Assembly: GCF_015840915.1 (NCBI RefSeq)
Contig: NZ_CP060398.1
Span: 2,046,001 to 2,110,000 of the forward strand
DNA from: Synechococcus sp. CBW1002
GTDB lineage: Bacteria; Cyanobacteriota; Cyanobacteriia; PCC-6307; Cyanobiaceae
Direction of reading: 5' to 3'
DNA length: 64,000 nucleotides
A model generated the notes under the pieces. It was not told the DNA's origin and did no database searches. It was given only the letters and a program-made list of their open reading frames with translations. Of the stretch, positions 1-64,000 are shown piece after piece (position 1 is the stretch's first letter; each line of letters begins with the position of its first letter). The translations under genes were made by a program, and so were the position numbers.

Positions 1-324
1 CATTTCATCAATCGTTGGGGCCGCACCAAGGACCGCCTCGGCGATCTCAAGCAGAAGCAGCAGGAGCTGATCAACAAGTCGCAGGAGCTTCTGCCGCCAC
101 CGCCACCCCCCGGCGGCAATGGCAACGGCCACGGACCCGCAGCCGGGACACCCACACCGCCGGGGGACAGTGCGCAGCGACCCATCGACCTGAGCGCCAA
201 CGGCATTCAGCCCCCACACCCGGCCGAGCCCACAGGCCCTCAGCAGCCACAGCTGAACCTGCCCGATCCAAAGAGCCAGCCGCAGATCCAGGATCAAGCC
301 AAAGGAGCCGACGACCATGGGTGA
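1..324 (+). CDS. C-terminal part of a proline-rich protein (5' truncated by window edge)
   Basis: The reading frame is open from base 1 to a TGA at 322-324, giving 107 visible residues. The first 30 are charged and look helical (repeated K/Q/E around residues 14-28). They are followed by a run of six prolines, a Gly/Asn-rich stretch and a long Pro/Gln-rich low-complexity tail. There is no recognisable catalytic domain in the visible part. The stop overlaps the start of the next gene by 8 bases, so the two are probably translated together. A membrane- or complex-associated accessory protein is possible, but the family cannot be named without the upstream part. Confidence 0.6.
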   Translation, partial: HFINRWGRTKDRLGDLKQKQQELINKSQELLPPPPPPGGNGNGHGPAAGTPTPPGDSAQRPIDLSANGIQPPHPAEPTGPQQPQLNLPDPKSQPQIQDQAKGADDHG

Positions 325-811
325 GATCGCCGATACCCTCCGCTCCACCCTGCAGCAGCTGGCCCAGGCCGATGCCCGGCTCTATCGCGGCCTGGCGGAA
401 GAGCTGGGCGACAGCGCCACGGCAGTCGAGGAACCCCGCGCCCTGATCCAGCCCGAGGGCGGCACACCCGCCACGGAGGCCCAACTCCTTGCCCTGAAGA
501 ACGACGCCCTGCAGGAGCTCTGTGCCCAGAGGGGCATCAAGGTGCCCAAGCGCCCCAGGAAAGATCTGATGGTGGGCCTGCTGCTGGCCGATCCCAACGG
601 CCCGCCGCCCCTGTCCCTGCTGCCTCCTCCCAAGACCAAAACCACCGCAGGTGGGAAGGCCGCGGGGAGCAAGGCTGGCGGTGCCGAGCTGCAGGCCCTG
701 GAGCAGCGCCTCGATCGCCTGGAGCAGCTGGTGCTGCTGATCGCCCAGCAGGTGGGCGTGCCCCATGAGGCGATCGAGCGGCTGCTGTCGCCGGCTGCTC
801 CAGAGGCCTGA
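317..811 (+). CDS. SAP-like domain small protein
   Basis: 164 residues. Residues about 55-90 (LLALKNDALQELCAQRGI, then basic KVPKRPRKDLMVGLLL) have the helix-extended-helix pattern of SAP motifs, which bind AT-rich DNA. A short linker rich in Pro, Lys and Gly follows (about 93-115). The C-terminal 45 residues have heptad-like leucines and glutamines typical of a short coiled coil. The ATG overlaps the end of the preceding proline-rich gene by 8 bases. DNA binding is inferred from the motif only. The partner function is unknown, but the position suggests it works with the upstream truncated protein. Confidence 0.65.
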   Translation: MGEIADTLRSTLQQLAQADARLYRGLAEELGDSATAVEEPRALIQPEGGTPATEAQLLALKNDALQELCAQRGIKVPKRPRKDLMVGLLLADPNGPPPLSLLPPPKTKTTAGGKAAGSKAGGAELQALEQRLDRLEQLVLLIAQQVGVPHEAIERLLSPAAPEA

Positions 812-842
812 GAGAGCAGACAACCCGCGACAGGCGCCCTAG

Positions 843-866
843 ATTCGCTATTCGCGAATGCCGAAT
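843..866 (+). promoter_or_regulatory. Two-layer palindrome over the start codon of the winged-helix gene
   Basis: A perfect 10-bp palindrome ATTCGCGAAT (850-859) is flanked at equal spacing by ATTCG (843-847) and its complement CGAAT (862-866), all centred at 854.5. The right outer arm runs into the ATG at 865. A dyad at this place fits an operator for autoregulation by the winged-helix protein encoded immediately downstream. That role is an inference. Confidence 0.5.
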
Positions 867-1425
867 GGCCTCTGCGTCCGTGGCCCGCTCACCGTCCAAT
901 CCCCAGCTCGTCCTGCGTCCGCAGGACCTGGTGGTGCTGCTGCGCCTTGCCCTGGATCCTGGACCCGCGCCCACCTACGCAGCCCTTGGCGCTGAGCTTG
1001 GGATGACGGCCTCAGAAACCCATGCAGCCGTAGAGCGGGCCGTCGCCGCCAGGCTGGCGATCAAGGATGAGGCCGGCAAGCCCGCGGTGGTTCGTGCTGC
1101 CTTGAAAACCTTCGTGCAGCACGGCGCTCGCTACTGCTTTCCCGCCACACAGGGCGGGCTCAGCCGCGGTCTTCCCACCGGCTACGCCGCCTCCCCCCTC
1201 AACGCGCAGATCCGGCCGGGCAACGACCCTCCACCGGTGTGGCCGTGGAAGAAGGGAACAGCCCGCGGCATCGCCTTCCACCCGCTCTATCCCAGTGTTC
1301 CCGAGGCAGCGGAGCGCAACCCGGCCCTGGGGGAGCTGCTGGCCCTGTTCGATGCGGTGCGCGGCGGCAGCGCCCGTGAACAGGCCCTGGCCCTGACGCT
1401 GCTGGACGAGCGGCTGCAGCCATGA
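865..1425 (+). CDS. Winged helix-turn-helix DNA-binding protein (possible operon autoregulator)
   Basis: 186 residues. Residues about 17-65 (LRPQDLVVLLRLAL, TYAALGAELGMTASETHAAVERAV) form a clear helix-turn-helix of the MarR/winged-helix type. The rest is a conserved-looking C-terminal domain with a WPW motif near residue 127 and no catalytic signature. The ATG overlaps a two-layer palindrome. The stop overlaps the next start as ATGA, so the next gene is translationally coupled. With the downstream small protein and MazF-like toxin it makes a three-gene unit, which suggests it regulates that unit. The exact family was not recognised. Confidence 0.7.
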   Translation: MASASVARSPSNPQLVLRPQDLVVLLRLALDPGPAPTYAALGAELGMTASETHAAVERAVAARLAIKDEAGKPAVVRAALKTFVQHGARYCFPATQGGLSRGLPTGYAASPLNAQIRPGNDPPPVWPWKKGTARGIAFHPLYPSVPEAAERNPALGELLALFDAVRGGSAREQALALTLLDERLQP

Positions 1426-1724
1426 ACCCCAACACTGACACCGCGATTAAGGTTGAGGCAACGTCTATGCGGTCGGCGAGAGCCGCTGCCGTCATGACCC
1501 CAGCCGATTCAGCCATTCAGGAGCCGGAAGCTCCCTTCTCCATTCGCCGCCGCCAACGCGGCGGCAGACGAATCGTGGCGGTGAGCAGCTCGGTGAGCGC
1601 GATGGATGCCCTGCGAGCCCGTATCCGTGCCCAGAGCAAAATGGTGGCCGATCACATCGCGGCTGATCCTGAGGCCCAAGCCTTCATTGACGACTGGGCC
1701 ACCCCTGAGCCCATCACCCGCTGA
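1422..1724 (+). CDS. Small protein upstream of MazF-like toxin, candidate antitoxin
   Basis: 100 residues. The ATG at 1422 overlaps the previous stop (ATGA), and the stop lies 8 bases before the GTG of the MazF-like gene. The middle is Arg-rich (FSIRRRQRGGRRIVAVSSS). The C-terminal half (DALRARIRAQSKMVADHIAADPEAQAFIDDW) is an amphipathic helix followed by acidic residues, as in the toxin-wrapping tails of MazE-type antitoxins. There is no classical AbrB-like N-terminal fold. The antitoxin role is inferred from position and size. A shorter start at 1467 is possible. Confidence 0.6.
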   Translation: MNPNTDTAIKVEATSMRSARAAAVMTPADSAIQEPEAPFSIRRRQRGGRRIVAVSSSVSAMDALRARIRAQSKMVADHIAADPEAQAFIDDWATPEPITR

Positions 1725-1732
1725 CGACCAGC

Positions 1733-2113
1733 GTGGAGCTCAAGGCTGGGCAGATCGTCACCGTTGACTGGCGCAAGGATCCAGACCACCCCGCCCAGGA
1801 TCCCCAGCCCCCTGAGCCGAACAAGCTCCGGCCGGCTGTCGTGGTGCAGGACATCGAGCTGTTTGACCCCGCTTACCCCACGGTGCTGGTGGTGCCGATG
1901 ACAGGCGACCCAGCCCTGGCGATCCCCGATCTGACGGTGGTGCTGCAGCCCAGTCCCAGCAACGGCTGCAAGAAGGTGAGCGACCTGCTCCCGCAGAGCC
2001 TGACCTGCGTGGCCAAGACACGCATCACCGCAGCCACCTACTCACAGATCACCCCAGCCGAACTGCAGCAGCTGCGCCAGTTGGTGGTGCTGACCATCGG
2101 CGGCCTGAGCTGA
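1733..2113 (+). CDS. MazF/PemK-like endoribonuclease toxin
   Basis: 126 residues with a GTG start, 8 bases after the candidate antitoxin. The MazF/PemK pattern is clear: GQIVTVDW near the N-terminus, NKLRPAVVVQ (residues 31-40), YPTVLVVPMT, DLTVVLQP, then SLTCVAKTRI and ITPAELQQLRQLVVLTIG. Family members form SH3-like dimers and cleave single-stranded RNA. The Arg of the RPAVV motif and the Ser/Thr of VVPMT, typical active-site positions, are present. Length matches the family. The toxin assignment is firm at family level, but activity and cut site cannot be told from sequence. Confidence 0.85.
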   Translation: MELKAGQIVTVDWRKDPDHPAQDPQPPEPNKLRPAVVVQDIELFDPAYPTVLVVPMTGDPALAIPDLTVVLQPSPSNGCKKVSDLLPQSLTCVAKTRITAATYSQITPAELQQLRQLVVLTIGGLS

Positions 2114-2127
2114 CGCATTCTGAGCCG

Positions 2128-2325
2128 ATGACGAAGAACCGCGACACGCTGGAGAAACTGGGCCGCTTCCTGCTGCGCGGTCTGCGCATCGGCGCCAGCA
2201 CGGTGTCGATCGTGGAGCTGCTCCGCAACGACTGGACCGGCGGCATCAGTGCCGGCGTGGCCTGGTTGGTATTCCTGCAGGTGGAGCGGCGGTTGCCGCC
2301 CCTCAGCTCAGATCCCCAGGACTGA
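2128..2325 (+). CDS. Small hypothetical protein, possibly membrane-associated
   Basis: 65 residues starting 15 bases after the MazF-like gene. A basic N-terminal helix (TLEKLGRFLLRGLRIG) is followed by a moderately hydrophobic stretch (ISAGVAWLVFLQVERR). The 3' end overlaps the convergent PPC-domain gene by 23 bases. The codon pattern resembles the neighbours, but there is no recognisable family, so it may be a spurious frame. Confidence 0.4.
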   Translation: MTKNRDTLEKLGRFLLRGLRIGASTVSIVELLRNDWTGGISAGVAWLVFLQVERRLPPLSSDPQD

Positions 2326-2707
2326 TCCGCAGCTCGGCGTGGCCGGTGGCTGGATCCAGCTCTCGCCGGAAGCGCCACTCCGGCAGCAGGCCGACCACCA
2401 GCTCGGCGGTGGTGCGCACCAGCGAGCCGGCGCAGAGGTGCCCGCCGATCACGGTACCGCTGCTGTCGGCGATGGCGATGTGCAGGTGGGCGCCATCGGG
2501 CGAAAGGGTGCCCGAGAGGCTGACGATCTCCAGCTCGCCGTGGATCGCCGTGGCCTCGGCCGCTCCTGCCAGGCGCAGCTGGGCCAGCGACAGGCTGCCG
2601 ACGGCACTGATCACGCAGCCGGCCAGTTCCTGCTGCGCTCCCATCCAGGCCTCCAGAGCCAGGCGCAGGTCATCGCCGGGCTGCAGGCGCAACGGCACCA
2701 CCTTCAT
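2303..2707 (-). CDS. PPC/DUF296 domain protein
   Basis: 134 residues. It has the PPC (plants and prokaryotes conserved, DUF296) pattern: an early LxPGDDL, the central strand GCVISAVGSLSLAQLRL, EIVSLSGTLSPDGAHLHIAIAD and the signature GGHLCAGSLVRTTAELVVG. Bacterial PPC proteins are small trimeric, often metal-containing, proteins of unknown role; in plants the fold is joined to AT-hooks. The ATG at 2707 overlaps the end of the GNAT gene by 4 bases, indicating a two-gene operon. The larger open frame upstream is an artefact of the GNAT gene. Confidence 0.85.
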   Translation of the reverse strand: MKVVPLRLQPGDDLRLALEAWMGAQQELAGCVISAVGSLSLAQLRLAGAAEATAIHGELEIVSLSGTLSPDGAHLHIAIADSSGTVIGGHLCAGSLVRTTAELVVGLLPEWRFRRELDPATGHAELRISPGDLS

Positions 2708-3264
2708 GCTCCAGGCCCCTCCACCAGCGCCTGCACCATCACCAGGGCATCGACATAGCCCCGTTGCCGGTGGCGAAACGCCCCAGGCAGAGTGCCGACG
2801 ACCTGAAAGCCGTTGCGCTGCCAGCAGCGGATGCCGGCCGTGTTGGTGCTCACCACCAGGTTGAACTGCATCAGCCGAAACCCCAGTCGCCGCGCCGCCT
2901 GCAGGGAGTGCTGGCAGAGCCTGCTGCCGATTCCCTGGCGCCTGCAGTGGTCGGCCACTACGTAGCCCGCATTGGCGACGTGGGCGCCGAGGGCGAGGGA
3001 GTTGGGCTTCAGGTAGTAGGTGCCCACCAGCGCACCCGCGGCATCCACGGCCACCATCACCGCCTGGCTCTGCTCCACCCACGCCACTTGAGCTTCCGCC
3101 TCGGTGATGGCCGGGTCGTGAGGGAAGGTTTCACCGGCGCGGAACACCGGCTCCAGCAGCGCCCACACCGCCGGCCAGTCGGCGGCTTCATAGGGGCGGA
3201 TCTGCAGGGGGGTGGTGTGCGTGGCCAGGGACAAGCAGCGGCCGGAGTCGATTGTCTCGTTCAA
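2704..3264 (-). CDS. GNAT family N-acetyltransferase
   Basis: 186 residues. After a short N-terminal tail the GNAT fold runs from residue about 22 (IRPYEAADWPAVWALL) to 178. The acetyl-CoA pyrophosphate loop is visible as CRRQGIGSRL (Q/RxxGxG/A), preceded by the strand VANAGYVVAD. The C-terminal AGIRCWQRNGFQVVGTLPGAF is the usual GNAT ending (YxKxGF type). Substrate is unknown; the closest general pattern is the phosphinothricin/L-amino-acid acetyltransferase-like branch. It overlaps the downstream PPC gene by 4 bases. Confidence 0.88.
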   Translation of the reverse strand: MNETIDSGRCLSLATHTTPLQIRPYEAADWPAVWALLEPVFRAGETFPHDPAITEAEAQVAWVEQSQAVMVAVDAAGALVGTYYLKPNSLALGAHVANAGYVVADHCRRQGIGSRLCQHSLQAARRLGFRLMQFNLVVSTNTAGIRCWQRNGFQVVGTLPGAFRHRQRGYVDALVMVQALVEGPGA

Positions 3265-3314
3265 CGGCCCTCAGGGGCCATACACCGCAGGCCCCCTGTG
3301 CTGGAAACCGTCGC

Positions 3315-3680
3315 TCAATCCTCTTCTGCAGCGCCAAGGGGGATGAGTTTGATCTGCTTGCGGCCCAGCTTGATCTCGAACTCATCGCCGGGTTCCAAGC
3401 CCAGCTGAGCGGTGTAGGCCTTGCCGACCAGCAGATTGCCGTTGAACTGAACCTTGGCCACATAACTCAGGCTGCGGCCTGCCTTACCACGTCCGCCACC
3501 CGCTCCGGTGCCCAGGCTCATGCCCTTGGCCTCCAGCAGCGCCTCATAGAAGGCCGTGAAGTTCAGGCGCTCCGTGCCGTCCTTCTTGGTGCTCACATAG
3601 CCGCAACCCCGTACCAGATCAGACTTGGAGGCATCGCCCAGCTCCTTGACTTTCGCCAGAAGATCAGAACCGGTCAGCAT
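3315..3680 (-). CDS. Cyanobacterial AbrB-family transcriptional regulator (cyAbrB)
   Basis: 121 residues. The N-terminal half (residues 1-60, LTGSDLLAKVKELGDASKSDLVRG, then FYEALLEAKG) is the cyanobacteria-specific part. The AbrB-like DNA-binding fold is C-terminal (VQFNGNLLVGKAYTAQLGLEPGDEFEIKLG), with a flexible Gly-rich linker between. This inverted arrangement is diagnostic of cyAbrB proteins, nucleoid-associated regulators of carbon and nitrogen metabolism genes. It sits downstream of recD2 in the same direction, 54 bases after its stop. The two cyAbrB paralogue types were not distinguished. Confidence 0.9.
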   Translation of the reverse strand: MLTGSDLLAKVKELGDASKSDLVRGCGYVSTKKDGTERLNFTAFYEALLEAKGMSLGTGAGGGRGKAGRSLSYVAKVQFNGNLLVGKAYTAQLGLEPGDEFEIKLGRKQIKLIPLGAAEED

Positions 3681-3734
3681 GATGCGGGAGTTGGGTGGAT
3701 CGACAGCCTCTTTTTGCCAGGCCTGCAGGCGTTG

Positions 3735-6071
3735 TCAACTGCCGTGGTTGTGACCCATGTCCGCTGAAAGCCGCTCCGGAGTGAGCCACTCCGCCAGCTT
3801 GGTGTAGCGCTTCCGCCCCAGGTGGTTCTTCACGGCCATGGCCAGGGCCTTCTTCTGGCCCACCAGCACCACCAGCTGCTTGCCGCGGGTGAGCCCCGTG
3901 TACACAAGGTTCCGCTGCAGCATCGCGTAGTGCTGGGTGAGCAGCGGAATCACCACCGCTGGGTACTCGCTGCCTTGGCTCTTGTGGATCGTGCAGGCGT
4001 AGGCCGGCACCAGGGTGTCGAGCTCTCCCCAGCCATAGATCACGGCCCGGCTGCCGGCGGCGCCGGCCTCGCTGGTTGGGAACAGCACGCACAATTCGCT
4101 GTTGTCTGAGTCGATCGCATCGATGGTGCCCACATCGCCGTTGAACACCTCCTTCTCGTAGTCGTTGGCGATCTGCATCACCTTGTCGCCCGGCGCGAAC
4201 CGCCAGCCAAAGCGCTCCACGTGCTCGGGCGGATCTGGGTTGAGCAGCTTCTGCAGCTCGATGTTCAGCGAGCGCGAGCCGCAGCCGCCGCGCGCCATCG
4301 GGCAGAGCACCTGCACCTGGGCGATCGGATCGAGGCCAAAGCGAGCCGGGATGCGCTCGCCCACCACTTTCAAGATCAGGGCCACCGCCTGCTCAGGCGT
4401 CTCGGCCGGCAGGAAGTAGAAGTCGCTGCTTACGCCCTCGGCCGGGGCCCGCAGATCGGGGATGGTGCCGCCGTTGATGGCGTGGGCAGTGGTGATGATC
4501 CGGCTGGATGCCGCCTGGCGAAACACCTCGGTGAGCCGCGTCACCGGCAGCGCACCGCTGTTGATCGCATCGGCCAGCACCTGCCCTGGACCCACCGACG
4601 GCAGCTGGTCCACATCGCCCACCAGCAGCAGCGCCGCCTCCGGCGGGATCGCCGCCAGCAGCGAGGCCATCAGCGGTACATCCACCATCGATGTCTCGTC
4701 CACCACCAGCAGGTCGCACTCCAGCGGCAACTCGGCGCCACGCCGGAAGCCGTAGCTGGCCGGATCGAACTCCAGCAACCGATGGATCGTTTTCGCCTCC
4801 AGGCCGGTGGCCTCAGCCATGCGTTTGGCGGCGCGGCCGGTGGGGGCGCAGAGCTGGATGCGCAGCTTCTTGGCCGCCAGGATCTGCAGGATGGCGTTGA
4901 TCAGGGTGGTCTTGCCCACCCCTGGCCCGCCGGTAATCACCAACACCTTGCTGGCCAGGGCCTGCTCCACCGCTTCCTGCTGGCTGGCGGCCAGCTGCAG
5001 GCCAAGCCGCTGCTCCACCCAGCCGATTGCCTTGGCCGAGTCGATCACGCCCCAGGGCGGAGCCCCCTGCGCCAGCTCCTGAAGCGATTCGGCGATCTGG
5101 CGCTCGGCCTTGTGCAGGTGGGCCAGGAAGATCGCCGGCTCGTCCGCCAGGCTGTCCGCCACCACGGCACCTTTTGCGAGCTCGAGATCCAGGGCTGATT
5201 GGATCTGTTCCGGCTCCAGCGGCTCGCGATTGCTGGAGCCGGTTTCATCGGGGCGGTCCACCGCCAGCAGCTCACCCGCCAGCTTGAGCAGCTCGGCGGT
5301 GGGCAGGCCGCAGTGGCCATCACCGCTGGCCTCCAGCAGGGCGTAGTTGATCCCCGCCCGCAGCCGGATCGTGGCGGTGGGTTCGATGCCGAGGCGGGCG
5401 GCGATGGCATCGGCGGTGCGAAAGCCGATGCCGCGGATGTCGCGCGCCAGGCGATAGGGGTTCTCCGCCATCACCTGCACGGCGTCGTTCCCGTACGTCT
5501 TGAAGATCCGCACCGCCCGGGCGGTGCCGACGCCATGGCTGTGCAGGAAGACCATGATTTCGCGCACCACCTTCTGATCAGCCCAGGCCTGAGCAATCCG
5601 GCCGGCGCGCACCTTGCCGATGCCCGGCACCTCCCGCAGCCGCTCGGGGGCCTGTTCGATCACCTCGAACACCTCCGCCCCGAAGACCGCCACGAGCTTG
5701 CTGGCGTAGATCGGGCCGATGCCGCGGATCATCCCGGAGCCCAGGTACTTCTCGATCCCCTCGGCGGTGGTGGGCGGTGAGGAGCGCAGGAAGGCGGCCT
5801 TGAACTGCTGGCCGTGCTCCCGGTCATTCACCCAGGTGCCACTCACCGTGACCCACTCGCCAGCACTGATCTCGGCGGCATGGCCCACCACCGTCACCAG
5901 CTCGCGGTGACCGCGCGCCTTGATGCGCAGCACGCAGAAGCCGTTGCTGGGGTTGTGGAAGGTGACACGCTCGATCGAGCCGGCCAGCACCTCGGTGGGC
6001 TCGGCTGCGGTGTCCGCCATCCCGCGGGACCGGCCAGCGACCGGCTTGTTCATGCCTCCCCGCGGTGCCAT
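3735..6071 (-). CDS. recD2: RecD2-type SF1B DNA helicase (ExoV alpha-subunit-like)
   Basis: 778 residues if started at the most upstream ATG; ATGs at 6053 and 6020 are alternatives, and the conserved domain starts near residue 29. In order: an OB-like N-terminal domain (LAGSIERVTFHNPSNGFCVL), helix-hairpin-helix segments (GIGPIYASKLV, VPGIGKVRAGRI), Walker A ITGGPGVGKTTL near residue 380, Walker B VVDETSMVD near 453, and C-terminal helicase motifs CTIHKSQGSEYP (about 693) and YTGLTRGKQ. RecD2 proteins unwind DNA 5'-3' without RecBC and act in repair and replication-fork maintenance. Length is typical. Confidence 0.93.
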   Translation of the reverse strand: MAPRGGMNKPVAGRSRGMADTAAEPTEVLAGSIERVTFHNPSNGFCVLRIKARGHRELVTVVGHAAEISAGEWVTVSGTWVNDREHGQQFKAAFLRSSPPTTAEGIEKYLGSGMIRGIGPIYASKLVAVFGAEVFEVIEQAPERLREVPGIGKVRAGRIAQAWADQKVVREIMVFLHSHGVGTARAVRIFKTYGNDAVQVMAENPYRLARDIRGIGFRTADAIAARLGIEPTATIRLRAGINYALLEASGDGHCGLPTAELLKLAGELLAVDRPDETGSSNREPLEPEQIQSALDLELAKGAVVADSLADEPAIFLAHLHKAERQIAESLQELAQGAPPWGVIDSAKAIGWVEQRLGLQLAASQQEAVEQALASKVLVITGGPGVGKTTLINAILQILAAKKLRIQLCAPTGRAAKRMAEATGLEAKTIHRLLEFDPASYGFRRGAELPLECDLLVVDETSMVDVPLMASLLAAIPPEAALLLVGDVDQLPSVGPGQVLADAINSGALPVTRLTEVFRQAASSRIITTAHAINGGTIPDLRAPAEGVSSDFYFLPAETPEQAVALILKVVGERIPARFGLDPIAQVQVLCPMARGGCGSRSLNIELQKLLNPDPPEHVERFGWRFAPGDKVMQIANDYEKEVFNGDVGTIDAIDSDNSELCVLFPTSEAGAAGSRAVIYGWGELDTLVPAYACTIHKSQGSEYPAVVIPLLTQHYAMLQRNLVYTGLTRGKQLVVLVGQKKALAMAVKNHLGRKRYTKLAEWLTPERLSADMGHNHGS

Positions 6072-6145
6072 CGGGCCATGCTTACAGCCTCTTGCAACGT
6101 CCTCCTCGGCTGCTGACGTACTCCCGGCAACATGGGTGGAAGTCC

Positions 6146-6649
6146 ATGGCCGATGCGACCGGCATCGGCAGGGCCAGCACCGATGAGCGAAATCTGATGC
6201 TCGACGACGAATCGGAGTACGACAAACGTTGTCAACAGATCCGCCAGGAGAATGCAGCCCTTCTTGGCGAATTCAGTCATTGGCTCAAGAAGGCTGGCCT
6301 TGGCGCGGCAACGATCAGAAGCCATTGCACCAATCTGGACTTCTATTTGAATCACTTCCTGCTCTACGCAGATCTATTGACGCCTGCCGATGGAGTCAGC
6401 TGTGTTGGCGAGTTTCTTGGCGACTGGTTTATTCACAAGGCCATGTGGTCCAACAAAACCACGGTCAAGGCTAATGCCACCAGCCTGAAGAAGTTCTATG
6501 GCTTCATGGCCGAGCGAGGGCTGATCAAGCCTGAAGAGTTCACCTCGCTGAAACAGCAGATCAAGGATGAGCTGCCGGACTGGCTGGACGCTGTCAAGAG
6601 ATACAACAACCCGGATGCTGACCTCCTTGAGGATGGCTGGCCCATCTGA
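6146..6649 (+). CDS. Stand-alone tyrosine-recombinase core-binding (SAM-like) domain protein
   Basis: About 167 residues from the ATG at 6146, which has GGTGGA a few bases upstream; an ATG at 6197 is closer to the conserved start. The protein matches the N-terminal DNA-clamping domain of phage integrases (LLGEFSHWLKKAGLGAATIRSHCTNLDFYLNHFL, then FLGDWFIHKAMWSNKTTVKANATSLKKFYGFM). It ends without the catalytic domain, so no R-H-R-Y residues are present. Small proteins of this kind are widespread and often annotated simply as recombinase. It could bind DNA or modulate a recombinase; catalysis is excluded. Confidence 0.8.
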   Translation: MADATGIGRASTDERNLMLDDESEYDKRCQQIRQENAALLGEFSHWLKKAGLGAATIRSHCTNLDFYLNHFLLYADLLTPADGVSCVGEFLGDWFIHKAMWSNKTTVKANATSLKKFYGFMAERGLIKPEEFTSLKQQIKDELPDWLDAVKRYNNPDADLLEDGWPI

Positions 6650-6717
6650 AATGGAGGTCGCGCCGCAGCCGCAGATGTTGCCTGGCTGCGGCTGCGGGCT
6701 TGTCACAGCTGGTGAGG

Positions 6718-7740
6718 TCAGCCGGCCTGGTGACAAGCCTGGTGCTGGTCTGCCAAGCGCACCTCCCGGTGCGACACCAAAAACGCTTCGATCCAGTCGT
6801 GGTGTCGCCTCTGGTTGATCCGATCGGCGATGGTCACCGCCTCCTCGGGAATCTGGAATCGCTTGCGGAAGGCCCGGGTGAGGCTCTCCAGCTGGGGCCT
6901 GGGGAGAGCCCGCAGGCTGGTGTGGAGGTGCTGGATCGTGTCGGCATCGAGGGCCTGCTGGCCGGGATCAGCCGGGGCTGATGGCTGTTGTGTGGGGGCC
7001 GCGGCCTGGGTGCGGCCTTGGGCCGGGGATGTTCCGGCGGCAGTAGGAGCGCCAGCTGCCGGCCGGCTCACGGGAGGCCGCTGCCCGCCTGGCCGCTGAG
7101 CTCCATCACCCTGGCCTCCTGCGCTGCTGACCTGCCTCTGCGCCTTGTCGTACAAAGCGAGGCCAAACGGGTTGCCGAAGGTCATGAGCGCCCGCTTCAT
7201 CGCGTCGGTCTCGGCCTCCTTGAGGGCGGATTCATGGGCCTGGCCCAGATCCACGTCAATGCCGTGGCCAGCGCCGCTCCCCTCGCGGACCAGAGGCACC
7301 AGGCCTCCGGCGGTGACGGTGACGCGCACGCGGGCGGTGAAGGTGACACCCCAGCCAGGCTTCTGGTCCCGGCCAATCAACCGTTCGGCCTGGGCGACAC
7401 AGCGGAGGGCGATCGTCTGCCGCTGCCAGCCATCAAAGCCAAAGATGCGGTTCGCTTCCGCGATCACCTGCCAACCCTCCAGATAGCTCACACGGCTGCG
7501 GCCCTGCTCCCGCTGGCGGACGTTGGCTCGATCGAGGGGAGCGGAGAGTGCAGCGAGCTGTTCTGGGGAGAAGCCGGAGGGATGAGCTTGGGGAGCGGAG
7601 TCAGCTTCTGGTAGGGCCTCCTCGGCGCGGTCAGCAGAGCGGATCAGCTCCAGGGCCGATGGAGGCCTCTGGTTGGGTCGAGGAGGAGCAGGGCGGCTGG
7701 TGGTGCGGGCACCGTTGGCGGATGGAACGGCGACGGTCAT
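6718..7740 (-). CDS. Rad52/Rad22-family single-strand annealing protein
   Basis: 340 residues. Residues about 60-205 carry the Rad52/22 pattern: LSAPLDRANVRQREQG, SYLEGWQVIAEANRIFGFDGW, REGSGAGHG, then HESALKEAETDAMKRALMTFGNPFGLALYDK. This domain forms rings that anneal complementary single strands, and many phages encode it. The C-terminal third (about 210-285) is a Pro/Gln/Ala-rich linker followed by a short ordered tail, a position often used for SSB or partner binding. It is last of a leftward set SLOG - Gp157 - Rad52 and lies 82 bases after the Gp157 gene. Confidence 0.9.
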   Translation of the reverse strand: MTVAVPSANGARTTSRPAPPRPNQRPPSALELIRSADRAEEALPEADSAPQAHPSGFSPEQLAALSAPLDRANVRQREQGRSRVSYLEGWQVIAEANRIFGFDGWQRQTIALRCVAQAERLIGRDQKPGWGVTFTARVRVTVTAGGLVPLVREGSGAGHGIDVDLGQAHESALKEAETDAMKRALMTFGNPFGLALYDKAQRQVSSAGGQGDGAQRPGGQRPPVSRPAAGAPTAAGTSPAQGRTQAAAPTQQPSAPADPGQQALDADTIQHLHTSLRALPRPQLESLTRAFRKRFQIPEEAVTIADRINQRRHHDWIEAFLVSHREVRLADQHQACHQAG

Positions 7741-7804
7741 GGCGTTGGAAGCAATGGTGTGAGGAGGGGAGAGGGCCCCGGCTGCTCAGCCAGGACCCCA
7801 CCTG

Positions 7805-7825
7805 TGAGGGGGCTTTGCCCCCTCA
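7805..7825 (-). other. Intergenic hairpin between Gp157-like and Rad52-family genes
   Basis: TGAGGGGGC, loop TTT, GCCCCCTCA: a perfect 9-bp stem whose last three bases are the stop codon of the Gp157-like gene. No U-run follows on the leftward strand, so it may be an RNA stability or attenuation element rather than a full terminator. Confidence 0.4.
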
Positions 7826-8443
7826 GCAGATGCGCCAGGAGCGGCGGGAGAGGAGCTGGGCACCGGTGATCTGCTGGCCAGCTTTGAGGGCCTCCTTGAT
7901 GGCGGCCTTGTCCGGCTTGCTGGTGGTGGTGAAGCTCAACCAGGCGGGATCGAGGGCCTGCTCGTCGTCAATCACCACGGCAGAGGACTTGCGGGAGGTG
8001 AGCTCGTGATTCGGGAACGAGAAGCGGGTGGCTGCCGGCTGGAGCTGGGTGAGGACAAACACCAGCGACTCCTCCAGCGCGTCGGCCCGGCTGGCATCGG
8101 AGCGGGAGAGATCGGTGAGCCGCTTTGCCTGCTGCTGCCGGTAGGCGGCCTGGCCGCGGAGGTGCTCGATCACCCAGCAGGTGGCATCGGCCTTGGCGGC
8201 GAGAGCCTGCTTGTTGCCCTCTTCCGCAAGGAGGGCGGCCTCCAACTCAGCGAGGGCATGAGATCGGGCGTCGTCGTCATCGGTTTCGAGCTTTTCGGCC
8301 AGCTGGCCGATGGCGGTGGTGAGCTCCTGGGCCTCAATGCCCAGCTGCCAGAGCGAACCGGTGCGCTGCAGGGAGCAGGACGGCCCGGCGGCCTGGGGGA
8401 GAGATGGGGAGAGAGGAGCGGCGGGGGCAGTGAGAACAGCCAT
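7823..8443 (-). CDS. Siphovirus Gp157-family protein
   Basis: About 206 residues from the ATG at 8443; a slightly longer start at 8470 is possible. A long coiled-coil segment (residues about 45-130, rich in A/E/Q/L: TTAIGQLAEKLETDDDD, LAELEAALLAEEGNKQALAAKAD) precedes the family's C-terminal signature RFSFPNHELTSRKSSAVVIDDE, followed by LDPAWL and SWRI. Gp157-like proteins come from siphovirus recombination or replication modules and often sit beside single-strand annealing proteins, as here. Molecular function in the family is poorly defined. Confidence 0.85.
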   Translation of the reverse strand: MAVLTAPAAPLSPSLPQAAGPSCSLQRTGSLWQLGIEAQELTTAIGQLAEKLETDDDDARSHALAELEAALLAEEGNKQALAAKADATCWVIEHLRGQAAYRQQQAKRLTDLSRSDASRADALEESLVFVLTQLQPAATRFSFPNHELTSRKSSAVVIDDEQALDPAWLSFTTTSKPDKAAIKEALKAGQQITGAQLLSRRSWRIC

Positions 8444-8494
8444 GGGGATGTGAATGGGAACGAGGAACAAGAGGAACGGGGCGGCGGATGCCGC

Positions 8495-9016
8495 TCAGGC
8501 GGCGAGGGGCTCCGGTGAGAAGGGCGGCGGTACTTCCATCACCACCACCGGCACCGGCGCACGGGAGGAGCAGCGGCGGGCCTGCTGCACCAGCGAGGCC
8601 GTGCCTGCTCCGCCGGGGAAGGCGATCACCAGCACCGAGGCGCTGAACGCTGGGGAGGTGTGGGTCTGGGCCTCCACCAGGGCCTGTTCGAGCAGAAGGC
8701 GATTGCGGATGGGGCCCGCAGCGCGGCCATGGCGGCGCCAATCAGCGGCGAGCTCTTGGACCCGCCAGCCGAGCTGATGGGCGGCGCGGCCGATAGCGCG
8801 ATCAGCGCCACGGGCCCCGCCATGCAGCAGCAGATGGACAGGCCGGCCACCGCTGCGCTGGAGCAGGGCGGAGGCGATGCGCTCCTGGGGCCAGACGAGA
8901 TCACGGCCACCAGCGGCGACGATGACGACCGAGCGATGGGCCAACGCCGGCGGCGGCAACAGGCCAGGAAGAGACAATGCAGCGGCCTGGGCCACTGCAG
9001 CAGAGGACAAGCTCAT
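8495..9016 (-). CDS. YspA/cpYpsA-type SLOG family protein (DUF2493-like)
   Basis: 173 residues. The SLOG Rossmann-like core is visible: strand VVIVAAGGRD (residues 30-39), the loop LLLHGGARGADRAIGRAAHQLGW (62-84), then the C-terminal strand VLVIAFPGGAGTASLVQQARR, with the GGxGT phosphate-binding turn. SLOG proteins bind nucleotides or nucleotide-derived signals, and the YspA branch is common in phages and mobile elements. First gene of the leftward set; a LexA-like box lies about 95 bases upstream of its ATG. Confidence 0.82.
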   Translation of the reverse strand: MSLSSAAVAQAAALSLPGLLPPPALAHRSVVIVAAGGRDLVWPQERIASALLQRSGGRPVHLLLHGGARGADRAIGRAAHQLGWRVQELAADWRRHGRAAGPIRNRLLLEQALVEAQTHTSPAFSASVLVIAFPGGAGTASLVQQARRCSSRAPVPVVVMEVPPPFSPEPLAA

Positions 9017-9101
9017 GGGCTACAGAGCAAACGAACGGGGCAAGTTGTCCAAGGATTTCGTTGCCGCAGGCGATGGGCTCGTGGCCTTTGGCGCAGGTCT
9101 T

Positions 9102-9123
9102 ATTCTACCAGTACAAACGCACT
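9102..9123 (-). promoter_or_regulatory. LexA-like box overlapping a promoter for the SLOG-Gp157-Rad52 operon
   Basis: On the leftward strand, 9123-9110 reads AGTGCGTTTGTACT. This matches the cyanobacterial LexA box AGTAC-N4-GTACT at 9 of the 10 defined bases, with G replacing A at the fourth. It is followed two bases later by TAGAAT (9107-9102), a good -10 hexamer. The first codon of the SLOG gene is at 9016, leaving a leader of about 80 bases. No convincing -35 hexamer was found at standard spacing. SOS control is inferred from the match and from the repair-type genes downstream. Confidence 0.5.
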
Positions 9124-9478
9124 GAGAGGCGAGCAGAGTGCTTGCGGGGCAATGGATCTACGCAAAGCAAAGCCATGCGCTGATGGATCGGAAAGCTGAT
9201 AAGCAGACCCGCCAGATTCCGCACGGAATGCCCAGCTGACCGCGCAGCCGCGCGAGGAAGCCTGGGGCCTTCCTCCTCCCCATCAACGCGAGCGAAGGCC
9301 CGGCCACCGCAGTCGCGGGAGAGCGGCTCTGCCCACCACCCCCACACCGGCCCCGGAGCGGAGGGCGGCGGCGGCTGGCCGATGCACGCCACGGTGCAGC
9401 CGTGGCACGCTGAAGGACGGCCGTCGTCGCACCGAGAGGTGCGCTCAGCGAATCCGACCGGAGCCCTGCGGCGGTTGC
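9124..9478. other. Intergenic stretch with no supported gene
   Basis: About 355 bases between the putative SLOG operon promoter and the stop of the next leftward gene. The open frames here are short, rich in Arg/Pro and lack homologous-looking patterns. Nothing further was identified. Confidence 0.4.
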
Positions 9479-9865
9479 TCAGCCCCAGGGAACGTCCATG
9501 AACTCCACCAGCAGCACGCCCCGGTGGGTGCCATGGATCTTCACCAGGCCAGCTTTGGCAGCACGCTCCATCCCAGGACGCTCCTTGCGGACCTGCTCGG
9601 CGCTGGCCAGCACCCGCACCCAGCCGCCGGTCATGAAGTCTTCGCTGCCGGTCTCAAAGGCCTGCAGCCGCCGGTGCTGGTTGCTGCTGCGCTCGTAGTA
9701 CAGGCCCCCACCTGTGGGATCGCTCCCCTCGGCCCAGACCTGATCGACCATCAGCTTGCCGATCGCCAGGGGATCCCGCGCCGCTGCGTCAATGGCTTCA
9801 CCATCGAGCACCAGCGGGTTGCCCGGGTCGTCACGGTTGTCGGAAATGATCAGGCGATTGGACAC
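9479..9865 (-). CDS. Hypothetical accessory protein
   Basis: 128 residues, not recognised. The composition looks like a genuine folded protein, with alternating hydrophobic strands (RLIISDNRDD, PLVLDGEAID, GVLLVEFMDVPWG) and a central segment GGGLYYERSSNQHRRLQAFETG that resembles a conserved core. No signal peptide or membrane segment is visible. It runs in the same direction as the SLOG-Gp157-Rad52 set but 460 bases upstream. It lies between that set and the disrupted tRNA-Pro, so it is probably part of the same accessory island. Confidence 0.6.
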   Translation of the reverse strand: MSNRLIISDNRDDPGNPLVLDGEAIDAAARDPLAIGKLMVDQVWAEGSDPTGGGLYYERSSNQHRRLQAFETGSEDFMTGGWVRVLASAEQVRKERPGMERAAKAGLVKIHGTHRGVLLVEFMDVPWG

Positions 9866-9951
9866 AACCTCGGCCCTTGGCGGATCAGGACCTCAATCCT
9901 GGAGGCCTCACGGCAATCAGGCTTCAGTGGCCCATCCGGTCCGACCGAGCA

Positions 9952-10034
9952 CGGGAGAGAACCTCTCCCATCTGGAGCGGGAGAGATCACCCGGCGGGGA
10001 GCGGAGCGGGAATCTCTCCCCAAATCTCTCCCAT
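9952..10034. repeat. Cluster of GGGAGAGAT-type repeats in both orientations
   Basis: The motif occurs as CGGGAGAGA (9952-9960), CCTCTCCCA (9962-9970), CGGGAGAGATC (9979-9989), AATCTCTCCC (10011-10020) and AAATCTCTCCC (10022-10032). The second and third copies make a hairpin with an 11-base loop (GGGAGAG / CTCTCCC). The cluster lies between the start of the hypothetical gene at 9865 and the 3' half of tRNA-Pro. It could be an operator array for that gene, a transcript hairpin, or recombinase accessory sites. No role is proven. Confidence 0.5.
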
Positions 10035-10062
10035 CTCCCTTGGTCGATCGGTGAAAAGTCAG

Positions 10063-10092
10063 TCGGGGCGACAGGATTCGAACCTGCGACCT
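10063..10092 (-). pseudogene. tRNA-Pro(UGG), 3' half
   Basis: On the leftward strand this reads AGGTCGCAGGTTCGAATCCT, then GTCGCCCCGA: part of the variable loop, the T-arm with TTCGAAT, the 3' acceptor strand CGCCCCG and discriminator A. CCA is not encoded. There is no anticodon arm: bases further upstream belong to an IS end. The missing 5' half lies 3.5 kb away at 13620-13666. Joined at the shared CCT the two make a 74-nt tRNA with all arms paired. Confidence 0.9.
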
Positions 10093-10109
10093 CCCCCAGT
10101 GTCAGCAAA

Positions 10110-10389
10110 CGAACCAGTACGCGCGTACGCCCTCGCGCCCGAAACACCCACGGCCAAGCCAGAGCGCCCTTGCCACTCTGGTCATGAGGACATCGGGCCA
10201 TGGCCGATGACATCTTTGGAGGCCTGACCCCGAAAGCAAACGTGGCCTGGGATTCGAATTGCGCTCCCTGCCCTGGCGACGGCTCGACTGACCAATGAGT
10301 TAGTCGGCCGATCCCGATTAGGAATTTGCTGATTTTAGTGCGCGAATCCTGCCTGATGCCCTCCCGATCACCTAGTGAGTCCTTAAGCC
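10110..10389 (+). ncRNA. Candidate bridge-RNA region in the IS110 left end
   Basis: 280 non-coding bases upstream of the IS110 transposase. IS110-group elements with a long left end express a structured bridge RNA from this position, whose loops pair with target and donor DNA. An 8-base match AGCAAACG occurs at the left junction (10104-10111) and again inside the region (10235-10242), a candidate guide segment. Structure was not computed, so the RNA itself is inferred from family knowledge and position. Confidence 0.35.
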
Positions 10390-11733
10390 ATGGGAGAACC
10401 AATTTCAGCAGGCAAGCGCCGAGCTCGTCTGAAAGTCATTAACCCTCGTTCCGCTGGAATTGATGTCGGCAGTAGATTCCACGTTGTTGCTGTTCCTGTC
10501 GAGCTTGATCCGAATCCCGTCCGCAAGTTTTCAAGCTTCACAAAGGATCTAATCGCACTCGCCGAATGGCTGCTGGCAGTTGGAATTAGCACCATTGCCA
10601 TGGAGTCCACTGGAATCTACTGGGTTCCGCTTTACGAGATTCTCTCTGGCAAAGGCATTGACGTCTTTCTTGTTAATGCCAGGCACGCCAAGAATGTTCC
10701 GGGCCGCAAGACGGATATCAACGATGCACAATGGCTTCAGCAGCTCCACAGCTACGGCCTGGTGAGAGCAAGCTTTCGTCCAGACCAAAAAATCACAGAA
10801 CTACGCTCATATCTGCGGCAGCGTGATCAACTTGTTCGATACCGCTCGTCTCATCAGCAACACATCCAGAAGGCGCTGATGCTTATGAATCTTCAGCTTC
10901 ATCATGTTGTCAGAGATATCAGCGGACTAACCGGTAGGCGAATCATCGATGCCATACTTTCAGGTGAGAGGGACCCCGAAAGACTCGCTTCTCTCCGAGA
11001 CAGACGCTGCAAGGAGAGCGCGGCAACAATTGCGGCTGCTCTTGAGGGGAACTACCAAGACGATCACTTGTTCTCTTTGAAGATCGCAGTTGAGCTCTTT
11101 GACACCTATTCAGAGAAGATCAGGGCCTGCGAGCTTGCGGCACAATCATTGATGACAGAGCTTGCCGGCTCGGACTATCAAGATCCAGGCAGTCAACCTG
11201 GGGATTGGAAGATATGCGGACATGGCTTTGCATTTAACCCAACCCACCTAATTCAAGCCTTGTCAGGCCACAATCTTCTAAGGCTTCCGGGATTAGGACC
11301 AACAACAGTTCTCACGCTCATTAGTGAGTGTGGGTTGGACATGAAGCGCTGGCCCAGTGCCCAGCATTTTGTGTCATGGCTGGGACTCAGTCCTCAGAAC
11401 AGGATCTCAGGGGGAAAGGTACTTTCTTCACGAACACGACAGGGCACTACGCGAGCAGGTAGTGCCTTTTGGATGGCTGCCGTACCGCTGGGAAGAACGA
11501 ATACTGCACTGGGTGCTTTTCAACGTCGTCTGGCAGCACGTGCCGGAAAGAGTAAAGCATTAATTGCTACTGCCCGAAAGCTTGCCATTCTTTACTACAA
11601 GACGCTCCGTGATGGTTTGGTATATCAGGATCCCGGTGCTGCCGCATATCAGGAGGAATCAAGGGATCGTCAGATTCGTGGTCTCCAGCGACGCGCCATT
11701 GCCCTTGGTTTTCAACTTGTTGCCTCTGCTTGA
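10390..11733 (+). CDS. IS110-family transposase (DEDD recombinase)
   Basis: 447 residues. The N-terminal RuvC-like DEDD domain shows AGIDVGSRFHVVAV (first Asp near residue 26), MESTGIYW (Glu near 71) and KTDINDAQWL (Asp pair near 105-108). The C-terminal transposase_20 domain (about 300-400) contains LPGLGPTTVLTLISE and the serine-bearing segment GKVLSSRTRQGTTRAGSAFWMAA. It appears intact from ATG to TGA. The codon usage is AT-richer than the chromosomal neighbours, a sign of recent arrival. IS110 enzymes use bridge RNA guidance. Confidence 0.95.
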   Translation: MGEPISAGKRRARLKVINPRSAGIDVGSRFHVVAVPVELDPNPVRKFSSFTKDLIALAEWLLAVGISTIAMESTGIYWVPLYEILSGKGIDVFLVNARHAKNVPGRKTDINDAQWLQQLHSYGLVRASFRPDQKITELRSYLRQRDQLVRYRSSHQQHIQKALMLMNLQLHHVVRDISGLTGRRIIDAILSGERDPERLASLRDRRCKESAATIAAALEGNYQDDHLFSLKIAVELFDTYSEKIRACELAAQSLMTELAGSDYQDPGSQPGDWKICGHGFAFNPTHLIQALSGHNLLRLPGLGPTTVLTLISECGLDMKRWPSAQHFVSWLGLSPQNRISGGKVLSSRTRQGTTRAGSAFWMAAVPLGRTNTALGAFQRRLAARAGKSKALIATARKLAILYYKTLRDGLVYQDPGAAAYQEESRDRQIRGLQRRAIALGFQLVASA

Positions 11734-11832
11734 GGTGTGGTCAGTCAGCCGAGATCCCTGTTGGCCGTTGGTGTTTCTTAGGAAGAAGTCCGCTCGGTTT
11801 GACCCGTCCACCTGGGGGCCCAACCGACGACT

Positions 11833-12342
11833 ATGCAACCGCCCTATGACGCCGCTCTGCGGCAAGCCGTCCGCCTGCGGATGAGCCCTCCGAACCTTGA
11901 GAGCGTGGCTGAGATCGCCCGCGACACCGGGATCACGGCGCAGACCATCTACAACTGGCGGAGCCAGTGGCAGAAGCAGGGCCAGCTGGTGCCTGCCACG
12001 AACCGGCCGCCGGAGCAGTGGAGCGCTGCCGACAAGCTGGCAGCCGTGATCCAGGCCGCAGGACTGAACGGAAGCGAGCTCGGGTCGTTCTGCAGGGAGC
12101 GGGGGCTGTACCCCAAGCAGGTTGCCCGTTGGCGCCAGGCCGCCGAGGATGCCAATGGCCCCAGCGCGCCGAGCATGGCTGATCAGCGGGAACTGCAACG
12201 CAAGAATCAGGAACTGGTCCGGCGGAATCGCCAGCTGGAGCGTGAATTGCAGAAGAAAGAAAAAGCACTGACAGAAGCGGCGACGTTGTTGATGCTCTCA
12301 AAAAAGTTCAACCAGATCTTTCAACCGGACGAGGATCCTTGA
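11833..12342 (+). CDS. IS3-family transposase OrfA
   Basis: 169 residues with two successive DNA-binding helical units. The first is a helix-turn-helix near residues 18-45 (LESVAEIARDTGITAQTIYNWRSQW). The second is near 65-100 (ADKLAAVIQAAGLNGSELGSFCRERGLYPKQVARWR). A C-terminal coiled coil of charged residues (about 118-155: QRKNQELVRRNRQLEREL) serves as oligomerisation zipper, as in other IS3 OrfA proteins. The stop overlaps the TTG start of OrfB by 4 bases. Confidence 0.9.
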   Translation: MQPPYDAALRQAVRLRMSPPNLESVAEIARDTGITAQTIYNWRSQWQKQGQLVPATNRPPEQWSAADKLAAVIQAAGLNGSELGSFCRERGLYPKQVARWRQAAEDANGPSAPSMADQRELQRKNQELVRRNRQLERELQKKEKALTEAATLLMLSKKFNQIFQPDEDP

Positions 12343-13397
12343 TTCCGTCTGGCGATCGCGGTGCGATCGTCGCGCTTCTACAGGAAGGCATCAGTCGTGG
12401 CCTTTCGGCCAAGGCCATTGCTGATCTTTTCGGCCTGGCGACACGCACGCTGAGGCGATGGGGCTTGATGATTCGGACCCAGGGATTCAGCTGCGATCAA
12501 CGCAAGGGAGCGTCCAGGCATGTCATGCATCGTTTCAGCGAGGAGGAGCGCCAACAGGTGTTGTCCACTGTCAACGATCCACGCTTTGCCGATCTCACGC
12601 CTGGTCAGATCGTGGCGATCCTTGCCGAGGAGGGAGTCTACGTGGGATCGGAGTCAACGATTTACCGCATCATGCGCCAGGAAGGCCTGTTAAATCATCG
12701 CGGCAGGAGCCGCCCACCGCGGGAGCCAAGAGAGCCACCCGTGCTGGAGGCAACGGGCATCCATCAAGTGCTGGCCTGGGATATCACCCTGTTGCCGGGG
12801 CCTGCGAAGGGTCAATTCTACTACCTTTATATGGTGATGGATGTGTGGAGCCGGCGCATCCTTGGCGTTGAGGTGCACGATCGTGAATGCGGCGAACTGG
12901 CCAAGCACTTCTTTGATCGTGTCTGCCGTGATGAAGGGATCAGCTCGGGGTCGACCACGATCCTGCACGCCGATAACGGAGCACCCATGCGCTCCTACAC
13001 CTTGGCCGCCAAGCTGGCCGAGCTCGGCATCTCCCTGTCATTCTCGCGGCCGCGGGTGAGCAATGACAACGCCTACGTTGAGTCATGGTTCCGAACCATG
13101 AAATATCACCAGAGCTATCCAGTGCGTCGTTTCCGGGATCTTCTCTCAGTGCGTGCCTGGGTCGATGGTTTTGTTGACTGGTACAACGCTGAGCATCGTC
13201 ACAGCGGCATCAAGTATGTGACGCCCAATCAACGTCACTACGGAGAAGCTGACGCGATCTGCAGAGTCCGTCAGCAGACCTATGAGCAGGCGCGTGCGCA
13301 ACATCCACGCCGCTGGGCCAGGCCACCTCGCGATTGGGCTCAGCCAACAGTCGTGCGGGTCAACCATCCCAGACCGCAGGACACTGTCGCTGCTTGA
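12339..13397 (+). CDS. IS3-family transposase OrfB (DDE integrase)
   Basis: 352 residues from a TTG overlapping the OrfA stop. An N-terminal HTH (LSAKAIADLFGLATRTLRRW) precedes the retroviral-integrase-like core. Catalytic residues are visible as AWDITLLPG (first Asp, near residue 148), LHADNGAPM (second Asp, near 209) and NDNAYVESWFRTMK (Glu, near 245). The ending WYNAEHRHSGIKYVTPNQRH is the usual IS3 OrfB tail. No internal stop or frameshift is seen, so the enzyme could be active. Confidence 0.93.
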   Translation: MIPSGDRGAIVALLQEGISRGLSAKAIADLFGLATRTLRRWGLMIRTQGFSCDQRKGASRHVMHRFSEEERQQVLSTVNDPRFADLTPGQIVAILAEEGVYVGSESTIYRIMRQEGLLNHRGRSRPPREPREPPVLEATGIHQVLAWDITLLPGPAKGQFYYLYMVMDVWSRRILGVEVHDRECGELAKHFFDRVCRDEGISSGSTTILHADNGAPMRSYTLAAKLAELGISLSFSRPRVSNDNAYVESWFRTMKYHQSYPVRRFRDLLSVRAWVDGFVDWYNAEHRHSGIKYVTPNQRHYGEADAICRVRQQTYEQARAQHPRRWARPPRDWAQPTVVRVNHPRPQDTVAA

Positions 13398-13619
13398 AGA
13401 TCAGAAACCCAGGCCCCAGGGGGTTGTGGTTGGACCGCCCGCAAGAGGCGGGCCGGCCTCAGCCTCCGACCGGGGGCCGGCCGCTCAAGCCTGCGCTCCT
13501 GATCAACGCGCGATGACGATCAACATCCGATCTCGAAGCCCATGATCCTCCATCCGGAGTAGGCTTTCTGAGGTACTCAGATCAGTACCCTGAGCGGACA
13601 TCTTTGCTGATAGGCGCCG
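13398..13619 (+). repeat. Non-coding right end of the IS3-family element
   Basis: 222 bases after OrfB. A GC-rich dyad lies at about 13436-13490 (GCCCGCAAGAGGCGGGC, then more GGCC-rich sequence). A small perfect hairpin GGTACT-CAGATC-AGTACC follows (13572-13589), and the terminal inverted repeat occupies the last 30 bases or so. The sequence ends exactly at the CCT that resumes the tRNA-Pro gene. No coding frame is supported here. Confidence 0.6.
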
Positions 13620-13666
13620 CCTAGTGCTCCCAAAGCACCCGCGCTACCAAGCTGCGCCACGCCCCG
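13620..13666 (-). pseudogene. tRNA-Pro(UGG), 5' half
   Basis: Leftward strand: acceptor CGGGGCG, TG, D-arm GCGC-AGCTTGGTA-GCGC, then anticodon arm GGTGC-TTTGGGA-GCACT with anticodon TGG, then AGG of the variable loop. At this point the IS3-family element begins, and no T-arm follows. Completion with the half at 10063-10089 gives variable loop AGGTC, T-arm GCAGG-TTCGAAT-CCTGT, acceptor CGCCCCG and A, total 74 nt. The transcript from this locus cannot form a tRNA without removal of 3.5 kb. Confidence 0.92.
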
Positions 13667-13757
13667 GTGACGAGACTCTAAACCTCAGCATCTGGCGCCT
13701 CAGGTCACGACAGCACCCTTGGATACGACAGCGCTTCCTAATTTTGGGGCCAGCGGC

Positions 13758-14120
13758 ATGGGCGCAGTGGAGCGGGCGACAAGACAGCGCTGGTTCGTGA
13801 AGCTCGAGGAGGGCATCGTGGACAAGGCACGCTTCGATGCGGCGGTGCCGGCCCATCGGGGCTGGCTGGCTGAGCTGGAGGCTGCGGGTCATCGCCCCAG
13901 CAGCGGCTACTGGAGGGATCGTCAGGGCCTCAGTGGAGCTGGCGGGATGTTGTTGTTCATGGCCAGCGATCGCGACGAGGCCGAACGGCTGGTCTCCTGC
14001 GATCCGCTGGTGCGCCAGGGCTGCGTGCGCTGGGTTGTGCACGAGTGGTGCGTGGTGGCAGGCGAGCTCGCTGGTCCCCCTCAGGAGTGGAACAGCAGCA
14101 CCAGCCCTGAGCTGAGTTGA
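13758..14120 (+). CDS. YciI-like (YCII superfamily) protein
   Basis: About 120 residues from the ATG at 13758; an earlier ATG at 13719 adds 13 residues outside the conserved part. The ferredoxin-like YCII pattern is present: RWFVKLEEGIVDKARFDAAVPAHRGWL, GGMLLFMASDRDEAERLVSCDPLVRQGCV, then WVVHEWCVV. His and Asp in these segments match the conserved pair of the fold. The biological role of the family is mostly unknown. The 3' end overlaps the convergent small gene at 14081-14323. Confidence 0.82.
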   Translation: MGAVERATRQRWFVKLEEGIVDKARFDAAVPAHRGWLAELEAAGHRPSSGYWRDRQGLSGAGGMLLFMASDRDEAERLVSCDPLVRQGCVRWVVHEWCVVAGELAGPPQEWNSSTSPELS

Positions 14121-14323
14121 TGGAATTCACGTTCCTCCCGGCTCAGGTCAAGCCCCACCTGGAGACCTTCCTTGAGGGCGTCATCGAACGGAGGAGCCGA
14201 TGGAGCCTCACCGGCACACCAGAGCGCAGCGATACCGACCGGGGTTGCATGCCAGCTGAAGCAGGGAGTCGTGCCGATGGCAGGTTCCTGCAGGGCGTCT
14301 TCGAGCAGTTCGCGGATGGGCAT
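14081..14323 (-). CDS. Small hypothetical protein
   Basis: 80 residues starting MPIRELLEDALQEPAIG. The middle is hydrophobic with Cys/Trp (TTPCFSWHATPVGIAALWCAGE) and the end is SGLVLLFHS. The reading frame overlaps the 3' end of the YciI-like gene by 40 bases. The frame stays open 156 bases further upstream, but the first convincing start is the ATG at 14323. It resembles a small conserved cyanobacterial protein in style; the family was not identified. Confidence 0.5.
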   Translation of the reverse strand: MPIRELLEDALQEPAIGTTPCFSWHATPVGIAALWCAGEAPSAPPFDDALKEGLQVGLDLSREEREFHQLSSGLVLLFHS

Positions 14324-14432
14324 GGTGACCCGTAGCGGGAACTCCCAAGTGGTGGCCCCAGCTTCGACAGCTGACCCAGAGGGGGCAAGGTGCTGAGAGT
14401 TTTCGTGATGAAGGCCGCCTAACCTTCCCGCC

Positions 14433-15647
14433 ATGACAGCCCTGCCCACCTCGATCGCGCTGGTGCACGAGTGGTTCACACCCCGGGCGGTGGGGGGGGC
14501 GGAGGCCGTGGTCGAGCAGCTCGATGCCCTGCTCCATCCCCAGCTCTTTGCCCTGGTGGATGGGGAGAGTCAGCGACCGGGGAGCTGGCTGCATGGCCGG
14601 CGGATTGAGACCTCCTTCATCCAGACGCTGCCGTGGGGCGTCAGCCATGTGCAGCAGTACCTGCCCCTATTGCCCCTGGCGATCGAGCAGCTCGACCTGG
14701 GCGGCTACCCGCTGGTGCTGAGCAGCAACCATCTGGTGGCCAAGGGTGTGATCACCGGACCCGATCAGCTGCATGTGAGCTATGTCCATACGCCGGTTCG
14801 ATACGCCTGGGATCAGATGCATGCCTATCTGGCGCGCTCCGCCCTGGCGCGCAGTCCGCTCGGACCGCTGATCCGCGGCCAGCTGCATCGCCTGCGTCAG
14901 TGGGACGTGGTGAGCAGCAGCCGGGTCGACCATCTGATCGCCAATTCCCGCTTCACTGCCCGCCGGATCCAGCGCTGCTGGCGACGCACCGCCACGGTGG
15001 TGCATCCGCCGGTCGAGGTGGCTCGATTCCGCTGGGACCAGCCTCGCAGCGACACCTATCTCAGCGTCTGCAGGTTGGTGCCCTACAAGCGGGTCGATCT
15101 GGTGGTGGGAGCCTTCAATCGCCTCGGGTTACCGCTGGTGGTGATCGGCGATGGGCCCGAACGACGGCGACTCGAAGCCATGGCAGGCCCCAACGTCCAG
15201 TTTCTCGGCCACCGCCCCGCCGATGAGGTGACCACCTGGTTGCAACAGTGCCGTGCCTACGTCTATGCGGGGCTGGAGGATTTCGGGATCGCGCCGGTGG
15301 AGGCAATGGCGGCCGGCGCCCCTGTGATCGCGCTGGGGCAGGGCGGCCTGCTGGATAGTGTGCGTTGTCTGGAGAGCGGCGCGGCCCAGCCCACCGGGCT
15401 GTTGTTCCCTGATCAATCGGTGGAGAGCCTGGCGGCGGCCCTGGATCACTTCCACACGGAGCGGCTCTGGCGGCGGTTTCCCGCTGACGCCCAGCACGAC
15501 TGGGCCCAGCGTTTCTCCCCGGCCTGCTTCCGTCGCCGCATGCAGGAGCGGTTGGAGACCCTGTGGCTAGCCCATCGCCACCGCCTCGCCCATGCCAGGG
15601 CCCCTGTGCCTCTGGAGGAGCTGCCACCGATTGATGGGGCGGCCTGA
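14433..15647 (+). CDS. Glycosyltransferase family 4 protein
   Basis: 404 residues. The N-terminal domain opens with SIALVHEWFTPRAVGGAEAVVEQL, the usual GT4 acceptor-side start. The C-terminal domain has the donor-binding segment YLSVCRLVPYKRVDLVVGAFNRLGLPLVVIGDGPER (residues about 208-245), followed by VQFLGHRPADEV and AGLEDFGIAPVEAMAAGAPVIA, with the Glu of the EX7E motif. It probably transfers a nucleotide-activated sugar to a lipid- or surface-linked glycan. The sugar transferase gene 213 bases downstream supports an envelope polysaccharide role. Confidence 0.92.
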   Translation: MTALPTSIALVHEWFTPRAVGGAEAVVEQLDALLHPQLFALVDGESQRPGSWLHGRRIETSFIQTLPWGVSHVQQYLPLLPLAIEQLDLGGYPLVLSSNHLVAKGVITGPDQLHVSYVHTPVRYAWDQMHAYLARSALARSPLGPLIRGQLHRLRQWDVVSSSRVDHLIANSRFTARRIQRCWRRTATVVHPPVEVARFRWDQPRSDTYLSVCRLVPYKRVDLVVGAFNRLGLPLVVIGDGPERRRLEAMAGPNVQFLGHRPADEVTTWLQQCRAYVYAGLEDFGIAPVEAMAAGAPVIALGQGGLLDSVRCLESGAAQPTGLLFPDQSVESLAAALDHFHTERLWRRFPADAQHDWAQRFSPACFRRRMQERLETLWLAHRHRLAHARAPVPLEELPPIDGAA

Positions 15648-15860
15648 CTCCGATTTTTAGATTGCCGCCACCGCCGTGCGGCTTCGCTGCCGTCTGCCGC
15701 TACGTTTCTTGCCCCTGCCTCCCGACCTGCCAACGCAGGGTCCGCGTCCATCTCCGCCGCACCCACCCCTGCTTTCTCTGGGGGTGGTTCCCTGGTCGGT
15801 GCCTGGACGGCCCCGCCAGGAACCCTGCGGCGGCTGTCCCTGCCCTCCCCGCTCATACTG

Positions 15861-16523
15861 GTGAAGCGACCCTCCGCCCATCAGCTGATTCGCCTGCAGT
15901 CGAGGCGCTCGCGGGTGATCAAGCGCAGCGGCGACATCGTGTTTTCGCTGGCGGTGCTCAGCCTGGGTGCGCCGGTGTTCCTGCTGCTCGCCCTTCTGGT
16001 CAGGCTCACCTCCCGCGGGCCGGTGTTCTATGTGCAGCAGCGGGTGGGACGGGGCTATCGCAGCTTTGGCTGCATCAAGTTCCGCACGATGCGGCGCGAT
16101 GCCGACAGGTTGCTCTCCGCCCTGCTGGCGGAATCGCCCGATCTGGAGGAGGAATACCGCAACGACTTCAAGCTGCGCAAGGATCCACGCATCACCCGCC
16201 TCGGCAAATTCCTGCGTCGCTCCAGCCTTGACGAGTTGCCCCAGTTCGTGAATGTGCTGCGCGGTGAGATGAGCGTGGTGGGTCCGCGGCCGATCGTGGA
16301 AAAGGAGCTGGATCGCTACGCCGACCGTATGGATGAAGTGTTGGCCGTGCGGCCCGGTCTGACCGGCCTATGGCAGGTCTCCGGCCGCAACAACCTCACC
16401 TATGCCAAGCGGGTCAAGTTGGATGTGTCCTACGCGCGGCACCGGAGTTTCTGGATGGACCTGCGCATCATCCTGCGCACCTTCAGTGTCATCCTCGACC
16501 CCACGGACCGCGGCGCTTACTGA
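15861..16523 (+). CDS. Undecaprenyl-phosphate sugar phosphotransferase (bacterial sugar transferase)
   Basis: 220 residues, GTG start. A membrane hairpin segment is seen at residues about 20-47 (KRSGDIVFSLAVLSLGAPVFLLLALLVRL). The cytosolic catalytic domain carries KFRTM (near 72), the DP-rich segment KDPRITRLGKFLRRSSLDELPQ, and GEMSVVGPRPI. These features define the WbaP/WcaJ-type monotopic enzymes that put the first sugar-phosphate on undecaprenyl phosphate. It lacks the extra N-terminal membrane domain of larger family members. It shares strand and theme with the upstream GT4 gene. Confidence 0.92.
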   Translation: MKRPSAHQLIRLQSRRSRVIKRSGDIVFSLAVLSLGAPVFLLLALLVRLTSRGPVFYVQQRVGRGYRSFGCIKFRTMRRDADRLLSALLAESPDLEEEYRNDFKLRKDPRITRLGKFLRRSSLDELPQFVNVLRGEMSVVGPRPIVEKELDRYADRMDEVLAVRPGLTGLWQVSGRNNLTYAKRVKLDVSYARHRSFWMDLRIILRTFSVILDPTDRGAY

Positions 16524-17611
16524 GTCGACCACGGTGACACGTCAATGCAACCGCCAAGGGCAAGGGCAATGGCGAGGGCCGACAGCAACCACAGCCCCGT
16601 GAGCCGTCTGGTGAGCTGAAGCATGCGGGTCACCGCCAGTGCATCGGCGGGCCTTCCGGCGGCATGGAGCACCGGCTTCAGCTTCTGTAGGCCGCCGTAA
16701 TGGTTCAGCCCCCCCAGGTGCACATCCGCTGCCAGGGCATAGGCGGCTTGAGAGACGCCTGCATTGGGGGACGGGTCCGGCCTCCCCTGCAACAGAGCCC
16801 GGCGACAATTCACCAGGGCTGAACCTGGCCGACCCGCCGCCAACGGCAGGCTCAGGGCCACCAGCCGGCAGGGCAGCCAGGTGAGCAGATCATCGAGGCG
16901 GGCGCCGGCGGTGCCGAGCCAACGCAGACGGCCCTGGCGGTAACCGAGCATCGAATCCAGGGTGCTGGCCGCCTTGAAGCTCCAGGCCAGGCAGAGGGGG
17001 CCGGGCAGGACGACCAGAGCACGATCAGGCCAGGCGCACCAGAGCAGCGCACCCAGCAGCATCCAGAACAGGGGCGCGAACACACCATCCACCGCGTTCT
17101 CGCTGGCGGTTTCCGCGGCAGCCCGCAGGATCTCAGAGCGGCACAGGCCATCCACATCGCGGCCCACGATCCAGGCCAGCCGCTGGCGGGCCAGCTCCAG
17201 ATCAGCGGGCGAGCGCCCTGACGTGAACGGCGGCAGAGCCGCGACGACGGCCCGGACAGCCTGCTCCAGGCTGCGGCCGGCCAGAGCACTGGCCAGGGCG
17301 ATCACCAGCAGCGGCAGCGCGACCGGATGCACAAGGGTCAGCCGCTCGACCTGCCAACCAGCCAGGCCGCTCAGACCGACCACCAGCAGGGTGAGGCCGG
17401 TGCCAGCCAGGCGCAAGCGTCCGGGCCGATCGCCCGCCCAATCTTCAGCAACCCGACGGAACCATCCGATGCCCCAGCCGATCACCTGCACCGGGTGAAG
17501 CCAGCGCTGCGGATCACCCACCAGCCGATCCAGGGCCACGCCCGCCAGAACCGCGAGCATCGGGGCGAGGGGGACCAGCCGCAGCAGCGGCGGCAGGACA
17601 GAGGCCTCCAT
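16517..17611 (-). CDS. cobD: Adenosylcobinamide-phosphate synthase CobD/CbiB
   Basis: 364 residues, integral membrane. Recognised by LAGVALDRLVGDPQRWLHPVQVIG near the start, RDVDGLCRSEILRAAAETASENAVDGVFAPLFWML in the middle, AWSFKAASTLDSMLGYR and the late SPNAGVSQAAYALA with LGGLNHYGG. CobD attaches the aminopropanol arm to adenosylcobyric acid in cobalamin (pseudocobalamin in picocyanobacteria) synthesis. Its 3' end overlaps the convergent sugar transferase by 7 bases, and it starts 3 bases after the upstream permease gene. Confidence 0.93.
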   Translation of the reverse strand: MEASVLPPLLRLVPLAPMLAVLAGVALDRLVGDPQRWLHPVQVIGWGIGWFRRVAEDWAGDRPGRLRLAGTGLTLLVVGLSGLAGWQVERLTLVHPVALPLLVIALASALAGRSLEQAVRAVVAALPPFTSGRSPADLELARQRLAWIVGRDVDGLCRSEILRAAAETASENAVDGVFAPLFWMLLGALLWCAWPDRALVVLPGPLCLAWSFKAASTLDSMLGYRQGRLRWLGTAGARLDDLLTWLPCRLVALSLPLAAGRPGSALVNCRRALLQGRPDPSPNAGVSQAAYALAADVHLGGLNHYGGLQKLKPVLHAAGRPADALAVTRMLQLTRRLTGLWLLSALAIALALGGCIDVSPWSTQ

Positions 17612-17614
17612 CGC

Positions 17615-18700
17615 TCAGCTGGAGACCGCAGGCCGTGGCGGCCGGCCCAGCAGCAGCGCCATCGCCACAAAGGCGAGCACCTGCAGCGGAATGGCTTGGC
17701 CCAGGCCCAGCGACTGGGTGAGCAGGCCCATCGCCAGGCTGCCGGCCAGGCCGCCCACAGCGCCGGAGCGCTGCAAGGTCTGCCAGCGCAGGGGAGCGTC
17801 GCCCCGAACGGCCAGGCGATCCACCAAGGCTCCATCAGCGGCGGCAGCCAGAGCCCCGATGGGCACGAACAGCAGCACCGCCCCCCAGCCCGGCAAGGCT
17901 TGAACCTGGGTCAGCAGCAGCAGGCCAGCCATCAGCCCATAGCGGGCCCAGGTCGCCAGAACCGGCAGGCGGCCCTGAAGGCTGCGGCCCACGCCGTAGG
18001 CCGCCAGCACCATGGCGAAGTCAAAGCAGTTGCCTGCCCCCACGGCCCGCACCCAGAGGGGCAGCAGCGCGAAGAGGCTGCCGAACAGCAGCCCCTGCAG
18101 CACACAGTGGCGATCCAGGGGCAGCGGGGCCATCGAGGGCAGGGCCGCAGCCGCGGCAGTCGCTTCCGCAGCGCCATCAGCCGAGCCAACCGGAGCCTGC
18201 TCCCGCGGCATCAGAGCAGTGGCCCCGAGGGGAAGCAGCAACAACAGAGCCGGCACGAACTGCCTCACGGCCGGAAACAACACGGCCGTGAGCAGGTTGC
18301 CCGCCAGGGAGCCGAGGTCACTGCCCTGCCGCAGGCGTTCGATCGAGAGCTCCGGGTTGCGCAGCAGGCGCCGCTGCAACGGCAACTGGCTCAGTTCCCC
18401 GCCGATGCCGAACAGCAACACCGCCAGCAGGGATGCGATCAGCAGCCCGATGTCCGGCCAGCTGGAGGCCTTGCCCAGACTCACGCCCAGCAGCAGCAGC
18501 ACGCTGACCAGCTGCAGTCCATAGCCGGAGGCTCGGCGCCGCAGCGGCAACAGCACCGGCAGGGTGCCGAGGGCCGGCAACAGGCTGTTGAGCAGCGGCG
18601 ACGGCGTCAGGCCGCTCACCATCCAGGCGGTGGAGGCCAGGGTGAGGCTGGTGCCGGCCTGGGCGCTGCCCCAGAGCAGGGAGAGGCGGAGCGAGCGCAT
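17615..18700 (-). CDS. MFS-like multi-spanning membrane protein
   Basis: 361 residues with about ten hydrophobic segments arranged in pairs, for example [31 protein letters not shown] and [14 protein letters not shown]. Short basic loops ([16 protein letters not shown]) lie between halves. The pattern resembles a shortened major facilitator permease of the kind found beside cobalamin and envelope genes in picocyanobacteria. No substrate-defining motif was recognised. It ends 3 bases before cobD, suggesting co-transcription. Assignment to MFS is by topology only. Confidence 0.7.
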
Positions 18701-18770
18701 GGGGCGGTCACGACAACGGTCCGTGCCGGCAGGGCACGGACCCAGAATGGTGACAGGCGCCGGGTCGGGA

Positions 18771-20883
<2,113 letters not shown>

Positions 20884-20886
20884 GGC

Positions 20887-21489
20887 TCAGGCCTCGCTCG
20901 GGTGGGCAATCACACGATCAATCAGTCCATAATCCTTGGCCTCAGCGGCGCTGAGGAAATAATCTCGATCGGTGTCCTTCTCGATCTTCTCAAAGGGTTG
21001 GCCCGTCATCTCAGCCATGCTGTTGTTCAGCATGTCCTTCATGCGCAGGATCTCCTTGGCTTCGATCTCAATGTCCGAGGCCTGTCGCTGACTGGTGCCG
21101 CCGAGGGGTTGGTGAATCATGATCCGGCTGTGGGGCAGCGCCAGCCGCTTGCCTTTCGTGCCGGCGGCCAGCAGGAAAGCGCCCATGCTGGCCGCCAGGC
21201 CAACACAGATGGTCACCACATCGCTCTTGACATACTGCATGGTGTCGAAGATCGCCAAGCCGGCGGTCACCGATCCACCAGGAGAGTTGATGTAGAGATA
21301 AATCGGCTTGGAGTTATCATCAGAATCCAGATACAGCATCTGGGCCACCAGGGCATTGGCCACGGCATCGGTCACCTCGGAGCCAAGAAACAGGATGCGC
21401 TCCACCCCAAGGCGGGTATAGATGTCGACCCAGCGCTCGTACTGGCTGCCGGGCAAGCGGTAGGGAACGCTGGGGGTGCCGATGGGCAT
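20887..21489 (-). CDS. clpP3: ATP-dependent Clp protease proteolytic subunit (ClpP3-type, paired with ClpR)
   Basis: 200 residues. The catalytic triad is visible: Ser in [11 protein letters not shown] (near residue 100), His in MIHQPLGG (near 125) and Asp in [14 protein letters not shown] (near 174). Substrate-groove segment INSPGGSV is present. In cyanobacteria the ClpP copy next to ClpR forms the essential ClpP3/R core that works with ClpC and ClpS. Here clpR is directly upstream in the same direction with a 71-base gap, matching that layout. Confidence 0.93.
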
Positions 21490-21560
21490 GACGACGTGCG
21501 AGTGGCGGAGGGGAACTGGGGGATGGCGGCCGGGGCCGCACTGGAACGAAACTGATCGGC

Positions 21561-22241
21561 TCAGCTGATGCCGGCCGCCTTGGCGGGGCCGGGCAGATCC
21601 TTCTGGCTGGTGAGCACCCGGTCAATCAGGCCATACTCCACAGCTTCCTCGGCCGTGAGGTAAGTCATGCGGTCGGAGTCGCGCGAGAGCTGCTCGACGC
21701 TCTTGCCGGTGTTGGCGGCCAGCATCTCGAGCATGGTCTGCTTGTTGTGCAGCACTTCCTTGGCCCGGATCTGGATGTCGGTGGCCTGGCCACGGGCGCC
21801 GCTGCGGGGCTGATGCAGCACGATCGAGGCATGACGCAGGGCGGCTCGGTGGCCTTTCGTGCCGGCCGACAGGATCATGGCGGCCGTGCCCATGGCCTGG
21901 CCGATGCAGATGGTGTGGACCGGCGGCTTCACATAGCGGAGCGTGTCGGCGATGGCGAAGGCCTCGGTCTCGAAGCCGATGGCATCACCCGAATACCAGC
22001 TGGTGCCGGTGGAGTTGATGTAGAAGAAGATCGGCTTCTCCGGATTGTCGAACTCCAGGTAGAGCAACTGGGCAATGATCAGCTCAGTCACGTCGATGCC
22101 CATCTGCCGCTTGGCATCGTCGTCGCTGAACAGGGGCAGACCGAGATAGACGATCCGCTCCTTCAGCAGGAGGCTGGGCAGGTCCGGCGGCGGCGTGCGC
22201 AGGACGGCTGAATCGCCGTAGTAGGGGGCCGACACCGACAT
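21561..22241 (-). CDS. clpR: ClpR, non-catalytic Clp protease core subunit
   Basis: 226 residues with the ClpP fold, but the nucleophile position is changed: the motif reads [20 protein letters not shown] instead of the usual A-S-M-G, so Ser is absent. The groove segment [20 protein letters not shown] contains an insertion typical of Clp[17 protein letters not shown] keeps the His region. ClpR subunits are structural partners of ClpP3 in cyanobacteria and plastids. It is first of the clpR-clpP3 pair and probably of the PhyH gene after it. Confidence 0.93.
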
Positions 22242-22271
22242 CCGCTGAGCACCTGAGGCTTGGCCAGGAGC

Positions 22272-23408
22272 CTAGCGGGGGTTGGTCTGGCTGCCGCGAG
22301 GGGCTGTGGGGGTCGGCTTTCCGCCCGTCTTGCCGCCAGAGGGCTGCGGTTCGCAGCGGGCAAAGACCATGCGACCGGAGGGAGTCTGGAGAGCCCCGGT
22401 CACCACCACCGGCAGGCGTTCGCCGATGCGACCGCTGGCGTCTTCCACCACCACCATGGTGCCGTCTTCCAGGTAGCCCACCCCCTGGGCCGCCTCCTTG
22501 CCCTCGCGCACGATCTTCAGCTGCAGGCCGTCGCCGGGCTGCACCTCGGGACGCAGGGCGATCACCAGCTCGCTGAGGTTGAGCACCCGCAGCTGCTTCA
22601 CCTGGGCCACCTGGGCCAGGTTGTAGTCGGCGGTCAACAGAGTGCCGCCGGTGTCTGCGGTGAGGGCGAGCAGCTTGTCGTCGGCGCCGGCGCCCTCGTA
22701 GCGGGTGCTGTTCACCACCAGCCGCCGGCCGTAGTCGGTGCGCAGTTCGGTGAGCAGCTTGAGGCCGCGGCGCCCCTTGCCGCGCTTCTCGGCATTGCCG
22801 GAGTCGGCCAGGGCCTGGAGCTCGTCGATCACGGCCTGGGCCACGATCACCTGGCCTTCCAGCAGCCCCGAATCCAGCAGGCCACGGATGCGGCCGTCAA
22901 TGATCACACTGGTGTCGAGAATCTTGGCCGTAGCGGGCTGCAACACGCCATCGGCCACCAGCATCGCTTCGGTGCTGGACGGATTGAACAGGCGCAACAG
23001 GGTGCGGCCATGCACCTCGGCCAGGTTGTAGCCGGACACACCGAAGAACACGTTGCTGAGCACTGCCGCCAATGGCTTCACCAGCACCACTTCCCACGGC
23101 AGGGGCAGCAGCAGAATCGGAGCCAATAACAGGTTGGCCACCAGCAGACCGAGGATGAGCCCCACCGCCCGGCTGACCAGCAGATCGGTGGGCATGCTGC
23201 GCACCTGGGCCATCAGGCGGCGGCGCAGCTGGCCGAAGAAGATACCGGCGATCAGCCCGAAGAAGGCGCCGAAGCCCCCCATCACCCAGCGCAGACCTTC
23301 CAGGTTGGTGACCTGCAGCAGCAGCGGTTCGGGCAGCAGATCAACGCCCAGCCAGCCGGTGGCGGCGCCGGAGATCAGGAACAGGATCAGGATGAGGGTG
23401 TCCAGCAT
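22272..23408 (-). CDS. PIN/TRAM domain membrane protein (YacL-like)
   Basis: 378 residues from the ATG at 23408 (MLDTLILILFLISG). Four hydrophobic segments occupy residues 1-125. A PIN nuclease-like domain follows (KILDTSVIIDGRIRGLLDSG near 165, ADDKLLALTADTGGTLLTADYNL near 245), with the acidic residues of the metal site. A C-terminal TRAM domain runs about 285-350 (VREGKEAAQGVGYLEDGTMVVVEDA). A flexible Lys/Pro tail ends the protein. Homologues are conserved in cyanobacteria, and an RNA-related role is likely but unproven. It is divergent from hemW. Confidence 0.88.
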   Translation of the reverse strand: MLDTLILILFLISGAATGWLGVDLLPEPLLLQVTNLEGLRWVMGGFGAFFGLIAGIFFGQLRRRLMAQVRSMPTDLLVSRAVGLILGLLVANLLLAPILLLPLPWEVVLVKPLAAVLSNVFFGVSGYNLAEVHGRTLLRLFNPSSTEAMLVADGVLQPATAKILDTSVIIDGRIRGLLDSGLLEGQVIVAQAVIDELQALADSGNAEKRGKGRRGLKLLTELRTDYGRRLVVNSTRYEGAGADDKLLALTADTGGTLLTADYNLAQVAQVKQLRVLNLSELVIALRPEVQPGDGLQLKIVREGKEAAQGVGYLEDGTMVVVEDASGRIGERLPVVVTGALQTPSGRMVFARCEPQPSGGKTGGKPTPTAPRGSQTNPR

Positions 23409-23486
23409 CCGCCCGGTGGGGCTCAATGTGCAGGTGCGGGCAGCATGCCGGATCCCCGCCTGTTTGGCTGCGCCAGGTAACCGCCC

Positions 23487-24803
23487 ATGACGGCCCCATG
23501 GCCATGGCCACCGCGCAGTGCCTATCTGCACATTCCCTTCTGCCATCGCCGTTGCTTCTACTGCGACTTCCCGGTGGTACCCCTGGGGGATCGGGCCGAT
23601 GGCAGCCGCTCACCCTCGATTCCCGCCTATCTGGCCCTGCTGGAGGCGGAGATCGCCGCGTCGCCCCCGGGGCCATCCCTCTCCACCGTGTACCTGGGCG
23701 GCGGCACACCGTCGCTGCTGACGCCGGAGCAGGTGGAGGGGCTGCTGGCGTCGCTGCAGAGGCGCTATGGGCTGGCGGCAGGCGCCGAACTCAGCCTGGA
23801 GCTCGATCCGGCCAGTTTCGATCAGACGCGGCTGGAGGGCTATTTGTCGGCGGGCATCAACCGGGTCAGCCTGGGGGGCCAGAGCTTCGACGACACCGTG
23901 CTGGCGGGCCTGGGGCGGCGGCACCGCCGTTCTGATCTGCTGGAGGCCTGCGGCTGGCTGGCCGCCGCCCAACGACGCGGCAGCCTGCGCAGCTGGAGCC
24001 TGGATCTGATCCAGGGTCTGCCCCTGATGCTGGCGGCCCCAGAGGCCTCAGAGACCGCTGCTGGGGCCGCTGAGGCGGTGCAACGCCACTGGCGGGCCCA
24101 GTTGGAGGCGGCGGTGGCCCAGGCGCCTCCCCACCTGTCGATTTATGACCTGATCGTGGAGCCGGGCACGGTGTTCGCCCGTCGCCTGGAGCAGGGGAAT
24201 CTGGATCTGCCGGACGGGGATCTTGGTGCGGATCTGATGGAGCTCACCTGGGAGCGGCTTCAGGCTGCCGGCTACGGCCATTACGAGATCTCCAACTACG
24301 CCCGACCTGGCCATGCCTCGCGCCACAACCGCGTCTACTGGAGCGGAGGCGGCTGGTGGGGCTTTGGCATGGGGGCCACCAGCGCTCCCGATGGCGCGCG
24401 GCTGGCCCGCCCTCGCACCCGCGAGGCTTATGCCACCTGGCTGGCCGCGGCAGCCGATCCGAACAACGCCGATGCCGCAGGGGCAAGCCAGAGCATGGGG
24501 ATGCCGCTGGATGAGCGCCTGCTGGTGGGGTTACGGCGGCGGGAGGGGGTGAATCTGGCCGCACTGGCCCGCTCCCATGGGCTGGCGGCAGCTGATCTGA
24601 TCGCGTTGCAAGAGCGACTGCAGTCCTTCCTGGAGGGCGGGCAGCTGCTGATCGAGGGCCCCCGCTGGCGCCTGAGCGATCCCAAGGGGCTTGCCCTCAG
24701 CAATGCGGTGCTGCGGGAGCTGCTGGACTGGTATCAGGGGTGGGAGGAGCGGCAGGCGAAGCGTTCAGCCCCGCGACCCAGCCCCGAAGAGCTTCCACAC
24801 TGA
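23487..24803 (+). CDS. hemW: HemW-type radical SAM protein (HemN-like)
   Basis: 438 residues. [19 protein letters not shown] contains the CxxxCxxC cluster site of radical SAM enzymes, here CHRRCFYC near residue 19. GGGTPS (near 73), [20 protein letters not shown] and SLDLIQGLP follow in the order seen in HemW. HemW is a heme chaperone rather than a coproporphyrinogen oxidase. It lacks the N-terminal extension typical of true HemN. The 3' 107 bases overlap panB on the other strand. Confidence 0.9.
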
Positions 24804-25533
24804 GGCCGCGGCCATCGATCAGCGGCGGGCTGAAGGGTGGCTGGCGGTGGGTCAGACCAAGCAGATCGGCGGTGACCCGCACCTGGCCATCACAGCCATC
24901 GCCGGCGCCGATGCCGATCACCGGCAGCAGCAGCTGCCGACTGAGTTCCGTGGCCAGAGCCGATGGCACATGTTCCAGCACCAGGGCAAAGCAGCCGACC
25001 TCCTGCAGCTGCCTGGCACGCCGCTTCAGCTGCTCCTGGCTGGCTGGATCGTTTGCCTGCTGGCGATAGCCAAGCTGGTGCACGGCCTGGGGGGTGAGCC
25101 CGAGATGCCCCATCACCGGGATGCCATGACGCACCAACCGGTCCATCACGGCCAGGGTCTCCGGTTCGGCCCCCTCCAGCTTCACAGCGGCGGCCGGACT
25201 GTCCTTCAGCACCCGGCCGGCCGCCGCCATCGCCTGATCGGGACCGCACTGATAGCTGAGAAATGGCAGATCGCAGATCAGCAGCGGCTGATGGGCCGGC
25301 GGCCGCCGCAGACCCCGCCCCACCGCCCGGCAGTGGTGCAGCATCTCCTCCAGCGTCACCGGCAGGGTGGTGGGATGCCCCAGCACCACCATGGCCAGGG
25401 AGTCGCCGACCAGCACGGCATCGGCCCCCGCCTCCTCAACCAGGGCCGCGGAGAGGGCATCCCAGGCGGTGAGGATGGCGATCGGCAGGCCGGCTTGCTT
25501 GCGGCTCAGCAGATCACCGGGGCGCAGGGGCAC
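24697..25533 (-). CDS. panB: 3-methyl-2-oxobutanoate hydroxymethyltransferase
   Basis: 278 residues. PanB pattern: [34 protein letters not shown] (Asp metal ligand), then [24 protein letters not shown]-like and [18 protein letters not shown]. The TIM-barrel enzyme adds a hydroxymethyl group from methylene-tetrahydrofolate to 2-oxoisovalerate, the first step to pantothenate. The last 30 residues are a Pro/Ala-rich tail not needed for the fold, and this is the part encoded opposite the end of hemW. Confidence 0.95.
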
Positions 25534-25570
25534 GGCGGAACGGCAGCGGAGGGCCCATTGCTAGCATTGC

Positions 25571-25667
25571 CTCGACTCGGACCCACGCGGCCCTGACGCC
25601 TAAATCTGGTCAGGACCGGAAGGGAGCAGCCACACGGGATGCTCAGAGCAGGCGTGGACTCCGGGTC
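25571..25667 (+). ncRNA. ffs: Signal recognition particle RNA (4.5S-type)
   Basis: The apical domain shows the invariant SRP pattern: GGTCAGGACCGGAAGGGAGC followed by AGCC, then the 3' internal-loop side (GGATGCTCAGAGCAGGCGTGG). The outer ends pair (GGACCCACGC with GCGTGGACTCC). Length of about 97 nt fits bacterial 4.5S RNA. A TAGCAT hexamer at 25562-25567 is a plausible -10. The RNA works with Ffh in membrane targeting. Exact ends are approximate. Confidence 0.9.
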
Positions 25668-25967
25668 ACCCATTCGATTGCAACAGTCCTCCGGATAAGT
25701 CATCGGAGGGGAAACAGGAGAGTGAAGTCCGGCAACTGTTGGAGCGAGAGACTCCTTCAGCCGGAGTGATGATCCCTTCACTCAGAACCTGGCCTCTCAG
25801 ACATTGCTCCGCTCAAGCGGTAGCAACCAGGAAACCAGGGAGGTTCCTGACAGCTGCCTGTTGAACAACTGCTGTCTGGACTGGAAGAGAACTCGTCTCA
25901 ACCACTGGTTCAAGCGGATGTCTAGGTTGTGAAAATTCTTCCCAGATCGCCTTCTGGCAGCAGGAAC
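25668..25967. other. Gene-free stretch after SRP RNA
   Basis: 300 bases between the SRP RNA and the end of ftsZ. No credible coding frame was found. The sequence is less GC-rich than the coding neighbours and has several short complementary runs (GGAGCGAGAGACTCC; GGAACC-like repeats at 25835-25855), so an additional small RNA or long 3' leader is possible but unsupported. Confidence 0.35.
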
Positions 25968-27173
25968 TCAGTCGGCGCGAGTCTGGCGCTTGAGCAGGAA
26001 AGCGGGGATATTGGCGCCTTGGTCTGAACTGTCGGCATTGAGAGTCTCGGCAGGGGTGAACTGGGTCACCGCCGGGCGCTCCACGCGGTAGGGACCGCCA
26101 CTGTCGAAGCCTGTGGCGATCACGGTCACGTGAATCTCGCCCTCCATGGCTTCGTCCACCACGGCGCCGACGATGATGTTGGCATCAGGGTCGACCACGT
26201 CGTAAATCACCTCAGAGGCGGTGGTCATGTCCTCGAGGGTCATGTCCCGACCCCCACTGATGTTGATCACACAGCCGCGGGCTCCGTCGATGCGGGCCGC
26301 CTCCAGCAGGGGGCTGCTCATGGCGGCCTGGGCGGCTTCGATGGCGCGGGAGCGACCCGACCCCACACCAATGCCCAGCAGAGCAGTGCCGGCCTCGGAC
26401 ATGACCGAGCGCACGTCGGCGAAATCGACGTTGACCAGGCCAGGGCGGGTGATGATGTCGCTGATGCCTTTGACGCCCATCCGGAGCACGTCGTCGGCGG
26501 CGCGGAAGGCCTCCTGCAGAGGAGCCCCGGCGATGGCTTCGCGCAGCCGGTCGTTGGGGATCACGATCAGGGTGTCCACATGTTCGGCCAGGCGGGCGAT
26601 GCCCTCCTCCGCCTGACGCATGCGCTTGCGACCCTCGAAACTGAAGGGTTTGGTGACGATGCCCACCGTGAGGGCTCCGCATTCCTTGGCCACCTCGGCC
26701 AGGATCGGCGCCGCCCCGGTGCCGGTGCCGCCGCCCATGCCAGCGGCGATGAAGATCAGGTCCGAACCCTGAAGCGACTCCAGCAGCTCATTGCGCGACT
26801 CCTCGGCGGCCTTCTGGCCGATCACAGGATTGCCGCCTGCTCCGAGGCCGCGGGTGAGTTTCTGGCCAAGCTGCACCCGTTGCTGAGCCGCAGATTGAAG
26901 CAGCGCCTGGGCGTCGGTATTGAGAACCCGGTAGCCGACCCCTTGGAGGTCGGAGGCAATCATGCGGTTGACGGCATTGCTTCCGCCTCCACCCACACCG
27001 ATCACCTCAATGCGGGCGGACTGACTGGGGACGATGCCGTTGCTGCTCACGAGTGTCTGTCTCAAGTCGGCGTCGACCTGTAGTCCAGCATGGCCGGAAT
27101 GGGCCGGCAGGTGCAACTGTCGGTCCTGGTCATGCTGCATCGGAGGGCATGTGCCGTTGGTCTGCGGCTGCAT
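25968..27173 (-). CDS. ftsZ: Cell division protein FtsZ
   Basis: 401 residues if begun at the ATG at 27173; the frame stays open to 27242, and an ATG at 27140 is also possible. The conserved domain begins with [19 protein letters not shown]. Tubulin signature [10 protein letters not shown] is present, as is the T7-loop region ([20 protein letters not shown]) that completes the neighbour's GTPase site. The N-terminal tail is long and Gln/His-rich, and a short C-terminal tail ends LLKRQTRAD. FtsZ forms the division ring. ftsQ lies just upstream in the same direction. Confidence 0.96.
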
Positions 27174-27296
27174 TATGTCGGCGGAAGGCGTCCAGCACCG
27201 AATCGAGGTGAATAGATTCCTGTTGAAACCCTGAAATGACAAGGCCCTGTGTGGGTGTGCTGGCCAAAACCAGCCCGGGAAACCGCCGTAGGCCTC

Positions 27297-28157
27297 TCAC
27301 TGGGCACCGATCGGTACCGGCGCCGGTGCCCCCGGAGCATTGGCGGCCGACGCACCACGGGCTGGAGCCGGCAGGCCCAGTTCCGGTTGGTTCGGATCGC
27401 TCAGATCAATCGATTGCACCCGTCGGCCCTTCACCTGGGCCGGCAGCTCCTCTTTCAGGTGGCGCAGCACCGCCAGGCGGCGCTCCAACTGTCCGTCCAT
27501 CGGACCCAGGCGGATGCGGCCAAGACTGGCCGTATCCAGCCAGAGGGAGCCATCCGGCTCAAAACGGATCTGGCGCAGATCTGGCCCAATCGCCTGGCGA
27601 TTCTCCAGCAGCTGCGTCAGGGAGCCACGATGGCGTTCGTTCCATCCCACCACCTTGAGGCCCATCACCTCGGCCGACGGGACGCCGATCTTCTGGCGGG
27701 CACTCATCCAGTTCCCAAGACGATCCACGTAACCCTGCTCCAGGCCCTTGGGCGTGCGGCGTTCGGCACGGGCGACGGCCTGGCGATCCACCAGGTTGAT
27801 GCGGAGTCGTGGCGGCAGCATCAGGCGACTCACCTGCACCTTCTCCACCGGCAGGGCCGCCGCAAGCCTCTCCATCAGGGCGTGGGGATGGACCGTCAGC
27901 AACGGCTGTGGGAAGCGCAGGCCGGCGGCCTGGATGGCCTGCTCGCGGCTCACCTGACGGCTGCCCAGTACCTCCACCTGATCAGGCCGGGTGAGGGTCC
28001 AGCCCTGGCGCAACAGGACGTAGCCCAGGCCGGCGGTGAGGCCGCTGAGCACCAACAGGCGCCAGGTGTTCCGGAGGCGTTCCTGGCGACGCTGGCGCCG
28101 CAGCTCACGCCGCCGTTCCACCCCCGGTTGCAGGGAGCCTGCTTTCACAGGTCGCAA
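27297..28157 (-). CDS. ftsQ: Cell division protein FtsQ
   Basis: 286 residues: a basic N-terminal cytoplasmic segment (ERRRELRRQRRQERLR), one membrane helix at about 31-50 (WRLLVLSGLTAGLGYVLL), then a POTRA domain (DQVEVLGSRQVSREQAIQAAGL) and the FtsQ/DivIB beta domain (RLRINLVDRQAVARAERR, WMSARQKIG). A Pro/Ala-rich tail closes the protein. FtsQ links early and late divisome proteins. It overlaps the upstream small membrane gene by 13 bases and is followed by ftsZ. Confidence 0.9.
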   Translation of the reverse strand: MRPVKAGSLQPGVERRRELRRQRRQERLRNTWRLLVLSGLTAGLGYVLLRQGWTLTRPDQVEVLGSRQVSREQAIQAAGLRFPQPLLTVHPHALMERLAAALPVEKVQVSRLMLPPRLRINLVDRQAVARAERRTPKGLEQGYVDRLGNWMSARQKIGVPSAEVMGLKVVGWNERHRGSLTQLLENRQAIGPDLRQIRFEPDGSLWLDTASLGRIRLGPMDGQLERRLAVLRHLKEELPAQVKGRRVQSIDLSDPNQPELGLPAPARGASAANAPGAPAPVPIGAQ

Positions 28158-28555
28158 CGGGAACGCGCCATCAGTTCATCCATCCAGCGGCGGGCCCGAT
28201 CGGCATCGGAGAAGGGCAGATCCATCTGCCGGCCATCGCCCACCAGCCGCAGCCGGCAACTGCCATGGCTCTCATCGGTGAGCGGCGCTTCACCGGAATG
28301 GAGCGACAGCAGCTCCACCAGTTCGAGCTGCTTGATCGGAAAGGCATCCGCCTGCTTGAGAGTGCCGGCTTCAAAACGGCTCCAGCTCAGCACCCCCTCT
28401 TTGAGCCGTGCGGCACCACAGCCATCCAGCTTGGCCAGTTCCGAACCGGCGGCCCAGGTGCGGAAGAGGTGCTGGCGACGCCGCTCCAGCCAGCCCAGGG
28501 CCGGCAGGAGAATGAAGATCAGCAGCAGGGGAAGCCAGAGCAGGCCGTGCGTCAT
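28145..28555 (-). CDS. Small membrane-anchored protein of the ddl-ftsQ operon
   Basis: 136 residues from the ATG at 28555, which overlaps the ddl stop as ATGA. One N-terminal membrane helix ([21 protein letters not shown]) is followed by a basic stretch and a soluble domain of about 100 residues containing [18 protein letters not shown] and a final [12 protein letters not shown]. No known family was recognised. Tight coupling between ddl and ftsQ suggests a cell-wall or division accessory role. Confidence 0.8.
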
Positions 28556-29649
28556 GGGGTTGGGTCTCCAGCTGCCGATGCCATAGCCCATTCTCTCGCG
28601 CCCTGCACCAGTTGATGCAACAACTCCTCAAGCGGTAAGCCGCTGGCCTGCCACAGCATCGGGTACATGCTCTGGGAGGTGAAGCCCGGCAGGGTGTTGA
28701 TCTCATTGAGCAGCAGCTCAGCACCAGCCTCGTCGTAGAAAAAATCCACCCGGGCCAGGCCTGTGGCCCCAACGGCGCGGCAGGCGGCGATGGCGAGGTT
28801 GCGGATCCGCTCACTCACCTCGGGTGCCAACGCGGCTGGGATCACAGTGTGGCTGAGACCTTCGCTGTATTTGGCGGTGTAGTCGTACCAGTCGGCATCA
28901 AAGCGGATCTCGCCCACGACCGATGCCTGCAACGGCCTGGCTCCACCCCCCAGCACGGCACATTCCAGTTCCCTGGCCACCACGCCCTGCTCCACCACGA
29001 GCCGGTGATCCAGGGCGGCGGCCTGGCGCAGGCCCTCGATCAGGCTTGGCCTGTCGACCGCCTTGCTGATTCCCACCGAGGAGCCCATGTTGGCGGGCTT
29101 GACGAAGCAGGGATAGCCGAGCTGCTGCTCCAGGCGGGTCCAGAGGGCCTCGGAGTTCTCAGCGAGTTCGGCGGCATCGACGCAGGCGTAGGGCACCTGG
29201 GGCAGGGCGGCGGCGGCAAAGGCGGCCTTCATCGCCTGTTTGTCCATGCCCACGGCGGAACCCAGCACGCCGGAGCCCACGAAGGGAACGCCCATCAGGG
29301 TGAACAGGCCCTGGATGGTGCCGTCCTCCCCATTCGGGCCATGCAACACGGGGATCCACACCTCCACCTCCAGAGCACCCGGTGGAAAGCCCTGGAAGCC
29401 TGGGCGGGAGGGCGCCTGGGGCAGGTCGCCGGGTTCGGCAGGTGTTCCCTTTGCCAGCACGGCTTCGGCCACGTCCGGCGGCCACCAGCGGCCCTGGGGA
29501 TCGATGTAAAAGCAGCTGAGCCGATAGCGCTCGGCGTTGGCACCGCGGCGCAGAGCCGACACCACGGTGTTGGCGGAGCGGATCGACACGGCGTGCTCAC
29601 CGGAGGCCCCCCCGAACACCAGGCCGAGGTGGGTGGGCGCGACGACCAT
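28552..29649 (-). CDS. ddl: D-alanine--D-alanine ligase
   Basis: 365 residues, ATP-grasp ligase. [20 protein letters not shown] opens the N-domain with the family's GGxSxEHxVS motif. [19 protein letters not shown], the central [19 protein letters not shown] and the late [19 protein letters not shown] (Mg-binding Glu and Asn) are all present. It makes D-Ala-D-Ala for peptidoglycan. It begins 40 bases after miaB's stop and heads a ddl - membrane protein - ftsQ - ftsZ cluster. Confidence 0.97.
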
Positions 29650-29688
29650 CGAGGCAGAGAAGAGGGGCCAAAGGTATCAGCGATCGCT

Positions 29689-31131
29689 TCAGAGCACGGC
29701 GCCGCTGAGTGAAAAGGCACGCACCTGATCGATCCGCACCGAGACCAGATCACCAGGAGCGATCACGCTGCCATCAGGCCGGCTGGACGGGAAGAACGTC
29801 AGCCGGTTGGTGCGGGTGCGCCCCATCATCTGAGCCGGATCCCTGGGATTGGAGCCCTCCACCAGGATCTCTTCGCAGCGGCCGGCGTAGCGCGCACTCC
29901 GCTGTTTCGCCTGGGTCTCGACCAGGGCGTTGAGCTCCTGCAGGCGCTCCACCTTGACTGCTTCGCTGAGCTGGTCCGGCCAGGCGGCGGCGGGGGTGTT
30001 GGGTCGGGGGGAATAGGCGGCGGTGTTGACCGCATCGAAGCCCACCTCCTCCACCAGATCGAGGGTGCGCCGGTACTGGGCATCGGTCTCACCGGGGAAA
30101 CCCACGATCACATCGGCGCTGATCGCGGCATCGGGCATGCGCTCCCGGATCCGGTCGAGGATGCGCCGGTAGCGCTCCACCGTGTAGCCGCGGGCCATGG
30201 CCCGCAGGACGTCGTTGTCGCCGCTCTGAAAGGGGATGTGGAAGTGTTCGCACACCTTCTCCAGGTCGGCGCAGGTGTCGATCAGGCGGTCGGTGAAATA
30301 GCGGGGATGGCTGGTGGCGAAGCGAATCCGCTCAAGGCCCCGCACGTCGTGCACGAAGCGGAGCAGATCCGTGAGGGTGTGCTGACGGCGCCCCTCGGGG
30401 GTGATGCCGGGCAGATCGCGGCCATAGGCGTCGATGTTCTGGCCCAGCAGCGTCACTTCCCGGTAACCCCGCGCCGCCAGCCCTTCCATCTCCAGGCGGA
30501 TCGCCTCGGGGCGGCGCGACTGCTCAACGCCCCGAACCGAAGGCACCACGCAATAGGTGCAGCGCTCGTTGCAGCCATAGATCACGTTCACCCAGGCGCA
30601 GACCGCACTGTCCCGCCGGGCCGTGGTGATGTCCTCCAGGATGTGGTGATCGCCGGTGGCCACCACCTGCTGGCCGCTCTCCACCTGGCTCAGCAGGGTG
30701 TCGAGCCGGTTGGCGTGCTGCGGACCCATCACCAGATCCAGTTCCGGCACCCGGCGCAGCAGCGCTTCCCCCTCCTGCTGGGCGACGCAGCCCGCCACCA
30801 CCAGGGTGAGATGGGGGTTGGCGCGTTTGCGCTGGGCCTGACGGCCCAGGTAGCTGTAGACCTTCTGCTCGGCGTTGTCGCGAATCGTGCAGGTGTTGTA
30901 GAGCACCAGATCGGCCGTGTGTTCATCACGGCCGGGGGCGTAGCCCATCGCTTCGAGGATCCCTGCCATCCGCTCGGAATCCGCCTTGTTCATCTGGCAG
31001 CCAAAGGTGGTGATCCAGTAGCTGCCGCGTTGCTGTGGCTTTGCCGGGTCGAGCACAGGAGCAGAGAGCGGCTCTGCGGGGACGGGGTGTTGGGGGCGGG
31101 AGGGGGCCTGCATGACGCCAGTTTCGGACAT
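29689..31131 (-). CDS. miaB: tRNA-2-methylthio-N6-dimethylallyladenosine synthase MiaB
   Basis: 480 residues from MSETG at 31131; an ATG at 31113 is an alternative. The N-terminal methylthiotransferase domain has [17 protein letters not shown] (first cluster Cys) and [12 protein letters not shown]. The radical SAM motif is [11 protein letters not shown]. The C-terminal TRAM domain ends with [26 protein letters not shown]. MiaB methylthiolates A37 of UNN-decoding tRNAs and carries two Fe4S4 clusters. The family's full length is covered, with no sign of truncation. Confidence 0.95.
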
Positions 31132-31156
31132 CAACCGCCGTGGGGCTCTGGAAGGC

Positions 31157-32989
31157 TCAGCGCTGCTCCAGCAGCGAGAGCTGCTGGTTGGCACGCTGGA
31201 GCTTCAGGGCTAGATCCCCGTGCAGGGCCAGCAGGATCTCGATCACCAAATCCGGCCGCTCCTCATGCAACCGGTCAAAGGCCTCGCGCTGGAGCACCAG
31301 GCAGCTGCCATCTTCCTCGGCCACCATGTCCGCGGTGCGGGGTGTGCCATTGAGAAAGGCAATCTCCCCCACACTCACGCCGGTGCTGAATGTGGCAAAA
31401 CGGATGCGTTTACCGGGTTGGAGTTCTTCACCGGCACTGAAGCAACCCGCCTCGATCAGGAACAGCTCCTGGCCGGCATCACCACGGCGGAACACCACCT
31501 CACCCTTGGTGAAGGATCGCCGTTCCAGCAATGGTTCCAGGACCGCCCGACTGGCCTCCGGCAAAACCTCGAGCAGGTGGATCGTGTTGGACTCCAGGGC
31601 GTTTGGCGCGTCTTCCAGCCGCAGCTTCTCAAGGAGCAGGTTTTCCGCTGTTTCCAGGGCCGTGTCGAGGCTCGTGAACCAGTCGGGGGGAAGGGTGTCT
31701 GACTCCCCTGGCCAGAAACCCTCGAGATGCTCGCCCCGGCAGAGCAGGCAGCGGATGCCGCGCTGGGCCAGCAGCTCCAGTTGGTTCAGCACCAGGCCGG
31801 CGCTGATCGACGGCAGGCCCACCACCTGGGCCAGATCCATCACCACAAACGACTCGGAGATGACACTGGCCTCCAGGTGAGACAACAGTTCCTCCACCGC
31901 GGCGAAATCGAGCACCCCCTGCACCTGCAGCACCCGGATGCGCTCCCCATGACGATCGAGATGGCCGAATTCGGCGGCGCTCCGCCATCGGCGCGAGTAG
32001 CGGTTCTTGCCGGTGGCCGAGGAGCGGATCGTGGTGCCGCTGCGGGCGGGTTGGTCGAACAGATGGAGTTCCAGCCGATGGGAGAGCTCCTCACACACGG
32101 CGATGCCGCGGCTGGAGTTGCCGAAGGAATCGAGGGGCGGCGAGTAGACGGCCAGGCCCACCCGTCCGGGCACCACCGCCATCACACCTCCGCCCACACC
32201 ACTTTTGGCCGGCATGCCCACGTTGTAGAGCCACTGGCCGGTGTAGTCGTACATGCCGCAGCTGCCCATCACCGCCAGCACATTGGTGGTGATCGCCGGA
32301 TCCAGGGTGACCACACCGGTGCGTGGGTTGCGGCCCTGGCAGGCCAGGGTGGCCGCCATCACCGCCAGGTCCTGGCAGGTGACCTTCACCGCGCACTGGC
32401 GGAAATAGAGCTGCAGGCCGGGCTCCGGCGAGGCATTGATCACATCGAAGTTGCGCAGCAGATGGCCGATGGCCCGGTTGCGGTGCCCCGTGTCCCGCTC
32501 GGAACGGAATACCGCCTCATCCACCTCCAGGCGATGGCCGGCCATGTCCGAAAGAAAATCGAGCAGCATCGATTCGGCCCGCTCCGGATCGTGGGCCCAG
32601 ATCTGGGCCGTGGTGGCAATGGCGCCGGCATTGATCATCGGGTTGCGGGGAATTCCGCTGACCGGATGGAGGCTGATGGCGTTGAAGGCGTCGCCGGAGG
32701 GCTCAACGCCCACCTTCGTCTGCATGTGATCGGCCGAGAGCAATTTCAGGGCCAGGCCGTAGGCGAACGGCTTCGAGATCGACTGGATCGTGAACAGTTT
32801 GCGGGTCTGTCCCACCTCGTAGACCCGGCCATCGGTGGTGGCGATCACGATGCCGAAGTCATCGGGATCAGCCTTGGCCAGCTCCGGGATGTAGTCAGCT
32901 GGAGCGCCGTCACGCAGGTTCAGGAAGCGGGCGTGTACCTCCTCCAGGATTTGCTGAATAGCCGAGGCGGTCGCATCGCTATGGGGCAT
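31157..32989 (-). CDS. glsA: Glutaminase fused to STAS and cyclic-nucleotide-binding domains
   Basis: 610 residues from MPHSD at 32989. Residues about 1-305 are a GlsA glutaminase (beta-lactamase-like): [13 protein letters not shown] holds the SxxK nucleophile motif, then [23 protein letters not shown] and GNSSRG. Residues about 345-440 form a STAS domain ([36 protein letters not shown]). Residues about 480-600 are a cNMP-binding/CAP_ED domain ([42 protein letters not shown]). The fusion suggests that glutamine-to-glutamate conversion is controlled by a small ligand or partner. Confidence 0.93.
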
Positions 32990-33154
32990 GGAGTGAACAG
33001 GGCCGCAAAGGTGCGGATCGCAGGGGTCTGGATTGCCGTGATCTGAGGCCACCTCGGCCCGCGAATCTGTGCTTCCTGTTACCGATGTGGTGCCTCGTCG
33101 GTGATTGTGTCAGCGTGACTCCAATCTGACTGTCCTGACGGGCTGTTGGCTGGC

Positions 33155-34261
33155 ATGCGCTGCCTGTTACACCGCTTCACCCTCACCAAGGCGGTGCCGC
33201 TGGCGATCAGCCGCGGCACTACGGCGGCGGTGCAGCACCTGCTGCTGGAGATCGAACATGAGGGCGTGATCGGTCGTGGGGAGACCGGCGGGTTCGACAC
33301 CGGCCACCGCTGTTTCGAGACCGAGACACTGGCGGTAGAACTCGCGGCGTTCCTGCCCCGGATCGAGCCTCTGGCCCCCCAGCCGATGCAGGCCTTGCAG
33401 CCCCTGCTGGCAGACCTCTCACCGCCGGCGCGCTGCGCCGTCGACCTGGCCCTTTGGGATTGGTGGGGGCAGCGGCTGGGCCAGCCCCTCTGGCGCCTCT
33501 GGGGTCTGGACCGCCAGGCCGGCGAGCCCACCAGCGTGACCCTTGGCCTGGGAACGGTGGCGGCGGTGCTGGCACGGCTGGAGCGCTGGTGGGAGGCGAT
33601 GCCGGCCAGCCGCATCAAGCTCAAGCTCGGCAGCCCCGATGGGCCGGATCACGACCGGCAGCTGGTGGAGGCGGTGGCAGTGGCCCTGGAGCGCCGCCGC
33701 CAGGTCACGGGGCAGCCCTGTGAGCTGCAGGTGGATGCCAACGGTGGCTGGGGCCTCGAAACGGCCCGGTCGCTGCTGCCCTGGCTGGAGCACCAGGGCG
33801 TGGTGCTGGTGGAGCAGCCCCTGGGGCCGCTCAGCGATCCGGAGGCGGACACGGCTGGCTTCGCCGCCCTGGAGCTCGACTGTCCGATGGCGCTGGTGGC
33901 CGATGAGAGCTGCTGGAATGTGGAGGATCTGCTGCGGCTGGCCCCCTACGTGGACGGCATCAACATCAAGCTGCTCAAGAGTGGTGGTCTGAGCGAGGCC
34001 CTGCTGATGGCCCGCACAGCCGAGCGGCTTGGACTGGGGGTGATGCTCGGCTGCTATTCCGATGCGGCCCTGCTCAACGGCGCCGCGTCCCAGCTGCTGC
34101 CACTGGTGCGCTGGCCCGATCTGGACAGCCACCTCAACCTTGTCGACGATCCCTTCCTGGGGCCAGAGCTTGAGGGAGACCAGCTGCGGCCGTCCGATCG
34201 CCCGGGGATTGGGGTGGACGGAGGGCTTGCCGAAACCTCGCTAGGGGACCTGCCGTGCTGA
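33155..34261 (+). CDS. Enolase-superfamily dipeptide epimerase / N-acyl-D-glutamate racemase-like (DgcA-like)
   Basis: About 368 residues from the ATG at 33155. The muconate-lactonising-enzyme-type barrel has the KxK motif SRIKLKLG (near 150), metal ligands in LQVDANGGW, VEQPLGPL and VADESCW, and the opposite Lys in GINIKLLKSGG. This residue set fits the L-Ala-D/L-Glu epimerase branch. The next gene is a DUF1611 protein, the partner of such an epimerase in the D-glutamate DgcN/DgcA pathway, so racemisation of N-acetyl-glutamate is a good alternative. Stop and next start overlap. Confidence 0.85.
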   Translation: MRCLLHRFTLTKAVPLAISRGTTAAVQHLLLEIEHEGVIGRGETGGFDTGHRCFETETLAVELAAFLPRIEPLAPQPMQALQPLLADLSPPARCAVDLALWDWWGQRLGQPLWRLWGLDRQAGEPTSVTLGLGTVAAVLARLERWWEAMPASRIKLKLGSPDGPDHDRQLVEAVAVALERRRQVTGQPCELQVDANGGWGLETARSLLPWLEHQGVVLVEQPLGPLSDPEADTAGFAALELDCPMALVADESCWNVEDLLRLAPYVDGINIKLLKSGGLSEALLMARTAERLGLGVMLGCYSDAALLNGAASQLLPLVRWPDLDSHLNLVDDPFLGPELEGDQLRPSDRPGIGVDGGLAETSLGDLPC

Positions 34262-35340
34262 CGGACGACGCACCGATCGTGCTGCTGCAGCACGGCGGGC
34301 TCACGGATCTGGGCGGCAAGACCGGCCTGGCGATGCTGCGCTACCGCCATGGGCCGATCGTGGCGGTGATTGACCCGGAGAACGCCGGTCGCCGCGTTCA
34401 GGAGCTGACAGGAATCCCCCGGGATCTGCCGGTTCTGGCCAGCCTCCGTGAGGCGTTGCCGCTCGGACCTCGCGTGGCGGTGGTGGGTCTGGCCCCCGCC
34501 GGCGGCAAGTTGCCGCCGGCACTCTGGGGGGATGTGGCCGCGGCCCTGGAGGCGGGCCTGTGCGTGGCCAGTGGCCTGCACAGTCGCCTTGGCGACGATC
34601 CGGAGCTGGCGGCGCGGCTGCAGCCCGGCCAGTGGATCTGGGATCTGCGGCAGGAGCCACCCGGCCTGGTGGTGGGATCGGCCCGGGCGGCGACCCTGCC
34701 CTGCCGGCGGGTGCTGGCGGTGGGCAGTGACATGGCGGTCGGGAAGATGAGTGCCTGCCTGGAGCTGGTCGCCGCCGCAGGCAGGAGAGGCCTGCCGGCC
34801 CGGTTCGTGGGCACCGGCCAGGCTGGAATTCTGATCAGCGGCCATGGCATTCCCCTCGATGCGGTGCGGGTCGATTACGCCGCCGGGGCGGTGGAGCAGG
34901 CCGTGCTGGCAACGGCGCATGGCCTTGGCGGTGAGGGGTTGCTGGTGGTGGAGGGCCAGGGATCCCTCTGCCACCCCGGCTCCACAGCAACCCTGCCCCT
35001 GCTGCGTGGCTGCCAGCCCACGGCCTTGCTGCTGGTGCATCGGTCCGGCCAGACCACCATCCAGCGCCACCCCAGCATTGCCCTGCCCGCGCTGGCCGAG
35101 CTGATCGCCACCCTGGAAGCGGTGGCTGCCCTGGGACGTCCGGGGCTCACACCCCCGCCTCGGGTGGCGGCGATTGCTCTGAACACCGCCCATCTCAGCG
35201 CCGATCAGGCCGCTGCGGCCATGGTGGCCGTGGCGCAGGAGACCGGGCTGGTCTGCGCTGATCCGGTGCGGGATTGGCCGGGTGCCGATCGGCTCCTGGA
35301 TGCCCTGGGGGGCCAGCATCAGGAGACAGAGGCTTCCTGA
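34255..35340 (+). CDS. DUF1611 family protein (DgcN-like, predicted D-amino-acid N-acetyltransferase)
   Basis: 361 residues from a GTG that overlaps the epimerase stop by 7 bases. An N-terminal Rossmann-like domain (VAVIDPENAGRRVQELTG) is followed by a P-loop-like GSDMAVGKMSACLELVAAA (near 170), RFVGTGQAGILISGHGIPLDAV, and EGQGSLCHPGSTATL. These are DUF1611 hallmarks. In characterised bacteria a DUF1611 protein (DgcN) acetylates D-glutamate and an epimerase-like partner (DgcA) racemises the product. The gene pair here matches that layout, so the role is inferred from family and context. Confidence 0.82.
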   Translation: MLTDDAPIVLLQHGGLTDLGGKTGLAMLRYRHGPIVAVIDPENAGRRVQELTGIPRDLPVLASLREALPLGPRVAVVGLAPAGGKLPPALWGDVAAALEAGLCVASGLHSRLGDDPELAARLQPGQWIWDLRQEPPGLVVGSARAATLPCRRVLAVGSDMAVGKMSACLELVAAAGRRGLPARFVGTGQAGILISGHGIPLDAVRVDYAAGAVEQAVLATAHGLGGEGLLVVEGQGSLCHPGSTATLPLLRGCQPTALLLVHRSGQTTIQRHPSIALPALAELIATLEAVAALGRPGLTPPPRVAAIALNTAHLSADQAAAAMVAVAQETGLVCADPVRDWPGADRLLDALGGQHQETEAS

Positions 35341-35496
35341 TCAGGACTTGGGGGCTGTGGTCCAACCGGCCCATGCACGATGCGTCTCAGACACGCTCCA
35401 TGGCACAGGAATCGCCTGGTACACCGAAGCCGTAGACGGAAAGCGAAACGACAAGGCACCCCTGCAGCGCTTGCGACTCGATCACGCTTCAGAGCA

Positions 35497-35523
35497 AAAA
35501 ACCGGTGGACAAGCCACCGGTCT
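35497..35523 (-). terminator. Rho-independent terminator of tRNA-His
   Basis: On the leftward strand a perfect 8-bp stem ACCGGTGG-CTTGT-CCACCGGT (35523-35503) is followed by a run of seven T (35503-35497). It lies 7 bases after the 3' end of tRNA-His, so it terminates that transcript. Confidence 0.85.
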
Positions 35524-35529
35524 GAAAGA

Positions 35530-35604
35530 GGGCGAGCGAGGGGACTCGAACCCCCGAATAGCGGCGCCACAAGCCGCTGCCTTAACCACTTGGCGACGCC
35601 CGCC
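35530..35604 (-). tRNA. tRNA-His (anticodon GTG)
   Basis: 75 nt. The acceptor GGCGGGCG pairs with CGCTCGCC over 8 bp, including the extra G(-1) characteristic of tRNA-His. Anticodon arm GCGGC-TTGTGGC-GCCGC gives GTG. T-arm GGGGG-TTCGAGT-CCCCT. Discriminator C, and CCA is not encoded. A strong hairpin terminator follows. Confidence 0.96.
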
Positions 35605-35757
35605 GTGGGTAGGCAGAACTTACATCAGCACAGGCTGCACCACAGCGCATGACCACCCTGCCGGGATGGCGTGCCGGCAGGGTGCCCTGGGACGAGTCAA
35701 CCCATCGCCCGGCTCGGGCTCTAGCGTCCATGCCGATCCAATGCAGGTTTAGACCGC

Positions 35758-36522
35758 GTGGCTGCCGGTCGCTTCCCCTCCCCTGACCCACCCCCTGCCG
35801 GAGACGGTCTGGTCGCGAGACCCTTCCGCCTGGTCACGCCCTTGCTGGCCCTGTCCCTGCTGCTGAGCAGCTGTGCCCTGGCAGGGGTTGGGGTGAGTGA
35901 GGCTGGCCGGCAGCGTTGCCGCAACCTGGCCGCTGCTTCGGGACCTCCCCTGCTGGGGCCCTGGCGCGAGCTGCGCTGCCTGCCCGGTGTGGACAAGCGC
36001 CTGGCCTCAGAGGCAGCCCAGGAACGGCGGCGACGGGAGCAGGCTCAGCAACGGCTGCAGGCCGATCTGGCCCGCTGCCGTCAGCAGCGCCAGCCCATGC
36101 TCGCCTTGGTGACGGAGCTGCGCCGCACCCGGCAGACCCTCGCCGATCAGCGCCTGGAGGCCTACACCCCCGCACCACGACCACAGCCCCCTGATGAGGA
36201 GCTTGAGGCTCGCTATCGGCCTGAAGACCAGGAACTCGATCGGGAGCGTTACGAGGCGGCTCTCGCGGCCTGGAGGGAGGCGGAGTCGCAGCGGCGGCGA
36301 CGCTGGGAGGCTCGCCACCGGGCGCGGCGGATGGTGCTGGAAGCCCAGCAGCAGCAACAGCTGGCCGAGCTGCGCCGCCGCAATCCCGCTCTCCTGAAAG
36401 GCGATGCGCTCCAGGAGCAGGCCGTTTCCCGCTACAGCCAGTGCCGAGCTCAGGACTTTCTCAAGGCCGATGCACCACCGGTTCCAGCCGGAGCCGCAGC
36501 GCCGGTCCCTCCCCAGAGCTGA
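35758..36522 (+). CDS. Predicted lipoprotein with long coiled coil
   Basis: 254 residues, GTG start. A hydrophobic signal (RLVTPLLALSLLLSSCALAG) ends in a lipobox-like LSSC near residue 40, so lipid attachment at that Cys is likely. The rest is rich in Arg, Gln, Glu and Ala with long helices (EAAQERRRREQAQQRLQADL; AAWREAESQRRRRWEARHRA) and a Pro-rich end. The family was not recognised. The charge pattern indicates an extended periplasmic coiled coil. It is 3 bases upstream of the DUF4359 gene, suggesting co-expression. Confidence 0.65.
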   Translation: MAAGRFPSPDPPPAGDGLVARPFRLVTPLLALSLLLSSCALAGVGVSEAGRQRCRNLAAASGPPLLGPWRELRCLPGVDKRLASEAAQERRRREQAQQRLQADLARCRQQRQPMLALVTELRRTRQTLADQRLEAYTPAPRPQPPDEELEARYRPEDQELDRERYEAALAAWREAESQRRRRWEARHRARRMVLEAQQQQQLAELRRRNPALLKGDALQEQAVSRYSQCRAQDFLKADAPPVPAGAAAPVPPQS

Positions 36523-36525
36523 ACT

Positions 36526-37002
36526 TTGCGAACCTGTGCACCCGCGTCATCACCTCGCTTGCCCTCCCGATCGCTGACACCCTGGCTCGTGGGCCTGCCC
36601 GTGGTGCTCCTGGGGGTCGCTGGCCTGGCGGCCACCAACCCCGGCCCCGACGAGTTCGAACGGTTTGCCGGCGATCGGCTGGCGGCGATGGCTTCCGAAG
36701 AGCTCTGCAGCGAGAAGGGATTGCCGCTCATGATCCGACTCGTGATCAGTGATTGCCATGGCCTGGTCAGGGCCCAGCACGGAGTGCTCGGCCAGCTGGC
36801 CCGCAGCCAGAGTCGCCGCATCGATTTCGGAGTGGGCAGTCTCTACAGCACCGAGATCGGTGGCCAGCAGCTCCTGCCCAACTGGCGGCTGCCCCACTAC
36901 ACCGTCTCGACCCTGGCCATGGCTGGACACTTCTGGGTGCTTGAGGCCGGTGAAGAACGCCGCCCAGACCCGAAGGGTCAGGAGAAGGAGGCCAGGCGTT
37001 GA
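36526..37002 (+). CDS. DUF4359-like protein
   Basis: 158 residues from a TTG 3 bases after the lipoprotein gene. One N-terminal membrane helix (PWLVGLPVVLLGVAGLAATNPG) is followed by the family pattern: DEFERFAGDRLAAMASEELC, MIRLVISDC, and the C-terminal DFGVGSLYSTEIGGQQLLPNW with YTVSTLAMAGHFWVL. DUF4359 proteins are cyanobacterial, membrane-anchored and uncharacterised. The stop overlaps the TTG start of the amidohydrolase gene. Confidence 0.75.
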   Translation: MRTCAPASSPRLPSRSLTPWLVGLPVVLLGVAGLAATNPGPDEFERFAGDRLAAMASEELCSEKGLPLMIRLVISDCHGLVRAQHGVLGQLARSQSRRIDFGVGSLYSTEIGGQQLLPNWRLPHYTVSTLAMAGHFWVLEAGEERRPDPKGQEKEARR

Positions 37003-38345
37003 ATCCCGAAGCCGGCCCTGACCAGACAGCCCCACCTAGCGCCCTGGACCTGCAGCTGCCGCGCCAGCTTCTCGATCCGGGCCTGACGGGCCTGCCCGCA
37101 GCGGATGCCGATGGACTGGTGGCCGTCCGTCTGCGTTGTGTCGATGGGCGTATCGCGGCCATCGAGGCCTGGCCAGGCTGCCCCCACCACGGGCTCGATC
37201 CCGCCGCCCTGCCCCTGGCCCTCACACCCCTGGTGGAACCCCACGCCCACCTCGATAAAGCCTTCAGTTGGGCGCCCCATGCCAACCGGTCCGGGACGAT
37301 CGCCGGTGCCATGGCAGCCAATCGCAACGAGGCCAACGAACGCACCCAGGAGCAGATTCACGGGCGGGGCGAACGGGCCCTGGAGCGGGGCTGGCGGCAG
37401 GGCCTGCGGGCGATGCGCAGCCACATCGACAGCCTCGGTGCCTGGTGGGAGCCCAGCTGGCAGGCCCTGGAGGCGCTTCGCCTCCGCTGGGCCGATCGGC
37501 TGGAGCTGGAGCTGGTGGCCCTGGTGCCCCTGGCTCACTGGGGCACTCCGGCTGGCGAGGCCCTGGCGGCAAGGGTCGCAGCGACGGGTGGACTGCTCGG
37601 TGGTGTGCTCGGCCCGCCCTATCGCCCCAGCCGCGACGACCAGCGGGCCCTGGAGGCTTTGCTGAGGCTGGCGGAGCGCCACGGCTGCGGCATCGATCTG
37701 CACATCGACGAAAGCGACCAGGGTCAGGCCCGCGGCGTGCGGATGCTGCTCCAGGTACTGCGCCACCAGCCCTGTTCCGTGCCGATCACCTGCAGCCACG
37801 CCAGCAGCCTGGCGCTGCTGCCGGAACGGCAACTGAGGCCCCTGCTCGATCAGCTCGCCGCCGCTGGTGTGGCCGTGGTGGCCTTGCCGGGCACCAACCA
37901 CTGGTTGCTGGATCGCAGGCCGGGCTGCACACCGCGGCTGCGGCCCCAGGCGCCGGTGCGCCAACTGCAGGCCGCCGGGGTGCTGGTGGCCATCGGCGGC
38001 GACAACGTGCAGGATCCCTGGTTCCCCGGCGGCGATTTCGATCCGATCGAGGTGCTGCGCTTCAGCGTGGCCGCCAGCCATCAGGCCCCCTGGCTGCGCC
38101 AGGGGCTGGCTCCTTTCAGCACCGAAGCGGCGCGGCTGCTGCGCCTCCCCTGGGACGGGGTGCTGCGCCAGGGGGGGCCGGCGGACCTGGTCGTGCTGGC
38201 GGCCTGCTCCTGGAGCGAGGTGCTGGCACGCTCACCGCAGCGACGGGTGCTGCGAGGCGGTCACTGGTTGCCACCACCGCTGTCGCAGCAGCCGGCGGCC
38301 GTTCTGGCCAGTGTGGGGGGCATGACCGCCCATCTCAGCCCCTGA
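36999..38345 (+). CDS. Amidohydrolase-superfamily protein (cytosine-deaminase-like)
   Basis: 448 residues, TTG start overlapping the previous stop. Metal-site motifs of the superfamily appear in order: LVEPHAHLDKAFSW (HxH, near residue 83), SHIDSLGA, GIDLHIDESDQ (His on strand 5, near 228), ITCSHASSLAL (His, near 255) and VAIGGDNVQDPW (Asp on strand 8, near 325). The HAHLDK plus GGDN combination is typical of cytosine deaminase-like enzymes acting on nitrogen heterocycles. The real substrate is unknown. An FAD-dependent oxidase gene follows after 17 bases. Confidence 0.87.
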   Translation: MNPEAGPDQTAPPSALDLQLPRQLLDPGLTGLPAADADGLVAVRLRCVDGRIAAIEAWPGCPHHGLDPAALPLALTPLVEPHAHLDKAFSWAPHANRSGTIAGAMAANRNEANERTQEQIHGRGERALERGWRQGLRAMRSHIDSLGAWWEPSWQALEALRLRWADRLELELVALVPLAHWGTPAGEALAARVAATGGLLGGVLGPPYRPSRDDQRALEALLRLAERHGCGIDLHIDESDQGQARGVRMLLQVLRHQPCSVPITCSHASSLALLPERQLRPLLDQLAAAGVAVVALPGTNHWLLDRRPGCTPRLRPQAPVRQLQAAGVLVAIGGDNVQDPWFPGGDFDPIEVLRFSVAASHQAPWLRQGLAPFSTEAARLLRLPWDGVLRQGGPADLVVLAACSWSEVLARSPQRRVLRGGHWLPPPLSQQPAAVLASVGGMTAHLSP

Positions 38346-38362
38346 GCTGATCACCTCCCTTC

Positions 38363-39907
38363 ATGCCCTCGACAGACTCGCCGCAACCCAGCGCCCAGGC
38401 TCCCAGCCCAGCCGCCCACAGCATCTACGACGCCGCGGCCCTGCTGGCGGCAGCGGGACACTGTTCCGTCGACACAGTGCGTGCCCTCGCCGAAGACCTG
38501 GCGCGGCATCACCCCGATCTGCCGCTGGTGGGCCCCCTGCCATCGGCCAGCGGTGATCAGGGGCCGCAGCAGGCGGACCAGACGGCTGCCATGGCCCGTG
38601 AGCTCCGGCGGCGCTCCAGCGACTATCACGACTACTCGCCGGTGCTGGTTCCGCTGCTCCAGAACCACAGCGCCCAGCTGGCGGTCAGCGCTAACTCCAC
38701 CGATCAGGTGATGGTGGTGGCGGCAGCCTGTGCCCGCCATGCCGTGCCACTGACGCTGCGGGGTGCCGGCACCGGGAATTACGGCCAGTGCGTCCCCCTG
38801 GCTGGTGGGGTGGTGCTCGATCTCTCCGGCCTGAACCGCTTGCGACGGGTCGATCCCCACAGCGGGGTGATCACGGCGGAGGCCGGTTGCCTGCTGGCCC
38901 CCCTGGATCAGCAGCTGGCCGGCCATGGGCGGGCGCTGCGCCTGGCGCCCAGTACCTACCGCACCTCCAGCCTGGGTGGTTTCATCGCCGGTGGCTCCGG
39001 TGGTATCGGATCGCTGCGCTGGGGCTTTCTGCGGGATCCAGGCCATCTGCTCGGGCTCGAGATCGTGACCCTGGAGCAGGAACCGCGGCTGCTGCAGCTG
39101 GATGCGGAGTCCAGCCGCCCGCTCAACCACGCGTACGGCACCAATGGCATCCTCACCGCCCTGACCCTGGCGACCACCGAAGCGGTGGCGTGGCAGGAGC
39201 TGGTGGTGGGGTTCTCCCACTGGCAGGACGCCCTGGCCGTGGCCCAGGAGTTGCCAACCACGGCGCTGCTGCTCAATGCCCTCTGCCTGCTGGAGGCACC
39301 GATCGCCGAACGCTCCCCCTGGCCGCAGGGGTGTCCGTCGCCGCAGGCGGGAGAGCATCGGCTGCTGCTGCTGGCCGCCCCCGACAGCCTTGATCTGCTG
39401 CCGCACTGGCTGGCCCAGCGAGGTGGCAGTGTCTGCTGGCAGGCGCCCCAGGGTCAGAGCCGTGGACTGCCCCTGCGGGAGCTCACCTGGAACCACACCA
39501 CCCTGCACTGGCGGGCCCATACCCCTGGCTGGACCTACCTGCAGATGCTCCTGCCCCAGCCGGAGGGGCCAGCGCTGGAGGCCTTGCGAGACAGCTGGGG
39601 CGGCGATGTGCTCTGGCACCTGGAGGCCGTGCGGCAGTCCGGCGCGGCGCGGCTGGCAGGGCTGCCGCTGCTGCGCTGGCACGACAACGAACGCCTGCAA
39701 GCCCTGATGGACCATTGCCGCAGCCTTGGAGCGCTGATCTTCAATCCGCACGTGATCAGCGTCGAGGATGGCGGCCTTGGCGTGGTCGATACCGATCAGG
39801 TGGCGGCCAAGGCCCTCTACGACCCTGCCGGCCTGCTCAATCCCGGCAAGCTGCGCGGCTGGTATCTGGATGCGGCCCGATCAACGGGCGCCTCCAACGC
39901 CGCCTGA
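38363..39907 (+). CDS. FAD-linked oxidase (FAD_binding_4, GlcD-like)
   Basis: 514 residues. The N-terminal PCMH-type FAD domain is visible: QLAVSANSTDQVMVVAAACARHAVPLTLRGAGTGNYGQCVPLAGGVVLDLSGLNRL (about residues 110-165) and STYRTSSLGGFIAGGSGGIGSLRWG (about 190-215). The C-terminal cap ends with PAGLLNPGKLRGW, the usual tail of vanillyl-alcohol-oxidase-type flavoproteins. It probably oxidises a hydroxy-acid-like substrate. Proximity to the amidohydrolase suggests a shared catabolic or salvage pathway, but the substrate cannot be read from sequence. Confidence 0.9.
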   Translation: MPSTDSPQPSAQAPSPAAHSIYDAAALLAAAGHCSVDTVRALAEDLARHHPDLPLVGPLPSASGDQGPQQADQTAAMARELRRRSSDYHDYSPVLVPLLQNHSAQLAVSANSTDQVMVVAAACARHAVPLTLRGAGTGNYGQCVPLAGGVVLDLSGLNRLRRVDPHSGVITAEAGCLLAPLDQQLAGHGRALRLAPSTYRTSSLGGFIAGGSGGIGSLRWGFLRDPGHLLGLEIVTLEQEPRLLQLDAESSRPLNHAYGTNGILTALTLATTEAVAWQELVVGFSHWQDALAVAQELPTTALLLNALCLLEAPIAERSPWPQGCPSPQAGEHRLLLLAAPDSLDLLPHWLAQRGGSVCWQAPQGQSRGLPLRELTWNHTTLHWRAHTPGWTYLQMLLPQPEGPALEALRDSWGGDVLWHLEAVRQSGAARLAGLPLLRWHDNERLQALMDHCRSLGALIFNPHVISVEDGGLGVVDTDQVAAKALYDPAGLLNPGKLRGWYLDAARSTGASNAA

Positions 39908-39941
39908 TCATGAAAGCGCTGACCGGTCAGTCGTTAGGGGT

Positions 39942-40622
39942 TCAGCCGCAGTCCAGGCTGAGGCGGGTGTCGACCCCAGTGATCGGGTTGGTGCCCTCGG
40001 CGCTGCGGCAGAGCTGTTTCTGATCAGAGCGGTCCAGCAGGGCGTCGCTGAAGTCGGCATCGGTCACATTGGCACCAGCGAAACTGCTCCCGGAGGCGAT
40101 CGCGCCGCGCAGCACCGCGCCCCGGAAATCGACACCGCTGAAATCGCCCCGGTCCATCAGGGAATCACTGAGGTCGGCGCCGCTGAAATCAGCGTCGGCA
40201 AAGGCGCCCTGGGTGAGAATGGACCCATGCAGGTCAGCGCCGTGGAAATTGGCCTGACGCCCCACCACTCCAGCAAAGGAGGAGCTGGCCAGGTCCTGGC
40301 CGCTGAAGTCCTGGCCGCTCTGGTTGGTCAGGGTGTAGTCGACCCTCTCCTGGAACAGGGCCCGCTCCTGCAATCCAACCCCCGCGGCGGTGTCGAGGGC
40401 GGCAGCTGGCGGCAAACCGGCCGGCAGCAGCAGGAGCAGCAGGGTGCAGGCCAACAGCCCACCCAACAGTCCCCTGAGTCCGCTGACGAGATCCAGTCGC
40501 TTCAGCCCGCTGCGACAGCCCGTTGATGCCCCCCGCGACCTCCGGGGCGTCGTGGCCGCGGGCTGGCGGAGCACCGGAAGCTGAACGACAGGCATCACGG
40601 TGCTGGCGGCGTCTGGCTTCAC
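39942..40622 (-). CDS. Pentapeptide-repeat protein with signal peptide, probably lumenal
   Basis: 226 residues from a GTG that overlaps the folC stop; an ATG at 40595 is an alternative. A strong hydrophobic segment (LLGGLLACTLLLLLLPAGLPPAAA) at about 50-75 serves as signal or anchor. From residue about 105 to 200 there are A(D/N)LXX-type repeats (FSGQDLASSSFAGVV, ANFHGADLHGS, ADFSGADLSDS, ANVTDADFSDA) forming a right-handed beta-helix. A Cys-containing tail ends the protein. Lumenal pentapeptide proteins are common in cyanobacteria; their role is unknown. Confidence 0.87.
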   Translation of the reverse strand: MKPDAASTVMPVVQLPVLRQPAATTPRRSRGASTGCRSGLKRLDLVSGLRGLLGGLLACTLLLLLLPAGLPPAAALDTAAGVGLQERALFQERVDYTLTNQSGQDFSGQDLASSSFAGVVGRQANFHGADLHGSILTQGAFADADFSGADLSDSLMDRGDFSGVDFRGAVLRGAIASGSSFAGANVTDADFSDALLDRSDQKQLCRSAEGTNPITGVDTRLSLDCG

Positions 40623-41881
40623 TCTGTCGCAGCGACGGCGAGAAGGCTGCCGATCAGATACAGGGAACCCGCCACGATCAGCGGGGTCGTTCCAGCAGGC
40701 GGCAGGGTGTTCAGGGCCGAGGCCAAATCCGCCGCCGTCTGCAGCTGGCTGGCCAGCTCCGGGCAGGCCTCTGCCAGCTGGTCCTGGCTCCAGCAGGAAT
40801 GGCCGCTGACCGGCACGATCCAGGCCCGATCGCCCGGGGCCAGCAGAGCCCGCAGCATCGCCGGCCCCTGCTTGTTGGCCAGGATGCCGAGCAACCAGAT
40901 CCGTTCCCCTGCCGCCGCGATCGTTCCCTGGGCAGCCCGCTGGTCGAGCTCAGCGCGCAGGGCTTCGGCGGCCGGCAGATTGTGGGCCCCATCCAGCAGC
41001 AGGGTGCGGCCCTGCCAGTGCACGGGTTGCAGCCGGCCGGGCCATCGGGCCGCCGCGAATCCCGCCGCGATCGCCTCCTCGCTGATCGGCCAGCCGCCTT
41101 CGATCAGCGCCCGCAGCATCCCCAGGGCCACGGCGCTGTTGTGCCGCTGCACCGCTCCACTCAGGCCGCAGCGGTAGGTGAGTCCATCGCTGTGGAGCCA
41201 ATCGTCACCCCGATCTGCCGCCACGGCTGGCTCGATCCAGCGCAACTCCGCCCCGACCGTCTCGGCCCGCTCCTGCAACACCGCCGCCACGGCTGGGCTC
41301 TGGGGGCCGCTGATCGCCACAGAACCCGGCCGCAACACGCCGGCCTTCTCCGCGGCAATCTGGCCGGGATCCGATCCGAGAAATTCGGCGTGATCCATGC
41401 CGATCGCGGCAAAGCCGATCACCTCGCGCCGGGGATGCACCGTGGTGGCATCAAGTCGCCCCCCCAGCCCCACTTCCAGCACCACCAGCTCCAGGTCTGC
41501 CTCGGCAAAGGCACAGAAGGCGGCGGCGGTGACCAGTTCGAACGGGGTGAGCCGGTGCCGCTGCCCCACCCTCTGCAGCGCCTCAAGCTGGCGGCGCAGC
41601 TCCGGGGCGGGAATCGGCGCTGCGCCGAGCCGGATCCGCTCGCACCAGCTCACCAGGTGGGGAGAGGTGTAGAGCCCGCAGCGAATCCCGGCCTGCAACA
41701 GGGCCGCGTGGACCAGGGTGGCGATCGATCCCTTGCCGTTGGTTCCAGCCACCTGCACGGTGCGGAAGCGGCGTTCCGGATGGCCGAGGTCCGCCAGGGC
41801 GCACGTCAATCGCTCCAGACCGAGGTCGACACCGCGCCGCTGGAAGGGCTCGATCAGGTCGGCGAAGGCATCGAGGGCCAC
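40619..41881 (-). CDS. folC: Bifunctional folylpolyglutamate synthase / dihydrofolate synthase
   Basis: 420 residues. Mur-ligase-like fold: P-loop VAGTNGKGSIATLVHAAL (near residue 45), the omega-loop TSPHLVSWCERIRL, then VLEVGLGGRLDATTVHPR and ITIG-type segment GFAAIGMDHAEFLG. The C-terminal domain has LLLDGAHNLPAAEALR. The enzyme adds glutamate to dihydropteroate and folates. It sits 4 bases after argD's stop codon side in the same direction and overlaps the pentapeptide gene, giving an argD-folC-pentapeptide run. Confidence 0.94.
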   Translation of the reverse strand: MALDAFADLIEPFQRRGVDLGLERLTCALADLGHPERRFRTVQVAGTNGKGSIATLVHAALLQAGIRCGLYTSPHLVSWCERIRLGAAPIPAPELRRQLEALQRVGQRHRLTPFELVTAAAFCAFAEADLELVVLEVGLGGRLDATTVHPRREVIGFAAIGMDHAEFLGSDPGQIAAEKAGVLRPGSVAISGPQSPAVAAVLQERAETVGAELRWIEPAVAADRGDDWLHSDGLTYRCGLSGAVQRHNSAVALGMLRALIEGGWPISEEAIAAGFAAARWPGRLQPVHWQGRTLLLDGAHNLPAAEALRAELDQRAAQGTIAAAGERIWLLGILANKQGPAMLRALLAPGDRAWIVPVSGHSCWSQDQLAEACPELASQLQTAADLASALNTLPPAGTTPLIVAGSLYLIGSLLAVAATE

Positions 41882-41885
41882 CCCG

Positions 41886-43064
41886 TCAGGCCAGGCTGAG
41901 CAGGGCCTTCTCCAGGCGCTTCACCGCCTTGTGCAGGTGACGCGCCTGGATCACCAGCGGCGGCACGAAGCGCACCACCTGGGGGCCGGCGGGCACCAGC
42001 AGCAGCCCCTGGGCCATGGCCGCCTTGACGATCTCGGGAGCGGTGGGGGCCTCCGGACGCAGCACCAGTCCCTGGAGCAGGCCCCAGCCTCGGCATCCCT
42101 CCAGCAGGTGGGGATGGCGGCGAACCAGCTCCTCGAGCAGCTGCCGCAGCACCTGCCCCATCTGCTCCACATGGGGCAGGAGCGAACGCCGATCGATCTC
42201 GCGCAGCACCGTGAGGCCGGCCCGGCAGGCCAGTGGGTTGCCGCCAAAAGTGCTGGCGTGCTCGCCGGGACGGAAGTGGTCAACGGCCGCCTTCACCGCC
42301 AGGGCGCCGATCGGCACGCCGCCGCCCAGCCCCTTGGCCAGGGTGATGGCGTCGGGTTCGACACCGAGGATTTCATAGCCCCACATCCGACCGCTGCGGC
42401 CCACGCCGATCTGCACTTCGTCGAAGATCAGCAGGATCTGCTTCTCGTCGCAGAGCTGGCGCAACCGAGCAAAAAAAACTGGATCACCGGGGATGACACC
42501 GCCCTCACCCTGGATCGGCTCAATCAGCACGGCCGCCACCGTCGGCCCCTGGGCCTCGCAGTCGGAAAGCAGGGCCTCGAACGCGGCGATGTCGTTGTAG
42601 GGGAAGTAGCGGAAGCCCTGCACCATGGGCTCGAACCCCTGGTGATACTTGGGCTGACCGGTGGCGGTGACGGCTGCCAGGGTGCGGCCGTGAAAGCTGG
42701 CCTGGGCCGTGAGGATCAGGGGCTGGGTGATGCCCCGCGTCCCATGACCATGCTTGCGGGCCAGCTTGATGGCGGCCTCGTTGGCCTCGGCGCCGGAATT
42801 GCAGAAGAAGACCCGATCGGTGCAGCTGCGGGCGGTGATGGCGGCCGCCAGCTGTTCCTGCTCCGGGATCCGGTAGAGGTTTGAGACATGCTGCAGCTTG
42901 CCCAGCTGGCGGCAGAGGGCCCGCTTCAACACCCGGTCGCTATGGCCAAGGGTGCAGACGGCGATGCCGGCGACACAGTCGAGATAGCGGTCGCCCTGGC
43001 TGTCCCAGACATGCACCCCCTTGCCCTTGACCAGCTCCAGGGGGAAGCGGGCATAGGTGTCCAT
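41886..43064 (-). CDS. argD: Acetylornithine aminotransferase
   Basis: 392 residues from MDTYARFPLELVKGKG at 43064; the longer open frame extends into tRNA-Leu and is not real. Class III aminotransferase pattern: VFFCNSGAEANEAAIKLAR, SFHGRTLAAVTATGQ, LLIFDEVQIGVGRSG, and ITLAKGLGGGVPIGAL with the PLP Lys (near residue 245). It makes N-acetylornithine in arginine synthesis. The length and start motif (DTYARFP) match cyanobacterial ArgD. Confidence 0.95.
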   Translation of the reverse strand: MDTYARFPLELVKGKGVHVWDSQGDRYLDCVAGIAVCTLGHSDRVLKRALCRQLGKLQHVSNLYRIPEQEQLAAAITARSCTDRVFFCNSGAEANEAAIKLARKHGHGTRGITQPLILTAQASFHGRTLAAVTATGQPKYHQGFEPMVQGFRYFPYNDIAAFEALLSDCEAQGPTVAAVLIEPIQGEGGVIPGDPVFFARLRQLCDEKQILLIFDEVQIGVGRSGRMWGYEILGVEPDAITLAKGLGGGVPIGALAVKAAVDHFRPGEHASTFGGNPLACRAGLTVLREIDRRSLLPHVEQMGQVLRQLLEELVRRHPHLLEGCRGWGLLQGLVLRPEAPTAPEIVKAAMAQGLLLVPAGPQVVRFVPPLVIQARHLHKAVKRLEKALLSLA

Positions 43065-43133
43065 CACCGGGGAAAGGGGCGCCGGAGGGATGGACACGAT
43101 GGCTGAAGTGGCTGGATGAACTCTGGGGGGAGA

Positions 43134-43215
43134 TGGGAGCGGTGGGACTTGAACCCACATGCCCGAAGGCGCTCGATTTTGAGTCGAGTCCGTCTACCAA
43201 TTCCGGCACGCTCCC
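43134..43215 (-). tRNA. tRNA-Leu (anticodon CAA)
   Basis: 82 nt, type II tRNA with a long variable arm (CGCCTTCGGGCAT region). Acceptor GGGAGCG pairs with CGCTCCC. Anticodon arm CTCGA-CTCAAAA-TCGAG gives CAA. T-arm GTGGG-TTCAAGT-CCCAC. Discriminator A. No intron is present; the intron-bearing cyanobacterial gene is the UAA isoacceptor, not this one. Confidence 0.95.
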
Positions 43216-43258
43216 ATGCCTCAGATCCTACGTGGGGCCCCTTCCTGGGCTGGCGTCA

Positions 43259-44560
43259 TCAGCCGGCGCTGGTGCGCCGAATCGCCGCGCCGGCACCATT
43301 GAGCTTGCCCTCAAGGTCGGCGTAGCCGCGATCGAGGTACTCGAGGCCCTGCACGGTGGTGATGCCCTCGGCGGCCAGACCGGCCAGCACCATCGCCGCC
43401 GAGGCCCGCAGATCCGTGCCCTGCACCGGTGCACCGCTCAGCCGGGAGACGCCCTCCACGAAGGCGGTATTGCCCTTCATGCGGATCGACGCACCCATGC
43501 GCTGCAGCTCAGCCACGTGCTGCAGCCGATTCTCGAAGATGTTTTCGGTGATCACGCTGGTGCCCTCCGCCGTGGCGAGCAGGCTCATGAACGGAGCCTG
43601 CAGGTCGGTGGGGAAGCCGGGGAAAGGCTGGGTGCGCAGATCAACCGCCCGAACGTTGTCCGCCCGCAGGGTGAGGCCGATGCCGTCGTTCTCAATGTGA
43701 CAGCCGGCTTCCTCGAGCTTGGTGATCACGGCGCCGAGGTGCTCGGGGATCACGGGGGCGACCCGCAGATGGGAGCGGGTGATCGCCGCCGCCAGCAGAT
43801 AGGTGCCGGCTTCGATCCGATCGGGGATCACGGCGTAGTCGGTGCCGTGCAGGCGGTCGACCCCCACGATCGTGATTGTCTGGGTGCCGGCGCCACGCAC
43901 CCGGGCTCCCATGGCGATCAGCAGGCCCGCCAGATCCACCACTTCGGGTTCCTGGGCGGCGTTGTAGATCGTGGTCTCGCCCTCGGCCAGGGCGGCCGCC
44001 ATCATCAGGGTCTCGGTGGCCCCGACGCTCGGGCAATCGAGATGGATGCGACCGCCCCGCAGACGGTGTCCCTGACCGGGCACGACCGCCGTGACGACGC
44101 CATGATCAATCGTGATCTGGGCACCCAGGGCCTTGAGCCCCTTGACGTGCTCCACCACCGGCCGCGATCCGATCTGGCAGCCACCGGGCAGGGGCATCTT
44201 CGCCATGCCGGTGCGGGCCAGCAGGGGGCCAATGCAGAAGAAGCTGGCCCGCAGGCTGTTGACCAGCTCGTAGGGAGCGGTGGACTGGTTGATGTGGTCG
44301 CCGTTCAGCTCAATCGCCTCTCCCTGACGGATCACCTGCACTCCGAGAGCCGCCAGGATCTCTCCCATGGCCGTGATGTCGGTGAGGGGAGGGATATTGC
44401 GCAGCCTGATCGGATCACGGGTCAGCAGGCAGGCCGCCATCAGCACGAGGGCGGAATTCTTGGCACCGCTGACGCGGATTTCGCCGGAAAGGGCATGACC
44501 GCCGGCAATTTCCAGCTGGGGATTGAGGATTTTCTGGGGCGGGACAATGGTGTAGGTCAT
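43259..44560 (-). CDS. murA: UDP-N-acetylglucosamine 1-carboxyvinyltransferase
   Basis: 433 residues of EPSP-synthase-like fold. [24 protein letters not shown] opens the protein with the KN pair that binds substrate. [17 protein letters not shown] contains the catalytic Cys of the GGC motif. [13 protein letters not shown] and [18 protein letters not shown] are further MurA hallmarks. The enzyme makes the first committed peptidoglycan precursor and is the fosfomycin target. The Cys at the drug-reactive position is retained. Confidence 0.96.
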
Positions 44561-44786
44561 GGCTGCGGCTGTCCCGTCTTCGGTTGCGGCATCTTGACAA
44601 TGATCGGTGTGACCGTCTAGACGGCCGCCCCTTGAACTGTCTCGTCCCGATTGCCCTGCCTAGCCACGATCCGGTGCCGGCGTCAGCCCAGTCAGCCCAC
44701 GCCGATGGCGAGCATTCCCGGAGGCGGTATTGGAGGGAGGGCGGACCATGCCGTATGGTCTTCCAGTCGCAACGAGCGGCGCGCCA

Positions 44787-44870
44787 GCGGATGTGGCGGA
44801 ATTGGTAGACGCGCTAGTTTCAGGTACTAGTGGCAGCAATGTCGTGGGAGTTCAAGTCTCCCCATCCGCA
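44787..44870 (+). tRNA. tRNA-Leu (anticodon CAG)
   Basis: 84 nt. Acceptor GCGGATG pairs with CATCCGC. Anticodon arm CTAGT-TTCAGGT-ACTAG gives CAG. Long variable arm (TGGCAGCAATGTCGT) typical of tRNA-Leu. T-arm GGGAG-TTCAAGT-CTCCC. Discriminator A. It lies 8 bases upstream of the small gene at 44879 and may be co-transcribed with it. Confidence 0.95.
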
Positions 44871-44878
44871 CTTTTCTC

Positions 44879-45127
44879 ATGATCGTCCTCAAGATCACCA
44901 ACGCCTCCGAGGTCGTTGCTTCCAAAGTCGGTAAGTTTCTTGAGAGACTTACACCTGATTCCTTTGATCAGTCCACGGTTGAAGACATCGTCATCAAGAA
45001 GTTGATCGAGAACCTCGAGGCCGAAGGCCTCCAAGGTGAAGTCGCTGTGGTCAATGGTCTTGACATCGGTGATGGGTCCGTCCTCGTTCGCGATCACATG
45101 CATGTCCGGCGCCACCAGAGCTTCTGA
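44879..45127 (+). CDS. Small conserved-looking protein between tRNA-Leu and the rRNA methyltransferase
   Basis: 82 residues starting MIVLKITNASEVVASKVGKFL. It has a balanced, soluble composition with helical segments (STVEDIVIKKLIENLEAEGL) and a final strand (VAVVNGLDIGDGSVLV). The 3' end overlaps the start of the methyltransferase gene by 26 bases in another frame. It is less GC-rich than the neighbours. The family was not recognised, but the frame is good and position suggests translation coupling with the methyltransferase. Confidence 0.7.
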   Translation: MIVLKITNASEVVASKVGKFLERLTPDSFDQSTVEDIVIKKLIENLEAEGLQGEVAVVNGLDIGDGSVLVRDHMHVRRHQSF

Positions 45128-46043
45128 TTCGGGCGTGGATCGCCCTGGACAGCAGCCCGACGAGGAAGGGCTGAGCAGCGAGGAAAGCCTGAGCAGCGAC
45201 GAGGGTCTGATCCGCAGCCGCCGCAACCCCTTGGTGCGGAACCTGCGCCAGTTGCACCATTCTCGAGGCCGCCGTGATGCAGGCCTGATGCTGCTTGAGG
45301 GCACGCACCTGCTGCAGGAAGTCCTGCGGCTGAGGCTGCAGCCCTGTGATCTGCTGCTCACGACCCGTTGGGAAGGGAGCCACCCCGAGCTGGTTGCGGC
45401 CCTGCCTGCCAGCACGCGCCTGCACCGGGTGAGCGACGAAGTGCTGGCCGCTGCCGCCACCACCGAGCACCCCGATGGGGTGGTGCTCACCCTGCCGCTG
45501 CCCCTCTGCGTCAATGGCACGCTGCCCGCATTCCTGCTGGTCCTTGACCGGCTGCAGGACCCCGGCAATCTGGGAACCCTGATGCGCACGGCTCTGGCGG
45601 CGGGGGTGGAGCGGCTCTGGCTTGCCGGCGGTGCCGATCCATTCCAGCCCAAGGTGCTGCGAGCCTCCGCCGGATCCGCCCTGGAGCTGCCGCTGGAGCG
45701 CCTCGAGGAGGATGAGCTGCGGCTGCGGTTGCGCCAGGCCCGGGAGGCTGGTTATCAGGTGGTGGCCTCCATGGCGCCATCGGCGCTGGAGGCGGAGGAG
45801 GCCCCGATCGCTTACTGGCAGCTCGACTGGCGCCGGCCCACGATCCTGCTGCTGGGCAACGAAGGCGGAGGCCTCAGCAGCGACCTCCTGACTCTCGCCA
45901 GCCATCGGGTCACGATTCCCCACAGCCCAGCGGTGGAATCCCTGAACGTGGCGGTGGCGGCGGCGCCGCTGCTGCTCGAACGCTGCCGGCAGGGGATCCT
46001 GCAACGCGGGAGCCAGCCACAGGAGAGAATGCCGCATCAGTGA
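45102..46043 (+). CDS. SpoU/TrmH-family RNA 2'-O-methyltransferase
   Basis: 313 residues from MSGATRASD at 45102. After a variable, acidic N-terminus comes the substrate-binding domain (RNPLVRNLRQLHHSRGRRDAGLMLLEGTHLLQEVL). The SPOUT knot motifs are LVLDRLQDPGNLGTLMRTALAAGVERLWL (motif 1), ILLLGNEGGGLSSDLL (motif 2) and VTIPHSPAVESLNVAVAAAPLLLE (motif 3). Asn, Glu and Ser catalytic/SAM residues are in place. It probably methylates 23S rRNA. The exact target (RlmB-like or other) is not decidable. Confidence 0.92.
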   Translation: MSGATRASDSGVDRPGQQPDEEGLSSEESLSSDEGLIRSRRNPLVRNLRQLHHSRGRRDAGLMLLEGTHLLQEVLRLRLQPCDLLLTTRWEGSHPELVAALPASTRLHRVSDEVLAAAATTEHPDGVVLTLPLPLCVNGTLPAFLLVLDRLQDPGNLGTLMRTALAAGVERLWLAGGADPFQPKVLRASAGSALELPLERLEEDELRLRLRQAREAGYQVVASMAPSALEAEEAPIAYWQLDWRRPTILLLGNEGGGLSSDLLTLASHRVTIPHSPAVESLNVAVAAAPLLLERCRQGILQRGSQPQERMPHQ

Positions 46044-46056
46044 TGCAGCGGCCCCG

Positions 46057-47499
46057 GTGAGCGACGCGACCTTCGACTACGACGTGATCGTGATCGGCGC
46101 CGGCTACGGCGGTTTCGATGCGGCCAAACATGCTGCAGACCATGGGCTCAGCGTCGCCATCGTCGAATCCCGCGACATGGGCGGCACCTGCGTGAATCGC
46201 GGCTGTGTGCCCTCCAAAGCCCTGCTGGCCGCCAGCGGCAGGGTGCGCGAGCTGGCCGATGCCGAGCATCTGGCCGGCTTCGGCATCCATGCGGCGCCGG
46301 TGCGCTTCGAGCGCCAGAAAATCGCCGACCACGCCAACCAGCTGGTGGCCACGATCCGCGGCAATCTCACCAAGACCCTGGAGCGGGCCGGCGCCACCAT
46401 CCTGCGGGGCAAGGGCCGCCTCGATGGGGTGCAGCGCGTGGTGGTTCGCGAGAGCGGCAGTGGCCTTGAGCGCCCCTATACCGCCCGCGAGGTGATCCTC
46501 GCCACCGGTTCGGAACCCTTCGTGCCACCTGGCATCGAGACCGACGGCCGCACCGTGTTCACCAGCGACGAAGCGGTGAGCCTGGAGTGGCTGCCCCGCT
46601 GGCTGGCGATCATCGGCAGTGGCTACATCGGACTGGAGTTTGCCGATGTCTACACAGCCCTGGGCTGTGAAGTCACGATGATTGAAGCCCTGGATCGGGT
46701 GATGCCCACCTTCGATCCCGACATCGCCAAGATCGCGGCCCGCAAGCTGATCGACGGCCGCGACATCGATGCTCGATCGGGCCTGCTGGCGCGCAAGGTG
46801 ACAACGGGCTGCCCGGTCATGATTGAACTGGCCGACATGAAGAGCCGCGAGTTGGTCGAAACCCTGGAGGTCGATGCGGTCCTGGTGGCCACCGGCCGGG
46901 TTCCCAGCAGCAAGGACCTCAACCTGGCCTCCGTGGGAGTGGAGACCAACCGCGGCTTCATCCCGGTGGATGACCGGATGCGCGTGCTCGTGCATGGAGA
47001 ACCGGTTCCCCACCTCTGGGCCGTGGGCGATGTGACCGGCAAGATGATGCTCGCCCACACCGCCGCCGCCCAGGGCACCGTGGCCATCGACAACATCCTG
47101 GGCCATGGCCGGGAGATTGATTACCGCTCCATTCCGGCGGCCACCTTCACCCACCCCGAGATCAGTTCGGTGGGTCTGAGCGAAGCCGACGCCAGGGCGC
47201 TGGCGGCCCGTGACGGCTTCGAGCTGGGCATGGTGCGCAGCTATTTCAAGGCCAACTCCAAGGCCCTGGCTGAGCTGGAGAGCGATGGTCTGATGAAGCT
47301 GCTGTTCAACAAGAGCAGTGGCGAAGTGCTCGGCGCCCACATCTACGGCCTGCACGCCGCTGATCTGATCCAGGAGATCGCCAACGCCGTGGCCCGCCGC
47401 CAGAACGTCCAGCAGCTGGCCAGCGAAGTGCACACCCATCCCACCCTCAGCGAGGTGGTCGAGGTGGCCTACAAGCAGGCCGCCATGGCCGTGGGCTGA
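46057..47499 (+). CDS. lpd: Dihydrolipoyl dehydrogenase
   Basis: 480 residues, GTG start 13 bases after the methyltransferase. FAD motif DVIVIGAGYGGFDAAKHAADHG, redox-active disulfide GGTCVNRGCVPSKALL (near residue 45), NAD motif IIGSGYIGLEFADVYTALG, and the C-terminal HTHPTLSEVVEVAYKQA with the His-Glu base pair are present. It reoxidises dihydrolipoamide of pyruvate dehydrogenase and the glycine cleavage system. No truncation is seen. Confidence 0.96.
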   Translation: MSDATFDYDVIVIGAGYGGFDAAKHAADHGLSVAIVESRDMGGTCVNRGCVPSKALLAASGRVRELADAEHLAGFGIHAAPVRFERQKIADHANQLVATIRGNLTKTLERAGATILRGKGRLDGVQRVVVRESGSGLERPYTAREVILATGSEPFVPPGIETDGRTVFTSDEAVSLEWLPRWLAIIGSGYIGLEFADVYTALGCEVTMIEALDRVMPTFDPDIAKIAARKLIDGRDIDARSGLLARKVTTGCPVMIELADMKSRELVETLEVDAVLVATGRVPSSKDLNLASVGVETNRGFIPVDDRMRVLVHGEPVPHLWAVGDVTGKMMLAHTAAAQGTVAIDNILGHGREIDYRSIPAATFTHPEISSVGLSEADARALAARDGFELGMVRSYFKANSKALAELESDGLMKLLFNKSSGEVLGAHIYGLHAADLIQEIANAVARRQNVQQLASEVHTHPTLSEVVEVAYKQAAMAVG

Positions 47500-47556
47500 G
47501 GGGTCACCCCACTGGACCACCCCCGTCTCCTTTTCCTTTCCCCGTTCTGAACCCGC

Positions 47557-48444
47557 ATGGAGATCCGCCGCCGCCCGCCCAATCCCCCCGTGAAGGTGGC
47601 CCACCTCACCTACGGCATTCCCCATCCGGAGGCTGAACCCCGCCACATCCTCGAGAAGATCGTCTGGGAAAAAGACCGGGAGGTGGCGGTCGCGCGTGAG
47701 CGGGTGAGCCTGGAGCAGCTCAAGGCTCAGGTGGTCGACCTGCCGGCCCCGCGGGACTTCGTGGCGGCCCTGCGGGCCAGTTGCCGTAAGCCCGCCGTGA
47801 TCGCCGAGGTGAAGAAGGCCAGCCCCAGCAAGGGTGTGATCCGCGAAGACTTCGACCCCGAAGCCATTGCCGCCGGCTACGCGGCCGGTGGCGCCAGCTG
47901 CCTGTCGGTGCTCACCGACAAGACCTTTTTCCAGGGCGGCTTCGAGGTGCTGGTGCAGGTGCGCCAGGTGGTGGCCCTGCCGCTGCTCTGCAAAGACTTC
48001 ATCCTCAGCCCCTATCAGCTGTACCAGGCCCGTGCGGCCGGCGCCGACGCGGCCCTGCTGATCGCCGCCATCCTCACCGATCAAGACCTGGGCTACCTGC
48101 TCAAGGTGGCCCGCAGTCTGGGGTTGGCGGTGCTGGTGGAAGTGCACGATGCCGCCGAGATGGAGCGGGTGCTGGCCCTCGACGGGGTGACGCTGATCGG
48201 CATCAACAACCGTGATCTGAGCACCTTCCACACCGATCTGGCCACCACCGAGCAGCTGATGCAGCGCCACGGAGCCCAGGTGCGCGCCAAGGGGGCCCTG
48301 CTGGTGAGCGAATCGGGCCTGTTCAACCGCGACGACCTCGACCGGGTGCAGAGCGCCGGCGCCGATGCGGTGCTGGTGGGCGAAGCGCTGATGCGGCAGC
48401 CCGATGTGACCGCTGCTCTGGAGACGCTGATCGAAGGTGCGTAG
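47557..48444 (+). CDS. trpC: Indole-3-glycerol phosphate synthase
   Basis: 295 residues with a TIM barrel. The first 45 residues include the extension common in cyanobacterial TrpC. Then [20 protein letters not shown], the catalytic Lys and phosphate region in [55 protein letters not shown], and [16 protein letters not shown] follow in order. The enzyme makes indole-3-glycerol phosphate in tryptophan synthesis. It lies 57 bases after lpd in the same direction. Confidence 0.96.
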
Positions 48445-48601
48445 ACGACCGCTAACTGGACGAAAGCCTGAGGCGGGGCACGGCTCAGCAGTGAGCACCC
48501 TGCTCGAACAAGGGGTGACGGGTCGAATAGGGGAGGTACGGGCGAAGAGCTGCCACGAAAAAACTTCTCAAAAAGACTGACCTCAACAAAGCCCCCCACA
48601 G

Positions 48602-48627
48602 AAAAGCCCTCGCCGTAAGGCGAGGGC
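48602..48627 (-). terminator. Rho-independent terminator downstream of rpsD
   Basis: Leftward strand: GCCCTCGCC-TTAC-GGCGAGGGC, a perfect 9-bp stem (48627-48606), followed by TTTT (48605-48602). It lies 43 bases after the rpsD stop. It could also limit read-through from trpC on the other strand. Confidence 0.8.
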
Positions 48628-48669
48628 CTGACGCCATATCGAGCTGCTGAAGGCAGCCGGATGGCGACC

Positions 48670-49278
48670 TCAGACTTTGCGGGAGTAGAACTCAACCACC
48701 AGGAGTTCGTTGATCTCCAGAGCCACCCATTCGCGCTCGATCTTGCCACCCACCTTGACGGTGAGCTTGGCCTTGTCGAACTCAAGATGGGGGGGAATGT
48801 TGGACAGACCCGGGAAGGCAAGGTTGGCTTCAGCCAGGAGCTTGCTCTGCTTGCGTTCACGGATGGCGATCACATCACCGGCCCGGCACTGGTAGCTGGG
48901 GATATCCACGACGCGGCCGTTCACGGTCACGTGGCCATGGTTCACCAGCTGGCGGGCACCAGGCACCGTGGGACCAAAGCCCACGCGGAAACAAAGATTG
49001 TCAAGGCGGTTCTCGAGCAGCTTCAGCAGGTTGGTTCCTGTGGAACCCTCCTGGGCGCGCGCCTTCTTGACGTAGCGCACGAGCTGGCGCTCGGAGATGC
49101 CGTAGTTGAAGCGAAGCTTCTGCTTCTCTTCCAGGCGGATGGCGTATTCGGAGCGCTTGCGACGGGCTTGGCCGTGCTGACCGGGGGGATAAGACCGCTT
49201 GGCGGCCTTACGGGTGAGACCGGGGAGGTCTCCCAAGCGCCGCGTGATCCTCAGACGAGGGCCGCGGTAGCGAGACAT
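48670..49278 (-). CDS. rpsD: 30S ribosomal protein S4
   Basis: 202 residues. [21 protein letters not shown] opens the N-terminal domain. The S4 RNA-binding motif [38 protein letters not shown] occupies about residues 90-130. The ending [20 protein letters not shown] is typical. It is an early 30S assembly protein that binds 16S rRNA. It is monocistronic here, with a hairpin terminator after it, and diverges from yidD. Confidence 0.98.
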
Positions 49279-49371
49279 GAAGGTTGGATCGTGGGACGGA
49301 AATCCCCCAGGACAGGGGGAGCGGCGACCGCGTCATGGAGCAAGCTGGACGCTGTCCTGCAGGCCCTTGTC

Positions 49372-49719
49372 TTGGAGCGCCAACGATCGATCCTATCGGT
49401 TGGCCCTGAAGCCCTTGGTCTGGCCCCGAGCCCGGGGCTGGAGACCCTGCTCCCAACCGGTGATCCGCTGGCTGCCCCCCGCCAGGGTGGTTGGGCAACG
49501 CGCTGGCTGACCCTGCTGCTGCTCGGACTGATCAGCCTCTACCGCCGTTGGATCTCGCCGCTGCTCGGACCCCGTTGCCGCTTCATCCCCAGCTGCAGCG
49601 CCTATGGCCTTGAGGCGATCCGCCGTCATGGACCCTGGCGTGGCAGCTGGCTCACCGCGGGACGGCTGCTGCGTTGCCATCCCTTCACCCCCTGCGGCTG
49701 CGATCCCGTTCCCGACTGA
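49372..49719 (+). CDS. yidD: Membrane protein insertion efficiency factor YidD
   Basis: The conserved YidD core (about 70 residues) is clear: [51 protein letters not shown], with the three invariant Cys and the amphipathic N-terminal helix. No ATG is present in the frame near the core. The TTG at 49372 is a guess, and a GTG near 49291 or another start is possible. YidD helps YidC-dependent insertion. Unusually for bacteria, it is not next to rnpA/yidC, which lie 12 kb away. Confidence 0.85.
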
Positions 49720-49747
49720 AGCGCTCCCGACTGCCCCCGCATAAGCC

Positions 49748-50020
49748 ATGGCTGAGCTGATCCTCTACACCCGCCAGGACTGCTGCCTGTGCCAAGGCCT
49801 GGAAGAGCGGTTGCGGGCCCTGCAGCCAGCCCTGCCACTGCAGTGCCTGGATGTGGATGGCGATCCCGCCCTCAAGGCCCGCTACGACCTGACGGTGCCG
49901 GTGCTGGCGATCGAGCAGGACGGCACGCGGCGCGAGTTGCCGCGGGTCTCGCCGCGCCTGGCCGGCCCCCGTCTCCGGACTTGGTTGCAGGAGAACGGAT
50001 TTCCCGGTCCAGGCGTCTAG
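49748..50020 (+). CDS. Glutaredoxin-like (DUF836-type) thiol protein
   Basis: 90 residues. [19 protein letters not shown] opens a thioredoxin-like fold with a CCLC (CxxC) site near residue 13. [24 protein letters not shown] has the cis-Pro of the fold (TVPV). The C-terminal helix ends RTWLQENGF. Small proteins of this type are probably thiol oxidoreductases. It lies 28 bases after yidD and 32 bases before murE, so the three may form an operon. Confidence 0.85.
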
Positions 50021-50052
50021 AAAGGCTTCCGTCTCCAGCTCCGGCGCTGCCG

Positions 50053-51567
50053 ATGCATCCGCTGCCTGATCCGCTGCTCCACCCGCTGCTGCTTCGTGCC
50101 GGCCTGGCGGTGCCGCCGGCCTGTGCCAACGCCGAGGTGCTGGGCATCCATTGCGATTCCCGCCGGGTCGAGCCGGGCACTCTTTTCGTGGGACTGCCCG
50201 GTGCCCAGGTGGATGGCGGAACCTTCTGGCCCGAGGCCCTGGCCGCCGGTGCAGTGGCCGCCGTGATCGGCCCGGAAGCCGCAGTCGCCAGGCCACCAGG
50301 CGAAGACGACCCGGTGGTGGTGGTGAGTGATCCCGTCGCCCACTGGGCCGGTCGGCTGGCTGCCGATTTCTGGCAGCAACCCAGCCAGCGCCTGGCCCTG
50401 ATCGGGGTCACCGGCACCAATGGCAAAACCACCACCACCCATCTGATCGAGCATCTGGCCAGCGAGGCCGGTCAGCCGGCGGCCCTGTTCGGCACCCTCG
50501 CGAACCGCTGGCCCGGTCACAGCGTGACGGCGCAGCACACCACGGCGTTCGCCGATGTGCTCCAGGCCCAGCTGGCCCAGGCCGTGGAGGCCGGTGCCCG
50601 GATCGGCGCCATGGAAGTGAGTTCCCATGCCCTCGACCAGGAGCGGGTCAGCGGCTGCCGCTTCGCCGGGGCGGTGTTCACCAACCTCACCCAGGACCAC
50701 CTCGACTACCACGCCTCGATGGAGGCCTACTTCGCGGCCAAGTGTCGGCTGTTCGAAGAGCCGCTGCTGGCCGGCGGCGCCGTGGTGAACGTGGATGATC
50801 CCTGGGGACACCGCCTCGCCCAGCACCTGCGTCAGCAGCGGGGGGATCTCTGCTGGCGCAGCTCCCTCGAGGATCCCACCATGGAACTCACGATCACCGA
50901 TCTGGTGATGGACGCCACCGGTGTGCGCGGCACCCTGGTGACGCCCAGGGGATCAGGAGCCTTCCGCTCGCCATTGGTGGGCCGCTTCAATCTGATGAAT
51001 CTGCTGCAGGCGGTCGGGGTGTTGGTGCAGCAGAACATTCCAGTGCCGCAGCTGCTGGAGGGGCTGGCAAGCTTCCGCGGAGTGCCCGGCCGGATGGAGC
51101 GGGTGAGCCTGGCCGGTGGGCCACCGGCTCCGGCGGTGCTGGTGGACTACGCCCACACCCCCGATGGTCTGGAGAGCGCCCTGCTGGCCTGCCGGCCCTT
51201 CTGTCGCGGCCGTCTGATCTGCGTGTTCGGCTGCGGCGGCGACCGCGACCGCACCAAGCGGCCCCTGATGGGCGCGATCGCGGCTCGCCTGGCCGATCAG
51301 GTGGTGGTGACCTCCGACAACCCCCGCACCGAGAATCCCCAGGCGATCCTTGAGGACGTGCTGGCCGGCATCCCGGTCAGCACGTCCATGGACGTGGAGG
51401 TGGATCGGGCCCGGGCCATCGCTGGCGCCATTGCCCTGGCCGGCCCGCAGGACCTGGTGCTGATCGCGGGCAAGGGCCACGAGGATTACCAGATTCTCGG
51501 CACCACCAAGATCCACTTCGATGACCGTGAAGAAGCCGAGAAGGCGCTGCGGGCCATGGCGTCCTGA
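50053..51567 (+). CDS. murE: UDP-MurNAc-L-Ala-D-Glu:meso-diaminopimelate ligase
   Basis: 504 residues from the ATG at 50053; the longer open frame upstream runs through the glutaredoxin gene and is spurious. ATP motif [15 protein letters not shown] (near residue 118), [36 protein letters not shown] and the substrate-selective [11 protein letters not shown] are in place. The DNPR motif indicates meso-diaminopimelate rather than lysine as the added residue. It works in cytoplasmic peptidoglycan precursor synthesis. Confidence 0.96.
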
Positions 51568-51644
51568 GATCACCTGATCTTTGTGACAGTCCGCAGGTCA
51601 ATGCTGCTGTCGCTCCCTATCTTGCGAACGCGATACCTTCACTG

Positions 51645-52234
51645 ATGGCCCAAGACATTCCCGTGTCGAAGAAGTTTCTGGCGGAACTGATCGGCACCTT
51701 CTGGCTCGTGCTCGGCGGTTGTGGCAGTGCGGTGCTCGCGGCCAATTTCCCCTACGACAACGCTGCCGCCAATCCCCTGGGGCTGGGATTCCTCGGCGTT
51801 TCCCTGGCCTTCGGACTGACGCTGCTGACGATGGCCTATGCCATCGGACACATCTCCGGCTGCCACATCAACCCAGCCGTGAGCTTCGGCCTCTGGGCCG
51901 GCGGTCGCTTCCGCGGCTCTCTGCTGCTGCCCTACATCGCCGCCCAGGTGATCGGTGCGGTGATCGCCGGCGGCCTGATTCTGCTGGTGGCTTCGGGCCG
52001 TGCCGGCTTTGAGCTGGCCGGCAGCAATCCCCTCGCTACCAATGGCTTCGGGGCGCACTCTCCTGGTGGCTATGGCTTTGTTGCCGCCCTGGTGATCGAG
52101 GTGGTGCTCACCTTCATCTTCCTGCTGGTGATCCTCGGCACCACCGACAAGCTCGCCCCCGTGGGCTTCGCGGGTCTGCCGATCGGTCTGTCGCTCACCC
52201 TGATCCACCTGATCAGCATCCCCGTCACCAACAC
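51645..52234 (+). pseudogene. aqpZ: aqpZ aquaporin, 5' fragment (interrupted by an IS3-family element)
   Basis: Residues 1-196 of an AqpZ-type water channel. [20 protein letters not shown] is transmembrane helix 1, [19 protein letters not shown] holds the first NPA motif, and further helices run to [12 protein letters not shown]. At this point an IS begins, so the frame continues 28 codons into IS sequence and stops at 52319. The second NPA motif and the last helix are missing. The matching remainder is found at 53504-53684. A channel without the second NPA half-helix should not conduct. Confidence 0.93.
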
Positions 52235-52249
52235 TGAGGTGGGTGCCTT

Positions 52250-53156
52250 TTATTGGACAGTTCCGGCCCCTGACATCGTTAACCCAGGACGGGTGGAACA
52301 TGGTTCGGCCTCAGTGTAGACCGCGTGGGGAGTTTTGCCTCCAAGGGAACTGTGAGGTCTTACATGGCAATACCGCCACAGGAAGCGGGCCAGGCTGATT
52401 TCAGCGTCCCAGCCATCGCTGTATGCCCGTAGGTAGACCTCCTCGTACTTGACAGTCCTCCACAGCCGTTCAACAAGGATGTTGTCGTAGCACCGCTTTC
52501 TGCCGGACCAGCTGATCTGGATCCGCTCCCCTTTGAGTCTGGCCACAAAGTCAGCGGACGTGAACTGACAGCCTTGATCGGAGTGGAAGATCTCTGGCCT
52601 ACGGCCGCCTCCCAAGGCCATCTCCAGGGCCTCCAGACAGAACTTCGTGTCAAGGCTGTTGGAGAGCCTCCAGCTGAGCACATGCCTGGAATGGAGATCC
52701 ATGATCGCCACCAGATAGAGGAACCCTTTCTGCAGAGGGATGTAGGTGATGTCGGTCGCCCAGACCTGATCCACCGACGTGACCTGCGTGAGGTCCACCA
52801 GGCAGGGGAACCGCACGGACGGATCACCTGGAACCGTCGTCCGGGGCTTCTGGTAGATCGCCCGTAATCCCATGCGCCGCATGAGGTTTCGCACTCGATC
52901 TCGGCTGATCGGGATACCATCTTGGGCCAGATAGTCCACCATCCGGCGGCTGCCGCTGCAGGGATCCTCCAGGTAGAGAGCATCGATCCTGGCCATGATC
53001 CGCAGCGTCGATACACGGACCGGTGTCGGCCGGTAGTACAGCGTGGATCGAGGCAGCCCCAGCAGCGCACACTGCCTGCTGATGCTGAGCTCGGGGTGGT
53101 CGTGATCGACCAGCTTGCGCAGTTCACGGGCATCAGAGCAGTTGAGACTTTTTTTT
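52250..53156 (-). CDS. IS3-family transposase OrfB part (expressed by frameshift with OrfA)
   Basis: The DDE integrase domain shows [28 protein letters not shown] (first Asp), [13 protein letters not shown] (second Asp) and [20 protein letters not shown] (Glu), with the final [11 protein letters not shown]. The region between 53130 and 53040 ([28 protein letters not shown]) is the HTH_21-type segment. There is no good independent start near the frame entry. The A8 slippery run at 53156-53149 is well placed for a -1 shift from OrfA. Intact and probably active. Confidence 0.92.
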
Positions 53157-53420
53157 GAGCCACTCCAGCTCCATCTGCAGCCGTCCGATCTGCTGGAACA
53201 GCTCCGCCTCCTTGGCCTGCCCCTCCTCCTTGTCCTTGGTCTTCTTGCCTCGGGTGAAGAGCTCGCTGGCACCGTCCAGGAGCTGCCGCTTCCACTGGCT
53301 CACCTGGATCGGGTGGATGGCGTGGTCGGCGGCGATCTCCTGGATCGTCTTGCGGCCACTGATCGCCTCCATGGCGACCCTGGCCTTGAACTCGGGGCTG
53401 TGGGTGCGGCGCTTGCTCAT
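53133..53420 (-). CDS. IS3-family transposase OrfA
   Basis: 95 residues. MSKRRTHSPEFKARVAMEAI opens the HTH domain, continuing TIQEIAADHAIHPIQVSQWKRQLL. A leucine zipper follows ([20 protein letters not shown]). This is the standard small OrfA of the IS3 family. The stop lies just after an A8 run where ribosomes can slip into the OrfB frame, to make the fused active transposase. Confidence 0.93.
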   Translation of the reverse strand: MSKRRTHSPEFKARVAMEAISGRKTIQEIAADHAIHPIQVSQWKRQLLDGASELFTRGKKTKDKEEGQAKEAELFQQIGRLQMELEWLKKKSQLL

Positions 53421-53503
53421 CGGTGGGAGCCCCTTTCAGGGGCGGTACCCCGCCTCAGAGGTTAACGATGGGGCCTGTCCAGAAAAGCCAGACCACCTCA
53501 CAC

Positions 53504-53684
53504 CTCGGTCAATCCGGCGCGCAGCACCGGTGTGGCTCTCTGGGTGGGCGGCGAGGCCCTGGGTCAGCTGTGGCTGTTCTGGGTGGCCCCGATCGCCGGT
53601 GCCCTGCTGGCCGGCTGGGTCTACAGCAACCTGCTCACCCACGAGACCGCCGTCGACGGAACGATTCCGTCGGAGCCCATCTGA
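53504..53684 (+). pseudogene. aqpZ: aqpZ aquaporin, 3' fragment
   Basis: After the target duplication CAC the frame reads [20 protein letters not shown], then [24 protein letters not shown]. This is the second NPA motif (NPAR, with the selectivity-filter Arg) and the sixth membrane helix of AqpZ, ending in TGA at 53682-53684. No start codon or promoter is apparent for it. With the 5' fragment it gives a 256-residue protein. Lengths 590 + 181 = 771 nt are divisible by three, supporting exact excision. Confidence 0.94.
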
Positions 53685-53728
53685 GGGTCGCGCCGCGCCA
53701 TCGCGACCTCACCTTCAGGGTTTGGAGG

Positions 53729-55021
53729 TCAGCTCACGCTGGCCTCCCCGGCCAAAATCTCCGCGAGGCAATGGAGCAACAGCTCCACCTCCGCCTCGGT
53801 GGTGGTGATGTGGGTGCAGGCCCGCAGGCAGATCGGATCATCAAGGCTGCGGATCCACACGCCCCTCTGGCCAAGGGCCTTGACCAACGCAGTGGCACGG
53901 GCGGCATCACCGCCGCTGGCCCCGGCCTGGGCCGCATCCAGCTGAAAGCTCACCAGCCCGGCCGGCGGCGGAGCCGTGAGCAGGGGCTGAATTCCTGGCA
54001 ACGTTCCCAACCCATGCCAGAGCTGCCGGCTCAGGTGCTGGATTCGGGCCAGTCGCTGCTCCGCACTGCCCTGGGCCTCCAGCAGCCGCAGGGAGCACGT
54101 CAGCCCGGCCATGAGTGGTGTACAGGAGGTTGCCACTTCGAAGCGGCGGCCGTCGCGGTGAAAGTCGCTGCCGGCCTGGCCTTCGTTGCGGAGGCTGCGC
54201 CAGCCGATCAAGGTGGGGCGAGCCTCTGCCAGCAGTCGTTCCGAGAGCACCACCGCTCCCAGGCCTTCCGGGCCGCAGCACCACTTATGGCCGGTACAGC
54301 CGTAGATATCGGCGGCGGCGGCCCCATTGGCGGCACCAGCATCCGCCAGGGGCAGACTTCCCAGCGACTGGGCCCCATCCACCAGCAGCCAGGGCCGGCG
54401 GGGGTGCGCGGCGAGGCGCTCCGCCACTGCCGCGATCGGCATCACCTGGCCCGTATTCCAGAGCAGGTGCGAGAGCACCACCAGGCGGGTCCGGGGTCGC
54501 AGGCAGCGCTGCAGCTGCTCCAGCACCGCCTGCTCCAGAGCGGCGGCATCACCGGAACAGGCGGTTCTGCGCACCCATTGCACAGGCAGGGTGGCCAGGC
54601 TCAACCCCTGGCGCCGGGCCAGCTCCCGGCAGGCGGCCACCACACCGGGATGTTCACAATCGCCGATCAGCAGCTCATCACCCGGCTCCCAGGGCAACCC
54701 CCACAACGGCAGCACGCAGCCGCTGGTCACGTTTTCGGTGAGGGCCACCCGCTGGGACGACACCCCGAACCAGGAGGCCAGCCGCTGCCGGAGTGAGGTC
54801 GTGACCTGCTCCAGGTAGGGCCACACAGCCCCGCTGAACGGCCCCAGCTCCTGAATGGTGGTCCATGCGGCCGTGATCGCCTCCAGGGAAGCGGAGGGCA
54901 GGGGGCCCTGGCCGCCGTAATTGAAGTAGGTCTTGTTGGCGAGGGCAGGCATCTGCGCTCGCAACGGCATGGGATCGATCACGGCAACGGGGGTGTCGGT
55001 ATGTGGAGCCTGCTTGGCCAT
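53729..55021 (-). CDS. Class V aminotransferase-fold PLP enzyme (cystine lyase C-DES-like)
   Basis: 430 residues from MAKQAPHTD at 55021; the conserved domain starts with NKTYFNYGGQGPLP. PLP-binding features: LLVDGAQSLGSLPLAD (Asp), GCTGHKWCCGPEGLG with the Schiff-base Lys (near residue 235), and ENVTSGCVLPLWGL. The arrangement agrees with cyanobacterial L-cysteine/cystine C-S-lyases of the NifS/CsdB fold. Unlike SufS, the typical Cys-loop RSGxHC is absent (here ATSCTPLMAG). It may feed sulfur to iron-sulfur cluster assembly; activity is inferred. Confidence 0.87.
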   Translation of the reverse strand: MAKQAPHTDTPVAVIDPMPLRAQMPALANKTYFNYGGQGPLPSASLEAITAAWTTIQELGPFSGAVWPYLEQVTTSLRQRLASWFGVSSQRVALTENVTSGCVLPLWGLPWEPGDELLIGDCEHPGVVAACRELARRQGLSLATLPVQWVRRTACSGDAAALEQAVLEQLQRCLRPRTRLVVLSHLLWNTGQVMPIAAVAERLAAHPRRPWLLVDGAQSLGSLPLADAGAANGAAAADIYGCTGHKWCCGPEGLGAVVLSERLLAEARPTLIGWRSLRNEGQAGSDFHRDGRRFEVATSCTPLMAGLTCSLRLLEAQGSAEQRLARIQHLSRQLWHGLGTLPGIQPLLTAPPPAGLVSFQLDAAQAGASGGDAARATALVKALGQRGVWIRSLDDPICLRACTHITTTEAEVELLLHCLAEILAGEASVS

Positions 55022-55106
55022 GAGAGGCCTCTGCCTAACTTGGTGGCAGATGGGGCTGCTGGCCAGACCTCTCGCTTGTTTCAGTACGCCAGACCCTCGG
55101 GCCGTC

Positions 55107-55775
55107 ATGTCGAAGGAAACACCGCAGCTGTTCGGCAAGACCAGATTCCTCGAGGGAAAGATTGATGAATTTCTCGATAAATTATCCGAAGGTGTGATTT
55201 ACTTCGAGTCGGGTTTGCTATTGCTGGTGGAGCGGGGCGTCAACGACGCCTGCGATGAAAAGCTTCAGCAGATGAATGACCTGAAGGCCCGCTGCAACGA
55301 GATCCGCCGATCCGTTGTGGGCACGCTCTACAGCGAAATGTTGATCCCCGATTTCAGAGGGGATGTCTTGAGCCTGTTGAGCGATCTCTACGGCCTGCTG
55401 GACGTGATCGTGGATTGCTACCAGGAGTTCATGATTGAGTATCCAACGGTCGACAAGGGGGCAGTGGAATTCCTTCAAGAGCTCAAGAATCTTCTGGCTG
55501 TAGTCACCAAGAGTGTTCAGGCCGCCATCATGGCGGCACGCGCATTCTTCCGAAATCCATCGGCAGTTCGCGACCACATCTACGAGATTCGTGTTTACGA
55601 ATCTGAAGCCGACCGGTCGGCAATCAGGCTGAAGCGAATGATTTTCTCCTCTAGCCTTTCCCTGGTCCAGAAGCTGCATGTACGCGATGCGGTCGATGCC
55701 ATTGATGGCATTGCCGACCTGGCAGAGGATGTCAGTGATGAACTATCGATTTATGCGATCAAGCGGGCCCTCTAA
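55107..55775 (+). CDS. DUF47 / PhoU-like Pit accessory protein
   Basis: 222 residues from MSKETPQLFG at 55107; the open frame upstream overlaps the divergent aminotransferase gene. The protein is almost wholly helical, with the PhoU-like pattern FLDKLSEGVIYFESGLLLLVERG, CNEIRRSVVGTLYSEMLIPDFRGDVLSLL and a late VRDAVDAIDGIADLAEDVSDEL. DUF47 proteins are encoded beside Pit transporters and are thought to control them. The pit gene follows after 38 bases, matching that pairing. It is less GC-rich than its surroundings. Confidence 0.88.
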   Translation: MSKETPQLFGKTRFLEGKIDEFLDKLSEGVIYFESGLLLLVERGVNDACDEKLQQMNDLKARCNEIRRSVVGTLYSEMLIPDFRGDVLSLLSDLYGLLDVIVDCYQEFMIEYPTVDKGAVEFLQELKNLLAVVTKSVQAAIMAARAFFRNPSAVRDHIYEIRVYESEADRSAIRLKRMIFSSSLSLVQKLHVRDAVDAIDGIADLAEDVSDELSIYAIKRAL

Positions 55776-55813
55776 GGAATGTCTTGCTGGCAGAGTCTCA
55801 TCATCGGTGCGTC

Positions 55814-57385
55814 ATGGATCTGATTTCCAGCCTGGTTTTTCTCTCCAGCGGCCTGTTTCTCGGCTGGTCCCTGGGTGCCAACGATGCCTCCAATGTCTTC
55901 GGTTCGGCGGTGGGCAGTCGCATGGTGCGTTTTTCCACGGCCGCTTTTCTCTGCAGCGTCTTCGTGATCATTGGCGCCGTCACCGCCGGCGCTGCCGCCA
56001 GTCAGGGACTTGGCGAGCTGGGAGCGGTGAATGCTCTGCCGGGCTCCTTCACCACGGCTCTGGCGGCAGCGATCACGGTTTTCTGGATGACGCAACTGGG
56101 GCTGCCGGTCTCCACGACCCAGGCGGTGGTGGGGGCGATCATCGGTTGGAACGTCTTCAGCGGATCGATCACCGACACTGATCAACTGGCCCGAATCTTT
56201 GGAACCTGGGTGTTCTGCCCAGTTCTTGCCGGCATCTTCTCTGCCGCCCTCTATTCCTTCACGGTGCGATTCATCCGGTTTCGGCGGCCACACCTGCTGC
56301 GGCTGGATGCGGATGTGCGCACCGGATTGATTCTGGCCGGAATGTTTGGCTCCTACAGCCTCGGGGCCAACAACATCGGCAATGTGATGGGGGTCTTTCT
56401 CGATGCCTCTCCCTTCAGCAGTCTCAGCCTGGCTGGGGGCTACCAGGTCTCAGGAACGCAGCAATTGTTTTTCCTGGGTGCGATCGCCATTGCTGTTGGG
56501 GTTTATACCTATTCCCGCCGGGTGATGACCACCGTTGGCGGCAGCCTCATGACCCTGTCACCGCTGGGGGCCCTGGTGGTGGTGGTCGCTAACTCCCTGG
56601 TTCTGTTCGTGTTCTCGTCAGCCCCGCTGTCGCACTTCGTGGTGAGCCTCGGCCTGCCTCCAATCCCTCTGATCCCGGTGTCCAGCTCCCAGGCGGTGGT
56701 GGGGGCCGTGATCGGCATCGGTCTGCTGCAGGGGTTGAGGGGCGTGCGTCAGATTCGATGGATGGTGTTGCTGCGCATCGCCTCGGGTTGGATCACCACG
56801 CCCCTGATCGCTGCCCTGGTTGGCTTCATCCTGCTGTTTGTGGTGCAGAACGTCTTCAGCCAGCAGGTCTACCAGGAGGTTCGCTATCAGTTGAGCGCCC
56901 CCGTGATCGAGCATCTGGCGGCCCGTGGGGTTCCCACCGCGAATTTGCGGCTTCAGAGCAAGCCTGTCGTCGGAGCCGTGACCTTCCGCCGTGCTCTGCG
57001 GCAGCAAACCGTCTTGCCGCCTACTGATGAGGCAGCCGTTCTGGCCAGCGCCGAACTCACGCCCATCCACATCGACAGTGCCGCGATTCGACACCTGGAT
57101 CACCAGCGGCTCAGTGACGAGCAGATCAAGGCTGTGCGGCGGCTGGCAGGCCGCAGCTTCCGCCACCGTTGGCAACTTCGGGCTGCTTTGGCCAACGAAA
57201 GCTCGGCCTGGAAGCCTGCCATCGGTGATGCGCATGGGACCCCTCAGGCTCAGACCGTGACGCTGGAGAGGCAGCTGGGCTACGTGGAACGTGCCTTTCT
57301 GCAGCGTGCGTCAACGACCCGTAACAGCCCTGGGGTCCAAACCAACGACACCGGTCCGACCGGCGGGACTGGTCAGAGCACCTGA
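55814..57385 (+). CDS. Pit-family inorganic phosphate (or sulfate) transporter
   Basis: 523 residues from MDLISSLVFL. The duplicated PHO-4 signatures are clear: WSLGANDASNVFGSAVGSRM (near residue 20) and YSLGANNIGNVMGVFL (near 175). About ten membrane helices end near residue 365. VSTTQAVVGAIIG and VSSSQAVVGAVIG mark the two halves. After the last helix a soluble tail of about 150 residues follows (RLAGRSFRHRWQLRAAL), not found in minimal Pit proteins. Phosphate is the likely substrate given the DUF47 partner; other anions cannot be excluded. Confidence 0.9.
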   Translation: MDLISSLVFLSSGLFLGWSLGANDASNVFGSAVGSRMVRFSTAAFLCSVFVIIGAVTAGAAASQGLGELGAVNALPGSFTTALAAAITVFWMTQLGLPVSTTQAVVGAIIGWNVFSGSITDTDQLARIFGTWVFCPVLAGIFSAALYSFTVRFIRFRRPHLLRLDADVRTGLILAGMFGSYSLGANNIGNVMGVFLDASPFSSLSLAGGYQVSGTQQLFFLGAIAIAVGVYTYSRRVMTTVGGSLMTLSPLGALVVVVANSLVLFVFSSAPLSHFVVSLGLPPIPLIPVSSSQAVVGAVIGIGLLQGLRGVRQIRWMVLLRIASGWITTPLIAALVGFILLFVVQNVFSQQVYQEVRYQLSAPVIEHLAARGVPTANLRLQSKPVVGAVTFRRALRQQTVLPPTDEAAVLASAELTPIHIDSAAIRHLDHQRLSDEQIKAVRRLAGRSFRHRWQLRAALANESSAWKPAIGDAHGTPQAQTVTLERQLGYVERAFLQRASTTRNSPGVQTNDTGPTGGTGQST

Positions 57386-57552
57386 CCCAGCATCACGGCG
57401 GCCACGGCCGAGAACAGGGTGATCCCCAGCGCCGTGAGCGGATTCTGGCCCTGGGCCACCGCCACACTGGTCACCACACCGGCGCCGAGGCAGGCCACGG
57501 CCAGCTGAGTGACGACTTCGCTGCGGGGGCGGGGGGTGGGGCTGGGAATCAC
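57373..57552 (-). CDS. Small hydrophobic membrane protein
   Basis: 59 residues from a GTG at 57552. SEVVTQLAVACLGAGVVTSV is a first membrane helix and ALGITLFSAVAAVMLGQVL a second, with a short Gln/Asn turn between. The style matches small conserved cyanobacterial membrane proteins. The stop overlaps the end of the phosphate transporter gene by 13 bases. A longer open frame extends to 57738, but its N-terminal part is not protein-like. Confidence 0.6.
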   Translation of the reverse strand: MIPSPTPRPRSEVVTQLAVACLGAGVVTSVAVAQGQNPLTALGITLFSAVAAVMLGQVL

Positions 57553-57653
57553 GGCGAACCTGTGGTTGGGCAGACCGTAGGGGCCCCAACCAGGGCAACC
57601 CGGGCTCCAGGCTGCGCTTGTTACCGGGTGTCGGGGTTCGTTACCCCCCGCAA

Positions 57654-59171
57654 TCATTCCTGTTGCGGTTTTGTTGCGAAGGGGCTGCCAGCCTCTGCCC
57701 CCAGCGAGGCAGGCCTGGCCCGCCCAGCGCTGGCCCACTGCTTCAGCTGCTCCAGTTGCTCCCGGGCGGTTCGTGACAGCGGCACCACCTGGGAGGCGGC
57801 GGCGATCAGGTCGGATTCACCGAAATCCCGCTGTTCACCGAAGGCCAGATGCATCGCCTCGATCACCGTCTGCTCGAGCTCGGCACCGGAAAAGCCAGCC
57901 GTGCGATCCACCACCACCTCCATGGCAATGGCGTGATCCGGCCGACGGCGGCGCAGCTGCAGATCGAGGATCGCCCGTCGTTCACTGCGGCTGGGCAGAT
58001 CCAGCAGGAAGATCTCATCGAAGCGGCCCTTGCGCAGCAGTTCGCCCGGCAACCGTTCCACCGCGTTGGCGGTGGCCACGACGAACACCGCACTGGTCTT
58101 TTCGGCCATCCAGGTCAGCAGGCTGGCCAGAACCCTCTGGCTGGTACCGCCGTCGCTGCGGCCGTCGCCGCCGAAGCCCTTGTCGATCTCATCGATCCAG
58201 AGCACGCAGGGAGCCATCGCCTCGGCCCGCTGAATCATCTCGCGGGTGCGTGCCTCGCTGGCACCCACCAGTCCGGCGAACAGCCGTCCCACATCGAGGC
58301 GCAGCAGCGGCATGCTCCAGCCGTGGGCGATCGCCTTGGCGGTGAGGGATTTGCCCGTGCCCTGCGGACCCACCAGCAACACCCCACGCGGCAGGGGCAG
58401 CCCATAGCGCTGCGCCTGCTCGCCGAAGGCGCTGCGGCGTTGCTCCAGCCAGCGTTTGAGGGCATCCAGTCCGCCGATATCGGCCGGGGTGGCCTCGGTG
58501 GGGCAGTACTCCAGCAGGGCGCTGCGGGCGATCGCCTGCCGCTTCTCCTCCAGCACCTCGTTCAGGTCGTCCAGGCCGAGCTGGCCGCGGCGGGCCAGGG
58601 CACGGGCGGCCAGCTGCCGCACCCGCTGTTCACTGAGGCCATGGCAGGCGGCGGTGAGTTGCTCGAGCACCTCAGATGCCAGGGGCGCGCCGCTGGCTCG
58701 GGCGATCGAGCCGAGCAATCGCGAAATCTCGGCGGCATCGGGCAGGGGCAGATCCAGCACCGTGATGCTGTCCTCCAGCTCCCGAGGCAAGGTCCAGTCC
58801 GGGGCGCTGATCACCAGGGTCTGGGGAACCTGGCGCAGCTGGCTGGCCAGGTTGCGTAGCCGCCGGCAGATGCCCGCGTCCTCGGCGTAGCGGTGAAAGT
58901 CCTTGAGCAACAGGATGGCCCCCTGTTCCGGTGCAAGGCCGGAGAGGGCATCGAGCGCCGCCATCGGATTGCGAGCTGCTTCACCGAGGCGGTTGGGAGC
59001 CCCGCTGAGGCCGCCGATGAAATCCCACTCCAGCAGGGTGCGCCCGCCCAGGAGATCGGCCACCTGCCCCAGCAAGGCCACGACCCGCTCCTCCTCAAGG
59101 CTGCGGATCCAGAGGATGGGAGTGCGGGCCCGGATCAGTAGATCCAGCTGGTCGACCAGGGTGGGGGGCAT
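57654..59171 (-). CDS. ycf46: Ycf46-type AAA+ ATPase
   Basis: 505 residues from MPPTLVDQLDLLIRART at 59171. The N-terminal half has a degenerate ATPase-like region (ILLLKDFHRYAEDAGICRRL). The AAA domain starts near residue 245 with IGGLDALKRWLEQRR. Walker A VGPQGTGKSLTAKAIA, Walker B CVLWIDEIDKGFGG, sensor-1 VFVVATANAVERLP and the arginine-finger RKGRFDEIF are present. Homologues are plastid-encoded as ycf46 in algae. A role in inorganic carbon use has been proposed in cyanobacteria. Confidence 0.93.
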   Translation of the reverse strand: MPPTLVDQLDLLIRARTPILWIRSLEEERVVALLGQVADLLGGRTLLEWDFIGGLSGAPNRLGEAARNPMAALDALSGLAPEQGAILLLKDFHRYAEDAGICRRLRNLASQLRQVPQTLVISAPDWTLPRELEDSITVLDLPLPDAAEISRLLGSIARASGAPLASEVLEQLTAACHGLSEQRVRQLAARALARRGQLGLDDLNEVLEEKRQAIARSALLEYCPTEATPADIGGLDALKRWLEQRRSAFGEQAQRYGLPLPRGVLLVGPQGTGKSLTAKAIAHGWSMPLLRLDVGRLFAGLVGASEARTREMIQRAEAMAPCVLWIDEIDKGFGGDGRSDGGTSQRVLASLLTWMAEKTSAVFVVATANAVERLPGELLRKGRFDEIFLLDLPSRSERRAILDLQLRRRRPDHAIAMEVVVDRTAGFSGAELEQTVIEAMHLAFGEQRDFGESDLIAAASQVVPLSRTAREQLEQLKQWASAGRARPASLGAEAGSPFATKPQQE

Positions 59172-59220
59172 GGGGCCGGAGATGGTGTCGAATCCAGGCA
59201 GAAGGGTGCGAGGCGGGTCC

Positions 59221-59739
59221 TCATTCAGGAGGCTGAATCCCCTGCAGGGCTGCCCAGCGGGGATCGACGGTGCGATCACCATCTCCCAAATGCGGGGGAC
59301 CCGGACAGGCGGTGCCGCAGTGATTGACCAAGGGCAGGCGCAGGTGCAACTGCTCGAAGACCCATCGCTCCGGATCAAAGCTGCCGCGAGGATCGAGCTG
59401 TTCACCCAGATCGTCGGGATCGAGTTCCAGAACCTCGCTGTCCTCGGGAGATGTCTCGCCCAGCCAGAGCAATTCCTGGGTGGATGCCTGCAGCGGATGG
59501 TTGAAGTGCTGCAGGCAGCGGTCGCAGCAGAGGGTCACGATCGTCTCCACCTCCCCCTCGACCTGCAGCACGTTGCCGCGATGGACAGCCGAGACGACGC
59601 CGCGAACGGGGGTGAGGCTGTCCAGATCGGCGATGTGTTGATCAACCCGCCAGCTGCGGCCGGACTCGAGCAACTTCAGGTCGGCAACTGCTACGGGCTG
59701 CAGCGGGTCACCAGAACTGATCTGGGCAGCGGCTCGCAT
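59221..59739 (-). CDS. YceD/DUF177 family protein
   Basis: 172 residues from MRAAAQISSG at 59739. The family's metal-binding pair appears as TLCCDRCLQHF (CxxC, near residue 70), and a second Cys pair is near the C-terminus (HCGTACPG). RGVVSAVHRGNVLQVEGEVET precedes the first motif. YceD proteins are usually encoded next to rpmF and relate to 23S rRNA or ribosome biogenesis. Here it sits 10 bases after yidC in the same direction, part of the rpmH-rnpA-PH-yidC-yceD run. Confidence 0.85.
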   Translation of the reverse strand: MRAAAQISSGDPLQPVAVADLKLLESGRSWRVDQHIADLDSLTPVRGVVSAVHRGNVLQVEGEVETIVTLCCDRCLQHFNHPLQASTQELLWLGETSPEDSEVLELDPDDLGEQLDPRGSFDPERWVFEQLHLRLPLVNHCGTACPGPPHLGDGDRTVDPRWAALQGIQPPE

Positions 59740-59749
59740 CAGCCTGGCC

Positions 59750-60886
59750 TCACTTCTTGCCCTTGGGCTCGAAGGGAAGCCGGCCAGCACCTCCGGCCGT
59801 GGCCGTGGCAGTCACGGTCTGCTGGCTGAGCTGCTGATCAAGGATCGCCTGCAGGTTGTCAGGAAGGGCCTCACGGGTGAGCAGGTAGGTCTGCAGGGCC
59901 TGGAACACGTTCGCCACCACCATGTAGAGCAGCACCCCAGCCGGCAGCGGGAAGAACAGGAACATCGCCGTGATCATCACCGGAGTGATCTTGTTGGCCG
60001 TGGCCTGCTGTGGGTTGGGGGGCATCCCCATGCCCGAGAGGATCTGGGAGATGAACAGGGAAGCGCCGAAGGCCCCCACCAGAATGGCGATATCCCAGTT
60101 GACGCTGCCATCGGTGTAGAAGCCCACCTGGCCAAGCGCCTTGATGAACAGGAAGCCGCTGCGGGCCGCCAGGCCAGGGATCTTGGCCTCGACCACCGCA
60201 TCGCCTTCGCTGAGGGCCTTGATGGTGCCGTCCGGACCCACCTGCACCACCCCCTCACCTTTGGTCACGCTCCAGCTGGGGGAGAAGGCCTCACCGTTCT
60301 CCACGCCTGAAAGCACCGAGGCGAAGCTCTCACCGGTCTTGGTATGGAGCTGCACCATTGCGGTGTCGCCCACCCCGAGGCGATTGCCACCCTCGAGGCT
60401 GGCGATCACCGGCACATGGCTGGTGGAGGTGACGAAGATCGAATGGCTGGCGCTGTTGAACGGCTTGGGTTCCACCGCCGCGATCTGGTCGGCCGGAAGA
60501 ACTTTGAGGTTGATCGTGTAGGGAACGTCTGCAAACGGTGAGCCCCGCAGGGTGGCGAACAGAGCGAACAGGATCGGCATCTGCACCAGCAGGGGCAGAC
60601 AACCCGCCAGGGGGCTGCCGAACTCCTTCATCAGCTTGCCCAGCTCCTCCTGCTGCTTCTGGGGGTTGCTGGCGTGGCGGCTCTTGATCTCGGCCTGCCG
60701 CTTCTGCATCACCGGCTGGGCGATGCGCATGCGCCGGGCATTGCGGATCGAGCCTGCACTGAGGGGGAAGAGGGCCAGGCGGATGACCACCGTGAGGGCA
60801 ATGATGGCCAGGCCATAGCTCGGCACCAATCCGTAGAAGAAATCGAGGATCGGGAGGAGCAGGTTGTCGGAGATGTAGCCGATCAC
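59750..60886 (-). CDS. yidC: YidC/Oxa1 membrane protein insertase
   Basis: 378 residues. It starts [43 protein letters not shown], so the large periplasmic domain of enterobacterial YidC is missing, as usual in cyanobacteria and plastids. [20 protein letters not shown] contains the conserved hydrophilic-groove Arg region. A lumenal/periplasmic insert of about 130 residues ([20 protein letters not shown] onwards) lies between helices 2 and 3. The C-terminus is basic (PFEPKGKK). It inserts thylakoid and plasma membrane proteins. Confidence 0.95.
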
Positions 60887-60966
60887 GGCGGGGGTGGCTG
60901 GGGGGTGACGGGACAGAGGGCTCAGTGTGCCCGAAAGCTGGACCGGATGGCCGGGGTGGGACGTGA

Positions 60967-61485
60967 CTAGGCGCTCAGGGCATCACCGCCGCCGAAGCCC
61001 TGGCTGGTGGCCGGTTTCCTGCTGCCGCCTCCCTTGGCCTGGCGCCGCTCCTCGATGTAGGCCTCCACCTCGCGGTAGCGCGGCACCGAGCGCATTTCCA
61101 GCTTGGAGCCATCGGTGAGCACCAGCACCATGTCGCCCCAGAAGCCGAGGCCACGGGCAACGCAGCGAACCTCACGGATCTGGCTGTAGACCACCTGGGT
61201 GCGATCGCGCCCCAGCCAGCCTCCGCTCACGGAGATCCTGCGGCTGGTGATGCGGTAACGCAGCCAGAGGGCGCGCACAACGGCTCCAACGGCGAACGGC
61301 AGGCCGATCAGGGTGAGGCCGAACAGGAGGTTCACGACCAGGTCGCCCCGGGCGGGCCCGCCTTCATAAAAAACGGATTCCTCGATCGTGGTGCCAGGCG
61401 TGGCGGGCTTGGCCGCTGCAGCGGCTGGTGCAGAGGCCACCTGAGCGGAGGCCGGGGAGGCGGAAGTCTTGTCGTCTGCCGTCAT
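60967..61485 (-). CDS. PH (bPH2/YdbS-like) domain membrane protein
   Basis: 172 residues: an Ala/Pro/Ser-rich N-terminal tail, one or two membrane segments ([27 protein letters not shown], about 48-75), then a bacterial PH-like strand set ([50 protein letters not shown]). A basic Gly-rich tail follows. The 3' end of rnpA overlaps its start by 4 bases, so it is translated with rnpA and lies between rnpA and yidC, as in other picocyanobacteria. The function is unknown. Confidence 0.85.
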
Positions 61486-61865
61486 GCGGTGAGGCCTGCC
61501 TTCAGCAACAGCTCACGGCATTCTCCCAGCAGGAGCTCCCCCGGCCGCTCAGCACTGCCCGGCTTGACGCTGAGCAGTAACCAGAGGCTGCGCTGCGACG
61601 CTGGGGCGAGAGCATCCAGCAGTTGGCGATGCAGCAGACGCCGGATCCGATTGCGCCGCACGGCCCGTTTGCTCACCTTGCTGCTCACGACAACACCACA
61701 GCGCCAGGCAGATGGAGGTGCCAGGCGCTGGGGAGGAGGCAGCAGTTCCGGCCTGGCTTCGATCAGGCGGAGCAGCAAAAAAGGGCCATGAAATTTTCGG
61801 CCCTTCTGGTACAGGAGATCGAAGGCGCGGTGCCCTTTGAGACGATGCTGGTAGGGCAGGGCCAT
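61482..61865 (-). CDS. rnpA: Ribonuclease P protein component
   Basis: 127 residues. HRLKGHRAFDLLYQKGRKFHGPFLLLRL is the N-terminal strand set, WRCGVVVSSKVSKRAVRRNRIRRLLHRQL carries the RNR motif that contacts the RNA subunit, and LLLSVKPGSAERPGELLLGEC closes the domain. It helps mature tRNA 5' ends. It lies 34 bases downstream of rpmH, the classical rpmH-rnpA order. Confidence 0.95.
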   Translation of the reverse strand: MALPYQHRLKGHRAFDLLYQKGRKFHGPFLLLRLIEARPELLPPPQRLAPPSAWRCGVVVSSKVSKRAVRRNRIRRLLHRQLLDALAPASQRSLWLLLSVKPGSAERPGELLLGECRELLLKAGLTA

Positions 61866-61899
61866 CAGAGCGGTTGATCCAGCCGGCGAAGGCCGGGGT

Positions 61900-62037
61900 T
61901 CAGACCGCCAGGCGGGCGCGGCCGCGGCGGCGGCGGGTGCGGATCACGCGGCGGCCGGTGTGGCTGCGCATCCGTGCCCGGAAGCCTGAGACCCGCTTGC
62001 GCTTACGGCTGGTGCCTTCGAGAGTGCGCTTGGTCAT
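61900..62037 (-). CDS. rpmH: 50S ribosomal protein L34
   Basis: 45 residues: [20 protein letters not shown], then [20 protein letters not shown] and ARLAV. The full L34 pattern (GTxRKRxRxSGFRARMxTxxGRxVxxxRRxKGR) is present, with Arg in place of the usual Lys near the end. It is very basic and lies at the head of the rpmH-rnpA-PH-yidC-yceD gene run. Confidence 0.97.
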
Positions 62038-62111
62038 GGCAGCCGATCAGCTCCTCTGGATCACGTCGATCCGCCAACTTATCAAACGGCCCCAAGGCTC
62101 CGACTCCAGCC

Positions 62112-62831
62112 TCAGTTGGTGGGGTCGATCTGGATCAGCCAGCTGCCGAGGTAGCCAGAGATCGGCACGTCCCCAGGCGCCTGGGCGAGAGCGTTGAACT
62201 GGTACATGCCGATGTTGTAGGGATTGAAGATGTTCATGTACACCCCGATCGTGCCCTGATCAGAGACTGGGGTATCCGGGAAGATCTCAATCGCCTTGCC
62301 GTTCTCAGAGATTTCAATCGTGGCAGGAATCTCCTTCTCGCAGCGGGTTCGCGACAGCATGCCACCCTCTTTCATCTCGCAGAGTTTGACGCGCTTGGGA
62401 TCGATCTTGACGTCAAAGTGATCGGGAACTGAGATGCTCAGCTTCAGGATTGCTGTTTTGCGGTCTTTGGGCCGCAACAGCAGGTAATACTCCGAGCGTT
62501 TGAGACGGCTTGTTTCGGTGATGAAGTAATAGAGCTTGCGATAATCGCGGTTGTTCTCCCAGCGGAACTCCATCAGGCTTGGGGTTCCCTGGGCCAGGGC
62601 AGGAGGCTGCGGGGTGAGAACGGTGGTCAGAAGTCCACCCAGGGCCAGGCCTCCCAGTGCCAGGTGGGCCAAGGCAGGTCGATCCCTGAGGGGTCGGCCA
62701 ATGGCGGAGGCTGTCTGTGAAGTTGACAGGGGTAGGGGTAGGGAGCTGCGGTGTGAACGACGCAACGAAAGGGGGTTGAGGGCGCGGCCGGCGGAAGCCG
62801 CCAGGGCCAGGAGGCTCCGAGGACGTGACAT
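62112..62831 (-). CDS. DUF2808 exported protein
   Basis: 239 residues from MSRPRSLLALAASAG at 62831. A long basic N-terminal region is followed by a hydrophobic segment (LAHLALGGLALGGLLTTVLT, about 55-75) and a signal-peptidase-like PALAQG site. The DUF2808 domain follows: YFITETSRLKRSEYYLLLRPKDRKTAILKLSISVPDHFD, EIFPDTPVSDQGTIGVYMNIFNPYNIGMYQFN, and GYLGSWLIQID. DUF2808 is a cyanobacterial secreted domain of unknown role. The larger open frame upstream is not protein-like. Confidence 0.88.
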   Translation of the reverse strand: MSRPRSLLALAASAGRALNPLSLRRSHRSSLPLPLSTSQTASAIGRPLRDRPALAHLALGGLALGGLLTTVLTPQPPALAQGTPSLMEFRWENNRDYRKLYYFITETSRLKRSEYYLLLRPKDRKTAILKLSISVPDHFDVKIDPKRVKLCEMKEGGMLSRTRCEKEIPATIEISENGKAIEIFPDTPVSDQGTIGVYMNIFNPYNIGMYQFNALAQAPGDVPISGYLGSWLIQIDPTN

Positions 62832-62938
62832 GACAGAGATTGGGGTGTGGGGGAGTCGCCTGATTCTCGGCAGAGCCGATCGGCACGCGGCGCCTGTGGT
62901 GGTCGGCGATGGAGGTGGAAGGTGTGACCAGATGCAAC

Positions 62939-63322
62939 TCACATGGCCCCGACCGCCCGGTCGGGCCGCAACCTGACCGCCTCGCGCAGATAGGGATGAA
63001 CCGGTGCCAGGGTGCCGTCCATCCAGGCGTGGGCCAGCAGGCGGATGCAGCGCGGCAGATCGCCACGTACGGCCATCTGCTGACAATCCAGCAGGGCCAC
63101 ATGCTCCCAGCCCTCACGCCGGCGTGCGTAGGCGGCGGGGAAGCAGGCGTCGAGGTCCGCCGTCACCGAAAAGGTGATCGAGAGCACCCTTGGCCCCTCA
63201 AGGCGGTTGTGCTCCACAAGGGCATCGATCAGTTCGATCACGGCCGCACCAATGGCCTCGGCGGTGTTGGCTGTGGCGGTGGTGGCGCCGCGCAGGGCCC
63301 GCAGTTGCACGGCTGCCGTCAT
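62939..63322 (-). CDS. aroH: Chorismate mutase AroH-type
   Basis: 127 residues from the ATG at 63322, which overlaps the sppA stop as ATGA. RALRGATTATANTAEAIGAAVIELIDALVEHN holds the active-site Arg of the first strand. LSITFSVTADLDACFPAAYARRREGWEHVALL has the Glu/Arg region, and DLPRCIRLLAHAWM with HPYLREAVRLRPD ends the fold. This is the trimeric B. subtilis-type fold. It converts chorismate to prephenate for phenylalanine and tyrosine. Confidence 0.95.
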   Translation of the reverse strand: MTAAVQLRALRGATTATANTAEAIGAAVIELIDALVEHNRLEGPRVLSITFSVTADLDACFPAAYARRREGWEHVALLDCQQMAVRGDLPRCIRLLAHAWMDGTLAPVHPYLREAVRLRPDRAVGAM

Positions 63323-64000
63323 GGGCGATACAGCCACAGGGGTTGGCCGCTCCAGGCCAACTCGAGGCTCACGAGCTCACCGAGCCGCTGCAGCAGGGCA
63401 CGGCCCGGGATCAGGCTGGCCAGGCCCTTGGGCGCTTTGCCGAAGGTGATCGGCCGGGTCTTCTGCGGATCGAGATCCGCCAGCTCGGCGGCCTTGATCC
63501 GGGCCACCTCTTCATCTCCCAGAGCATCCACCAGGCCGAGGGCCAGGGCCTGGGCGCCGGTGAAGACCCGGCCGTCGGCGAAGCTGCGCACCGCCTCCTC
63601 GCTGAGGCCACGCCCTTCGGCCACGGCGGCCACGAACTGGCCGTAGCTGGAGTCGATCAACTCCTGCAGCAGCTGGCGTTCGGGCTCCGTGAGGGCCCGA
63701 TCCGGCGACAGGATGTCCTTGAACAAGCCGCTTTTGACGGTCTCGAACTGGATCCCGATCCGCTCCAGCAGGCGGGAGAGGTTGTTGCCTCGCAGGATCA
63801 CACCGATCGAACCGGTGATCGTGCCGGGGTTGGCCACGATCGCCTCGGCAGCGACGCCCACGTAGACCCCGCCGGAGGCGGAGATGTTGCCGAAGCTGGC
63901 CACCACCCGACACCCCTTGTCGCGCAGGCGCCGGATCGCGGCATGGATCTCCTGGCTGTCGCCCACGGTGCCACCGGGGCTGTCGATGCGAAGCAGCAGG
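63319..64000 (-). CDS. sppA: Signal peptide peptidase SppA-type serine protease (5' truncated by window edge)
   Basis: About 226 residues are visible, and the frame remains open past base 64000. LLLRIDSPGGTVGDSQEIHAAIRRL near the edge and SFGNISASGGVYVGVAAEAIVANPGTITGSIGVI hold the ClpP/crotonase-like S49 fold, with the catalytic Ser in ASGG. KSGLFKDILSPDRALTEPERQLLQ is the usual substrate-pocket region. It degrades cleaved signal peptides at the membrane; cyanobacterial SppA is linked to light acclimation. Coupled to aroH by a 4-base overlap. Confidence 0.92.
   Translation of the reverse strand, partial: LLLRIDSPGGTVGDSQEIHAAIRRLRDKGCRVVASFGNISASGGVYVGVAAEAIVANPGTITGSIGVILRGNNLSRLLERIGIQFETVKSGLFKDILSPDRALTEPERQLLQELIDSSYGQFVAAVAEGRGLSEEAVRSFADGRVFTGAQALALGLVDALGDEEVARIKAAELADLDPQKTRPITFGKAPKGLASLIPGRALLQRLGELVSLELAWSGQPLWLYRP

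Follow-up and report, generated by a model that had tools for sequence, protein, structure and literature searches.

A predicted LexA-controlled SLOG-Gp157-Rad52 operon of freshwater picocyanobacteria, probably a recombination module of tRNA-integrating phages and derived islands

Can a set of phage-type recombination genes in a cyanobacterial chromosome be switched by the SOS system of the host, and whom would it serve? The question is raised by three leftward genes, SLOG, Gp157 and Rad52, which share one common upstream region in the window, that is, the whole 64,000-nucleotide stretch of Synechococcus sp. CBW1002 analysed here. A sequence-only reading had placed an operon under damage control there, as an unusual combination within a chromosomal island, and had suggested a domesticated phage repair system or an anti-phage device; it made its SOS claim depend on a lexA gene in the genome and on conservation of the box upstream of orthologous operons. 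The three genes and a box 2 bp from a TAGAAT hexamer were confirmed at the predicted positions, the genes with Pfam support:

6718-7740, minus strand: Rad52-type annealase, 340 aa, last gene of the operon (PF04098, 1.6e-40)
7823-8443, minus strand: Gp157-family protein, 206 aa from the ATG (PF05565, 9.8e-22)
8495-9016, minus strand: SLOG-domain protein (YAcAr), 173 aa, first gene of the operon (PF10686, 2.9e-9)
9059-9096, minus strand: conserved 5′ leader GCGCCAAAGGCC..., kept within the main clade and different in the distant clade
9102-9107, minus strand: −10 element TAGAAT, 2 bp past the box in the operon direction
9110-9123, minus strand: predicted LexA box AGTGCGTTTGTACT, from pattern, matrix score and conservation in related operons
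9479-9865, minus strand: ORF of 128 aa between the att remnant and the operon, no Pfam or PHROG hit
10063-10092, minus strand: 3′ part of tRNA-Pro(TGG), 30 nt, an att-like remnant

All three proteins exceed their own Pfam curated cut-offs, with 139 bits for Rad52 against PF04098 (Rad52/22 family, cut-off 20.3), 78.1 bits for Gp157 against PF05565 (Siphovirus Gp157, cut-off 28.6) and 37.1 bits for SLOG against PF10686 (YAcAr SLOG, cut-off 28.2). The Gp157 frame is open up to a TTG at 8470, the ATG at 8443 being the likelier start because relatives align from it. All 22 aligned Gp157 members match phrog_253, 'Mu Gam-like end protection', and a fold search with the Gp157 model (pLDDT 79.5) returned no PDB match with E ≤ 0.001. 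The SLOG motifs GGRDL, RGAD and GPIRNR are invariant across 16 aligned members, and the SLOG model (pLDDT 83) gave weak Foldseek matches to LOG, YpsA and TRPM-type SLOG folds (best E 4e-3, none below 1e-3). Identification of the trio as a known anti-phage defence system was rejected, since the PADLOC models gave 0 families for each of SLOG, Gp157 and Rad52. Within the open-access literature no paper joining Gp157 with Rad52 was found, and to that extent the operon appears to be undescribed.

The genome, a single contig of 3,854,122 bases, encodes one LexA (PF01726, 2.2e-21) that retains the Ala-Gly cleavage site, the GDSM serine and the TLKHF lysine, motifs which we take to be those of self-cleavage; on this point the proposed SOS control holds. 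The box upstream of the own recA is AGTACGCCCGTACT, and a recA promoter box with at most one mismatch is present in 18/18 related genomes. A matching 14-bp type has been described at recA and lexA of marine Synechococcus and Prochlorococcus (Li et al. 2010, PMC3091678), for instance CGTACGCCTGTACT at recA of WH8102 and GGTACAAATGTATT at lexA of CC9605 (PMC3091678). The box type of the operon is alike; that study, however, searched core genes, and the word 'phage' has 0 occurrences in its main text (PMC3091678), whereas the operon described here is of phage type. The half-site of the main-clade operons is AGTGC, versus AGTAC at recA.

The window box occupies 9110-9123, where the plus strand reads AGTACAAACGCACT. 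The bare pattern is weak by chance, with 5 window matches at ≤2 mismatches versus 3.6 expected. Without mismatch, AGTRCN4GTACT occurs at only four places in the 3.85-Mb genome (2 for the reversed control), namely upstream of recA, at the two operon copies and at 251917. The box put forward by the sequence-only reading also scored well on a LexA matrix, with 14.73 bits, a value that shuffled sequence attains 0.025 times per 64 kb. The matrix was trained solely on recA and lexA promoters (11 distinct sites), using 18/18 recA sites and 12/18 lexA promoters; the six lexA promoters without a clear site were omitted, and two of the 12 lexA sites used had ranked second among the candidates. Over 150,115 scanned positions of the own genome, five sites reached at least the score of the window box: lexA and recA, which belong to the training set, L062:9029, the window box itself and the second operon copy. 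Two other candidates were dropped: the loose pattern RGTACN4GTWCY (≤1 mismatch, genome-wide) was uninformative, with 493 matches versus 1719 for its reversed control, and the palindrome AGTACGCGCGTACG at 10116 was discarded as being recurrent in the genome.

The strongest evidence for the predicted box is its conservation among relatives, on which the sequence-only reading had also staked its case. Among the 76 named operons with enough upstream sequence (of 78), the box has at most one mismatch in 56 and at most two in 70: it is perfect in 1, with one mismatch in 55, two in 14, three in 4 and four in 2. A footprint over 37 distinct upstream regions out of 45 gave 95-97% conservation for the half-site bases except the fourth (86%), 65-92% for the spacer, 35-65% for the six bases preceding the box and 86-100% for each base of the −10 element. 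In the distant clade the box is AGTACGCCCGTACT in L069 and L080, identical to the own recA box, AGTACGCCTGTACT in L081 and AGTACGCCTGTATT in L079; the site has clearly been lost in L039 and L076. RNA structure was sought in the conserved 5′ leader, with no convincing covariation. Taken together, a LexA with its catalytic residues, a box of the recA type and its conservation over diverged operons support SOS control of the trio, as predicted from sequence.

The genes themselves are conserved too. SLOG, Gp157 and Rad52 follow in this order in 62/78 named loci (from a scan keeping the best 80 of 123), and all three frames are open over the minimum lengths in 58 of these 62; the remaining loci are cut by contig ends (10), have SLOG and Gp157 only (4) or SLOG alone (2). 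The window genes give dN/dS of 0.13-0.28 against four near relatives, and the nearest of the four varies by gene (L073 for SLOG, L302 for Rad52), a sign of mosaic exchange. In L080 SLOG carries a stop, with dN/dS of 0.62 for Gp157 and 0.24 for Rad52. The named loci come from Cyanobium, freshwater Synechococcus, Vulcanococcus, a strain named Microcystis elabens and uncultured relatives, Cyanobium sp. Cruz-8D1 alone supplying ten of the 78. Rad52 relatives were found in at least 87 of 400 genomes of the family, at up to at least 8 places per genome, few candidates per genome having been scored. In a sample of 292 genomes of the phylum, whose draw included only some known carriers, they were found in 4, all of the same family and none beyond it. 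On plasmids, Rad52 matched 3 Streptomyces records, in the Rad52 core only.

Where these operons lie was read from their flanks. Among 58 loci with 3.3 kb on either side, duplicates removed, 39 have a tRNA T-arm upstream of the operon, against 2 with one downstream (Fisher p 8e-14); one of the 39 (L069) looks like chance. By eye on the anticodon loop, the upstream T-arms belong to Pro, Gly, Arg, Lys and other tRNAs, and many of the fragments begin at that loop, a start that would resemble integrase crossovers. Homology of the window to other copies typically ends near the end of rad52 and just beyond the 128-aa ORF, relatives of which occur in 28/99 sequences, window included (these 99 named and unnamed sequences may share source genomes and are not independent). 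In L065, L070 and L073 homology extends to 10092, in the 3′ part of tRNA-Pro(TGG), and an intact tRNA-Pro adjoins the operon in L065, L074 and L076. The window operon reads away from the 3′ end of the tRNA-Pro remnant. Related proteins of 403-450 aa adjoin the tRNA-Pro sites; the two tested against PHROG match the phrog_1 integrase (2e-13 and 1.5e-14), and PF00589 matches 2/5 tested tRNA-adjacent proteins, one of them above the cut-off.

Whole elements could be delimited in related genomes. In G062 one element is bounded by tRNA-Pro (864966) and an att fragment (900438), with the operon at one end and the integrase at the other, both pointing inward. The G101 element carries terminase, portal and major head genes, and that of G098 terminase and portal. 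The second operon copy of the own genome ends a 71-kb prophage that runs from tRNA-Ser (2445374-2445460) to 2516165; it has the 15-bp repeat CACCCTCTCCGTTTC at both ends, and its edges coincide with those of homologous elements in G062 and G180. Its genes include an integrase, an AlpA-type excisionase, a Bro-N antirepressor, helicase-like and RusA-like proteins, TerL and a major head protein, as well as an HTH gene just below its cut-off (26.1 bits versus 27). Integrase, att duplication and packaging or capsid genes, as expected of a temperate phage at a tRNA gene, are thus found together in this second copy, and likewise in G101 and G098. After the phage genes come metal-resistance-like cargo, read by eye, and then the trio at the far end, distant from the integrase, HTH and helicase region, so that the trio may be a passenger. 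Over 31,104 bp the prophage is 99.65% identical to G062, which is labelled as another genus, and this points to recent transfer.

The window copy is of another kind. None of the tested integrases, TerL, portal or capsid proteins has a homologue in the 64-kb window, where the single match is the tail of Rad52 itself. Positions 2840-10092 are syntenic with G101 at 84%, and the copy is adjoined by a RecD2-like helicase that resembles helicases of a defence database. The most fitting description is that of an orphan left by an old element: its operon and box are intact and the tRNA-Pro remnant is present, the operon being either still under selection or only recently stranded.

The link with phages extends beyond these examples. 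Across 12 complete genomes, a phrog_38 terminase is found no more than 70 kb from 10/24 full-length SLOG copies, where 1.4 were expected, and 0/20,000 random placements matched the observed 10; the 70-kb limit was chosen after seeing the distances (76, 88 and 102 kb fall outside) and two partial SLOG hits were omitted from the count. The other 14/24 are more than 70 kb away, this terminase family being the only one searched. IMG/VR yielded 209 Rad52 relatives, and among the 80 of these 209 that were examined, 7 contigs carry the full trio, 63 Rad52 only and 10 Gp157 and Rad52 without SLOG; in these ten, Gp157 matches lie downstream in 9 and a partial match upstream in 1. Within the same 80, a box with at most one mismatch is present in 6/7 trio contigs and, among the 73 relatives lacking the trio, a one-mismatch site also occurs in one (L178). 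The phrog_38 terminase family is found on 7/7 of the trio contigs, and this suggests a role in the life cycle of the element itself. Searches of deposited phages gave 23 records for Rad52, 38 for Gp157 and 9 for SLOG; judged by organism, none of them appears to combine the three, among the matches listed (12 of 38 for Gp157). The phage relatives of SLOG are annotated as DprA-like.

A further boxed gene accompanies the operon. A small protein with the motif CMTCHWFR, for which a Pfam search gave no family, occurs in 37/99 loci, and in 34 of these 37 its gene lies on the same strand 1.6-4.6 kb downstream of the SLOG start. Just upstream of it a recA-type box with at most one mismatch is found in 30/31 hits aligned near the start. 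The gene is absent from the window.

We consider it probable, on sequence grounds, that the operon is an SOS-switched recombination module of tRNA-integrating temperate phages and derived islands in freshwater picocyanobacteria. The earlier claim of an SOS-controlled, phage-type recombination module is therewith retained, while its setting as a peculiarity of one island has to be given up, the trio being recurrent, often multicopy, placed at tRNA att sites and often accompanied by prophage genes. In such a module LexA, bound to the box just upstream of the −10 element, would repress the operon; upon DNA damage active RecA would promote LexA self-cleavage, and the operon would be transcribed inward from the attachment site. 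Gp157, to judge from its family, would cover DNA ends against host nucleases in the manner of Gam. Rad52 would anneal single strands, allowing the excised or replicating element to circularise, to be repaired and to recombine with related copies, and SLOG, by analogy with its DprA-type relatives, would probably bind single-stranded DNA or a nucleotide signal.

Several observations run against an SOS-switched phage module: the three or four box mismatches in 6/76 named operons and the departure of the main-clade AGTGC from the AGTAC of recA; the window copy devoid of the tested phage genes, together with the 14/24 copies remote from phrog_38 terminase; the place of the trio in the own prophage, past the cargo and far from the integrase; and Gp157 without a significant fold match.

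Some of these bear on other explanations. The trio could be a damage-induced repair cargo whose single-strand annealing helps the host to survive double-strand breaks, so that elements and their relics are kept. The intact genes of the orphan window copy and the purifying selection on them, several copies per genome, the distance of 14/24 copies from the tested terminase and the predicted control by the host's own LexA would all suit it, but the trio is restricted to mobile-element settings where tested, is patchy in the family and did not turn up outside it in the phylum sample, and we regard this explanation as improbable. The proposed domesticated repair system found no direct support, nor did the anti-phage device, in which damage or infection would free LexA and the trio would hinder incoming phages. 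A connection of Gp157 to phage resistance in Streptococcus is reported in PMC6157547, and the helicase next to the window copy is defence-like; yet no PADLOC model matches the trio, the helicase matches are generic to RecD, and the trio-bearing viral contigs carry terminase themselves, which makes a role against phages very unlikely. Just as little can be said for the box being the operator of an element-encoded repressor with a LexA-like target: the HTH gene in the element prophages, below its cut-off in the own one, and the main-clade AGTGC would fit such a repressor, but the identity of the distant-clade box with the own recA box, the high score on a matrix built from recA and lexA promoters only, and the recA-type boxes of the CMTCHWFR gene make it a poor candidate.

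A broader proposal, which we offer tentatively and think rather unlikely, is that trio and box form a transplantable att-end cassette acquired by different tRNA-integrating elements (Pro, Gly, Arg, Ser and others), host damage thereby triggering annealing-driven recombination among the copies in one cell. If so, SOS would drive cargo exchange between islands, and a mobile gene pool of freshwater picocyanobacteria would share LexA as its switch.

The phage recombination module of probable SOS control can be set beside known systems. Lambda Red-type modules join Gam end protection and the Beta annealase in one phage module, and the pairing of end protection with an annealase is alike here; unlike Lambda Red, the operon has an annealase of the Rad52 type, replaces Gam by Gp157, adds a SLOG gene and a LexA box, and lacks an exonuclease. 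In phage 186 (tum), the CTX phage and GIL01 a prophage gene is directly controlled by host LexA, whereas the box-bearing set is here a recombination operon with several copies per genome. Tycheposons, the tRNA-associated integrative elements with cargo of picocyanobacteria, are similar in tRNA association and cargo, a difference being that several trio elements carry terminase, portal and capsid genes (a comparison by description only).

The freshwater Synechococcus cyanosiphovirus S-LBS1 carries an integrase (PMC6157547), and its Gp157 is 46% identical to that of the window; it is absent from the 23 phage records matching Rad52 and the 9 matching SLOG. Its proposed att sites are reported to lie outside tRNA genes, and it was not inducible in its host (PMC6157547). 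Lysogeny is described as rare in unicellular cyanobacteria, with no inducible prophages found in Synechococcus and Prochlorococcus isolates, while phages can be induced from natural populations by mitomycin C (PMC6157547), an agent that in marine Synechococcus also raises the expression of genes on genomic islands (PMC3744912). A LexA-boxed, multicopy operon at the ends of tRNA prophages, as predicted here, would provide a concrete and testable link between the mitomycin C observations and this rarity of lysogeny. The poorly understood Gp157 and YAcAr SLOG families are now placed in a defined DNA-recombination setting.

The elements that bear the SLOG, Gp157 and Rad52 trio carry a second predicted SOS-controlled gene, encoding a small protein that is found in this genome within the tRNA-Ser prophage.

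G000 (this genome) 2445420-2516165 (L313-L316): 71-kb tRNA-Ser prophage, compared with L317-L320 of G062
L316:11729-12013, minus strand: small protein of about 94 aa, motif CMTCHWFR...LTCQLHQGL
L313:9105-9884, minus strand: protein of 259 aa encoded in the early region of the prophage, with a C-terminal tail in common with Rad52

Relatives of the small CMTCHWFR protein occur at 37 of the 99 operon loci, which are not independent, and a recA-type LexA box of its own accompanies the gene in 30 of the 31 usable cases; a Pfam search of the protein matched no family. The tails of Rad52 and the 259-aa protein are 46% alike over 63 residues, and may constitute an interaction module common to both. 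Between the prophage and G062, a genome labelled another genus, 31.1 kb are 99.65% and 10.9 kb 99.7% identical. Some prophage genes apparently encode resistance to copper and other metals. Within the trio-bearing tRNA-Pro element of G062, a putative phycobilisome linker gene (L089, 873532-874500) was read by eye.

The surroundings of the operon in the window comprise the following features.

1733-2113, plus strand: PemK/MazF-like toxin gene (PF02452, 1.5e-10)
3735-6071, minus strand: RecD2-type helicase, adjoining the operon
6065-6649, plus strand: 194-aa ORF, sub-threshold integrase SAM-like match (E 0.05)
9059-9096: 5' leader, running from the promoter side towards the start of the SLOG gene, strongly conserved in the main clade
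10116-10129: AGTACGCGCGTACG, adjoining the tRNA-Pro(TGG) remnant

Synteny with the relative G101 holds for both the helicase and the 194-aa ORF. RNA covariation was sought in the conserved leader and none was found. Further copies of AGTACGCGCGTACG lie elsewhere in the genome, for example at 349410, 370469 and 816178.
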